Shown here: positions 1 to 47,445 of the stretch, one piece after another
How positions within the stretch are numbered: position 1 is the first letter of the stretch
Layout: each line of letters starts with the position of its first letter
Virus record (IMG/VR): IMGVR_UViG_3300027123_000122
Coordinates: 1 to 47,445 of that record
Source: a virus
Length of the DNA stretch: 47,445 nucleotides
Direction: 5' to 3' (one strand)
The notes under the pieces: model-generated
Databases searched by the model: none
Seen by the model: only the letters and a program-made list of their open reading frames with translations
Told to the model about the DNA's origin: nothing
Position numbers and translations under genes: made by a program

Positions 1-81
1 AACCTTTAGACCAAAATCAGCCCAAGCTGAGTTTTCGAGAATAATTTTCATTGCGTCATCTGATATATTTAAGTGCTTCAT
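1..81 (-). CDS. Partial unknown gene, 5' end only
   Basis: The first 27 codons of a minus-strand gene that runs off the left edge. The peptide begins MKHLNISDDAMKIILENSAW and matches no family I recognise. The start is well supported: an AAAGGA ribosome-binding site lies just upstream, and a T4-type late promoter motif lies about 36 nt upstream of the ATG. It is separated from the PAAR-like gene by a real intergenic gap, so it begins a new transcription unit, probably a late gene. Nothing can be said about its function from so short a fragment. Confidence 0.6.
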   Translation of the reverse strand, partial: MKHLNISDDAMKIILENSAWADFGLKV

Positions 82-117
82 AATTTTAAATCCTTTGTGG
101 GAATCTATCCCTATTGT

Positions 118-125
118 TATTTATA
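118..125 (-). promoter_or_regulatory. T4-type late promoter (TATAAATA)
   Basis: The minus strand reads GAGTATAAATAACAATAGGG here. TATAAATA is the exact consensus recognised by the T4 late sigma factor gp55. It lies in the only sizeable intergenic gap at this end (82-160), about 36 nt upstream of the ATG at 81. This would give a leader of roughly 30 nt carrying an AAAGGA ribosome-binding site. A weak 4-bp inverted repeat (GGGA/TCCC, 100-112) lies in the leader. The same octamer occurs inside several coding regions by chance, so position and context are what support this copy. Confidence 0.6.
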
Positions 126-160
126 CTCAAAAAAGGTTATTTCACAGATTTTTTATTTTT

Positions 161-469
161 TTAATTTATAAATACTGGATACAACCCGGGTCCAGCTAAT
201 TCTTGGCACTGTACGAAGTCTTCAGATGTAAAAACAGGGTATCCATTGATAAAAACATTCATAGGCATTATACCGGGTGAACATAGCCTAGGATGAGGAT
301 CTGTACATCCAATACCAGTGTAACCATCTAAAAGATTAACAGTAAGAATATAAAATCCATTAATTTGAACCCCAGAAGTCTTGGCAATCGGAGCAGTCCC
401 CGAATGACAATGCCCTCCAAGAGTACCTCCAGAAAAATCTAATGGATTATCTGTTTTCACTTGTGCCAT
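161..469 (-). CDS. PAAR-like tail-spike tip protein
   Basis: A 102-residue protein with the look of a PAAR tip protein, the small metal-bound cone that sharpens the central spike of contractile tails (T4 gp5.4 is of similar length). Seen: an N-terminal GGTLGGHCHSG segment, a central Cys-Thr-Asp-Pro-His-Pro cluster and another Cys that could bind metal, and repeated hydrophobic turns around NGFY and INGYPVF resembling the ING turns of PAAR repeats. It closes the baseplate operon, starting 2 nt after the upstream stop without an obvious ribosome-binding site, so it probably relies on translational coupling. The fold assignment comes from pattern only; a generic small structural protein is the alternative. 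Confidence 0.55.
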   Translation of the reverse strand: MAQVKTDNPLDFSGGTLGGHCHSGTAPIAKTSGVQINGFYILTVNLLDGYTGIGCTDPHPRLCSPGIMPMNVFINGYPVFTSEDFVQCQELAGPGLYPVFIN

Positions 470-470
470 A

Positions 471-2555
471 TTAAATATTTAAATAAATAGGAAGATTATC
501 TATTTTTCCGGGTTTTAACTGACCTAATCTATTAGTTACCCCATAATAATCATTTTTATTATGGAATAGTTTTATGTTAGTCTTGTGTCCTAATCGTAAT
601 CTATCCAACATATAATTTGGAATGCCCATCTTAATGGTATAATATTGTTTTAAAGTCAATCGTTTATAAACATCTGTCCATAACAAACCTTCATTTACAT
701 AATAGATGTTATTTAATGCAGACGCGATATTTACAGCGGCTCTAAATCCATGTGCAGTTCTTTCTGGCTCAGATCCAGAAATAAATAAGTTTTCTGCTGT
801 TGCGGTAGCACTAGAAAACACCGCTCTCATACCATGTTCGGTATAATCTCCGGTTATGTCTATATTCGGATATGCTAATTCTATACTAGCAAAATAATGA
901 TCTTTTAACTTAGGGTTATAGTAATTAGGATCAGGGCTTAAAGTATAATTTAAAGTTCTAACATTCCAATCAACTAAAGAAGAATACCCACTGTAGAATA
1001 ATAAATCATATCTATCTGTGGGCTGTAAAATAATACATTTTGGAACTTTCCTAACTAAAATAGGACCTGTTGCGTCATCCCCAAATTCCTCTAAACTAAA
1101 ATTAGTAAATTGAATTGTGTAGTGAGAACTAGAACTAAAATGACCCAGTATAGGATCATTATGGTCTACAGGAAGAACCAACCATGGATATGGCCTAAAT
1201 TCAATGTTTTGTTGTATTACCTCTGGATCAGATTGTATTGTATATTCCGCTTTAGTTTTTCTAACAAAGGGAGATCCGTCAAAAGGAACATCTTCTATTG
1301 TATCTTTATTAATTAGTAAAACATATTGGCTTGGTCGTGCAGCGGTTAAATCATAAGTAAGTTCTAAATTAGATGCTAGGGGTGAGCTAACTGTCAATGT
1401 AACATTATATCTGGCTTGAGCATCAAACAAACAGGCTTGCTCAGTATTATTATTAATAGTATAAGCTCTAGATAATTGATCATCCGTAGGAACTAACTCA
1501 TGTCCTGATTCTGTAATAACACAAGTATCATACCCGTATTCCAAAACATTAACTGAGGTAGCCTGAAGAGAAGAGGTAAGGACTGCCAGCTTTTCTGAAT
1601 TTGGTATTTTTAATCTTATGGAATTTCCTGATGAGTCAACTATCGGAACTTTAGCGTAAATATCTTCTGGCAAGATATACCATAATTTAAGTAAATCAAC
1701 CTCTTCAGTAGTATATGTGGAGGGATCTAATGATATTTTTTTTGATTCAACTCTATCTACTGCTCTGTTTATGTCAGGAGTAATGACAGTTAAATTAGAT
1801 GTTGTCTGATTAAATTTTAGTAAATTATTAACTCTAGATTCAATAATTTGTTTGATTGTTTTTCCATAAGTTGCCGTTAATATTGCGCTGGCTACCTGAG
1901 TGGATGTTGTTACTTGTGCTATAGCTGCTCTTATAGCTAAATTTAATGCATATCTCTGATTTACATTACCTAAAGTATTATTTAATGTTCTTACTCTTAT
2001 GGCTTTATTTATAACTGTTTCACCTGCCCTACGCCCGTCAGGAAGATACAACCCGTAAAGAATATTTTTTAATTCTTCTTTAATTGATTTTTTTATAAAT
2101 TGATCTTGTAAATTAGTAATACTATTGTTTATTCCTGACAATGATAAATCAGATTGTTCAGTTAGTGAAAAAATAGAAGTATCTATTTCAGGAGCAAGGA
2201 TTTCTATCTGTGGAAAATTAGATGCTTTTGGAGTATAAGTTGGTGTATTTTCTACTACAGGGAAATATCTATTATCTAAAATTAAAGTACCAAGATCACT
2301 CTCTGGATAATTTTCATATTGATAATCTTCAGGGTTTATCACAGGAGGATCTGAATCAGTTTCTCCTGATCCTTCTCCGTCTCCTGTTTGTGGTGGTTCT
2401 ACTTCTGGATATCTAGGTCTTGTAGGATATCTTCTAATAACAATCTCTTCACCATCATCTTCGGGAGTTACTACTGCTCCACCATTTATTATATTAGAAG
2501 TTCCCGGAGTTTCTGCGGGTTCAAATATAAAACAGGGATCAATTGGATTAACCAT
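471..2555 (-). CDS. Unrecognised large virion protein (baseplate region)
   Basis: A 694-residue protein of no family I can name. The N-terminus is proline- and acid-rich with low complexity (about residues 25-85, rich in P, E, D, G), suggesting a flexible arm. The rest alternates helical stretches (about 125-265) with beta-rich, Asn/Ser/Thr/Tyr-rich sequence typical of virion proteins. There is no signal peptide or membrane segment. It sits between the PAAR-like tip gene and a baseplate-peripheral protein, with only a 5-nt gap upstream, so a structural role in baseplate or tail-tip assembly is inferred from context alone. Confidence 0.55.
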   Translation of the reverse strand: MVNPIDPCFIFEPAETPGTSNIINGGAVVTPEDDGEEIVIRRYPTRPRYPEVEPPQTGDGEGSGETDSDPPVINPEDYQYENYPESDLGTLILDNRYFPVVENTPTYTPKASNFPQIEILAPEIDTSIFSLTEQSDLSLSGINNSITNLQDQFIKKSIKEELKNILYGLYLPDGRRAGETVINKAIRVRTLNNTLGNVNQRYALNLAIRAAIAQVTTSTQVASAILTATYGKTIKQIIESRVNNLLKFNQTTSNLTVITPDINRAVDRVESKKISLDPSTYTTEEVDLLKLWYILPEDIYAKVPIVDSSGNSIRLKIPNSEKLAVLTSSLQATSVNVLEYGYDTCVITESGHELVPTDDQLSRAYTINNNTEQACLFDAQARYNVTLTVSSPLASNLELTYDLTAARPSQYVLLINKDTIEDVPFDGSPFVRKTKAEYTIQSDPEVIQQNIEFRPYPWLVLPVDHNDPILGHFSSSSHYTIQFTNFSLEEFGDDATGPILVRKVPKCIILQPTDRYDLLFYSGYSSLVDWNVRTLNYTLSPDPNYYNPKLKDHYFASIELAYPNIDITGDYTEHGMRAVFSSATATAENLFISGSEPERTAHGFRAAVNIASALNNIYYVNEGLLWTDVYKRLTLKQYYTIKMGIPNYMLDRLRLGHKTNIKLFHNKNDYYGVTNRLGQLKPGKIDNLPIYLNI

Positions 2556-2560
2556 TTAAA

Positions 2561-4687
2561 TCAAGAATATGATTGTATTTCAGCATTCCCGGTATCTGAA
2601 TTTTCGAAATAATAAATGTCTCTGCCTAGCCCGGTTACTTTAAATTGTACAGTTGGGTGAATAACATCAAATAATGTACTACTTATTTTTCCTGATGTAG
2701 GATTTACTTCCAGATTAATAAAATTTTGAGCCACGAATAAAGACGCATCTTTGCTATCTACACTAGCGAATAAGTTATCTAATGTACTATCATTAATAAC
2801 ACCCCCAGTCCTAGCTAATGTAGCAATTACAGTAATAACAAACTTAATACTATTTGTAGAATTAATTGGAATTTTAGTAACATATAATCCTGTATGTTTA
2901 GCATCTAATCTATAAAATTCTTTATCTTGTGGGCTATATCCGTATTGAATCCCGCCACCTGTTTTTGGAACACAATTATAAAACTGTGCATCTACAGTGT
3001 AGTCAGAAAAGGATGTATTTATACCTGTTACAGTAATAACTTTTTTCCAAACTAAAGGAAGACCTACATTATATTCAGCATGTAAAGAGATATCGGGTCC
3101 AACATATGTATCCCCCGGTCTTCCACCGTTGTACTGTATAACATCAATATGTCTCCAAAAACCTCCAGTGACAATACCTTGTTGAGCATGTTTAGACACA
3201 TCCCACCCAGCATCCACTGTCGTTGGAGCTAATGATTTTTCTGGTCCAAAATCTTTACCACCGTAAATAAACCCAGCGGCTAAAACCTTGCCAGATTCAA
3301 AAATAGAAGCTCGCATGTATGTTGAATCTGCGTAAGCTCTAAAATCATCAACACTCTTTTCTAAATTATATTTTGTAACTACTGGGTTAGCCAAAGAAAG
3401 GCTAGGGATAGCAGCACAGATTCCAGCACGCTCATTATATGCTAGTTCAGTTGTTCTAAAGAACGGACGAATATCCACTACATCCGCAGGAGTTAATACC
3501 GGGCTACCCTCTGTTGTTACAGCAGCATTACTCTTTACTACAATATATGCTATAGGTAGTATTGATTGCCCAATTAATCTAGGATCCGTGGACTCTAATT
3601 TCTCTTGGATTGAAGGGGCTAAGTTCATCAAATCATCAGGGCTTGGGAATGATCCATGTATGTTTAATCCTTGGAATCCATTTGTAGGAATCAAAGAATC
3701 TACTATCTGAGCCATTATTTGAGTATTACCATCAGCATCTTTAGCATTTTGATACTTAGTGGTATTACCATTATTTTGAACTGATCTTACACCAACACCA
3801 GCACCCCGTATTAAACCTAGTTGTGGTGATAATATTTTTATGGGTTGATTATTTTCCCACTTATTGATGGTAGTATCTGTCGTATCAATTGGTTTACTAT
3901 AAACAAATAATAAATCTATTCGTACTGTAGCACCCTCAATGTATTGGGTTGTACCATCCTCAGTTTGATAGAAAAAATCTCTGCTATCAAATGGGGGTAT
4001 ATCTATACTTAATCCACTTGGAACATCTACAATAGCTGTTCGTGCTACCCCTCTGAATTGTTTTATAAATTCATTAGCTAATGTTTGATTATTTCTATAA
4101 ACAGAATCTAATACAAATTTTTTAACTGAATCAGATAAATCCTCTATGGGCCAAGTAGTTGTAGTTTGTGGGGTAGGTGATTGTAGATTTTGAATTATAG
4201 AATCCCAAACGGTGATTCTTTCAAATAAACCGTTTAAATTCATAGCCGAGGCAGATATTCCACTTCTTAATCTTGAAACTAATAAAGCAGCAAAATCTGT
4301 TGTAGTACTATCATTTTGGAATTGAGTCCTAAATGTGGATAGTCCACTAACAGAGTCACCATTTCCTGTCAATTGAACTAACTTTTGTAAAGGAGTCTTA
4401 TCATATGCATCATTAATTCTAGCTGAAAACCTTCCGGGATTTACATAAACTAATGATCCAGTTCCATCTACATATGGCTTTAGTTCATTAAAGTCTGCTC
4501 TACTAACACCAAAATCGACAGCCTCACCTTCTTCAGGTATTACATTAATTTGATCCTTTAACCAAAGAACATTTTCCTGTAACTGCTTTAGTGGGATGTT
4601 ATCAATTTCCCAATAATAAGGATCATTCTCCTTAAAATATCGAATAGGGTCTGTAAACTTATATGGGCTATCTTTATAATTTGACAT
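2561..4687 (-). CDS. Baseplate-associated structural protein with WExDNxPL motif
   Basis: A 708-residue virion protein. Residues about 11-48 contain the pattern YYWEIDNIPLKQLQE followed by LWLKDQI. The upstream neighbour carries a related pattern near its own N-terminus, so this is probably a shared docking segment for the baseplate. The remainder is mixed: a helical region at about 105-215, then beta-rich sequence with many Asp/Asn/Thr residues. The start has a good ribosome-binding site (AAGGAGAG) inside the end of the upstream gene, and the ATG overlaps the upstream stop by one base. I do not recognise a specific T4 counterpart; gp8 or gp10-like wedge proteins are possible, but unproven. 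Confidence 0.6.
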   Translation of the reverse strand: MSNYKDSPYKFTDPIRYFKENDPYYWEIDNIPLKQLQENVLWLKDQINVIPEEGEAVDFGVSRADFNELKPYVDGTGSLVYVNPGRFSARINDAYDKTPLQKLVQLTGNGDSVSGLSTFRTQFQNDSTTTDFAALLVSRLRSGISASAMNLNGLFERITVWDSIIQNLQSPTPQTTTTWPIEDLSDSVKKFVLDSVYRNNQTLANEFIKQFRGVARTAIVDVPSGLSIDIPPFDSRDFFYQTEDGTTQYIEGATVRIDLLFVYSKPIDTTDTTINKWENNQPIKILSPQLGLIRGAGVGVRSVQNNGNTTKYQNAKDADGNTQIMAQIVDSLIPTNGFQGLNIHGSFPSPDDLMNLAPSIQEKLESTDPRLIGQSILPIAYIVVKSNAAVTTEGSPVLTPADVVDIRPFFRTTELAYNERAGICAAIPSLSLANPVVTKYNLEKSVDDFRAYADSTYMRASIFESGKVLAAGFIYGGKDFGPEKSLAPTTVDAGWDVSKHAQQGIVTGGFWRHIDVIQYNGGRPGDTYVGPDISLHAEYNVGLPLVWKKVITVTGINTSFSDYTVDAQFYNCVPKTGGGIQYGYSPQDKEFYRLDAKHTGLYVTKIPINSTNSIKFVITVIATLARTGGVINDSTLDNLFASVDSKDASLFVAQNFINLEVNPTSGKISSTLFDVIHPTVQFKVTGLGRDIYYFENSDTGNAEIQSYS

Positions 4688-7600
4688 TAGTTATCTCTCC
4701 TTAGATCGAATATTTCTGATGACTTGAATCCTTTTCCTCGTCCATACGCAGGTGCATCATATGCTTGAGATCCTATAGTCGTACTAGAGTTAGATTTGTA
4801 TATTGTAGTCAAAGGAACTCTTCCTGATTTTGTAATAGCATTATGTTTTGCATTAGAGAATATATTAGCGGCAGATTCGTCTAATCTTACTCTATTTGCA
4901 AAACTGGAATCAAACACTGTTGATACATAATAGAATGCCGATGTTGCTATATCACTGTAAATTGATGATAATGATGTTGACACTCCACTACAGAATGCAG
5001 ATGGGTTGTATCCTTGGGATAGTAGCTGATACACCTGACCAGAATCAGAAGTTGCACCATTTAAGGTAGTTAAGAATTTAGCTCTACTTCTTGGTGAGAA
5101 ATAAAGTCTAAACGGGCCATAATTTGTTCCTGTATTAGCACCAGAAGCACCATACCAATCCAATACACTTAAAGATCCAGTATCTGGTGTTCCTGCGGGT
5201 GCTCCAGAAGCAGGTACTCCTGCTCCAGACAAGTAAACTGCGCTCGGACCTTTATAGTTAGCTACTGTGGGATAAAGCCCACTTACTGCACAATAAGCAG
5301 CGTCTAATTCAGAATTATCACAGATATTCCAAATTCTTAATTTATCACAGGCCAAAGAAGATGAAACATCATAAATTTGTCCAGTACAATTTGCCCAACC
5401 AGCAGGGAAGTTTACATTAAATACTTTAACTTTGCTACCATGTAAAGCTCTAAGACACATACCTCCAGTAGAATAATTAGCAATATCAGAAGATGCTGTT
5501 GCTGATTTATAATTTACAAGGAAATATTCTCTGCTTCCAGAAGCGTAAACTCTATTATTTGGAGTGTCGATATCTGGACTAGCTATGGATCTTGCATTAG
5601 TGGCTTGTAAATCTACAGCTACAAAATCTTGCCCATTTGGGTAAAACTGTAAATATCCACTAGCACTATAAGCTGAAACATTCAATGAATTATTCTGATT
5701 GTAATCTATGCTACTAGTTTGAGATGCAGGCCAGAATGAGTGGATATCACCTAAGTGTTCCATCAATATGTTAGAATTATTATCCGCAACTAAGCAAGAT
5801 CTAGTTGATAGTAATTCAACTTTAGTATGGTTATTACCGTTAGATAAAGTCCAAGAACTGACATCTAAAGAACCTGATTCCGTTTTGTGTGGATTAAATC
5901 TTACTGTAGATCCGTTGTCTACTAGGACATCTACACCACCTTGTGCAATTAAGGTATTTCCATTAAATTCTATTTCAGAATTTTGATTCGCATATGCTAC
6001 AGCTACATTAGTGCTAGATCCTCTAGGGCCTAAAAGAATTGTGGGTCCTGTAACACAAGCAGCAAATTTAGCTTTAGAATTGCTATCTACTTTTATGCAA
6101 GCACCAAAAATACCGTCTCCAACATTAAAAGAATCTGAATCATATGGGCTTACAGAATCCATAAGCACTTGTACTTTTGCATTTACAAAATCTGCGTAAG
6201 AGTTATTTATAACTTCTATAGATGGTTTTTGTGTTACAGTATCTCCTTTAGCTGTGTAACCAAAGGAACTGTGGAATAAAGAAGTTCCAAACTTAGAAGG
6301 CATGTCAGTAGCTTTGGTATAAGTAAATATAGAGTTGTTTAAAACTAAATGTTGTCCATTAGTTCCAAAGTAAACTTGCTCTATATCAAAACCATTATCA
6401 CTAAAAGAACCTGAATTAGTTATCTTTATAAGTTTATCATTTTGTACTATCTTACTGTTTATAGCATTTAATCCAATATTCTGTGAGTATGCAACATTCA
6501 ATATTGGGAATTTTGCAGTAGAATTGGACATCTGAATTCCATTATAATTTTGTAAAGAGTTAGTAACTCCTTCATACTCATAAACAGAATTGTCTAAAAT
6601 CATACCGTGATTAGTATTATTAATAACCGTGAGCATGCCAACTCCGGTTTCAGCATCAAGAGTACCACTACTCTTTTTACCATCACCACCATTTAAGTAT
6701 GAATTTATTAATTTTATTCCTATATCATTGTATCCAAAAATAACTGGAATATCTATACCAGAAACCAAGACGGGCGTTTGCTGTGATTCTATAGAGATTT
6801 TAGAATTAACTGCTAGTAAACCTATGCCGAGCTTACTTGTATCTCTAGAGTTATATGCAGTTAATGGGTAGTTTCGTAATCCAAATATACCCCTTCTAAT
6901 TTTAATATCGGAGTTTGAGAAATTAAATCCTTCTTTTTTGCATCTTAAAGCAAAACAGTTTTCTAAATATACATTAGAATTTATAATTTCAAAACCTGAT
7001 TCTGTGGAATGATCTAACGAACCTCCATAAGTATTTTTTGCTCCGTCAACACAGAAATTTCTGAGGTATATTGGACCGCCACAATTCTCTATTTTTACTT
7101 TAGTTAAATAGTTACCATATACAGATGCGAAACACTTTACACCATTATTAAAGGTTGCATTAGTAGCTGTGTTCGAATAAACTTGACCACTGTAAGAACT
7201 AACTTCAGTAAAGTCATTTGTGTTTATTGTATTATCTTGTGTGTTTGTATAAGAAGCTACTGATATTTTATTGGTCGTAAGTAGTGGAGCAGTATTAAAA
7301 CTTAAATAGACATCACCCAATCCATATCCAGTATTCCCCATGCCTAGTGGGCTAATAAAAGCTCTATTTATTTCCCAACGAGTATCAGCTACGGCACTTG
7401 CTACTAAAGTATTTGTTCTTATAGATTTTGTGTTTACAAATGTATTGTACAAGTCAGTGGAACTTACATACGCACCATCAAAAATGGCTCCACTAGCAGT
7501 TAGTGTTCTACCAAAGTTTCTATTTACTATTTCTAATCCAGCCCCTTGACAGGACTCATCTATCTTTATATTTTTAAGATGTAAAGTGCCTAAATCTCCG

Positions 7601-7950
7601 AACGATGCTACTTCAATAATTATTGGATAAGTAATCGGATTTGGTAATATACTTATTACACTACTCAAATCTCTAAATATTATTCCACTAGAATCAGACC
7701 CCACTGCAAAAGAAGCATCTGCTGATACTACAAAAACCTTACCTGTGATACTAGATGCGCCGTCTTGTACAGGATATCCAAGTCGTTCCCATAAAAATTC
7801 GGTGCGCTCATCTAAATCGTATAAAGGTTCATTATCCTGCTCCCAGTTATAGAAAGTAGATGTATTAAATTTAGTTACTGAAGGAGTCCATGAATTAAAT
7901 ACTCCTACAGAGCCACTAGTTAAATAAAGATCGGTGGGAATAAATGCCAT
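4687..7950 (-). CDS. Beta-helix tail/baseplate protein (tailspike-like)
   Basis: A 1087-residue protein. After an N-terminal docking segment (about residues 33-60, YNWEQDNEPLYDLDE), most of the chain consists of short repeating beta-strand turns rich in Asn, Ser and Ile/Val (for example LYLENCFALRCKKEGFNF and SDIKIRRGIFGLRNY). This is characteristic of right-handed parallel beta-helices of the pectate-lyase/tailspike type. Such proteins bind or cut surface polysaccharide, but I see no catalytic motif I can assert. The start is supported by a GAGGTAAT ribosome-binding site. It lies between the 192-residue peripheral protein and the 708-residue protein with the same docking motif. Best guess: a peripheral spike or wedge-tip protein contacting the cell. 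Confidence 0.65.
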   Translation of the reverse strand: MAFIPTDLYLTSGSVGVFNSWTPSVTKFNTSTFYNWEQDNEPLYDLDERTEFLWERLGYPVQDGASSITGKVFVVSADASFAVGSDSSGIIFRDLSSVISILPNPITYPIIIEVASFGDLGTLHLKNIKIDESCQGAGLEIVNRNFGRTLTASGAIFDGAYVSSTDLYNTFVNTKSIRTNTLVASAVADTRWEINRAFISPLGMGNTGYGLGDVYLSFNTAPLLTTNKISVASYTNTQDNTINTNDFTEVSSYSGQVYSNTATNATFNNGVKCFASVYGNYLTKVKIENCGGPIYLRNFCVDGAKNTYGGSLDHSTESGFEIINSNVYLENCFALRCKKEGFNFSNSDIKIRRGIFGLRNYPLTAYNSRDTSKLGIGLLAVNSKISIESQQTPVLVSGIDIPVIFGYNDIGIKLINSYLNGGDGKKSSGTLDAETGVGMLTVINNTNHGMILDNSVYEYEGVTNSLQNYNGIQMSNSTAKFPILNVAYSQNIGLNAINSKIVQNDKLIKITNSGSFSDNGFDIEQVYFGTNGQHLVLNNSIFTYTKATDMPSKFGTSLFHSSFGYTAKGDTVTQKPSIEVINNSYADFVNAKVQVLMDSVSPYDSDSFNVGDGIFGACIKVDSNSKAKFAACVTGPTILLGPRGSSTNVAVAYANQNSEIEFNGNTLIAQGGVDVLVDNGSTVRFNPHKTESGSLDVSSWTLSNGNNHTKVELLSTRSCLVADNNSNILMEHLGDIHSFWPASQTSSIDYNQNNSLNVSAYSASGYLQFYPNGQDFVAVDLQATNARSIASPDIDTPNNRVYASGSREYFLVNYKSATASSDIANYSTGGMCLRALHGSKVKVFNVNFPAGWANCTGQIYDVSSSLACDKLRIWNICDNSELDAAYCAVSGLYPTVANYKGPSAVYLSGAGVPASGAPAGTPDTGSLSVLDWYGASGANTGTNYGPFRLYFSPRSRAKFLTTLNGATSDSGQVYQLLSQGYNPSAFCSGVSTSLSSIYSDIATSAFYYVSTVFDSSFANRVRLDESAANIFSNAKHNAITKSGRVPLTTIYKSNSSTTIGSQAYDAPAYGRGKGFKSSEIFDLRRDN

Positions 7951-7958
7951 GTATTACC

Positions 7959-8537
7959 TCAGAATGAAATTGTCCATTTAAATAATAGAGAAAACTGATC
8001 TGTCTTTTGTACAGAAGAGAATGTTTTATACGCAACCAATATTGGAGCTGGTGTAGGTGAGTACCCAAAGGGGTTATTCATAAATAACCCAATTTCTTTC
8101 AATGGGGAAGATAAGTTTGCAGTATTAGGGCCTAACAATAATCCAAACTGCACGGATGTTTTATCTACTCGTCTAATTAAGTTAAACGGAATTAATGCAA
8201 ACGCTTTGGATGTTTGCTTTACTCCGTTTACTATTTGATCCAAGCTAGAGATAGTTAAATCTGGATTTGTTCCATACTGAGCTACGCTTAAAGCTGATGC
8301 TAGTTGTACTGTAGAGGCCCCATATACAGAATGGCTACTTGTACCTACTTGAAATCTTCCAATTTGAAAATCTTTTATGGATCTTTGCCCAGAGGCAGCA
8401 AACATAAAAGATAGTCCTACTCCCATACCCGATACAATAGTATTTTTCTCAGAGAATAGGATTTCTTCTTTGCCATCATTCCAGATTTTTATAATTTCTA
8501 GATGACCTTTTGGGTTATATGTGTCTTGGTTTACCAT
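7959..8537 (-). CDS. Small tail-periphery protein, paralogue of the RCC1 protein
   Basis: A 192-residue virion protein. The N-terminus (GHLEIIKIWNDGKEEILFS, then NTIVSGMGVG) matches position by position the start of the 981-residue upstream neighbour (GKVEIIKDFGTSFEEVIYS). The C-terminal ends also correspond (FKWTISF here, RWRLYFA there, each after a Tyr/Lys-rich strand). The two therefore appear to share a scaffold, of which this is the version without insertion. The short hydrophobic C-terminal strand is of a kind seen at the ends of phage tail proteins. It is followed 8 nt later by the beta-helix gene. Function inferred: baseplate or fibre connector. Confidence 0.6.
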   Translation of the reverse strand: MVNQDTYNPKGHLEIIKIWNDGKEEILFSEKNTIVSGMGVGLSFMFAASGQRSIKDFQIGRFQVGTSSHSVYGASTVQLASALSVAQYGTNPDLTISSLDQIVNGVKQTSKAFALIPFNLIRRVDKTSVQFGLLLGPNTANLSSPLKEIGLFMNNPFGYSPTPAPILVAYKTFSSVQKTDQFSLLFKWTISF

Positions 8538-8566
8538 ACTAATAGTATATATTTGTTATTTCAATA

Positions 8567-11512
8567 TTATGCAAAATACAATCTCCACCGAACAGTTAAA
8601 TTTTCATGATTTTTTAGTCCTGCGGTGGTTCCGTTATCCTTAATTTTTAATATATTCTCATTAAATACTTTTTTAGCAAATAATTTATATCTTAGGGGGT
8701 TCAAGTAAGTTCCGGTTTCTTCCGGGTATCTTCGGAATGCGTATGGTGGATTATACCCTAGTTCTATATTTTTATTTAAATCATATGACCACAAACCTAA
8801 TTGAGTGATCCCTCCATATAGATTAGCCAAGGTACAGTCGCCGGATGCAATCGTTACAATGTAAATTAATTCTCCATTAGAAGAAACATTTACAGATGAT
8901 GTAACTAGCCCATTTAATGGGTTCGTACCACTAGTAACATTTACATAACCTCTAAAATCCATAGACCCTACGGTATTAAAATTACCAGAAACATTGGCAC
9001 TTACGACAGTAGTATAAGGCTCAAATCCACTCACGATTCTTACATTTATGCCACCAGATGGAGGATATGCTCCGTCTAGTAAAGCTCCAACCGTAGATGG
9101 AATAACATCTATAGTTTGATTCAAAACATTTATTTTATTTACTATAGTATCTTTAAAAGGTATTAAATTTGTATTTTGTCTAAAGTTTTCACTATTGTAA
9201 AAAGAATTACTTGCTTCTTCCGTAGTTGTTATAGTAGTATAATAAGGCACAGATGAACTATAAAGTCCTACCGCATTCTCAAAATTTATAGCAAAATCAT
9301 AGAACTTTCTACTTCCTGAATCATCATTTGGAATAGTAAGTAGCCCATAAGGGTCAGTTAAAGTGGGGGTAGTGTATCCCCATGCAACCCCTCTACCATC
9401 ATTTAAAATGGCATAGCTATTGTTTTCAGCAGCAAATATTTTTTCTGTTATCCCTTGAATATAACTAGGTACATTACATTGGCCTTCTATATTTCTTCCG
9501 TATGCGGAAACAGTACCGTCTGTTTTTAATACTAAAGTATGGAAAGCTCCAGTAGCTACATCTTTAACAGATGATAGGTTACCTGCATAAATTGGAATAT
9601 TTGGAATTGTATGGATTGGATCTGATAACCCAGCTCCCCATTTAACAATTGTACCATCTGATTTTAATGCATAAATAACTTGTTTGTATACAGAAATATC
9701 TACAAAACTACCTTGCATAGTAGCTATTGAATTTGGAGTTGTGTCACCCACAGTAAGACTAAGGTTATTCCAAGATGACACATACCCATTTGTTTTTAAT
9801 GCAACTCCGAGAGCTAAACCTACTACAATAGAAGAAACAGAACTTAATGTAGGAGGTATATAATTTTGATATCTCCAATTACCCCAAAGGAAGGGTTTAC
9901 CATCAGATCTTATTCCTGCCGCAGCACATCTAGATATATCTGAATCATAATAAGATATTGCAACACAACTTCCTTGTAATTCTACAGGCACTGCACTTAC
10001 TGCTGATAGATCAGTGGTTACTCCAAATGGAACGGAGCTTACATGTCCTGTATTAGTTAAATACAAAGTTCCATAATTACCTTGGACTAATGTAGATGTT
10101 GCTCCCTGCAAAGCTGCTGGAACGGCAGAATTAGAACCAAATCCACTAACATACCCAGCAGAAGTTACAAACTTAACACTATAGTCATTACGAGAAAAAT
10201 CAGAAATACCTGTCAAATTTAAAGATGAAAAGCCTAAAATATTATTGGTCGTATTTGTCCCCCATCCAGATACCGAGCCATCATTCATGAGAGTTATTGT
10301 GTTTGCTCCGGGGGAGACTGCAATTTTCTTTACATTTGGTAATCCTCCCGGTGTAGTAATCGCGGGAGTATATACTGTCGCTGTTCCCACACCCCAACCA
10401 TAAACAGAAGATCCTGTTATTACATAATTGTGTTGAGTAGTGTTTAAAAGTGTACGATGTACTGGATTACTTAGTTTTGTGGCACTAGGAACAGCATAAC
10501 CAGTAATATTAGTTAAATTTGTTTGTCCTTGATCTGCACCCGGGGCAGAATCAACCATCCAAGAAGAAACAGTATTATTATTTAATATCGCAGCGGCATG
10601 ATAAGAAGACCAGTTAGATTTTATTTTTTTAACAGATCCTTGAATAGATGTAGGTGCTTGGGTGTATGTTATAGAGGATGCTCCCCATGCAGATACAGTT
10701 CCATCTGTTTTTAGTACAACAAAGAATGTATTACCACCTTCAACGCTAGATACCGCCGAAGCATAACTACTAGGATAATTTCTTATTCCAGTATTTCTAC
10801 CCCAAGATGATAATTCATAAGAGCTAGTAATTGCAAACGATGTATACTGCGTTGCACCTACCCCCACACATGAAGGTAATAAAGGTACAGTAATTTCTCC
10901 AAATTGATCTAGACCTCCCCAACAAGAAACTGTACCGCTTGGGTCTAATGCTACAAAGTGATAATTTCCTGCTTTAATAGAAGATACTAAACCAATATTC
11001 GTTGGTATCTTATAGTTTGTGTAAGTAGAATTATTTCCCCATCCTAAAGTAAACCCACTTGTATTTACATATTCAACAATAGTATTTACTATTGTACCAA
11101 CAACTTCTTCTGGTAATGTAATACCATTAAAATTTACTAAGTATGTATCTGTGGGGATCGGTGCATTTGGTAAATACGCAGGAGGTGTATATGATGATGC
11201 TCCAGATGAATTTGTAGCTACTACCCAAACTTCACTAGCATTGGTTCTTCCATACTTCGGTGCTCCTGAATTTTGATGAGCATTGTAGTAATAGTGTAAC
11301 GGTGCTTTTCCAAAAGATACTGCTTTAATAGTAAAGTTAGAAACATCATATATTGAGGATGCGGAACTTATAGTGTTTAAATCAGGAGGAATTGTCATCA
11401 TGTGAGAAATAATTTCTCCTGCTCCGTCAACAATCATATTGTTATCAGAGTAAATAACCTCCTCAAAAGAAGTTCCAAAATCTTTTATTATTTCTACTTT
11501 TCCTTTTATCAT
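8567..11512 (-). CDS. RCC1-repeat beta-propeller tail protein
   Basis: A 981-residue protein. Residues 1-100 and the last 100 or so match the scaffold of the 192-residue neighbour. Between about 155 and 740 there are some 14 RCC1-type units of 35-60 residues, each ending in a blade signature such as GWGNN, CWGGLDQFGE, SWGRN, AWGAS, GWGTN, KWGAG or AYGRN, and many containing (T/S)DGTVSAWG-like strands. RCC1 units form seven-bladed propellers, so 14 would be enough for two. In eukaryotes RCC1 acts on Ran; here the location in a baseplate operon argues for receptor or glycan binding on the particle. The start overlaps the upstream stop in ATGA form without a ribosome-binding site, suggesting translational coupling. 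Confidence 0.75.
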   Translation of the reverse strand: MIKGKVEIIKDFGTSFEEVIYSDNNMIVDGAGEIISHMMTIPPDLNTISSASSIYDVSNFTIKAVSFGKAPLHYYYNAHQNSGAPKYGRTNASEVWVVATNSSGASSYTPPAYLPNAPIPTDTYLVNFNGITLPEEVVGTIVNTIVEYVNTSGFTLGWGNNSTYTNYKIPTNIGLVSSIKAGNYHFVALDPSGTVSCWGGLDQFGEITVPLLPSCVGVGATQYTSFAITSSYELSSWGRNTGIRNYPSSYASAVSSVEGGNTFFVVLKTDGTVSAWGASSITYTQAPTSIQGSVKKIKSNWSSYHAAAILNNNTVSSWMVDSAPGADQGQTNLTNITGYAVPSATKLSNPVHRTLLNTTQHNYVITGSSVYGWGVGTATVYTPAITTPGGLPNVKKIAVSPGANTITLMNDGSVSGWGTNTTNNILGFSSLNLTGISDFSRNDYSVKFVTSAGYVSGFGSNSAVPAALQGATSTLVQGNYGTLYLTNTGHVSSVPFGVTTDLSAVSAVPVELQGSCVAISYYDSDISRCAAAGIRSDGKPFLWGNWRYQNYIPPTLSSVSSIVVGLALGVALKTNGYVSSWNNLSLTVGDTTPNSIATMQGSFVDISVYKQVIYALKSDGTIVKWGAGLSDPIHTIPNIPIYAGNLSSVKDVATGAFHTLVLKTDGTVSAYGRNIEGQCNVPSYIQGITEKIFAAENNSYAILNDGRGVAWGYTTPTLTDPYGLLTIPNDDSGSRKFYDFAINFENAVGLYSSSVPYYTTITTTEEASNSFYNSENFRQNTNLIPFKDTIVNKINVLNQTIDVIPSTVGALLDGAYPPSGGINVRIVSGFEPYTTVVSANVSGNFNTVGSMDFRGYVNVTSGTNPLNGLVTSSVNVSSNGELIYIVTIASGDCTLANLYGGITQLGLWSYDLNKNIELGYNPPYAFRRYPEETGTYLNPLRYKLFAKKVFNENILKIKDNGTTAGLKNHENLTVRWRLYFA

Positions 11513-14500
11513 CGGCGTATATCTATTAAAGTGTATGCAGTAGTTGATGCAGCTTCTGTGGTAGATCCAAATTTCGGATGGTATCTATATTCAGTTCTGC
11601 TACCTCCACTAGTTCCTAAATCAGTTGATGTAATACTTGCAGTTCTAGAGCCTAAACCACGCATGGTATCTCTAAAGAATAAAAATATTTTTTGAATCTC
11701 TTCTTCGGTATACCCTAAAGTAAAACCATTCAAAGTTGTATCTTGTAATAAAACTTTATCAATCAACATATACTGTTCCCCTGTTGTATCATTAGGAGAC
11801 ATCATAATATCAATTGAATAAGATTGGTCTAACCTGTGGATTTGCTGTCCGTTATTATAATAGTTTGGAATGCAAATTGGTCTATTTAAAGTATTAAAAT
11901 AAATTGACTGTACATTAAATTGACTTGCTTTAATATTCCTTAATGAAAGTAGCGTTTGCGTTTGTTCTGCACAAACTGAGCCTATAGTTTCTGGATCTAC
12001 AGGTATTATTGGGGTGTTTAGCACATGAACTAAATTATTTTTAATGTATGCGGGAGTTAGGTCAGATACTCTATTTATTACCCACTTATAATTTGGACTC
12101 CACGACCATACATATCCATTTTCAGGCTCTGTATGGATCCATGTGTGTATTGCAGCACCACCGTAGGATGTTCCAGTATTTCTACCGATAAAGTGAGGTA
12201 TATTTAAATTAAATTCATGATCAGGAATTAATTTATTTTGAGTCGGTCCATATTTCTTTAAGTTAAATTTTAATCTGTGTAATCCCACATTATTAAACCA
12301 AGTTCTTACTTTTATTAATGTGTTATCTATAGCAAAGTCTTCTAAGTTTTCTGTTTCATAAATAGAATCTATTTTGAATATAGAGAAATAATTAGTATTA
12401 CTTCCTGATGGGATGATAAACTCTACGCCACTGAGTAAGTGTGGATTTCTTAATTCAAATCGGTCAATATAAAAATCAGCGGCAGTGCTTGCCACATATG
12501 TTCCTGACAAACTAGCTGCGGCACTATTTCTAAACAAACTAGTAGAATCTAGTTTTGTTTCAGATCCGAAACTTGAAGTAAACAATGCAGGGTATGCTAT
12601 TGCAGCAGACCCGTCAACAGTAAGCTCACCGTTAAATAATCCCGGACCAAAAGAATGTGAGAATAAATTAAACCCACCATTGTCCCGCCTAGAATCTCTA
12701 GTTAAATCATGATAACCAAAGTCATTTATGTAGCTAAAGTAAAGTTGGTGTAAATCTCTACCAAATTCAAAATCAAAGAAATTTTGTTTACTATTAGGTA
12801 AAGTATCTAAACTAGAATTAACTACAGATTGTATTACATTGTATACTGTAGGATCTAACCCATAAAAATTAGTAACTTGTGTGCCTATAGAAGACGCAAC
12901 CTGCTGCTCTGCTCTTTGTAAGAATTTAGAGTGTATTAATGGGATAATTGGATTGCAATCTGATCTAGTAGAGTATCTAAAGTATGAATCGTCCGTTATT
13001 GAACTTGCGCCACGAATAGGGAATGTGCTAGATGTAGCTACCCCATTATAAGTATTTAATGATCTTAAATCTTCACACCTATCATAAACTTCAGGTATTG
13101 TTATCAACGATAAATTATCGTATAACCAAGATTGATAAGTTGCTATTGGAGTAAATTTATTAGAAGATGGAATGTACCCTAATGGTTTATATGTGTCGTA
13201 ATTTTTGACAGATGACGGAGCTAAATATCCCGGCATATTAAACCCAGTACGATCATACCATCCCGACTTGGGTAATAAATTTTTGTAGTTTCTCCTTCTA
13301 ATATTTGTTCTATTTACGGAACTAAGCGCAACATCAGAAAAATCGGTTATTTCATCAACTTGTGATCTGGAGAAAGTTCTCCCTAGTGAAGACATATTAG
13401 AGCCTAAGCGAACAAATCCAGAATTAAATGTTGATGCTGTGAATATATCCGCAGAAGGAGAATAATTTATTTTTATAGAATTATACTCATCGTAATCAGC
13501 GGTATCAGTATCTTCTAAACCAACAGATATCAAAGGTATCGCATGCGCGGGGGTGAATTCATAAACAGATCTAAAAATACTCTTTAACCCTTCAGATGTA
13601 AATATGTCATTAGAATATTTATTAAAATCAAAAGAGCTAGCTTGCAAAGCTAAATTAAATGAAGATGATTTACCACTCCATAAGGGTAAATATTTTACTT
13701 TATCCTTTTTAAAATTAGATAAGATATCATTTCTGTTTGGTGGAGTTAGTGAGCTAGGTGTAAAAATTAACCAGTTGTTATTAGTGGATAGTGAAGATTG
13801 AGAATCCAGAGTGTTTTCTAAAATTAAATTTTGAAATGCTACTACCACATCTACACTTACACCAAAGCATAAAAGCCTATCAACAAAATAATTTACTAAT
13901 CGTTTATCTAATCTGCAATATCTATAGTATTTTTCTAATTCCCATGGAGGTAGCACATTTATTACATTTCTATAAGAAAATCTTCCGTTAGCGTCAAAAG
14001 GAACATTACCTACATAGAAATTTTGCGGGTATAATAAATAAGCCTGATAAATAATTGAATCAACCACAAATCTAACATTAGTATCCATATCATTTGGTGA
14101 ATAATTTGGAATACCAAGTGCTTGAGATCTTTCTATAGTCCAAGTACTGAAATTAGATAATGCACTAGATTCTGTAGATAAACAGTAATATAATAAATTA
14201 GGAATATACGATTCGTATAGCTCTTCTATCTGAGAGCTTAATGCAAAAGAAGTTTCTCCAAAGGTAGATTGTAAAACTAATTCTAATCCTTTTTTAGTAC
14301 CTTTAGATTTATAAATATTTATTGCATTTTTTAGTTGTATTCTCCACTTATCTGGATTATTACCAATCAACTCCCAAGAAATTAAGTCTGCTATTCTAGG
14401 CAAATATTCTTCTGGGCATCTATCAATATCGTACAATAAATTTAGATTATTTATTTGATTATTAACATCATATAAAGAGTAACTAATTGCCGTCAAAAAT

Positions 14501-15363
14501 TTTGTAAATGGGCCAGCTATAACCTTTTCTTTACTAACAGTCTGCGTCGTATTGTATAATTCAAAAGCATCACGAATTCTATAATCTGTACTATCGCTCA
14601 ATAATGGGGAATAAAGTACATCAATTAAAGTATGTAATTTATCCAACTGTTGAGTACCACTTACATATTTTCCAGTGCCACTCAAATAAACTGATGGTAT
14701 TAATTGTTTATTACCAAATAAAGAACAAACATTGTAATTTCTCCAAATGTAAGTTGTTACATCTTTAAGAGCTTCATTTAGTGTAATTGGATTTGAATAG
14801 TATAATTCATTTACTAATCTATCTGATACAATAGTAGAAGGGGAATAAGTTAATCCACCATTAGCGGATGTGTTTAAAATATACATCCAAGATAAATTAG
14901 ATATCAAATAATCATGGGCTGCTGACGCTGATCCTAACCCAAAAAGATAGTTGGGTTTATTTAATCTAATATTTGGTAATAGTGTCGTATCAACAAACTC
15001 TTTAAAGGCGGAAACTCCAGCAAAATCTTTTAGAGAGTAACCTAAAGGATCCAGTATCTTTTTTTGGAATTCTTGAACAGTTACATTAGTAAGATTATTT
15101 TGCTTTATAAAAAATTGCGATGTTCCTGAAAAAGTGGAGAATTGGGAACCTTTCCCGACCGCAGAAATATTAAATACAGAATTTATATTTTTTGCTAAAT
15201 TTATATGAGATTCTATTATGACATCTAATGGAGAATAATCAAGACCAGATAAAGTAGTATCTTCATTGAAGTATACTTTAGGTGTTAAAATTTCTAAAAC
15301 ATCAACATAATTCCTTTTAAAGAATTTTCTTTCCGATGTTTCTTGATTTAATTTGAAGCTCAT
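11509..15363 (-). CDS. gp7-like baseplate wedge protein with tail protein I domain
   Basis: A 1284-residue protein, comparable to T4 wedge protein gp7 (1032 residues) though longer. At about residues 313-375 it has the signature of P2 tail protein I: RCPEEYLPRIADLISWELIG, followed by a W..Q...A..IYKSKGTKKGL helix pair. P2 gpI is the partner of gpJ in the wedge, and the equivalent J/gp6 gene is immediately upstream here, overlapping by the last base of the stop (TAATG). The rest is Asn/Ser/Tyr-rich beta sequence with no domain I can name; the 950 residues after the I domain may form the peripheral arm of the wedge. The position after gp25 and gp6 fits a wedge-complex role. Confidence 0.75.
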   Translation of the reverse strand: MSFKLNQETSERKFFKRNYVDVLEILTPKVYFNEDTTLSGLDYSPLDVIIESHINLAKNINSVFNISAVGKGSQFSTFSGTSQFFIKQNNLTNVTVQEFQKKILDPLGYSLKDFAGVSAFKEFVDTTLLPNIRLNKPNYLFGLGSASAAHDYLISNLSWMYILNTSANGGLTYSPSTIVSDRLVNELYYSNPITLNEALKDVTTYIWRNYNVCSLFGNKQLIPSVYLSGTGKYVSGTQQLDKLHTLIDVLYSPLLSDSTDYRIRDAFELYNTTQTVSKEKVIAGPFTKFLTAISYSLYDVNNQINNLNLLYDIDRCPEEYLPRIADLISWELIGNNPDKWRIQLKNAINIYKSKGTKKGLELVLQSTFGETSFALSSQIEELYESYIPNLLYYCLSTESSALSNFSTWTIERSQALGIPNYSPNDMDTNVRFVVDSIIYQAYLLYPQNFYVGNVPFDANGRFSYRNVINVLPPWELEKYYRYCRLDKRLVNYFVDRLLCFGVSVDVVVAFQNLILENTLDSQSSLSTNNNWLIFTPSSLTPPNRNDILSNFKKDKVKYLPLWSGKSSSFNLALQASSFDFNKYSNDIFTSEGLKSIFRSVYEFTPAHAIPLISVGLEDTDTADYDEYNSIKINYSPSADIFTASTFNSGFVRLGSNMSSLGRTFSRSQVDEITDFSDVALSSVNRTNIRRRNYKNLLPKSGWYDRTGFNMPGYLAPSSVKNYDTYKPLGYIPSSNKFTPIATYQSWLYDNLSLITIPEVYDRCEDLRSLNTYNGVATSSTFPIRGASSITDDSYFRYSTRSDCNPIIPLIHSKFLQRAEQQVASSIGTQVTNFYGLDPTVYNVIQSVVNSSLDTLPNSKQNFFDFEFGRDLHQLYFSYINDFGYHDLTRDSRRDNGGFNLFSHSFGPGLFNGELTVDGSAAIAYPALFTSSFGSETKLDSTSLFRNSAAASLSGTYVASTAADFYIDRFELRNPHLLSGVEFIIPSGSNTNYFSIFKIDSIYETENLEDFAIDNTLIKVRTWFNNVGLHRLKFNLKKYGPTQNKLIPDHEFNLNIPHFIGRNTGTSYGGAAIHTWIHTEPENGYVWSWSPNYKWVINRVSDLTPAYIKNNLVHVLNTPIIPVDPETIGSVCAEQTQTLLSLRNIKASQFNVQSIYFNTLNRPICIPNYYNNGQQIHRLDQSYSIDIMMSPNDTTGEQYMLIDKVLLQDTTLNGFTLGYTEEEIQKIFLFFRDTMRGLGSRTASITSTDLGTSGGSRTEYRYHPKFGSTTEAASTTAYTLIDIRR

Positions 15364-16940
15364 TATATCCCTACTACATTAATAACAAAGTTATTTAGTT
15401 GCACTATCTCATTAAAATCTACAAATATATCTGAATCAAAATTATCTACAGTAGCAAATCGAATTTCTTGTATCGACAATATTGATCTAACTACTTCAGA
15501 TAAATACACAGGTTTTCCAAAATCAAAATTATCAACACTAAAATATTGTAACAATTGATTTCTAACTTTAGCTTTTATATTTTCCTCATTAGTTAGTAAA
15601 TACTTATCTACTGTAATCGTTACAACCAAATCTAAAGTTCTAATGACACCATCAACAATTACAACTTCATCTGTAAGCATTTTCTTAGAATCTATAGCCT
15701 CTAGTAAATCCTTTTTAAATTGAACTGTAGCTTGTTGTAACTGAATATTTGATGCTACTTGCAATAAATACAAGTCAATTATATTAGCAGAACTATAAGC
15801 ATCTCGAACTACCGCTTTAGCTTTTCCAGTTGCTCCACTATTACCCGCAAAAGTATTTGCAAAAGTAGCATAATCCTGTGCAGTAACTAATCTGTCCTGT
15901 GTTTTAAATACTAGAGGTCCATACTTTTTAGCTTTTTGAACTGTTTCTGCATCTTGACCTCCTGAAGCTACTGAGGTATTTTCAACTACCCCTGATTCTC
16001 CACCATCAGCAGATATTGTAACATTTATAACTTCATTAGCAATATTTCCTCTAGTTCCACCCCCTATTCTATATGTTATTGTATAAGTAGAATTTACAGG
16101 AACTGCTGCACCATTTACACCATCACCGAAAACAATCGTTGCGGAGAAATCATCAGAATAAACTACTTCAAAAACCTTTTGTCCTGCCCCAGACACAGAA
16201 AATAAATTATCAACTTGAGTCCAATTACCTATAGCGGTAACATCGGCTGAATCTATGAACACATTAATTGATTTTTCTGGGATTGGAGATTCTGTTAATG
16301 ATATGGTTTTGTTAGCTTCATTAGTAGTAAAGGTCCCTTGTTGGGAAACTAACGATCCTTCTAACAACATTAAATTATTCCAAAAAACACCTGCACCAGC
16401 AGTAGATTCAGATTTCAATAATTCTAGACTAGCTGTAGAGTTCACTCCCAAAATTTGACCATTTTGTGTTTTGTATAAAGTGTAAGTAACTTGTCCACCA
16501 TCCTCTGGAGAAGTTACAGTAAAAACTCGGCTAGATGGAGATATAGTTATGCTAGATGCTGCTGTAGCCTGATTTAAGGTTAATGATGCATTAGCAGCAG
16601 CAGATACTGGGCCTTTTAATTTTATGCCAAGAAGTTCTAATAGTTTGCGAACATTATTTCTACTTTTAGCTGTAGAGATATAATTTTCATGTGCTAACAT
16701 ATCAGCCTTCATGGACATCACTGCACCCATGTAAGCTACTAATTCTATTAACATTACCCCAAGGTCAGATTCACTAAAGTTTTGATATTCTTGAGGATAT
16801 ACTGCACGAATATATTCTATTAAGGAATCTCTTAAAGTTTCAAAATCCGTAGCTGCAAAATTTATTAACGCAGGTTTATTTCCATCAGGATATTCTGATA
16901 ACTTTAAAAAATCTGATTTTACTGTTCCATTAAAAACCAC
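15363..16940 (-). CDS. gp6: Baseplate wedge protein gp6 / baseplate J-like
   Basis: A 525-residue baseplate J/gp6-family protein, the core of the wedge, which forms the ring joining neighbouring wedges in contractile tails. Diagnostic regions: an N-terminal helical segment with NFSESDLGVMLIELVAYMGA and YISTAKSRNNVRKLLELLG, a central beta domain containing FGDGVNGA (common in the family), and a C-terminal section with VTAQDY and a run of beta strands ending near residue 525. Translation probably starts at GTG (16938-16940), which overlaps the gp25 stop as TAGTG, with AAAGGTAGG upstream as ribosome-binding site. The order gp25, gp6/J, then I-like protein is that of contractile injection systems in general. 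Confidence 0.85.
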   Translation of the reverse strand: MVFNGTVKSDFLKLSEYPDGNKPALINFAATDFETLRDSLIEYIRAVYPQEYQNFSESDLGVMLIELVAYMGAVMSMKADMLAHENYISTAKSRNNVRKLLELLGIKLKGPVSAAANASLTLNQATAASSITISPSSRVFTVTSPEDGGQVTYTLYKTQNGQILGVNSTASLELLKSESTAGAGVFWNNLMLLEGSLVSQQGTFTTNEANKTISLTESPIPEKSINVFIDSADVTAIGNWTQVDNLFSVSGAGQKVFEVVYSDDFSATIVFGDGVNGAAVPVNSTYTITYRIGGGTRGNIANEVINVTISADGGESGVVENTSVASGGQDAETVQKAKKYGPLVFKTQDRLVTAQDYATFANTFAGNSGATGKAKAVVRDAYSSANIIDLYLLQVASNIQLQQATVQFKKDLLEAIDSKKMLTDEVVIVDGVIRTLDLVVTITVDKYLLTNEENIKAKVRNQLLQYFSVDNFDFGKPVYLSEVVRSILSIQEIRFATVDNFDSDIFVDFNEIVQLNNFVINVVGI

Positions 16941-17407
16941 TATACACCTACCTTTACTGTAATGTCTGATGGGGAATCATTTGAGTTTTTTAAAGTAAAT
17001 GATAATGAAATTTGTAACCCCGGTATACCTGCATAATCAATTTCATTTAATGAAACAATAGATAACTTTGTTATTTGAACTTCTGGTAAGAATCTATCTA
17101 TTGCTCTAGTTATTCTTTCCTTCATTTCTGCAAATAAAAACTCGTCTAATGGCTCAAACAAAAACTGTCTCAAATCTAAACCATAATCAGGAATCATAAC
17201 TCTCTCACCCGGGAAAGTATTTAGTAATTGTTTTAAATTACCTTTTGCCAGATTTAACCCTGATTGTTTTGCAAAATATCCTTTATTAAATGTATTTGGT
17301 GTTAGCCCTACTCCAATAGGGAAGTTCAACCCGTATACTTTAGGTTTTTCTGAGATTATCTCTCTTTTTTGTACTCTGGGTACTTGAGTTCCGTATACTA
17401 TTGCCAT
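16940..17407 (-). CDS. gp25: Baseplate wedge protein gp25
   Basis: A 155-residue protein of the GPW/gp25 family, a conserved sheath-initiating wedge component of contractile tails. The family pattern is clear in the middle: LLNTFPGERVMIPDYGLDL followed by FLFEPLDE, then a helix (MKERITRAIDRFLPEVQI) and closing beta strands. The glutamate in FEP is the conserved residue of the family. The length is close to T4 gp25 (132 residues) with an N-terminal extension of about 30. It lies directly before gp6/J, overlapping it by one base. Despite its historical lysozyme label, no enzymatic role is needed. Confidence 0.9.
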   Translation of the reverse strand: MAIVYGTQVPRVQKREIISEKPKVYGLNFPIGVGLTPNTFNKGYFAKQSGLNLAKGNLKQLLNTFPGERVMIPDYGLDLRQFLFEPLDEFLFAEMKERITRAIDRFLPEVQITKLSIVSLNEIDYAGIPGLQISLSFTLKNSNDSPSDITVKVGV

Positions 17408-17408
17408 A

Positions 17409-20003
17409 TTATGTTAAATCTATGTTTTTGAAGAATCCTTTTTGAGAATCGAAATTTGATCTAATCTCTGTATTAGTTAGCCCTTTAGAATAAAATTTCA
17501 AACTTCCAACATATCCATTTAAACCAGAATTAATTCCGTGCCCCTGACCCATGAACTTAATCCCATCAGTAAACCCACCACCCACAATCCAAGGAGTAAA
17601 TGACCCATTACTAACTGAAGGTCCTGAACTAAAACTTGGAGATCCAGTAGAGCTTAATGAATAACTAAAACTATTAGACTTAGCAAAACTAGGAACATTA
17701 AAGTTTGATCCTATAGGCAAGTTAAATGTTTGAGATAGACTAGCTGAAATCATCTGAACACCATCAACAAACATAGCTATATCGTCTTTTACTGGATCGA
17801 CAGAAATTGCGAAGTGCATGAACTCAGAGGATACATTAAATACTCGTTTTGATGTTCCCGGAATTGTTGATGACAAAGGTAGAGCTAATTTTAGAACTTC
17901 GTAATCAGAAGTACAGCCATCTACGCTAGCTTTATTTATAAAACCAACATTAGAGGTATTGACCGATCTAGTTGGTGCAATGTAAAATACAGAATCCGCA
18001 GCAGGATTATCCGAGGTATTATTAGAAGGAATTAAATTTTTAGTTATTTGCCTGTCTCGGGTAAACCCTATCATCATACCACGAACCGTATCAATTGAAT
18101 TATCAAAAGGTGCTTTGTAAGGATCTTGTAAACTACTTGGCCCCCCAGTATTTTCACAGGCTAAAAGTAACCTATGGTAAGATGATACTGAGTATCCTGT
18201 TGTAGAATTAACTGAAGTTGTGGCTGAACCAGCATATGGCAGATGCAGCCATGCTTCTACAGTAAACCCTGATTTTCTGTATGCTAAATTGTGGAATGTT
18301 GTGGTATTAGGTAATCTAACATAGTTGCCGTAAGTTGATATATTTCCAGCAGCAGTTAGTTTAGTTATACCAGTTAAATAGGGAATTCCTAATCCTCGTG
18401 TGAAAATACTACTAGGATTAAGTCCCACTAGTTGAGCATTGTTTACATTATTTCCATCGGATGCACAATTTAGTATTTTATATTCCGAAGACCCGGGAGT
18501 CGTTGATTCTCCCTGCAAGAAGTTGTAGATAGCAGTTAAGTTTTCTGTGACTACGGAATCTGATAATGACATCACTGTGCCCTGCGTTTGAGTACCATCG
18601 TTATCGTATATAATGGAACCTTTACCTACTATGGGCACAACTAGATGTTGTAAGAATGGCGTGTTTTGAGCCTCCTGTGCTTTAACGAATTTTGCAGTAA
18701 CAGGCAACACAACACCAGAAACTTCACCTTGTTCAAATACTAGGCTCTTTTGTTTTTCAAAAGCAACAGGGAGATTTAAATCTTTTAGATAAGTAAAATC
18801 ATTAATTGGAACTTTGCCCAATCCAAAAGCAGGATTAGCTCCTAAAATGTATGGAGATCTAATTGCGACTTCTATCTGTTTTTTTCTTCTGTTTATCTTA
18901 CTCTCATGCTGTGCCGCTACAGAAGTTAAACTTTCAATAGTGTTAATAACTATAGCAGAATCCTCATCATTACCAAGACTAATCAATTCTCCTATTTGAG
19001 CAGACACATCATAAATGTGCTTATCTCTTTGACCCTGTAAAACTTGTAAAAAATGGTCAGCTTTGTAATGTTCTTGTATTGCTGGGCTTTCGTCTATTTT
19101 ATCTAAATCAAATACTGTATCTATATAAGAATTTAAATCTTTAAGAGATACTATACTACCTTTTCCTCCTATGTTAGAAGGGAAATTAAACTTGTATTCT
19201 TCTTCGGGAAGAACTACACCCGTCACGCGAGGAACTCCTCCAGATTGTGAATCATAATAAAGACCATCAATGGACAATAAGAACTGCCCTTTTTTGGATT
19301 TAGGAGGTCCGAAAACTAATCTAAATACTGGTTCTTCTGGTTGTGTAGGAGCTATTGCGCCATATGCAGACAAGCTAGGATCTAAATAGATTGGCTCTAA
19401 TTCTGGGTCTATAGATCTCTCATATAAAATTTTATCAATGTTAGCTAATGCATCATCCGCTTTTTTTATAAAATCTAAAGCATCACTAATTTGAGCTTGA
19501 GCCGTAGCTAATACACTAGCGGCATAATTCGCATCTCTATTTGCTTGTATGGATGCAGAATTTTGAAGTTTTTGATATGCACTTAGTTGGTTTAAACATT
19601 CTTTGATCGCGGCTAGCTCACCCTCTATGGCTTGATAGTTTTGAGTGATTGCAGCTCCAATACCAGCTAATCCTCCAATTACACCAGCAACAGTTCCTAA
19701 AACTTCATTCAAGTTGGATGGGCCAAAGATAGAAACAAGTAATTTATTAAAGTCCTCTCTTATCCCTAATAATCTATACACAGCAGCTTTGACTGCTGCA
19801 ATTAAATCTAATGCTGCTTGTTTCCCTTGTTCTATGGCTGCGGACAATGCTCCTAAAAAAGTGGATGGGAGCAACTGAGCAGCAAAACTCCCTGCTATCT
19901 CTAACATACATGTAGGAACACCGAAACTAGTTCCCAAGTCTTCTAATGGGCTACCACCTCCAGTTCCTAATAAATCTGCTGCTAATCCTAAATCAAATGC
20001 CAT
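17409..20003 (-). CDS. Baseplate-operon protein with C-terminal LamG (concanavalin-like) domain
   Basis: An 864-residue protein. The N-terminal third is helical and Ala/Leu-rich with a hydrophobic glycine-rich stretch near 105-120 (VAGVIGGLAGIGAAI) and a long coiled-coil-like region (about 130-195). The middle has proline/acid-rich beta segments. From about 560 to the end is a LamG-type jelly roll: GFTVEAWLHLPY, later EFMHFAISVDP, DDIAMFVDGVQ and the closing LNGYVGSLKFYSKGLTNTEI, which is the usual strand order of LamG_3 domains. Such domains bind glycans, so a receptor-binding or carbohydrate-docking role is likely. The ribosome-binding site AAGGAAC supports the ATG at 20003. Between spike and gp25, the N-terminal part presumably anchors it near the hub. 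Confidence 0.7.
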   Translation of the reverse strand: MAFDLGLAADLLGTGGGSPLEDLGTSFGVPTCMLEIAGSFAAQLLPSTFLGALSAAIEQGKQAALDLIAAVKAAVYRLLGIREDFNKLLVSIFGPSNLNEVLGTVAGVIGGLAGIGAAITQNYQAIEGELAAIKECLNQLSAYQKLQNSASIQANRDANYAASVLATAQAQISDALDFIKKADDALANIDKILYERSIDPELEPIYLDPSLSAYGAIAPTQPEEPVFRLVFGPPKSKKGQFLLSIDGLYYDSQSGGVPRVTGVVLPEEEYKFNFPSNIGGKGSIVSLKDLNSYIDTVFDLDKIDESPAIQEHYKADHFLQVLQGQRDKHIYDVSAQIGELISLGNDEDSAIVINTIESLTSVAAQHESKINRRKKQIEVAIRSPYILGANPAFGLGKVPINDFTYLKDLNLPVAFEKQKSLVFEQGEVSGVVLPVTAKFVKAQEAQNTPFLQHLVVPIVGKGSIIYDNDGTQTQGTVMSLSDSVVTENLTAIYNFLQGESTTPGSSEYKILNCASDGNNVNNAQLVGLNPSSIFTRGLGIPYLTGITKLTAAGNISTYGNYVRLPNTTTFHNLAYRKSGFTVEAWLHLPYAGSATTSVNSTTGYSVSSYHRLLLACENTGGPSSLQDPYKAPFDNSIDTVRGMMIGFTRDRQITKNLIPSNNTSDNPAADSVFYIAPTRSVNTSNVGFINKASVDGCTSDYEVLKLALPLSSTIPGTSKRVFNVSSEFMHFAISVDPVKDDIAMFVDGVQMISASLSQTFNLPIGSNFNVPSFAKSNSFSYSLSSTGSPSFSSGPSVSNGSFTPWIVGGGFTDGIKFMGQGHGINSGLNGYVGSLKFYSKGLTNTEIRSNFDSQKGFFKNIDLT

Positions 20004-20012
20004 AGTAGTTCC

Positions 20013-21038
20013 TTATACAGGAGTATTTAAGTTTATGGTAGCTCCATCTATTAAAATAGGAGCTATTCCGGTTACACCAACTCTCAAATCACCACCAGCA
20101 ATTCTAACCCCTTGTCTACCACTTAAGTTTAATTGTCCGTCTGTGTGAAGATTCATAGTAGTTAAGGGGCCTCCTGCTGCTGTTATATTTACTGTAGATA
20201 TAGAATTAGGTGTTGGAGTTCCTACAAATCCAGTTAGAGGATCAGGTCCTGCTATTATATTTATACTACTATTTTGAGATTTTATATTTATTGTTCCACA
20301 AGTCGGATCCCCCGGATATGCTCCGTTTAATCCTGTAGAAGCATTTTCTATATTTATCTGGTTGCCATCCTCGATTCTCATATTTACATTCCCCTTGGAA
20401 GCAAACATATTAATTGAGCCTGTGGCATAAATACTAACAGTATATGATGTGCTTAACCCCCCTAAAGTAGAGTTTGGAATTTCTTGAAGTTCTATGGCAG
20501 CTACCTGACCAAATAAACCATCCCCAGTCTTAACAACTATATTATTTTTCTTAGGGCCATCTTCCAAGCTGATTAATTTGCCCCCTGCTGTTTGAAGATA
20601 AACTCCTGTATCTTTTATACCTTTAGTATCTAAATCGTGAGATATCTCTATGGAGTGTTTACCGGGACCTATTAAGGAAATAGATTGAGGCACTCCAAGA
20701 CTTCCTATTGTTTTATCCATCAAATTAGGAGGAGTATTTTCATCTGTTCTTTGTGCTAATCTAGCTCCGGGTTGGGGTGTAGTAATCGTTGCTAAATAAT
20801 AAACTCTATTAGATCCAACAGCATCGCTAGTTTGACACGCTAAGATTTGTGATCCTGCTGGTGGGAGTGATACAAAACCTACTTCTTGATTTTGATTAAA
20901 GTATGGAGAAGTATGCTCTACATCATAAATATCAGCAACCTCGGTCTCGCCGTAAGCTCTGTACATTCCAACAGTAGTTATTCCAGATATCTTATCGCTT
21001 CCAATTGGAGGCATTACAGTTAATCTTAGTATTTTCAT
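20013..21038 (-). CDS. Central spike protein, gp5/VgrG-like (no lysozyme domain)
   Basis: A 341-residue protein with an N-terminal beta-barrel region (about 1-100, with VGFVSLPPAGSQILA, typical of the OB-fold of gp5/gpV/VgrG spikes). The C-terminal part (about 165-341) repeats strands such as GSINMFASKGNVNMRIEDGN and GTINIKSQNSSINII, characteristic of a triple-stranded beta-helix needle. T4 gp5 has a lysozyme domain between these parts, but none is visible here. It follows the hub gene by one base and would be tipped by the PAAR-like protein. Family role: pierces the outer membrane. Assignment rests on architecture and gene order, not on a strong motif. Confidence 0.65.
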   Translation of the reverse strand: MKILRLTVMPPIGSDKISGITTVGMYRAYGETEVADIYDVEHTSPYFNQNQEVGFVSLPPAGSQILACQTSDAVGSNRVYYLATITTPQPGARLAQRTDENTPPNLMDKTIGSLGVPQSISLIGPGKHSIEISHDLDTKGIKDTGVYLQTAGGKLISLEDGPKKNNIVVKTGDGLFGQVAAIELQEIPNSTLGGLSTSYTVSIYATGSINMFASKGNVNMRIEDGNQINIENASTGLNGAYPGDPTCGTINIKSQNSSINIIAGPDPLTGFVGTPTPNSISTVNITAAGGPLTTMNLHTDGQLNLSGRQGVRIAGGDLRVGVTGIAPILIDGATINLNTPV

Positions 21039-21039
21039 A

Positions 21040-23817
21040 TTATGACCTAGGTTGTATTACCAAGGGTATTTCTAGTCTAATGTCTTTTACAATCCAAAAC
21101 TCGGAGGATAATTCATCATTTGATATAGTGTGTTTATATCCTAGAATTGACCACATTCCATTAAATGATCGCGTGATGAAATTTTTTCTATCATAAGGAG
21201 GCACATTTGTCTCCTCTAATAATAATATGATAGGAGGTAATGAATTAGCAGGGCCTGAGAGATAAAAAATAGGTAATGTTTTTACATACCCCAAAAATGC
21301 ATTATTAACTACTTTGGAAAACATAGTTAAATATTGCAAGTAAGGATTCACATTTTCGTGACTACCAACAATAATTTTTATTTTTCCTGATGATTGTAAA
21401 GCAGCAGGAGTACTGGGAGTATTCCTCTGTTGTTCTAGTTGTTGAGCTAAAAACATTACGATATCATTAATACCTGATTCTTTTTCTTTTTCCGATAAAG
21501 ATAAGAATTTTGAGTCTTCTAATAATACTTTAAATACTTGACCTAGTTCTAATGAATCGGGTGCTGGGATGGATGTATTTGCTATTCCAACTTTTAACTT
21601 TAAATCATCTAAAGAACCTGAAGTAATGAATGAATTTAATTGATCTTGTTTAATTTGAGGACCATTAGAATTATGAATTAAATTTAATGTATCCTTACTT
21701 TGCCAGACTGATCGTAGCATTGCAAAGTAGTAATCATTAAGATTTAAATCTATATTTAAAACATTAGATTCTGTTACTCCAGATTTAAAAATAGGAATAG
21801 ATGCGTTTTTAAGATTTAGTCTCTTGTCATTTTTTAAAGCATAATCCCCATACGGGAATGTAGAAAAATTATTTGTGGCAGCTACATTTTGTCTTTTGAG
21901 AAACCATTTGCTAGCTAAATTTATTATATATTTATCACTAAAAATAAGGTTATCAAAACTATGTAAATAACTGTTAGCTGTTTTTGCTTCACTAGCATAT
22001 TTAAGTAGTCTATCCTCATATGATAAACCATCGGTTACATTTTTAGATAAGGTTCGTTCTCTTCGTTCTAAAATATTTTCTAACTCATAGTATTTTTTAC
22101 CATATAGATATTTTTCAACTAAATATTTATCTCCAAATACGACAATAGGCATTTTTTCATTTATAGTCTTCGCGTATGTTGTTAATCCATTTGTATTACT
22201 ACAATATTGTTTAAATTCTTTTACAAATTCTAAATTGTCAATTATTTCTAAGCATATCTGATTAGGAGATATTTTGTTACTCATGCCAGAGATTAATCGT
22301 TCTAATGGTTTCTTAAAACTTTCCGAAAGATCTTTCTTTAAAGAAAGACCTACAAAAATACTATTATTTCTTTTTATCTCTTTTGTATTTTGATAAAATG
22401 ATAAAGCGTCTGAACCATTCCCAACAGAATAATTACCAATCGTTGTATCTTTTAATTTGAGAGGCGCACCCAATTCATTAATATTATTAGCGGTATTAAA
22501 AGATTCTATATCTCCTATATTAAGTCTAGAAACAGAAAAACCCATATCCTTATACATCATTATGTAGGCATCTGTTTTTAGTGCATTTAATTTAAATGGA
22601 TTGGGATTTACAGTAGATGTTTCATATGTAGAAAAATAATTAATTGCGATCTCAGATATAATTTTTTCTATGTCAGGTAAAAGAATTATCACATTAATAT
22701 CTTGTGTAGTACAACTTCTAATGTAATCAGTAATCACATTTTTTACACATAATTGTAATCCCTGTGTAGCTATTCGAGTAGTATCTAAGGTGTAATTCCC
22801 GGTTGTAGTTTCTGGATTTATCACTTGACAAAGTCGAATCGGTGTTTTTAATGTAGATAAAAATCCACGCTTATCTAACGCTAATTTAGAAAATGCAGGG
22901 AAATTAAAAGTAGTTGCAAATTCTAACTCTATTGATTTTTTCCCATTTTCCGCAGCATAGTTATATCTTGCATTAGTCATTTGAGCGGCTACAGGACCAG
23001 TCCATTGATTTGGATCATCTTTTAATCCATAATAAAAATAAAAATAAGGCGTAGGTAAAGCTGATGCGTCTTTTAAATCTACATTCAAATTTAAATCAGA
23101 ATAAACAGAGGATAGCGATTTTTCTGATAAGGTTTCAATTACTCCTTGAAAAGGAGCGTTATTTACAAATAATGGGTTTTGTCTACTTAATAATCTTATA
23201 CTATTTAATTTTTCTAAATCTACTGAATTATCTGAAGGTGTTTCTTTTTCTTTAGTAGTTATTCGCTTATATATTTTTTTATCTTCTAGTTTTTTTATAA
23301 TACTGTCAGCTAATTCTTTATCACCTAAATAAGATTGTAAGTCATTACCTAAACTAACTTTTCCTAATTTAAGAGTATAATAAGTTGAATCTTCAGAAAC
23401 AGTTCTAACTAATGAATCCTGTTTTTCAGGAAAAAATTGTATTGATGAAAAATCAAATTTTTCTAATTTTTCTCTTAGTTGTACTCTCTTTAAAATGTCT
23501 GCATAAGCATCATCTCTTAATTTTTTTAATGTAGAATCAGAAAAAGGTAATTCTCCCGAATTACCAAATAAAGTAGATTCAAAAACTCCCTCAGGGTCAA
23601 TTGTCTCTAATGTTATTTTAGCCCCAATATCATCCCCTTCCGATTTATTAAAATTAAATGAATGTGTAAATTTTATTATATTATCATTTGGGATTCTAAA
23701 TAAATAACCTGAATTTTCTCTAGCTCCACTTTTAATAAATTGAATAGCATCTGTTAACGGTCTGTTTATAAACGAAACCACTACATTTGGTACATCTATT
23801 TTTTGAGAGTAACTCAT
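21040..23817 (-). CDS. Large hub protein, gp27-like
   Basis: A 925-residue protein before the spike gene. The N-terminal barrel-like segment (YLFRIPNDNIIKFTHSFNF, then KITLETIDPEGVFE) and the C-terminal segment (SFNGMWSILGYKHTISND, then FWIVKDIRLEIPLV) resemble the beginning and end of hub proteins that join tail tube to spike (T4 gp27, 391 residues). About 600 residues in between are Lys/Asn-rich, mostly helical sequence without a domain I recognise, making this more than twice the usual length. It overlaps the gp53-like gene as ATGA. The inserted region could hold an additional activity such as the missing cell-wall enzyme, but no catalytic motif is apparent. Confidence 0.6.
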   Translation of the reverse strand: MSYSQKIDVPNVVVSFINRPLTDAIQFIKSGARENSGYLFRIPNDNIIKFTHSFNFNKSEGDDIGAKITLETIDPEGVFESTLFGNSGELPFSDSTLKKLRDDAYADILKRVQLREKLEKFDFSSIQFFPEKQDSLVRTVSEDSTYYTLKLGKVSLGNDLQSYLGDKELADSIIKKLEDKKIYKRITTKEKETPSDNSVDLEKLNSIRLLSRQNPLFVNNAPFQGVIETLSEKSLSSVYSDLNLNVDLKDASALPTPYFYFYYGLKDDPNQWTGPVAAQMTNARYNYAAENGKKSIELEFATTFNFPAFSKLALDKRGFLSTLKTPIRLCQVINPETTTGNYTLDTTRIATQGLQLCVKNVITDYIRSCTTQDINVIILLPDIEKIISEIAINYFSTYETSTVNPNPFKLNALKTDAYIMMYKDMGFSVSRLNIGDIESFNTANNINELGAPLKLKDTTIGNYSVGNGSDALSFYQNTKEIKRNNSIFVGLSLKKDLSESFKKPLERLISGMSNKISPNQICLEIIDNLEFVKEFKQYCSNTNGLTTYAKTINEKMPIVVFGDKYLVEKYLYGKKYYELENILERRERTLSKNVTDGLSYEDRLLKYASEAKTANSYLHSFDNLIFSDKYIINLASKWFLKRQNVAATNNFSTFPYGDYALKNDKRLNLKNASIPIFKSGVTESNVLNIDLNLNDYYFAMLRSVWQSKDTLNLIHNSNGPQIKQDQLNSFITSGSLDDLKLKVGIANTSIPAPDSLELGQVFKVLLEDSKFLSLSEKEKESGINDIVMFLAQQLEQQRNTPSTPAALQSSGKIKIIVGSHENVNPYLQYLTMFSKVVNNAFLGYVKTLPIFYLSGPANSLPPIILLLEETNVPPYDRKNFITRSFNGMWSILGYKHTISNDELSSEFWIVKDIRLEIPLVIQPRS

Positions 23818-24107
23818 TTTATTTTCGGAATTAAGATTTCGTCTCCAACATTAAATCCTTCAAAAGGATCAGAGATATTATTTACTTGCATTATTAAATA
23901 CCAAAATGCAGGTGTATCAAAAAATACATTAGATATTAAATCAGGTCTATGCTCATATCCTACGGGGACAGTTGCAACATCATAATCATAGATTATGTCC
24001 TGATTAACAAGTAAACTTTCTTGTTTGAAAGAGCCTACAGCAGAGTTTACTGTACGGTTTTTATGGTAGTAAATAACCTCACCTTGATTGTATCTTGAAA
24101 ATGCCAT
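23814..24107 (-). CDS. Small baseplate protein, gp53/LysM-like
   Basis: A 97-residue protein. The C-terminal half reads EHRPDLISNVFFDTPAFWYL, then IMQVNNISDPFEGF and GDEILIPKIK. This matches the T4 gp53-type wedge protein and LysM-like tail proteins (PDLIS, a Trp-Tyr helix, NNI.DPF, GD.I.IP). Such proteins act as clamps joining wedges or as adaptors at the hub. It sits between a tube-like gene and the hub gene, starting two bases after one and overlapping the other as ATGA. No clear ribosome-binding site; coupling is likely. gp53 is the first choice, a LysM tail-adaptor (gpX-like) the alternative. Confidence 0.65.
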   Translation of the reverse strand: MAFSRYNQGEVIYYHKNRTVNSAVGSFKQESLLVNQDIIYDYDVATVPVGYEHRPDLISNVFFDTPAFWYLIMQVNNISDPFEGFNVGDEILIPKIK

Positions 24108-24109
24108 AA

Positions 24110-24985
24110 TTAATATTTATATATAGGGCTAATAGGATCAAAAGATTTATAGTCAGGATTAAGTATTTGTTCCCACCCTACAATATTATCTTGTGCGTCT
24201 GTAGATGTTCTTGGATCAAACTCAGTGGACAAATAATTACCTAATCTAACCTCTTGTAAATTCAACGATAATTGTACTTTATTTTTAGATATTTTATATT
24301 TAGTATGCATATTTTTTTTGTTAGAATCATCGTAAACTTGTTCTAAGGAATAATCTTTACATATGCAAGGTATATTTTGATACAATAATCCATGATTTAA
24401 CCTGACTATAGGAGGACCTTTTGTTGGATCCGTAGCGTTATTAACTACAGAAGATCTTATAAGATTTATTTGATAATCTATGAAACTATACACTATAGTA
24501 TCTTCTAATAATTCCGTTTTGTTTACTCCATTTTCTGTTAGCTTTTTAACTCCATAAGGTCTGTCAAAACTAATCGGCTGCTGTGGTGTAGTTGCAAACC
24601 TATCTGGAAAAAAACTTGTTCTAGGATTAGCAGAATCTGAAGAACTACTAACCACATCCCTAAAAGATTTTATATAATTAATAAATCCGGGATTTTGAAT
24701 TAAAAAATTAGGAGATATCTCATAACTTAATTTAAAAATTCTAGATTCCGACCCCGTGTAATATGGGATAGATGAGTTTCTAGATATTGGTGTATAATCA
24801 ATATAATTAGCTTTTCTAGATTCAGAAATAACTACATCTCCTAGAAAAGGAAGATATCGTCTAGTAGGGTTTGTTTTATTTGTTTCATAAAAAATAAACT
24901 CCAAGAAAGAATTTAAGACTCTCTCTTGTATTGCGTCTTGTTTATAGTAAGAACTTCCTATTAATTTGATTGGTGCAGTTGTCAT
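24110..24985 (-). CDS. Baseplate tube-like protein (gp48/gp54 type)
   Basis: A 291-residue protein. The C-terminal half contains QNIPCICKDYSLEQVYDD and a long final strand pair ending KVQLSLNLQEVRLGNY. This arrangement recurs in tail-tube-fold baseplate proteins of myophages (T4 gp48 and gp54, the tube initiators). The N-terminal part is helical followed by mixed beta. Gene order (tape measure, this gene, gp53-like, hub) is close to T4's 29-48-54 block, supporting a tube-initiator role. No membrane segment. I see the fold pattern, not a specific signature, so gp48 and gp54 cannot be distinguished. Confidence 0.5.
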   Translation of the reverse strand: MTTAPIKLIGSSYYKQDAIQERVLNSFLEFIFYETNKTNPTRRYLPFLGDVVISESRKANYIDYTPISRNSSIPYYTGSESRIFKLSYEISPNFLIQNPGFINYIKSFRDVVSSSSDSANPRTSFFPDRFATTPQQPISFDRPYGVKKLTENGVNKTELLEDTIVYSFIDYQINLIRSSVVNNATDPTKGPPIVRLNHGLLYQNIPCICKDYSLEQVYDDSNKKNMHTKYKISKNKVQLSLNLQEVRLGNYLSTEFDPRTSTDAQDNIVGWEQILNPDYKSFDPISPIYKY

Positions 24986-24989
24986 GATA

Positions 24990-26537
24990 TCAAGAACCTA
25001 TTGGTTGAGTAGGAGCAATAATGGGGTCTGCTGCTGTGCTCTTTGCAATTTTTGTAGCAATATTATTCGCTGCCTGTAAGTGGTCATTAGTTCGTTTTTG
25101 TTGTGCTAACATTAACATTTGTTGCGATGCAAAAACACTACTTAAAATTCCTTTTGTTAACTCTGCGTTAGCTGCCATATATTCATTTGTTATGAATTGT
25201 CCTCCTGTTTTAGGCGGTTTTATTTCAATAGGTTTATCTTCTTTTTCTTTATTGAAATAAACGAAAGCCGCGATTGCGGCAGCAGCTATTCCAATAATAC
25301 CAACTAATAAAAGTAAAGGGCTTGCCATAACAGCGGTAAATACCGTCGAAAATGTTGCAGCTAATGTAGTTGTAATTGATGTAAATACACTAGTTAATCC
25401 AGAAAAAAATGCTCCTTTTGCACTAGAACTAAATGTAAGAACTGCTCCCAAAAATAAACCAACAGCTATAGAAAACATTCTAAATGTAGAAGATATAGTA
25501 TTTATAGAAGCAGCTAGATCATCTACTGACCCCCTCAAACTTATAGTTAATTCTTTTTGTATATCATTTTGAGATTTTAAACTATCGGCTGCTGCTTTAA
25601 CATCCATAGGCTCCGCAGGAGTTAATTTAGCTATTGCTGCAAAAACTGCACCTTCTTCTCCGTATATTCTTTTCGCTTGAGCCATAGCCTCTGCTCGGTT
25701 CATTGACGCAAAGCCAGATATTTGTTGCTCAAAAAAAGAACCTGCTTGTGCAGCTATGGCTTCCATACCCTCAGCAGTGGGTTTTTCTAAGAATGAGAAT
25801 ACATCTGCGCTGATACCCAAAGTGGCAAATTTACCAAGTTTTCCACCTTCTGTAACCATGCTCATAGCTTTAGTAAAAAGATCCGCGCTACCAACACCAT
25901 ATTTTTGAACTAAAGAAATTATGGATTGATTAACATCTTCTGTGATGCCCATTAGATTAAAATCTAATAACCTGCTAGATAATGATTTTAATGAATCAAC
26001 TAGATATTCTGTAGATATGCCATATTCATTTCTAGATTTTTCTAATGCTTTGGCTAAACTATCCATACCATCTACATTTAATCCACCCAAAATTTGAGAT
26101 TTTTTCTGTAAATCAAATAAAGCCAAACTATTTTCCCCAGCAGCCCTCATTTGCATACCAAGTTCAAAAGTATCTTTTGATACTTTAAACATTCCAGTTC
26201 TCAATGCGTCTATGGATGTTTTTAATGCTATTGTTGGCCCATAATCACTAACTCCTTGGGAAACTTGTTGATCTTGTTTTAGCGTAGACATCGTATTATT
26301 GAATGCTAACGCTTGTTTATCTATGGAGGCAGCAAACTCTCGTCTTCCTTGAACCATTTGATTCATTTCCCCCATGAATGCGAATGGTTGAGTTATATTA
26401 CTGGATATGCCAAGAATATTACCAACTTGTTTTAAGAATGCATTACTAACACTAGCCCCTTCTGATTTGGATCTCTCATCATCGCGCTTATTCATTTCCT
26501 CCAGAACTTTTAAAAGATCATCTAATGTTGCCGCCAC
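24990..26537 (-). CDS. Tape-measure-like protein
   Basis: A 515-residue protein, mostly helical and Ala/Ser/Lys/Met-rich, with two strong hydrophobic stretches near 355-430 (MFSIAVGLFLGAVLTFSS and LLLLVGIIGIAAAAIAAFVY) typical of phage tape measure proteins, which span the tail lumen and enter the cell membrane. It precedes the tube-like, gp53-like and hub genes as T4 gp29 precedes 48 and 54. Its length is near that of gp29 (590 residues), so a tail a little shorter than T4's is inferred. The start is GTG (26535-26537), supported by the strong site GAGGAGGAG inside the end of the upstream gene (overlap 20 nt). The gp26-like chaperone is 3.5 kb upstream. Confidence 0.65.
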   Translation of the reverse strand: MAATLDDLLKVLEEMNKRDDERSKSEGASVSNAFLKQVGNILGISSNITQPFAFMGEMNQMVQGRREFAASIDKQALAFNNTMSTLKQDQQVSQGVSDYGPTIALKTSIDALRTGMFKVSKDTFELGMQMRAAGENSLALFDLQKKSQILGGLNVDGMDSLAKALEKSRNEYGISTEYLVDSLKSLSSRLLDFNLMGITEDVNQSIISLVQKYGVGSADLFTKAMSMVTEGGKLGKFATLGISADVFSFLEKPTAEGMEAIAAQAGSFFEQQISGFASMNRAEAMAQAKRIYGEEGAVFAAIAKLTPAEPMDVKAAADSLKSQNDIQKELTISLRGSVDDLAASINTISSTFRMFSIAVGLFLGAVLTFSSSAKGAFFSGLTSVFTSITTTLAATFSTVFTAVMASPLLLLVGIIGIAAAAIAAFVYFNKEKEDKPIEIKPPKTGGQFITNEYMAANAELTKGILSSVFASQQMLMLAQQKRTNDHLQAANNIATKIAKSTAADPIIAPTQPIGS

Positions 26538-26976
26538 TATTCTCCTCCTCTGTTTTTAGTCTAGATTTATTAATTTCTATTTTTTGCATGTTTCTAATTG
26601 ATAATAAATTATATGTTCTAAAACTTTTACTGCCTAAAATAGATTTAAGACTTTTTTGAATAATATAATAATTTGCAATCCCCTTATCTTTATATATACT
26701 TCTTAAAATAATCCTTAAAACTGACTCAGAACTATCATCTAGTTTAAAACAGGTTATTAGCATATTATTTCTTCCACTTAAAAACATGCCATTACCCCGT
26801 CCAGTAGAAACAACCAATACATTAACTACTTCCGCATTATAACCAAAACGCAAAACATCTCCGGGGGAGATAAATCCTGAACTTTTAGGGATTAGTGAAA
26901 AAAAACTAGAATCCTCATGATTAATTTTTTTTAAAAAATTATCTTTTTCATACTTAAAATTAGGATTCTTATTCAT
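26518..26976 (-). CDS. Unknown small tail-operon protein
   Basis: A 152-residue basic, Lys/Asn/Ser-rich protein of no recognised family. Its middle has beta-rich sequence (SPGDVLRFGYNAEVVNVLVV, then NNMLITCFKLDD) followed by helices. It overlaps the tape-measure gene by 20 nt, and its C-terminal codons form that gene's ribosome-binding site. Its own start lies only 11 bp from the divergent gene at 26988, and no convincing ribosome-binding site is seen. Position corresponds loosely to T4 gene 28 (a hub assembly protein), but there is no sequence support for that. Confidence 0.6.
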   Translation of the reverse strand: MNKNPNFKYEKDNFLKKINHEDSSFFSLIPKSSGFISPGDVLRFGYNAEVVNVLVVSTGRGNGMFLSGRNNMLITCFKLDDSSESVLRIILRSIYKDKGIANYYIIQKSLKSILGSKSFRTYNLLSIRNMQKIEINKSRLKTEEENSGGNIR

Positions 26977-26987
26977 ATAATATAACC

Positions 26988-27266
26988 ATGAATGAAAACA
27001 TAGATGAAAATATAGTGGATTTTATTGACCTTATTAATTACACCCTTTCAACAAAATTTGAGGAAAAGTGGAGACATAGATTTAGTTCTGCATTTATAAA
27101 GATTTTCCAACTTAAAATACTAGAAAGTATGGATAATCAAAAACCAATAAAGAGAACTACTTTATATACCTATTTAACTAAAAGATGTAAATATTCAACT
27201 GAACAGGTAGATAATTTTTTTAAAGCTATCGAAATAGAGATCTACGACCCATTGATCAAGTCTTAG
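26988..27266 (+). CDS. Unknown small plus-strand gene
   Basis: A 92-residue, mainly helical protein (FIDLINYTLSTKFEEKWRHR, later TTLYTYLTKRCKYSTEQVDN). It is of unknown family. The size, charge pattern and alpha-helical content would fit a small DNA-binding or regulatory protein, but this is speculation. It begins 11 bp from the divergent 152-residue gene and its last 11 bp overlap the end of the nuclease gene on the opposite strand. There is no evident ribosome-binding site and no room for a promoter outside neighbouring coding sequence. It is the left border of the DNA-metabolism island. Confidence 0.55.
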   Translation: MNENIDENIVDFIDLINYTLSTKFEEKWRHRFSSAFIKIFQLKILESMDNQKPIKRTTLYTYLTKRCKYSTEQVDNFFKAIEIEIYDPLIKS

Positions 27267-28035
27267 GCTTATCCTTAAGTTTAGTCTTGGCTTCTTCTAT
27301 TCTACAGCGAACATCCTGAGGACTGTAGAATTCGGGGCATTTATCCTTGTACCCACACCAGTTACAGAACTGGTTCTTAGAGGGTGCGAATTGATCTTTT
27401 TTCTTTTTACGGATGTCCCAAACATCCCTCTGCACTTCGGTTAGATACTTGTGAATTTGCCCGGGTAGATAATTAACATATACGAAATTATTGGTTAGTG
27501 GGTAATAATGTGCCGCTGTAATGTTTTGAACAGGGGTATTGTAATGTTTGTGTATAGCGTATGTGTACGCCTTAAGCTGATCATTATTAAACAAATCTAA
27601 CTTAGTCTTCTCATCAGCTCCTGTCTTATAGTCAATAATAAGATAGTTACCTTTCTTAGATTTAATGATTCGGTCGATAATTACCCGCTGATCTGTCCCT
27701 TCTAGCAAGGCTACTTTAAAGTCTGATTCAGTACCTACAGTCTCTTCCAAGGTAGCATTAAATCTTAGGAAATTTTTCAAACATATAAAAATCTTCTTCT
27801 CGTAGCTATCATTGAAGGTGTAGTTGGGGCGTTGCTCCTCAGCTATCTTGGTAAGATCCTCATAAGTCTTAGCTCCAACACCCAACTCAAAAATCTTATG
27901 GATGTACGAACCGAACTGCATAGCGTCCGAGTTTACTCCGCTCTCAGGAATTCGTTCGTAGTACTTCAAGTAAAACTTCCAACCGCACTGCTTGTAAGTG
28001 TCTCTTTTGGAGTGTGAAATTTCAGTTATGAACAT
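27256..28035 (-). CDS. Cas4/AddB-like PD-(D/E)XK nuclease with Fe-S cysteines
   Basis: Counting from the ATG at 28035 (259 residues), all RecB-family nuclease motifs are visible: His46 in GSYIHKIFE, Asp121 in VIIDRI, Asp135-x-Lys137 in LIIDYKTG, and QLKAYTY (Gln153, Tyr157). Four cysteines, Cys17 (KQCGWKF) and Cys224, Cys227, Cys233 (FCNWCGYKDKCPEF), are arranged as in Cas4 and AddB proteins, which bind a 4Fe-4S cluster. Such enzymes resect DNA ends. This start is preferred over one 18 nt upstream because GAGGAGAT lies 4 nt before it. It overlaps the divergent primase gene by 8 bp. There is no CRISPR locus nearby, so a role in phage recombination or replication is more likely than adaptation. 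Confidence 0.8.
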   Translation of the reverse strand: MFITEISHSKRDTYKQCGWKFYLKYYERIPESGVNSDAMQFGSYIHKIFELGVGAKTYEDLTKIAEEQRPNYTFNDSYEKKIFICLKNFLRFNATLEETVGTESDFKVALLEGTDQRVIIDRIIKSKKGNYLIIDYKTGADEKTKLDLFNNDQLKAYTYAIHKHYNTPVQNITAAHYYPLTNNFVYVNYLPGQIHKYLTEVQRDVWDIRKKKKDQFAPSKNQFCNWCGYKDKCPEFYSPQDVRCRIEEAKTKLKDKPKT

Positions 28036-29041
28036 TGATATCTCCTCATACATTAAAGACTACCTGACCACCAAATTCTCAGGAAAATTTAAGTTGTCTA
28101 GTAATGGTAGGGAGTTGATTATGAACTCTCCCGTAGACCCTATGGATAGAAGACAGCATTTTTCTATCAATCTAGATACAGGACTATGGCAAGACTTCAG
28201 GAAGGGTGAGAAGGGTAACTTCTATGCCCTCTATAGTTATTTAGAGGGGGTGACCTATAAGCAAGCATATCATCAGATCCAATTAAGATCAATAGGCAAA
28301 GATCCCGCGCCCGTACACGCGCAGGAGGCCCCATCTACATCAATACAGGAGGAGATGCAAAACTTCACAGAAGTACGATGGGACAAGAACCCAGAGTCCA
28401 ATTTGGAGAGTGCAGCCTACCTGTACTTGCACGACCGCAAAATATTCGAAACTGACTATCCTTTCTTTGTGGCTACTGCTGGCAGATTCTATGGGCGAGT
28501 GATTCTACCCTTCTGGCGCAACGATGACTTGGTTTATTTCCAAGCTAGATCTTTGATTGGGCAGAAGCCTAAGTACTTGAATCCCGGAACAGAATATGGT
28601 GTTAAAAGCAAGAACTTCCTCTATCCATTCAATCTATCAGAAGATTATGTGGTAGTATGTGAGGGGCCAACAGATGCCATGTCCCTACAGATGCAGGGTG
28701 TAAACGCTACAGCCACACTAGGTTGCAGCCTTAGCCCTGTCCAATCAAGGCTACTCGCAGGATTCCAAGGTCGAGTCATCGTAGGATATGATAACGATGA
28801 AGCCGGGAAAGCAGGACTAAAAAGGCTACATGAGACTATCAATAGCCAGCGATTTGCCAAGATCAGCTACTGTTTCCCAAGCAAGAAGTACAAGGACTGG
28901 AACGAAATGCATGTAGATAACATTAACCTCAGACAGTATGTAAAAGAGAATACCCATGAGTATGACCCACAGGTATTCGAAATTCAGAATCAATTACAAA
29001 ATATTAGTTCAGTATCAAGTTTAGATAGTCACTATAGATAA
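28028..29041 (+). CDS. TOPRIM DNA primase
   Basis: 337 residues from the ATG at 28028. A GTG 30 nt upstream in frame is possible but has no better ribosome-binding site, and it would lengthen the overlap with the nuclease gene. A TOPRIM domain is clear at about 200-275: VVVCEGPTDAMSL (Glu212, Asp216) and VIVGYDNDEAGKAGL (Asp255, Asp257), the metal-binding pattern of DnaG-type and T4 gp61-type primases. The N-terminal 85 residues (SPVDPMDRRQHFSIN, then WQDFRKGEKGNFYAL) resemble a CHC2 zinc-binding module, but its cysteines and histidine set is missing. Predicted role: primer synthesis for lagging-strand replication with a separate helicase. The 3' end overlaps the opposite-strand virion gene by 38 bp. 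Confidence 0.8.
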   Translation: MNIDISSYIKDYLTTKFSGKFKLSSNGRELIMNSPVDPMDRRQHFSINLDTGLWQDFRKGEKGNFYALYSYLEGVTYKQAYHQIQLRSIGKDPAPVHAQEAPSTSIQEEMQNFTEVRWDKNPESNLESAAYLYLHDRKIFETDYPFFVATAGRFYGRVILPFWRNDDLVYFQARSLIGQKPKYLNPGTEYGVKSKNFLYPFNLSEDYVVVCEGPTDAMSLQMQGVNATATLGCSLSPVQSRLLAGFQGRVIVGYDNDEAGKAGLKRLHETINSQRFAKISYCFPSKKYKDWNEMHVDNINLRQYVKENTHEYDPQVFEIQNQLQNISSVSSLDSHYR

Positions 29042-29933
29042 CTTGGTTTAATAATGAGTATTTAACTTGGATTTGATAAGCACCTGTTAGTGGGCCGTAG
29101 GTTCCATTAAGAACTGATGGGTGAGTATACAAGTTGTTTGTATCCCAGTTGTAAATTATGGTATTATCTGCGGTTACATCAGTTGTAGCCGAGGTATTAC
29201 TAAAAGAGCTAACTACGACTCTGGCTGGCAAAGTATAATCATCATTTAGTTTTACTATTTGTATAGCAGGTTCTACTATTACGGAATCTTTAAATATATT
29301 CTTAATTGAAGAATCTATATCCTTGTTTCCCAAATTGAATTCTGATGAAATCATCAAATCAATTTTTGATCCTAGTTTTACATATTTGTTTCTAAGTTTA
29401 TTTGTTGCAGTAAGAAGTAAAGGCTCAGTAATAGAAAATAGAGTGTCATCATTTAATTTGAATTCGTTGATATAAACAGCAAACTTAGAGTTTGCAGCCA
29501 TTCGGACTGTCCAAACATCTATGTATGTTGTTGCTGCACTAGCCTGATTAGGGACTACAGCACCATTGAAAACGCCAGACACACCGTTAATACCATCTAG
29601 CACTACAGCATATTGACCTGTTGCCAACTTGTAGATGCCTGATGCGCCTATCGTATAGTTTGATGTATTGAATGCTGCATTTGAAGGCAACATAGACGAA
29701 TTAGCAAAATTCATCAAAATTACAGAACTTGCTAATGTTGGGTCTATTAAGTTATCTGAATTTAAAACAGTACTAGGACTAGTGTTACTAGTTAGTTTAA
29801 ATATACTAACTGAACTAATTTGATATGGATCCTGATACTGCCCATCATTTACAAAGAATGAACGGAGAGCAACTCTTTGTATTACTCCGGGACGATTATG
29901 CCTCTCTACAACCGATATATTATTAATCTGCAT
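29004..29933 (-). CDS. Virion structural protein of unknown role
   Basis: A 309-residue protein with Asn/Ser/Thr-rich beta sequence typical of particle proteins and no catalytic or membrane feature. The start ATG shares a base with the stop of the -1 frame segment (TAATG), which implies translational coupling to the gp26-like chaperone's long form. The central region (YIDVWTVRMAANSKFAVYIN) suggests a beta sandwich. The 3' end overlaps the primase gene by 38 bp on the other strand. In T4 the gene after 26-51 is the hub gene 27; this one is shorter than the usual hub protein and I do not see hub motifs. Confidence 0.6.
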   Translation of the reverse strand: MQINNISVVERHNRPGVIQRVALRSFFVNDGQYQDPYQISSVSIFKLTSNTSPSTVLNSDNLIDPTLASSVILMNFANSSMLPSNAAFNTSNYTIGASGIYKLATGQYAVVLDGINGVSGVFNGAVVPNQASAATTYIDVWTVRMAANSKFAVYINEFKLNDDTLFSITEPLLLTATNKLRNKYVKLGSKIDLMISSEFNLGNKDIDSSIKNIFKDSVIVEPAIQIVKLNDDYTLPARVVVSSFSNTSATTDVTADNTIIYNWDTNNLYTHPSVLNGTYGPLTGAYQIQVKYSLLNQVIYSDYLNLILN

Positions 29934-30112
29934 TAAACTTTCATCCTTCGATCTATTTCCTCCATCTCTTTTTTATAAATTTGAAGGAATAGTACACGCT
30001 CTCTGAGCGTGGTAGATTTAACATCTTGGTAGGTCATTCCTACCTTGCTTATTAATATATAGGCTTGCCCTAATAGAGTATCTAAATCTAAATTCTCTAT
30101 TAGTTCACGGTA
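29933..30112 (-). CDS. -1 frame extension of the gp26-like protein (gp51-position segment)
   Basis: An open segment of 59 codons in the -1 frame relative to the gp26-like gene, starting within its last codons. It begins YRELIENLDLDTLLGQAY and is helical and coiled-coil-like (LRERVLFLQIYKKEMEEIDR). In the first 25 codons there is no ATG, GTG or TTG, so independent initiation would lose the first half of the segment. The bases at its 5' end are a seven-T slippery run followed by a hairpin, so the expected product is a 300-residue fusion (241 + 59). By position it corresponds to T4 gp51, a hub-assembly protein encoded after gp26. Alternative: a separate short protein from the first internal ATG. 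Confidence 0.65.
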   Translation of the reverse strand, partial: YRELIENLDLDTLLGQAYILISKVGMTYQDVKSTTLRERVLFLQIYKKEMEEIDRRMKV

Positions 30113-30118
30113 AAAAAA
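30070..30118 (-). promoter_or_regulatory. Programmed -1 frameshift signal: slippery T run plus hairpin
   Basis: On the minus strand, GAT TTT TTT ACC GTG AAC TAA ends the gp26-like gene. The T_TTT_TTT heptamer (30118-30112) is followed by an 8-nt spacer (30111-30104), then CTAATAGAG (30103-30095), a 16-nt loop, and CTCTATTAG (30078-30070), an exact 9-bp inverted complement. The zero-frame stop lies in the spacer/stem. Slippery run, spacing and stem agree with known -1 frameshift elements. The stem is AT-rich (three G-C pairs), so its strength is moderate. Confidence 0.65.
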
Positions 30119-30834
30119 TCAGGTCCAATAGGTAAACCAATTATATTAGGCTGGCTGCACTTATCACAATCAAATCTTACGGTGGTTTGAACCCCAAAAT
30201 CCTTTAAACTGACTAAATCACTAATTGTGTGAATATCCTTTAAAGGCATTCTTTTATCTTCCAATACTTTAGCAATTACGACCGGATCCTCTAAACCATT
30301 AATGGAAATTACGAACCTCCAAAGGTTATCAAATAACCCAGTATCGGTATTTAAGTATTTTTCATCACTAATAGTAGGTATTCTAATTTTAAGTTTTATC
30401 TTAGTTACTGGAAGCTCAATTTCAGTTTGTTCTTGAATACTGTCATCTAGCTCTTGCACAGGAAGATCTGACAAACTAAAAGTTAGTCTATTCTCTCCAG
30501 AACATTTCATACAATTTACGGTAGCACTATAGCTATCACCGTATGAAATTTCTCTTAATTTTAGAATTAAATACAGTTTATCTACGAGTAATAGATCCTG
30601 TATATTTACCCCCTGAATACAACGACTTAATAAAACATTAATAACATCTGCTTTATTTTTTTTAGCCATAACCATAGATTTTTCATCTTCAAAGGTCATT
30701 GGTCTTATTTTAATTTTAGCACCATTATAGAACTTACTTTTAGATGGCACATCTACAAAAGTTTCTACTTCTTGAGGTAAGTTAGAAAAAATTTCGTCTA
30801 AATTAAATTGCTTTCCTTCGGGAATATTATTCAT
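30100..30834 (-). CDS. gp26-like baseplate hub/chaperone protein
   Basis: A 244-residue protein resembling the T4_baseplate family (T4 gp26 and relatives): an N-terminal segment VDVPSKSKFYNGAKIKIRPM followed by MTFEDEKSM, then helices with LLSRCIQGVNIQDLLLVDKL. Two CxxC pairs (Cys108/111 in CMKCSGE and Cys223/226 in CDKCSQPN) could form one zinc ribbon. The adjacent divergent uvsW gene repeats the uvsW-to-26 neighbourhood of T4. It likely acts in baseplate-hub assembly with the tape measure protein. The last codons contain the slippery run, so the protein probably exists in two forms. No clear ribosome-binding site; the 34-bp gap to uvsW is AT-rich. Confidence 0.7.
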   Translation of the reverse strand: MNNIPEGKQFNLDEIFSNLPQEVETFVDVPSKSKFYNGAKIKIRPMTFEDEKSMVMAKKNKADVINVLLSRCIQGVNIQDLLLVDKLYLILKLREISYGDSYSATVNCMKCSGENRLTFSLSDLPVQELDDSIQEQTEIELPVTKIKLKIRIPTISDEKYLNTDTGLFDNLWRFVISINGLEDPVVIAKVLEDKRMPLKDIHTISDLVSLKDFGVQTTVRFDCDKCSQPNIIGLPIGPDFFTVN

Positions 30835-30868
30835 ATTTTATATATAATCTTTCTATAATAAATAATAG
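30835..30868. promoter_or_regulatory. Short AT-rich divergent intergenic gap
   Basis: These 34 bases between the divergent gp26-like and UvsW genes are almost entirely A/T and contain TATAAT-like hexamers on the plus strand (near 30843 and 30855) and TATATAAAAT close to the minus start. Promoters in both directions are plausible, but no -35 element and no exact TATAAATA late motif are present. Confidence 0.3.
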
Positions 30869-32284
30869 ATGAAGATTTTTATAAAAAATATTAATTCTCG
30901 ACTAGAAACAGATAATCCAAGGCTGTTAAAGGCTTTGGTGGATAAATATACCCATTCTATTCCGGGAGCTAATTATTCAAGCGCATACAAGCGTGGTCAT
31001 TGGGATGGTAAGAAACACTTCATCCACCCGCGCACGGGAGAGTTTAAAACTGGATTACTACCTTTACTTTTAGAAGATCTTAAGCTAATAGAATGTGATC
31101 CAGAACTTATTTACGAAGATCCAATAGATCCTTCATTTAATATTCAAGAGCACACTTTTGACGGATGGGATCTTCATGATTACCAAGAAGCTCTTGTTGG
31201 TCAGGCTCTAGATAATAAGCGTTGCGTAATAAAATCTCCAACAGGCTCTGGCAAGACATTGATCATGGCTTCGGTCATCAAGGCGTTCGGCCCACAAGCA
31301 AAAATCCTCTGTCTGTTCACGAAGAAACAACTGATTCATCAGAGCTATGAGTTCCTAGTCTCAAAAGCACCTAAGGGCGTAGAATTAACCAAGACAAAGG
31401 AATTTTCAGTAGGTGTGGCCTTCTCAGAAGGTTTTGAATATGGCAACATAATGTTATGTTCTGTTTATAGTTTAGAGAAATTAATAGGTACACCGCACGA
31501 ACGACCTGATGTTTTAATTGTAGACGAGTGTCATGAATTTTCCAAAGGTAAACTTACATCGGAAGCTATTAGCTCATTTCCCACGGCTAAATATCGTATA
31601 GGATTTACTGCCACTCCTCCAACAGATGCAATACCTAAGTTTACTCTTCAGGGAGGATTAGGCCCAGTTATATCAGAAGTAGAAACTTCTTCCTTAATTG
31701 CTAAGGGGATGTTGGCACAGCCATATGTTCAAATACTACCGCTTCACACTTCTGCTGATGACCATCTTGATATGGACTATCGCACAGTTTACGATAACTA
31801 CATCGTTAGGAACGAAGTCCGAAATAAAGCGATCTCGTCAATTGTTGAATCTATTAAAGCAAAGACTCCACAAGCTAAAGTCCTCATTCTAGTTAACAGC
31901 TTGGAACACGGACAAAATTTAATGCAAAAAATTACGGATGCAAAGTATCTCCAAGGATCTGATGACTTGCGTGAGAGAAACAAAATTATCAAAGACTTTA
32001 AGACGAAGGATCAGTTTAAAGTTCTAATAGGAACTAAAATTCTAGAAACAGGAGTAAACATCCCAGAGATTACACACTTTATTAACGCTAGAGGTTTATT
32101 CTCCGAGATAGCTACCATTCAGGCTCTGGGTCGTGCTTTAAGATTGAATGATTTTTCCAACAAAGTTTATGTGTACGATTTCTATGATGAGATAAAATAT
32201 TTAAGTAATCATTCAAGAAAAAGAAAAAGTACTTATAAGAATCAAGGACATATAATAGAAGTATTACCTAAGGTATATTATTAA
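30869..32284 (+). CDS. uvsW: UvsW-type superfamily 2 helicase
   Basis: A 471-residue SF2 DNA/RNA helicase similar in length to T4 UvsW (503 residues), which unwinds R-loops and branched DNA and drives the switch from origin-based to recombination-based replication. Motifs: Walker A SPTGSGKT (123-130), DECH box in LIVDECHEF (219-222), motif III TAT in GFTATPP, and motif VI QALGRALRL near 416. The N-terminal 95 residues (GHWDGKKHFIHPRTGEF) resemble the DNA-binding domain of UvsW. It is divergent from gp26-like by 34 bp and overlaps the next small gene as TAATG. Base composition steps from AT-rich at both ends to much richer around the Walker A region. Confidence 0.85.
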   Translation: MKIFIKNINSRLETDNPRLLKALVDKYTHSIPGANYSSAYKRGHWDGKKHFIHPRTGEFKTGLLPLLLEDLKLIECDPELIYEDPIDPSFNIQEHTFDGWDLHDYQEALVGQALDNKRCVIKSPTGSGKTLIMASVIKAFGPQAKILCLFTKKQLIHQSYEFLVSKAPKGVELTKTKEFSVGVAFSEGFEYGNIMLCSVYSLEKLIGTPHERPDVLIVDECHEFSKGKLTSEAISSFPTAKYRIGFTATPPTDAIPKFTLQGGLGPVISEVETSSLIAKGMLAQPYVQILPLHTSADDHLDMDYRTVYDNYIVRNEVRNKAISSIVESIKAKTPQAKVLILVNSLEHGQNLMQKITDAKYLQGSDDLRERNKIIKDFKTKDQFKVLIGTKILETGVNIPEITHFINARGLFSEIATIQALGRALRLNDFSNKVYVYDFYDEIKYLSNHSRKRKSTYKNQGHIIEVLPKVYY

Positions 32285-32505
32285 TGGATAAGCAAGAACA
32301 ACAAAAGAGCTTTGCGTTTCTTTCAGAAGAAGAACAAAGAACACTAGAAGTATTAGCTACTACTCTACAAGAGATAGCTAAAAAGAAAAACCTTACCGAT
32401 GATATGGTAAGGTCTTTAGATAATGCTGAGAGAGATATCTCAGTTATTAGAAATAAGGTTATCTGGAAATATATTAATGTCCTAAAATTGGGAACTATTG
32501 TTTAG
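32284..32505 (+). CDS. Small helical protein downstream of uvsW
   Basis: A 73-residue highly charged helical protein (EEEQRTLEVLATTLQEIAKK). It overlaps the helicase stop as TAATG and is probably co-translated. T4 also has small genes after uvsW, such as uvsW.1, but sequence similarity cannot be judged. Its last 11 bp overlap the convergent membrane protein gene. Its codons for a Lys-rich stretch and the following residues double as a minus-strand transcription terminator. Function unknown; an accessory to the helicase is one possibility. Confidence 0.6.
   Translation: MDKQEQQKSFAFLSEEEQRTLEVLATTLQEIAKKKNLTDDMVRSLDNAERDISVIRNKVIWKYINVLKLGTIV
32380..32412 (-). terminator. Rho-independent terminator embedded in an antisense gene
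   Basis: The minus strand reads CCTTACC (32412-32406), 8-nt loop, GGTAAGG (32397-32391), then TTTTTCTTTTT (32390-32380). A perfect 7-bp stem followed by a T tract is the classic intrinsic terminator form. It lies about 80 nt past the stop of the last fibre-module gene and inside the 73-residue plus-strand gene, whose Lys codons provide the T tract. It should end minus-strand transcription of the fibre module. Confidence 0.7.
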
Positions 32506-32851
32506 TAGCCTTCATAATATTAATATCAGCTTCTAATTTTTGAGTTAATTTAAGAACTTCTTTGGCAGTTTCTTGAATATCTTTTTGATTCTCTAAGGCT
32601 ATTTTAAGTAGCTCTTTTTGATTCTCTAGTACTTGTTCTAGCTTTATTCCTGATTGAAGATCATACTTAGTTTTTAGATCACTGTTAAATTCAGTTCTCA
32701 TCCAGCTTAATTTGGTTTCTAGTTCAGCTTTAACTACATGAGCGTTTTCAACTGATCTAAATTCAATATACCCTGCAACAGACCCGACACAGGCTATTAC
32801 CGCTATTGTCCATTTAACCATATCTCTTGTAACTGAATTTGCTGTAACCAT
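32495..32851 (-). CDS. Membrane-anchored coiled-coil protein
   Basis: A 118-residue protein with one predicted membrane segment near residues 12-31 (MVKWTIAVIACVGSVAGYI) and then a long Glu/Lys/Gln-rich coiled coil with the repeated LENQK pattern. The ribosome-binding site TGAGGTTAA supports the ATG. It ends the fibre module. The topology (short N-terminus, helix, coiled-coil tail) is compatible with an inner-membrane spanin, a holin-associated protein or a superinfection factor; none can be chosen, as no lysozyme gene lies nearby. The two LENQK repeats come from a short DNA repeat (GATTCTCTA on the plus strand). Confidence 0.55.
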   Translation of the reverse strand: MVTANSVTRDMVKWTIAVIACVGSVAGYIEFRSVENAHVVKAELETKLSWMRTEFNSDLKTKYDLQSGIKLEQVLENQKELLKIALENQKDIQETAKEVLKLTQKLEADINIMKATKQ

Positions 32852-32860
32852 AAATTAACC

Positions 32861-35080
32861 TCATGCACTAAAATCATAGAATAGTCCGGGAGCAGCACCC
32901 GTTCCTGCTGTAGCTCCTGCTGTTGGGAAAGTTGACGGCAGAGAACTATTATATGTATGTGTTGCATACAAATGGGTGGTCCAAGTTGTATTTGCAGAGC
33001 TTGCTGTACCTAATATATAGTGTGCTTGGTTCGTAGATAATCCTCTAATAACTGGTGCGCCATTAGAAACTACAGCAAGCCAGTATAATTGTCCGGGATT
33101 TAATGTATACTCAATATTCCAAGTTCGTTTTTGTGAGTTTGTAGTAGTGTCTAACTCTGCCGATGCTGATGCAACTAATGTATTTGGGTATAAATCAGCT
33201 TCTCCACCATTAGTGTACAAACCCATGATTGCAGAAGTACTAACTGCTCCTGTTGTGACATAAATTTCTATATCACTTATAGTAGAACCTCGTCTAGGTG
33301 ATACTAGTGGCATAGCATATAGTCTATTTGCAGTCATAGTGAAGGTGGTTAAAGTAACCCCAGTCATTAAACCTGCTGCATACCAAGCAGTGTAGTTAGT
33401 GGTTCCTGCCTTAGCAAAATCGTCAATTGATGCTTCCTCTAACCAAGTGTAATCAATTTTACCACTAGGTTTAGCCTTAGGTACATAATCTGCGGTTGCT
33501 GATGTACTTATGTTACTTGCAGTGATTGTGCCTGTTGCAACTAAATTACCTGTTGCAGAAACATTAGTTGCTTGTAAATTATTCGCTCCAACTACTTTTA
33601 CATTTCCAGTGTTAGTATATCTTTCATTAGTAATGTCGTAATAAAGAATTTCACCTCCATTCTTTGCTATCTCTGCTGGAGGAGCTTTAGTTGGGAAGGA
33701 GCCGTTTATACTACCATAAAATCTTAGTAAAGAGTCGGGAAGGAACGCTGGAACAACTGAATTTCCTGATACAACCAAAAATACACCAGTTGATAATCCA
33801 CTTACAATATAAGATCCACCAGCAGAAGTTCCTACAACTAAGTTAGTTGTGTTTCCAGTACCTTCTTGCTGTCCAATAATATTAACTGATTCTGCTCGTA
33901 AAATTTTATCTGTCCAAATGTATTGACCTAATGAACTACTATATGTGAATAGTTTATTATTATCTGCTGCCGTAGGAACTGTAGCAGAAACACTATTTAT
34001 TCCACTAGCATTCCAAGCAGCATCAGAGGGAGTATATCCAGAATCTTGAATAGTACCTGTGCTATTATTCCACTTTAATATCCTACCATCAGTTGTTGGA
34101 GGTGTAACTTTAAACCCTGCATCTCCTATGGTATTAGCGTCAGTCATTTTTAATAGACGATCTGACGCAGGTAAACTTATATCAAAACCAGCATCACTTA
34201 TAGAATTTACGCCATTCCATTTTACTATATTGTTAGTTACTCCAGTACCAGTTACACCAACATTATCAATCAATGTTGAAGGACACCACGCATTTATAGA
34301 AGAATTATAAACTAAAACTTGACCGCCTGAAGGTGTTGTTGGGCAAGCAGAAACACCTTGAATCTTGTCAGCATTCCACCCAGCATCAGTTCTTGAATAT
34401 CCTGAATCCACAGGAACATAATTTGTACTATCCCAACTTAAAATACGACCATTTGTGATTGTTGGTTCCCAGTTACCAATAGTATCAGAATCAGACCATT
34501 TAACTATTCTTCCAGTTGTTCCTGTGCCATCTATAGTTCCACCACCAATGATAACTGTAGATGGACACCATGCTCCTATGGATGAGTTATAAACAAACAT
34601 TTGCCCATTTAGTGGAACATCTGGACACGCTGAAACTCCTTGAATTTTATTCGCATTCCAACCAGAATCGGTTGGTTTTAAACCAGAATCCTCAGGTAAA
34701 AAAGTAGTACTATCCCAGCGTAAAATATTTCCGTCTGGTATGGTTGGTTCCCAATTACCTATAGTCTGTACACTATCCCAAGACGGTAATCTTCCTACAG
34801 TTCCTGTACCACTTACACCACCAGAACCTCCGCCACCACCTCCTCCTGCTGCCAAGGTGCTAGGACACCATTCAGATCCATTATAAACTAAAACTTGCCC
34901 AGACGAAGGATCATTTGTGCAGACAGGAATATCTTGTAAAGCACTAGCATTCCATTTAGCTACTGTATTAGAAATCTGTAAATACTGTTCTGGAATAGAG
35001 TCTGAAGTGGTTATCTCTTTAAAATGAGATACATTGTCGAACCCGTCTCTGCCTAAACCTATTGGAAGAAAATCACTCAT
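32861..35080 (-). CDS. Tail fibre protein with cysteine-containing repeats
   Basis: A 739-residue fibre. Residues 1-60 (SDFLPIGLGRDGFDNVSHFK, later EQYLQISNTVAKWNASALQ) match the N-terminus of the other fibre in this module, indicating a common attachment domain. After a glycine run (GGGGGGGSGG) come about three units with KIQGVSACP, GQVLVYNSS and AWCPST cores, then a segment shared with the larger fibre (VPAFLPDSLLRFYGS, APPAEIAKNGGEILYY). The C-terminal part (about 560-739) is different from the other fibre and is likely the receptor-binding tip. The start has a ribosome-binding site (AAAAGGTAAC). It probably forms trimers and is expressed late. Confidence 0.75.
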   Translation of the reverse strand: MSDFLPIGLGRDGFDNVSHFKEITTSDSIPEQYLQISNTVAKWNASALQDIPVCTNDPSSGQVLVYNGSEWCPSTLAAGGGGGGGSGGVSGTGTVGRLPSWDSVQTIGNWEPTIPDGNILRWDSTTFLPEDSGLKPTDSGWNANKIQGVSACPDVPLNGQMFVYNSSIGAWCPSTVIIGGGTIDGTGTTGRIVKWSDSDTIGNWEPTITNGRILSWDSTNYVPVDSGYSRTDAGWNADKIQGVSACPTTPSGGQVLVYNSSINAWCPSTLIDNVGVTGTGVTNNIVKWNGVNSISDAGFDISLPASDRLLKMTDANTIGDAGFKVTPPTTDGRILKWNNSTGTIQDSGYTPSDAAWNASGINSVSATVPTAADNNKLFTYSSSLGQYIWTDKILRAESVNIIGQQEGTGNTTNLVVGTSAGGSYIVSGLSTGVFLVVSGNSVVPAFLPDSLLRFYGSINGSFPTKAPPAEIAKNGGEILYYDITNERYTNTGNVKVVGANNLQATNVSATGNLVATGTITASNISTSATADYVPKAKPSGKIDYTWLEEASIDDFAKAGTTNYTAWYAAGLMTGVTLTTFTMTANRLYAMPLVSPRRGSTISDIEIYVTTGAVSTSAIMGLYTNGGEADLYPNTLVASASAELDTTTNSQKRTWNIEYTLNPGQLYWLAVVSNGAPVIRGLSTNQAHYILGTASSANTTWTTHLYATHTYNSSLPSTFPTAGATAGTGAAPGLFYDFSA

Positions 35081-35104
35081 ATAGTTACCTTTTTATTATT
35101 ATAG

Positions 35105-35278
35105 TTAAGTCCAAGATCCCCCAACATTTAGATATGGTTTAGCATAAACATAAGAACCTAATTCATTTCTGTAGCTAGTACATAGTCTCCAATTACCATT
35201 ATCCTTAATCCAAAAAAAGGTAATACCTTGTAATGGTGCAGGAGGTGTTTGATTACTAAGTAGTACTAATAATGACAT
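35105..35278 (-). CDS. Very small fibre-module protein
   Basis: A 57-residue gene (peptide start MSLLVLLSNQTPPAPLQGIT; later FFWIKDNGNWRLCTSYRNEL, ending in NVGGSWT). The sequence looks like a single compact beta domain with an aromatic-rich core (FFWIKDNGNW). It begins 3 nt after the stop of the next small gene, so coupling is likely, but there is no visible ribosome-binding site. Its position between fibre genes suggests a fibre-tip or structural accessory. The frame stays open and is flanked tightly on both sides, which supports it as real. Confidence 0.55.
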   Translation of the reverse strand: MSLLVLLSNQTPPAPLQGITFFWIKDNGNWRLCTSYRNELGSYVYAKPYLNVGGSWT

Positions 35279-35281
35279 ATA

Positions 35282-35446
35282 TTATATGTGTGGTCTTAAA
35301 ATAGTTAGAGATGTTTCTGTTTCGCTTATCTCCATTTCGTATCTATTATATGCATCTAAATCACCTTCTGCATAAGCAGCGGTTTTTAGAGTTTGTAGAT
35401 AAGTTACCCTCTTTTCAAGTATCTCTATAATTTGTGAAACATTCAT
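35282..35446 (-). CDS. Small coiled-coil protein of the fibre module
   Basis: A 54-residue helical protein, MNVSQIIEILEKRVTYLQTL followed by AYAEGDLDAYNRYEMEISET and ending LTILRPHI. The hydrophobic spacing suggests a coiled-coil hairpin. The ATG lies 1 nt beyond the stop of the upstream structural gene, and the following 57-residue gene starts 3 nt after its end, an arrangement of coupled translation. Function unknown; a small assembly helper for the adjacent structural proteins is plausible. Confidence 0.6.
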   Translation of the reverse strand: MNVSQIIEILEKRVTYLQTLKTAAYAEGDLDAYNRYEMEISETETSLTILRPHI

Positions 35447-35447
35447 A

Positions 35448-36881
35448 TTAGATCACCATCATCCTTAACATTACTGTAGAAGTATTCAAAAGCATGTAAA
35501 GATATTTTATTTTAGTCGCACCATCTTCGTAATCTATGTCGAAGAAAGTATCTCCTAGTACTGCTGCACCTTGAGTATACAGCATTGAAGTTAATCCATC
35601 CATGGCAGAATTTGGAATATCATATCGGAAGAATCTACCAGTGGCCTCTTTCTGAATATAAATATACTCACCGCCATCGTAATTATATTTTGTACCTGTA
35701 GTAAAGGTTTCCGTGTTCGGTGAGTATGTTACTGCGTTTGTCCAACTGTTAGCTGCAATGTCGTAATAGTCTACAACACCACCACCGCCACCACGGAACG
35801 AATAAATTCGTCTACCATTTATTATTGCGGATTCACTAGTCCACCTAGTATCTGTAGATCCATAAATCCAGTGAGCGGACATACCTGTTCCCGGTGCTGC
35901 TGCTCTAGCTACTCCCGGAGTTAATGTAGACCAAGTGTTTGCTGATATAGAATATCTGTAAAGCGTAACTGCGTTATTACCCATCCAATATAAGAAATCA
36001 TCATTACCCGTTATTTTATAAACTGAATCTGTACTTGGGTTGGTAGTCCAAGTAGCCACAGTAATACTAGTAGCATCATTTGCAGTAATAGATCTTATTT
36101 GTCCTGCACCTGTTCCACTAGCAATCAATACTTGTGAGTTTACCCATTGACTAGTAGTCCAAGATTTTGTATTGTTTTGTAGCGTAGTTGCTGTTCCACC
36201 AGTAGCAGTACCACTAGCAAATACTACAAAATTTTCATCCATAAATGAAGGGGTTGCAACTAATTTGCCATCTGTACCGCCGTTAGCTGGATTTTGAGCT
36301 AGTGATTGATATGAGTTAGTGGCTAAATCATAAGATTTAAATGTGGTAGCTGCTGCTGTACCTGCAATTAATAAGAACCACTTAGGTGTTAATAATCTAT
36401 AAACAGAAGTGTTATCAAATGGAGATGCTTCTGCTCCAACAAAAGTTATTACAGCGTTAGATCCTATTGTGTTGTATGCAATCTCTTTTATTTTACCTGC
36501 ATTGGTTCCTGTGATAAATTGAACACAATAACCCTTCATATCTCTAGCCAATGTTTGGTTAGTGGTTATTGATGTTGTAGTTCCCGCAGTTGCAGTAAGA
36601 GATGCGGCGGCTGTAGTTGTTCCTGTTGACCATGCCGCACAAGTTGCTACTGATCCAGCACCGAATGTGCCACCAAAAGACGGGTTAGCAAGAGCAACAT
36701 AACCATCTTCATATGGGTTGTACAAATACAAAGTAGTACCGTTAACCCAATAAAGTTGTCTTTGGTTGTGGTGTCTTGATGAAGCAATCAAAGATCCAGC
36801 AGCAGTAGCCACGGGCGCGGGAGTACAGAACTCCCATCTCTTCATGTCCAATATTTTTCTATTTCCATTAGTTGTTGTCAT
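35448..36881 (-). CDS. Beta-propeller-like minor structural protein
   Basis: A 477-residue protein with repeated blocks that suggest a kelch-like propeller: NQRQLYWVNGTTLYLYNPYE, FKSYDLATNSYQSL, YRYSISANTWSTL, VDYYDIAANSW. Each has a D/N-x-x-x-N-x-(W/Y) turn as in kelch blades. Two other related segments (GTNAGKIKEIAYN and GTGAGQIRSITAND) form a second internal repeat. No catalytic residues are identifiable. It may bind host surface glycans or serve as an adhesin on the particle. The start follows the upstream stop by one base, with GGTGA as a possible weak ribosome-binding site. Confidence 0.6.
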   Translation of the reverse strand: MTTTNGNRKILDMKRWEFCTPAPVATAAGSLIASSRHHNQRQLYWVNGTTLYLYNPYEDGYVALANPSFGGTFGAGSVATCAAWSTGTTTAAASLTATAGTTTSITTNQTLARDMKGYCVQFITGTNAGKIKEIAYNTIGSNAVITFVGAEASPFDNTSVYRLLTPKWFLLIAGTAAATTFKSYDLATNSYQSLAQNPANGGTDGKLVATPSFMDENFVVFASGTATGGTATTLQNNTKSWTTSQWVNSQVLIASGTGAGQIRSITANDATSITVATWTTNPSTDSVYKITGNDDFLYWMGNNAVTLYRYSISANTWSTLTPGVARAAAPGTGMSAHWIYGSTDTRWTSESAIINGRRIYSFRGGGGGVVDYYDIAANSWTNAVTYSPNTETFTTGTKYNYDGGEYIYIQKEATGRFFRYDIPNSAMDGLTSMLYTQGAAVLGDTFFDIDYEDGATKIKYLYMLLNTSTVMLRMMVI

Positions 36882-36882
36882 A

Positions 36883-37386
36883 TCATGTCACCGTTATATT
36901 TCTTCTTAATCCTTGTGCTGCAATGCACATTAAAGCAGGCACTTGATCTACTGCTATAATACCACCCATTTGAGTTTGGTTTGTTGTTGTGGCTACAGTT
37001 GTTACAGTACCCACGGTGGTTACTGTGCTCAAAGTTGGTAATGAAGTTATTGCCACATTGGATCCCGTTTCAATGTTAACTCTCATTCTACCTGTAGAAT
37101 CAGGTAGAACTTGTCCAACAGTTCTATTTAAAGATTGGACAGCCATCCGAAGAGCTTCTATTGCCTCTACAAGCTCTCCTGTTTCTTGTGTAGTTACCGT
37201 TCCTGTAGTAGAACTAACTGCTATAGGAGCGGTTAGGGTTGCTGGCATAGGATTAGATGTTGATATATCAGTAGCAGTGCCGTCTGCTCCTATGCCTATT
37301 TTAACTCGTTGATGCAGTACACCACCAATCTCATCTGCTGCGATTGTGGCTCCTGTTCCCGGTGTGTATCCAATATTATCTGCCAT
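36883..37386 (-). CDS. Conserved-looking minor structural protein
   Basis: A 167-residue protein rich in Thr/Val with the motif DEIGGVLHQRVKIGIGADGT followed by ATDIS, a pattern I associate with small structural proteins of many tailed phages. A central helix (ETGELVEAIEALRMAVQSLN) precedes Thr/Val repeats (STVTTVGTVTTVATTT). The C-terminus is hydrophobic. The ribosome-binding site AAAGGAT supports the ATG. Its role is unknown; it lies in the fibre module between two beta-rich proteins. Confidence 0.6.
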   Translation of the reverse strand: MADNIGYTPGTGATIAADEIGGVLHQRVKIGIGADGTATDISTSNPMPATLTAPIAVSSTTGTVTTQETGELVEAIEALRMAVQSLNRTVGQVLPDSTGRMRVNIETGSNVAITSLPTLSTVTTVGTVTTVATTTNQTQMGGIIAVDQVPALMCIAAQGLRRNITVT

Positions 37387-37414
37387 AATTTAATCCTTTA
37401 TATTATATAGGTTA

Positions 37415-37798
37415 TTAGTCAATATATATACTACCAGTTCCAACTGTAGCTCCACCATCAGAATTATTTATTACTTGGTATGATACACCACCACCCAATC
37501 CAGTATAAAATCTAAATTTAAGAGTATCATTGTTTTGTACTGAGAATGTACTTTGTGTATTTGTATTTACTTCTGGTCCTCCATTTAAAATATAGTAAAA
37601 TGAACCGACCTCAAAACTAAAATTTACAGTTAAACTTATAGTGGTATTTATTCCTGTTACGGTTACTAAATTAGAATCAGTAGGGCTAGGTCCTAAAGTA
37701 TCTCCAAAAACCATAGTATTAGGAGTTACATCACCACCACCTCCACCAGTAGCTTTCTTAGCTAGTACTCCAATCTTATACGCCATTCCACCAAACAT
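37415..37798 (-). CDS. Small Gly-rich structural protein after the large fibre
   Basis: 127 residues from the ATG at 37798, chosen because AGGAGG lies 12 nt upstream and because this ATG shares its last bases with the fibre stop (TAATG). An upstream in-frame start would read 33 nt into the fibre gene. After a short basic N-terminus (MAYKIGVLAKKATGGGGGDV) the chain is beta-rich (LVTVTGINTTISLTVNFSFE, SYQVINNSDGG) and resembles a single jelly-roll-like domain. It may be a fibre-tip or adapter protein partnered with the preceding fibre. No family recognised. Confidence 0.6.
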   Translation of the reverse strand: MFGGMAYKIGVLAKKATGGGGGDVTPNTMVFGDTLGPSPTDSNLVTVTGINTTISLTVNFSFEVGSFYYILNGGPEVNTNTQSTFSVQNNDTLKFRFYTGLGGGVSYQVINNSDGGATVGTGSIYID

Positions 37799-40700
37799 TA
37801 GAAGTTTTGACCTCCTGTAAATCCGTACCAAGTTGTTCCGTTATCAGGTGATAAGAAACTTAGTATATCTACTTTATTGTTTGTGCTAGTTAAAGTTGGT
37901 CCTGTACCACTAGGCCATTTTACAGATGCAGGCCAAGAAATAGTTCTTGCTGTGCCATCAGCAGTTAAAATTAATGTAAAGCCTTGTGCTGTATTAGTTC
38001 TAGGATCGGGATTGCTTATCGTTAGAGTGCTGATGTTAGAGTTAAGTGATACTGTAAACACTTGAGAGTTAGTAAGATCAAGAGTAAGAGCACTTGACGA
38101 TATTGTAGGTGCTGATTTCTTTTCTGAATAATCTGTTAGTCGTGTTGAGCTTACATCACCACTAGCAGCAGTTAACATACCTGTCACATCAAACCCAGCA
38201 GGAGCTTGTCTTGCATTTAGTGCAGAGGTAGCACTTGTTGCATTCAAAGCTAGCGTTGCGCTTGTAGCTTGATAGGCTAATGTAGCACTTGTTGCATTTG
38301 TAGCGTACAAGGCAGATGTTGCACTAGTAGCATAAGTCCAGACCAAAGTTCCTGATGGTAAGTTGTAATAATTAGTTGCAGATACAGATGGAACTTGTAA
38401 AGCTACTACATCTGTTTGTAAGTAAATATCACCATCTGACCCACCCGTGGGAACACCACTACCATAAGTGTATGCAAACAATGCAGCAGATGCAGTCCAA
38501 ACAGAACCATTGTACATTAGTGCTTGTCCTGCTGTAGGAACTAATGTAGCTGATAATGGTGATCCTCTTAGAGAGGATGCGTCTGCTATTCCACCACCTC
38601 CACCACCTGTATTATCTGTTCCGGGAACCCAAGCACTAAGTGTGGAATTATATTTTAAAACTTGATCATTAGATGGAGCTACTGCGGATATATCATACCC
38701 TTGTAATTTATTAGCATTCCAAATAGCTATACCAGATGGTAGATTTAAGTAACTCGTAGCTGATACAGATCCAAACTTACCTTGACCAGAGACATTGACA
38801 GCTTGCACATTTGTAAATGTACTTGTAGCTGTGCTGTAACTAATCAAATCACCATTAAGTAAACTTGAAGTTAAATCAAATCCAGCAATATCATTAACAT
38901 GTATTGGATTTTCTACATCTATCAGAATAGAACCATTTATAGCTTGTTTTCTAGTTACAATACCTAAGAATACTTCATCATATGGAGAAGAAGGTTTTAC
39001 ATTAGTGAATCCACCACTTGGAGCTAAATATAGTTGATCTCCTTCATTAAATGCATTTGTATCAAATTTGTATAGTGTTCCCTTAGTAAGAACATGGCCG
39101 AATTCACCATTTGGAATGCTATGTTCTACTACACCAATACACTTAGACAGACTACCGTTTGGAGCTTCAGGCACATGGTTATTAGCTGCTGATACTGCTC
39201 CGATTAAAACATTGTCACCTGTAGCTCCGGTTACTCTTACAGGAGTTCCCTTAGCTAATGTAGATCCAGTGCTATTTTTGGCTACTACTACAACACCATA
39301 AGCTCTGTCATAATCTAAAGAATACCAATTAGTTCCGTTAGATATTACAGTAACAGACTCTGTTGGATCGTACAAACGAACTGTATTTGTCGCAGTTTGT
39401 AATGTTGCACCTGACAATGTAACTGATCTATAAGATCCACCATCATCAACCTTAGATACTGTTATTTTTTTATCAGGGAACGCAGATGCATCAGGAAGAT
39501 ATAGTGTTACTGATGTTGTAGTTGTGTTAACTAAAAATGTATCGAAACCACCGTTTATATTTACTGTAGTTGTTGTTGCACTATCAACTGCTGATACATA
39601 AGGTCTGATGTTTCTGTAATTTGTCGCTGAAACTGTTGCTGCACTAACAGTTTGGAAGTAAAACGCTGCATTGGCCGAGTCACCAGAGGCATTAATATAA
39701 TTTGCATTTAGTGTTGCCAAATCCCAGTGAACAGCAGAAGCAATGTGATTATTGACCAACGAGCTTAATGCACTATTAGTTGCAGAAAGCACATATTGTG
39801 GGTGATCATTGTCACCTAGACCTAATATTACTCCGTGATCAATTTCTGCTTGTGTAAAGTGAACAGATGCGCTAGCTATGTGATTTGTTACTAATGAACT
39901 TAACGCGCTGTTAGTCGCAGATAGAACATACTGAGGGTGATCATTATCTGCTAATCCTAGTATACCGCCGTGATCAATTTGCGCTTGAGTAAAGTGTACT
40001 GATGCACTCGCAATGTGATTATCTACAAGTGAGCTTAATGAACTATTAGTTGATGACAATACATACTGAGGGTGGTCGTTATCGGCTAATCCTAGTATTA
40101 CACCGTGATCAATTTGTGCTTGTGTAAAGTGTACTGTACTAGAAGCAATGTGATTGGAAACTGTAGAGCTTAATGCACTATTAGTTGCAGAAAGCACATA
40201 CTGTGGGTGATCGTTATCGTTAAGACCTAATATGCTTCCGTGATCAATTTGTGCTTGTGTGAAGTGTACAGACGCGCTTGCAATGTGATTATCTACAAGT
40301 GAACTTAATGAACTGTTAGTTGATGATAAAACATATTGAGGGTGATCATTATCTGCTAATCCAGTTAAGGCTCCATGGTCTGTAACAATACTAGATGCAG
40401 TCCATACAGATCCATCATAAACTAAATATTGATTAACGGCAGGTGTTAAATTAGCCGATACTGGCGATCCCTGTAAAGCAGAAGCATTCCATTTTGCAGT
40501 AGTATTTCCAATGTTTAAATAATTTGTTGCAGAAACATTGGTAGCAGAAACATTAATTGCTTGTAAACTATTTGTTCCTATTATTTTTAAATCACCAGTA
40601 TTAGTATACCTGTTATTTGTTATATCGTAATAAAGAACTTCACCACCATTCTTTGCTACTTCTGCTGGTGGAGCTTTGGTTGGATAACTACCATTTGCAC

Positions 40701-41163
40701 CAAAGAATCTTAATAATGAATCTGGGAGGAATGCGGGAACTAGTCCAGTTCCAGATGCAACATAAAAACTTCCCGGAGGCATTGCACTTGTACTACTAAC
40801 TGAAAGTAGTACCCCGTCATTACTAACAAAGATTTGCCTAACCTGTTGAGCACTAGGATCTAAAACAACTCCAGTGTTTCCTGAATTACCTATCTGGGTT
40901 AAAGATACTGTTTGTGCATCAACAGATAATGTAGATGGAACCCAAGCACTAACAGAAGAAGAGTAAACTAAAGTGTGCCCCTGCTCGGGAGATAGAGAAG
41001 AAACTAGTACACCCTGAATAGAGCTAGCATTCCATTTTGCTACTGTATTTGATGAAACTTGTAAATAAGACTCTGGAATCTTGTCAGATAATGAGATTTC
41101 CTGCAAATGGGTTACAGAACCATTTGCATTTTTACCAAGTTTTATTGGGAGGAAATCAGCCAT
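37798..41163 (-). CDS. Large tail fibre with DHPQY repeats
   Basis: A 1121-residue long fibre. Residues 1-60 (ADFLPIKLGKNANGSVTHLQ, then ESYLQVSSNTVAKWNASSIQ) are the attachment domain shared with the other fibre. From about 262 to 486 are five 45-residue units of the form DHGxILGLxDNDHPQYVLS followed by NHIASASVHFTQAQI, well known from phage fibres. A segment near 140-210 (VPAFLPDSLLRFFGANGSY) is also shared with the other fibre. A short Gly linker (TGGGGGGIAD) lies near residue 860. The C-terminus (TISWPASVKWPSG, then WYGFTGGQNF) is a familiar fibre tip domain. Trimeric, host-recognising, late-expressed. Confidence 0.85.
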   Translation of the reverse strand: MADFLPIKLGKNANGSVTHLQEISLSDKIPESYLQVSSNTVAKWNASSIQGVLVSSLSPEQGHTLVYSSSVSAWVPSTLSVDAQTVSLTQIGNSGNTGVVLDPSAQQVRQIFVSNDGVLLSVSSTSAMPPGSFYVASGTGLVPAFLPDSLLRFFGANGSYPTKAPPAEVAKNGGEVLYYDITNNRYTNTGDLKIIGTNSLQAINVSATNVSATNYLNIGNTTAKWNASALQGSPVSANLTPAVNQYLVYDGSVWTASSIVTDHGALTGLADNDHPQYVLSSTNSSLSSLVDNHIASASVHFTQAQIDHGSILGLNDNDHPQYVLSATNSALSSTVSNHIASSTVHFTQAQIDHGVILGLADNDHPQYVLSSTNSSLSSLVDNHIASASVHFTQAQIDHGGILGLADNDHPQYVLSATNSALSSLVTNHIASASVHFTQAEIDHGVILGLGDNDHPQYVLSATNSALSSLVNNHIASAVHWDLATLNANYINASGDSANAAFYFQTVSAATVSATNYRNIRPYVSAVDSATTTTVNINGGFDTFLVNTTTTSVTLYLPDASAFPDKKITVSKVDDGGSYRSVTLSGATLQTATNTVRLYDPTESVTVISNGTNWYSLDYDRAYGVVVVAKNSTGSTLAKGTPVRVTGATGDNVLIGAVSAANNHVPEAPNGSLSKCIGVVEHSIPNGEFGHVLTKGTLYKFDTNAFNEGDQLYLAPSGGFTNVKPSSPYDEVFLGIVTRKQAINGSILIDVENPIHVNDIAGFDLTSSLLNGDLISYSTATSTFTNVQAVNVSGQGKFGSVSATSYLNLPSGIAIWNANKLQGYDISAVAPSNDQVLKYNSTLSAWVPGTDNTGGGGGGIADASSLRGSPLSATLVPTAGQALMYNGSVWTASAALFAYTYGSGVPTGGSDGDIYLQTDVVALQVPSVSATNYYNLPSGTLVWTYATSATSALYATNATSATLAYQATSATLALNATSATSALNARQAPAGFDVTGMLTAASGDVSSTRLTDYSEKKSAPTISSSALTLDLTNSQVFTVSLNSNISTLTISNPDPRTNTAQGFTLILTADGTARTISWPASVKWPSGTGPTLTSTNNKVDILSFLSPDNGTTWYGFTGGQNF
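39706..40380 (-). repeat. Five tandem 135-bp repeats coding fibre units
   Basis: Five head-to-tail copies of a 135-bp unit encode 45 residues each, with the DNDHPQYVLS core and NHIAS..VHFTQA helix or strand. Units are close but not identical at the DNA level, with different synonymous codons in places, so the array is old or has recombined with other copies rather than being a fresh duplication. Such arrays allow fibre length to change by unequal recombination. Confidence 0.85.
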
Positions 41164-41178
41164 TCATACACCTTAGTA

Positions 41179-43002
41179 TCAACGACCTTTTTTCATTTCA
41201 TCTTCTTCGTCTTCTAAATCATCCTGTTCTGCGTCTAGTTCTGATTCTTCTTGCTCTACTTCATCTTCTTGATCATGTAGATCATCATGTTCACTCTCTA
41301 AATCTTCTTCTTCATCTTCGAGAGCTTCTTGTTCTGCATCTATATCATCACCATCTTCTTCTCCCTCACCGCCGATTTGCATCTTTAGAGAAGAAATCAA
41401 ATCTTCTAGTTCTTTCATCTTACCTAGAACTTCTTCTTCTGAAGGTTCAACTTCTCCAGCTTCCATATCTTCCATACCCTCTTCACCTTCTGCTCCTGCC
41501 ATTTCAGGTGGCATTTCTTCTGCGTCTTCAGGTGTTAGAGGTTGTGCTGGGACATCATCATCTTCCATGCCGGAAGCTGGTTGTGGCACATCAGGGTCTT
41601 CATTTCCTTCCATATCCTCACCCTCTGGTTCAGGCATACCCTGAGCAGCTTGTGGCATTCCACCCATTGCAGCAGGTTGTCCTGCGGCTGCGCCTGAACC
41701 CTTGATCATTCTAAGGATACCACCGACCTTATCCAAATCGGAAGCTATCTTCTCAAAATCCAAATAGTTATTCAAGCTCTCGTTGATGATTAGATCGTCA
41801 TATCCAGCAGCGATGAAAACCTCTTGAATAACTTCGTTACAATCAATAGCTTCCACGCCATTCTTCTTGGTTAGTGATTCTGCTAGGTCCATCAATACAT
41901 CACGAAGAACTGACTTCTTGGGAGAGATCTTGGCAAGAGTTTCAAATATTTCAACTTGTGTATTTAACAAGCTCTTAAATGTAGCAGGATCTTTTAAGTT
42001 TTGAACATTGATGCCATAACGCTCATTCAAATGAGAAATAAATTCTGCTTTGATTGGCTTTTTCATTTCGAATATGGCTGATGCAAAGTTTTGGATATCT
42101 GCTATGCTAATGTCTTTTACCTTGTTGAGGTTTAGTGCATTCTTAAATGTTTCAGTTAGCTGCTTCTTACTAGCTAAAGAAATATATGGAACCTGCTTGA
42201 CAGCTTCCACGAGCGCACGCTGAATGGTATCTTCGTCTGAGTAAATTAAACCCGCAAGGTTCTGAATTTTCTGATTTGATGCCCAAACGGTATCAAAATT
42301 AGCCTTGTGCTCTAACAATTCCTTCTTGATCAATTCATGACGGCAAATCATCTCATAGATTGAGGTTTCGCTTGTCTGATTTACTGAGTATGAACTGTCT
42401 TCTACTAATTCTTCGTAACTTAGTTTAGGAATATCAAAGGCTTCTGAGATTGTTTGAGATAGACGAACCGCACTTCTTATTTCTGATATCTTTGAAATCT
42501 TGCTCTTGTTTTCTCTTAAGTATGCAACTAAATGTGGTGCAATTTCTAAGAAGTTATCAAACTCTTTAGTTCCTATGATCTGTGATGATTCATTGAACTT
42601 AAGAGTTTTCTCCTCTAGCTTATTCTTTATGTTCTTGAACTTTAATCTTGATTCCCATAAATAAAGCAAGTCATCAAAAGATGACTTGGCTTGCTTGTGA
42701 GAGTCTTCGTATATATTTTTTACGAATCCAGATATTTTATTATCTACGAGGGAATCAAATCTAGCTTCATCCAAGAACTCAGCAACATCCTCTACTACGA
42801 TGTCTTCAAGTCTTAATCCTTCGGATAAATCGTAAGTACCTGCGATAACCTTGTTAGATTCGGTTACATAACAGACACTCTTCTCTTCCACATCTATCTT
42901 AAAAATGGAGACATTCTCCCGTAAGGAACGACCTAAATAATCACCTAACTTAATTAAATCTGAAACGGTTCTGTTGCGGTTCTCAAATAAATTCTCAAAC
43001 AT
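41179..43002 (-). CDS. Large protein with acidic tail (prohead core/scaffold candidate)
   Basis: 607 residues from the ATG at 43002; AGGAG lies 5 nt upstream, whereas an earlier in-frame start 30 nt upstream lacks such a site. The first 410 residues are helical and charged with no motif I recognise. The rest is Met/Pro/Gly-rich and then extremely Glu/Asp-rich (for example LEDEEEDLESEHDDL), ending in KKGR. T4 has prohead core proteins (gp67, gp68, gp22) after the portal gene, often acidic, so a scaffolding or core role is the best inference from position and charge. It could instead be a head-internal protein. Confidence 0.45.
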   Translation of the reverse strand: MFENLFENRNRTVSDLIKLGDYLGRSLRENVSIFKIDVEEKSVCYVTESNKVIAGTYDLSEGLRLEDIVVEDVAEFLDEARFDSLVDNKISGFVKNIYEDSHKQAKSSFDDLLYLWESRLKFKNIKNKLEEKTLKFNESSQIIGTKEFDNFLEIAPHLVAYLRENKSKISKISEIRSAVRLSQTISEAFDIPKLSYEELVEDSSYSVNQTSETSIYEMICRHELIKKELLEHKANFDTVWASNQKIQNLAGLIYSDEDTIQRALVEAVKQVPYISLASKKQLTETFKNALNLNKVKDISIADIQNFASAIFEMKKPIKAEFISHLNERYGINVQNLKDPATFKSLLNTQVEIFETLAKISPKKSVLRDVLMDLAESLTKKNGVEAIDCNEVIQEVFIAAGYDDLIINESLNNYLDFEKIASDLDKVGGILRMIKGSGAAAGQPAAMGGMPQAAQGMPEPEGEDMEGNEDPDVPQPASGMEDDDVPAQPLTPEDAEEMPPEMAGAEGEEGMEDMEAGEVEPSEEEVLGKMKELEDLISSLKMQIGGEGEEDGDDIDAEQEALEDEEEDLESEHDDLHDQEDEVEQEESELDAEQDDLEDEEDEMKKGR

Positions 43003-43047
43003 AAATACTCCTAAGTAATAATAATCTGTCAAATTATATATAGTTCA

Positions 43048-44883
43048 CTATTTATCTATATTTTTTAATTTTGTGTTATATTTTTTGATAATTCTGTCAA
43101 AAACTAATGCTTTTCCTACATTTTCATTTAAAATGTTTTGATTTTTAATGTCTTGTAGCAAATCTAAGGACTCCTGCGGAGGTGATGTTGGTGGCATATT
43201 TTCCTGTCCCTCTATCCCATTTGGAGGCATAGATCCATCAGGAGGCATCTCTCCACCTGCTGCTCCCGGAGGTGGGGGTGCTCCACCGGGCATCGGAGGT
43301 TGCATGGCTGCTTGTTGTTGCATTTGTTGCTCCATCATTTGTGCCTGCTGCTCCTGCAACTCGTCCTTCATTTGCTTTATTTCCTTCTCAGTCATATCAA
43401 AGTATTCTTTGTAAATGTAAGAATCTGAGAATAAAGCCAAGCCTTTAGCAGCCTGAACTACTCTAAGTTTTTGTTCATCCACATCTAGTCTACGCTTGGT
43501 AAACATATCTGATGGATCAGGCAGATTAACCTTTACAGAGTTTATTTCAGACTGAGGAAGTCCTAATATTGCTAAGTGTCTCTTGGCAATAGTTTCTAAC
43601 CCAATCTCAACTTCATGCTGCACGCGCATGATGACGCGAGCAAACTTAACATCTAGTTGGGATAGGTTAGCCTTGCGTTCAGGAGACTTATCTGTCTCAA
43701 CAACATAGTCCTTGGGGATTTTTAGACATGCTAAGAGCTTGTCTCTAAAGTACTTAACATCATCAACCTTATCCAAGTTCTGTGCTCCGGGCAAGGTTTC
43801 AATCTTGGTCTCATTGTTGCCACGGTGAGGAACGAAGTAGTCTTCGTCTAAGGACATGGGATTCAACTTCTCATTGATATTACCCGTCTGAGAATCAAAG
43901 AACTTTTCCTTCTTAAACTTTTGCTTGAGCTTCTCCATGAATGCTTCAGCCTTACCCGTAGGAAGACTTCCAACATTTACATAGAAGATTCTGCGCTCGG
44001 GCGCACGCGAGAGTCGATAAATTAACATTGCGTCTTCCATTAGTTTTAAGGAACGGAACACGCGAATTGCAAACGCAGCAATAGATTTACCGTAAGGATA
44101 GTACTTAGGATCTGAGGTATGAAGACGGAAGTGAACTAATTGATTCTTATCTAAACCAATATAAGAACTCTTCTCCATGGTGGTTGACTGATAACCAAAA
44201 GAGTTCCATGATCCCATGTTCTTCTGTGGAATCTCTTGTAAGAAGTCTGTTAAGTATCCGTATTCGTTCTCAACACGGATTAAATAGTTTGGGTTTAGGA
44301 TCTTTACTCTTTGAATGCCTGCTTTTGGATTGTTCAAATCCATTACAAGTTCTATGAAGCAGTCCCCGTACTTAACCATGTTACGGGTAATATCCCAATA
44401 ATAACGATCTAGTTTAATGGTTTCAAATAACTTTTCTACTTTTTTAATGGTTATTTGAGAGTTAGCTGTAACCGCCCATCTTCTGTTGTGAGTATCTCTT
44501 TGAGTGCAATCGTCTGCGTAAATATCAAACGCTGCTCCGACCTCAGGATACTCATCCATTGATTCAAACTGAGCATATCTGTTCTTACGATTCATTTCCA
44601 ATTCAGGAATGAACGGCTGTCTAATTATTGTCGGAGATGCACCCGGTCTTTGGTATACAACCTCAGGATTGACGATTGTATCACCAGCCATTGGGTGAAT
44701 TGGTGTAGGCTCATTTGTGCTCTGTTGAGCTACCGAAGGCTGTGCTTTAGTAGCAAAATAACGAGTCCACCACTTACCAAACACACCCAATGGATTAAAC
44801 CAAGGAGTTGCTGCTGCTGTAGAGTTCGGATTACCGAACGCTGTCTCACCCATTTCGTTTATTTGTCTTTCCCTAGAATCCAT
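43048..44883 (-). CDS. gp20: Portal protein, T4 gp20 family
   Basis: A 611-residue portal protein, the dodecameric ring at the packaging vertex that docks terminase and tail. T4 gp20 (524 residues) relatives share the patterns seen here: RYAQFESMDEYPEVGAAFDI, TRNMVKYGDCFIELVMD, FRLHTSDPKYYPYGKSIA and APERRIFYVNVGSLPTGKAE, plus ETLPGAQNLDKVDDVKYFRD and LKIPKDY. The extra length is in a Met/Gln/Pro/Gly-rich segment near 510-590. The start at 44883 is supported by GGAGGAAG just upstream, inside the end of the terminase gene (25-nt overlap). The core region is strongly conserved and reliable. Confidence 0.92.
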   Translation of the reverse strand: MDSRERQINEMGETAFGNPNSTAAATPWFNPLGVFGKWWTRYFATKAQPSVAQQSTNEPTPIHPMAGDTIVNPEVVYQRPGASPTIIRQPFIPELEMNRKNRYAQFESMDEYPEVGAAFDIYADDCTQRDTHNRRWAVTANSQITIKKVEKLFETIKLDRYYWDITRNMVKYGDCFIELVMDLNNPKAGIQRVKILNPNYLIRVENEYGYLTDFLQEIPQKNMGSWNSFGYQSTTMEKSSYIGLDKNQLVHFRLHTSDPKYYPYGKSIAAFAIRVFRSLKLMEDAMLIYRLSRAPERRIFYVNVGSLPTGKAEAFMEKLKQKFKKEKFFDSQTGNINEKLNPMSLDEDYFVPHRGNNETKIETLPGAQNLDKVDDVKYFRDKLLACLKIPKDYVVETDKSPERKANLSQLDVKFARVIMRVQHEVEIGLETIAKRHLAILGLPQSEINSVKVNLPDPSDMFTKRRLDVDEQKLRVVQAAKGLALFSDSYIYKEYFDMTEKEIKQMKDELQEQQAQMMEQQMQQQAAMQPPMPGGAPPPPGAAGGEMPPDGSMPPNGIEGQENMPPTSPPQESLDLLQDIKNQNILNENVGKALVFDRIIKKYNTKLKNIDK

Positions 44884-46457
44884 TTAACTTCCTCCATTGG
44901 TATATTTTTGTATGTATTGGCTGCAAAGGCTCTTCTGTTGTCCATAGTTAGTGGTTCAGGAGCATTAGTTCTGTTCTGCATCATCATATTCGGAGCAGTC
45001 TTAGCTATTTCGGTATAGCCAATAACTGCTAACTTTAATGCAGAAATCAAATCATCATGATGGCCTTTCGCTGCTTCTACCTTCCCGTTCTCGTTAATTT
45101 CGAAAGCGAGTAATTCTTTTACAAGTCTATCTGAGTTAATAGTTATCTTTCTGTTTCTAATAGCTTCTTCCATATTAGAAAGATAAACTTGATTGTTTGT
45201 GGATGTAATATTAATTCCTAGTTCACTACGATCATCCAACCACAAATTCTCGTATTCTTGGCGTTCAAACAATTCTGTAACTAAGTTTGCTCCGATACCA
45301 TTGCGTTCCGGTACAATTTTACACACATTGTAGTAAATACCCTCTCTCGCAATGATCTCCGCAAACTCATTGATTGGAGTCTTATTAGAATAAAACTCTG
45401 CTACTTGTTCGCCATTGTATGCATTGATAATAACAAATGAAGAATAATCTAACTCTCGTCCGAGAGCAGTGTCAACACCCATAACATACTCATGGTATGG
45501 AACAGGCTCTTTCCATACGCGCATGCGCCCCTGATATTTTGTATCATAATTATGTTTAATATTCTCGTGTAAAAATTGTAAAGACTCACCGTCGATATAT
45601 GTCGCACCTGTACCTAGGAATTCCTTCTCGTATTCCTGTCTCCAACGCTTGAGGCCAATGTTCTTCTTGGTAACTTCCTCAAATCGGTTAACATCATACT
45701 TCTTATCCTTCTCACGGATGAACTCGTACAACCACTCATACTTTTCATTGTACTTATATTGAGGATGCTCCCACCAGTCAATATCTATGAGATTGAATTC
45801 ATTTCGTCCCGCTCTAGCTTCCTGATAAGTATTAAAATACCAATTACCCATACCATTAACGGTAGATAACACAAATACACGACCACCTGTAGAAATGATT
45901 GGATAAACTGCTGCCCAAATGTCATCAATGTGTTCAATGAATGCCGCCTCGTCGATCATCAAGAAATAAGAAGCTAGTGAACGGCCTGATGTCTTTTTAG
46001 CCGGACGAGCTTTAATTTTATTACCGTTTGATAACTCTAATGTGTGCTTGTTGTCTCCACCACGAATAATCTTGGGTTGCATCCAAGGTGGAAGCTCATC
46101 ATACATAATTTTAATTCTAGACAAGATTTCAATTGATTCAGTATCACCAATAGAAAGAATAGTAATAGTCTTATTCTTTTGGAATACTGCCATGTGCATG
46201 ATATAAGCACACCCAATCGTAGTACAGCCAGCCTGTCTAAACTTGCGAAGGAAATTAAATCGGTTAGATTCTAGATCATCAATAATCCGCTCTTGGAATG
46301 GGAACAAATCAAAATTAATTAAACCTAGTAGCTGGTGTTCAACTTTAATATAGTTACGGATAAAATACTTAACATCGTTCTTACACTTAAAGAATTCTTC
46401 CTTAAGCTCTTCTTTCGTCATGTCTTTCCAAGATTTCTTTTTTGGTTCCGGTAACAT
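44859..46457 (-). CDS. terL: Terminase large subunit, gp17 type
   Basis: A 532-residue packaging motor. N-terminal ATPase: Walker A-like RKFRQAGCTT (71-80), Walker B YFLMIDEAAF (Asp169, Glu170), coupling motif LSTVNG (198-202). C-terminal RNase H-like nuclease: MGVDTALGRELDYSSF (Asp329), IVPERNGIG (Glu384) and GHHDDLISAL (Asp468/469), the acidic triad that cuts concatemers. A headful-type gp17 family member, slightly shorter than T4 gp17 (610 residues). The ribosome-binding site GGAGAG precedes the ATG. The gene is divergent from the glycosyltransferase by 36 bp and opens the minus-strand head module. No small terminase subunit is recognised in the window. Confidence 0.93.
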   Translation of the reverse strand: MLPEPKKKSWKDMTKEELKEEFFKCKNDVKYFIRNYIKVEHQLLGLINFDLFPFQERIIDDLESNRFNFLRKFRQAGCTTIGCAYIMHMAVFQKNKTITILSIGDTESIEILSRIKIMYDELPPWMQPKIIRGGDNKHTLELSNGNKIKARPAKKTSGRSLASYFLMIDEAAFIEHIDDIWAAVYPIISTGGRVFVLSTVNGMGNWYFNTYQEARAGRNEFNLIDIDWWEHPQYKYNEKYEWLYEFIREKDKKYDVNRFEEVTKKNIGLKRWRQEYEKEFLGTGATYIDGESLQFLHENIKHNYDTKYQGRMRVWKEPVPYHEYVMGVDTALGRELDYSSFVIINAYNGEQVAEFYSNKTPINEFAEIIAREGIYYNVCKIVPERNGIGANLVTELFERQEYENLWLDDRSELGINITSTNNQVYLSNMEEAIRNRKITINSDRLVKELLAFEINENGKVEAAKGHHDDLISALKLAVIGYTEIAKTAPNMMMQNRTNAPEPLTMDNRRAFAANTYKNIPMEEVKWILGKDK

Positions 46458-46493
46458 AATTAATTTTAACTCTCCATTACTATAATAGGATAT

Positions 46494-47192
46494 ATGAATA
46501 AAATAAATTACTTTGCTTTAATACCTACTAAAAGTAATGAACTTAAACAAATAACTAAAGATCTACTATCTTATTTAGCTAGTATAGGTATAGAAGTAAT
46601 ATTATTACCCAATAAAAAGTCTATATTTAGTGCTTATGAGCAAGGTTTAAATTTAATTCAGGAGAAAAACCCTCAGCCTAACGATGTAGTTATTTTATGT
46701 CATGATGATATAGAAATAATTAACAAGCCTGAACATTTTAAACAACAACTGAATCTTATTGCTCATAACGATCAGATTGGGTTTGCTGGGCCTGCTGGAA
46801 CTACGCTTCTAGGACAAGATTCTGTATGGTGGGATCATGCTAGATGGCAACAAGGACACCACAGCGGATTCGTATTCCATGGTAAGAAATTTGATTACCA
46901 CACCACCTATTATGGTGAGTACCGTAGAGTAGTAGTGCTAGATGGCCTGTTCCTAGCTGCTAAGTACGAAACCCTAAAAAAGATCAATATATCTAGACCA
47001 GATACATTTGAAGGTCTTTGGGACTTCTACGACCTCTACTACACAATGCAAGCTCATAAGCTAGGTCTACACAACAAAACACTCCCATTCCTAATCAGAC
47101 ACGAATCAATGGGAGAATTAGCAGGACGCGATTCATGGCATAAGAACCGTGAAGCGTTTATCAAGATGTACCAACTACCGGAGAAAATCTAA
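46494..47192 (+). CDS. Glycosyltransferase-like protein (GT-A fold, StrF-like)
   Basis: A 232-residue protein. A Rossmann-like N-terminus (NYFALIPTKSNE), an acidic cluster VVILCHDDIEI near 70, then GLFLAAKYETL and the closing FEGLWDFYDLYYTMQAHKLG pattern with His-Glu later (RHESMGE) resemble the GT-A glycosyltransferases of the Glyco_tranf_2_4/StrF type. It would transfer a sugar to an unknown acceptor: phage DNA, capsid protein or host envelope. TATAAT at 46481-46486 and AGGA directly before the ATG overlap the 36-bp gap with terminase. It overlaps the next gene (stop/start TAATG). Base composition steps from about 20 percent G+C in the first 120 nt to about 40 percent near the end. Confidence 0.65.
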   Translation: MNKINYFALIPTKSNELKQITKDLLSYLASIGIEVILLPNKKSIFSAYEQGLNLIQEKNPQPNDVVILCHDDIEIINKPEHFKQQLNLIAHNDQIGFAGPAGTTLLGQDSVWWDHARWQQGHHSGFVFHGKKFDYHTTYYGEYRRVVVLDGLFLAAKYETLKKINISRPDTFEGLWDFYDLYYTMQAHKLGLHNKTLPFLIRHESMGELAGRDSWHKNREAFIKMYQLPEKI

Positions 47193-47445
47193 TGAATGTA
47201 CTACTAATGTTTATACTGTTCTGTTACGGGATCGCAGCCACTATCTCGGTTGGAAAGATATTCCAACCACTAAGAGAATGGGTAAAGGCTCGATCAGAAT
47301 GGGGTTACAAGTTTATTAAGTGCCCCATGTGCCTATCCTTCTGGATCGGAGCTATTACTTCCATAGCACTATGGAATTGGCCTTATTTAACAGGATTACC
47401 TAATAGCATGGCAATAGGATCAGATGTAGGTTTTGATTTATTCAA
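47192..47445 (+). CDS. Membrane protein with CPMC motif, truncated at window edge
   Basis: The first 84 codons of a plus-strand gene that leaves the window. It overlaps the preceding stop by one base (TAATG). The peptide starts MNVLLMFILFCYGIAATISV, a hydrophobic N-terminal segment, then a positively charged stretch and KCPMCLSFWIGAITSIALW, a CxxC followed by a second membrane helix. Such short CPMCxxFW membrane proteins occur in other large phages; role unknown. The CxxC may bind metal or be redox active. Coupling with the glycosyltransferase suggests a linked job, such as envelope modification, but this is only a guess. Confidence 0.6.
   Translation, partial: MNVLLMFILFCYGIAATISVGKIFQPLREWVKARSEWGYKFIKCPMCLSFWIGAITSIALWNWPYLTGLPNSMAIGSDVGFDLF

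Follow-up and report, generated by a model that had tools for sequence, protein, structure and literature searches.

In the viral DNA analysed here (IMG/VR record IMGVR_UViG_3300027123_000122, 47,445 nt in full, referred to as the window), a tail assembly chaperone (TAC) is very probably made in two forms through a -1 frameshift, a 244-aa TAC-N and a 300-aa TAC-NC, as judged from the sequences of the window and its relatives. The gene for the gp26-like short form (PF12322, T4_baseplate; phrog_150) lies on the minus strand, like all features of this locus, at 30100..30834, and its 3' end reads GGA CCT GA[T TTT TTT] ACC GTG AAC TAA. The codons GA[T TTT TTT] ACC thus place the slippery heptamer T_TTT_TTT (30112..30118) in the right register, X_XXY_YYZ. 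An 8-nt spacer, ACCGTGAA, separates it from the 5' arm (CTAATAGAG, 30095..30103) of a 9-bp stem, whose 3' arm (CTCTATTAG, 30070..30078), identified by folding and a synonymous-recoding test, follows after a 16-nt loop. The sequence-only reading of this DNA had described the T run and the stem, with its loop and spacing, in the same way, but had put the zero-frame stop between them; the TAA (30100..30102) falls within the 5' arm. The -1 frame runs open from 30112 to 29936 (59 codons) and stops at a TAA at 29935..29933, so that the extension with its stop, TAC-C, spans 29933..30112 and carries a phrog_634-like domain. Its first ATG, GTG or TTG is codon 26, and its stop overlaps the ATG of the next gene (TAATG), a 309-aa gene at 29004..29933 with no match in Pfam or PHROG. 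The open frame without a start in its first 25 codons, its end at TAATG and the 300-residue fusion beside the 244-residue form had all been read correctly from the sequence. As a chance level, T_TTT_TT[T/C] occurred in frame five times in 13,964 codons of the minus-strand genes of the window. Elsewhere on this strand, slippery heptamers (T_TTT_TTA, A_AAA_AAA and T_TTT_TTT) lie in frame at several points close to the start of a 152-aa ORF (26518-26976), which overlaps the following ORF at 26537.

In the proposed mechanism, most ribosomes would stop at the TAA and release the gp26-like TAC-N, and a minority would slip by -1 on T_TTT_TTT to produce the gp51-like TAC-NC with its three-helix C-terminal domain. 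The hairpin 8 nt downstream probably helps the slip. By analogy with lambda, TAC-N may coat the tape measure protein and TAC-C may bring in the tail tube protein. The data show how the sequence is built, that it is conserved, that the extension is under coding selection and that the parts are homologous to T4 gp26 and gp51, and we infer the ribosomal slippage, its rate and this division of labour.

To compare the locus with its relatives, 80 related loci were collected from IMG/VR by a protein-pattern scan whose patterns exclude the T run. The relatives shared 37–76% protein identity with the window protein, which was less than 30% identical to proteins of cultured phages. T_TTT_TTT or T_TTT_TTC was found in register, one to six codons upstream of the zero-frame stop, in 80 of 80 relatives, and an open -1 extension of 53–63 codons was present in all 79 with sufficient downstream sequence (L004 ends too early and was left out). 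Together with 80 cyanophage-type loci, the heptamer was in register in all 161 sequences (81 from the window family). Loss of the site by silent substitutions, which the sequence-only reading had named as an argument against frameshifting, was seen in none of them. Among 51 representatives, each less than 90% identical to the others, T was without exception the last base of the codon preceding the run and of the first Phe codon, while elsewhere in the same genes 24% of Phe codons were TTC, 25% of Asp codons GAC and 34% of Asn codons AAC. Only two of 26 two-fold-degenerate alignment columns were fixed for T, and these were the two codons forming the T run. Beyond the zero-frame stop, purifying selection acts on the extension (median dN/dS 0.17), and stops interrupted both of the remaining frames in 50 of 50 sequences. 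The sequences of the family are related, so that these counts do not represent independent events.

The short form of the window was assigned to the gp26 family by Pfam PF12322 (E = 1.7e-21, above the gathering score) and PHROG phrog_150 (E = 1.4e-25), and its family alignment (A3, 50 sequences) matched the T4 gp26 set in hhalign with 95% probability (E = 2.2e-8). All hhalign E-values given here refer to single comparisons. The extension is a three-helix domain homologous to the C-terminus of T4 gp51; the pLDDT of the AlphaFold2 models was 90.6 for the short form and 91.3 for the extension. The window extension alone gave no hit in the PHROG search, and phrog_634 was matched by the extensions of 39 of 50 family members (best E = 3.5e-5). 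A single-sequence hhalign comparison of the extension alignment (A2) with T4 gp51 was weak, so alignments were used instead. The window-family extensions matched those of the single-gene T4-like phages (cyanophages and KVP40) with 90% probability (E = 1.4e-6) and the gp51 set with 76%, and the extensions of the single-gene phages matched gp51 columns 200-252 with 96% (E = 3.4e-9). Over their shared length, the T4 gp26 and gp51 profiles aligned with 99.5% probability (E = 3.4e-22); phrog_150 coverage was 14-235 for T4 gp26 and 13-280 for T4 gp51, and only gp51 added the phrog_634 domain. By these profiles, T4 gp26 and gp51 are paralogues, with gp51 consisting of a gp26-like domain and an in-frame C-terminal domain. 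By these matches, gp26 is the counterpart of the short form and gp51 that of the long form. The idea that the extension is unrelated to gp51, a protein of 249 aa in T4, was rejected, because gp51 comprises a gp26-like part plus the extension domain. The likeness to lambda G/GT and the match of the extra domain to gp51, both raised by the sequence-only reading, are supported. That reading had also treated gp26 and gp51 as separate genes in T4, which holds for the two genes and is refined in that the extension corresponds to the C-terminal domain of gp51 only.

Foldseek of the short-form model against the PDB had the HK97 TAC (2ob9) as its top match, which was weak and not significant (E = 0.64, probability 0.57), and Foldseek of the extension against the PDB gave no match; sequence searches of the PDB found no phage protein. 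Four extensions weakly matched PF20546 (DUF6760), a small family of unknown function (best E = 0.006).

Among cultured T4-like phages, P-SSM2, S-PM2, Syn9, HTVC008M, KVP40, phiM12 and Cr30 each had a single gene whose heptamer is in register and whose -1 extension matches phrog_634, and RaK2 had the heptamer and a -1 extension with no phrog_634 match. All 80 cyanophage-type loci carried T_TTT_TTC in register. Aeh1 is said to lack gp51 (PMC3037559); its locus (L211) reads GAT TTT TTC GAC TGA, with the gp51 C-terminal domain in the -1 frame. Two genes were found in T4, RB49, RB43 and four further T4-type contigs, three of which appear from their sequences to be Acinetobacter-type. The gp26 of these two-gene phages kept a similar C-terminus with a broken T run, e.g. 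GAG TTC TTT GAG in T4. In HTVC008M, phiM12, SP-15 and LIS04, the gene has the tail tube gene on one side and the tape measure gene on the other, the position of G/GT; in the window, HMM searches recognised no gene for either the tube or the tape measure. In Salmonella phage Vi01, the extension (NC_015296 47528-47668) has no annotation, and the heptamer before it is A_ATT_TTC in place of T_TTT_TTC. In the cyanophage-type loci (L112-L191), the heptamer is also preceded at ~8 nt by GAGGGA or GAAGGG, which is similar to the internal Shine-Dalgarno stimulator in dnaX but may only reflect the conserved LEGL peptide.

The extension could instead be a separate small gene, translated without fusion by re-initiation or from its own start after the zero-frame stop. 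A separate gp51 gene is indeed annotated in P-SSM2, S-PM2, KVP40, phiM12 and Cr30, with its start a few bases from the stop, and in 58 of the 80 cyanophage-type loci an ATG lies 5 nt downstream of the beginning of the stop codon. An independent gene with its own start, which the sequence-only reading had held to speak against a frameshift, thus has a partial counterpart in most cyanophages and none in the window family. No ATG, GTG or TTG occurs before codon 22–26 of the extension in the window, L015, L016 and many other relatives, and no start codon of the extension is conserved across the family, which makes a separate gene unlikely there. Moreover, the heptamer is kept even in the cyanophages that have the ATG, and re-initiation needs none; the domain is also fused in frame in T4 gp51. 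We therefore consider a separate gene very improbable, and a frameshift product remains our preferred explanation.

The downstream stem was less uniform than the heptamer. In the window, it had a folding energy of -15.6 kcal/mol (z = -4.3 against dinucleotide shuffles, with 0 of 200 shuffles as good) and, compared with synonymous recodings of its -1 frame, a z of -3.64. Of the 48 representatives with a stem, 27 had their best uninterrupted stem starting 8–9 nt past the heptamer, with arm sequences and 3' partners differing between relatives. In 16 of 50 sequences, stability exceeded that of synonymous recodings (p < 0.05), where two to three such sequences were expected, and several relatives showed none, so that no universal stem was found across the window family. 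A stimulatory stem thus recurs in the family without being obligatory. The alignment with relatives that the sequence-only reading had proposed thus bore out the heptamer and the -1 frame, while the stem proved not to be universal.

The long form might also come from transcriptional rather than ribosomal slippage, for which the window offers a homopolymer T run. However, the run is broken by a C at the seventh base in 55 of 81 window-family members and 80 of 80 cyanophage-type loci, and a run broken there is short for polymerase slippage. The position and codon register of the heptamer, with the stem at the expected spacing, also fit a tandem ribosomal slip, and we regard transcriptional slippage as very improbable, slightly more so than a separate gene. 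A sequencing error or decayed gene, conceivable for a single-contig assembly of unknown read depth, is refuted by the comparative data, since 80 relatives and finished phage genomes share the break at this position and the extension has the low dN/dS given above, and its probability is negligible.

Other arrangements of the extension were seen in some further phages. In SP-15, Listeria LIS04, Streptococcus GXN1, LR756508 and Streptomyces pSt2308, it is open in the +1 (or -2) frame (loci L009 4600-4880, L012 4600-4900, L007 4650-4990, L013 and L010). SP-15, LIS04 and GXN1 share an xCC CGA TT[C/T] motif near the shift, and in SP-15 a 40-aa ORF at the extension is annotated as a separate gene. 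Tentatively, and with more doubt than confidence, recoding in the gp26/gp51 family may differ by lineage, the window lineage combining a -1 shift with a drifting downstream stem, T4 having two genes, and SP-15-like Gram-positive phages shifting by +1 or -2 close to xCC CGA; this last solution may be undescribed.

In 2022, Vladimirov and colleagues reportedly identified gene 26 of T4 as its TAC-N gene and gene 51 as a separate TAC-NC gene, and described frameshifting in further T4-like groups. A 2025 paper (PMC12846349) treats poly-T signals for frameshifting in T4-like TAC-N genes as known, with reference to Vladimirov, Gautam and Davidson (Virology 2022;566:9-15). The scheme is therefore already published, and the suggestion of the sequence-only reading that such a fusion could be an undescribed form was dropped, as cultured T4-like phages carry the same cassette. 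A short/long tail chaperone frameshift has been reported as widely conserved except in T4 (PMC5009743), and gp26 and gp51 have been listed as hub assembly chaperones (PMC3004832). Our results extend the published T4-like chaperone frameshift to a large lineage of uncultured phages, without exception among the loci sampled; in many of them the long form could not be explained by an alternative start. Database names such as 'baseplate hub' and 'baseplate hub assembly catalyst', and extensions left unannotated, need correcting.

The window locus resembles lambda gpG/gpGT in its predicted short and long forms, the latter with an extra C-terminal domain, arising by a -1 slip close to where the first gene ends. 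There is no detectable sequence homology between the two, and the window gene is the larger and has CxxC pairs. The lambda slip takes place on an A/G-rich site. T4 gp26 and gp51 are homologous to the short and long forms, respectively, but are encoded by two divergently transcribed paralogous genes without frameshifting, and the run is broken in gp26. The TAC locus of Vandenendeviridae and Andersonviridae (PMC12846349), which are different phage families from that of the window, is similar in that it shifts by -1 at a T-rich site (GTTTTT) where TAC-N ends. The T4-like TACs of Vladimirov et al. (2022), cited in PMC12846349, are among the closest known systems, sharing with the window the gene family, the poly-T -1 site and the TAC-N/TAC-NC output, whereas the window belongs to an uncultured lineage and is without an alternative start codon.
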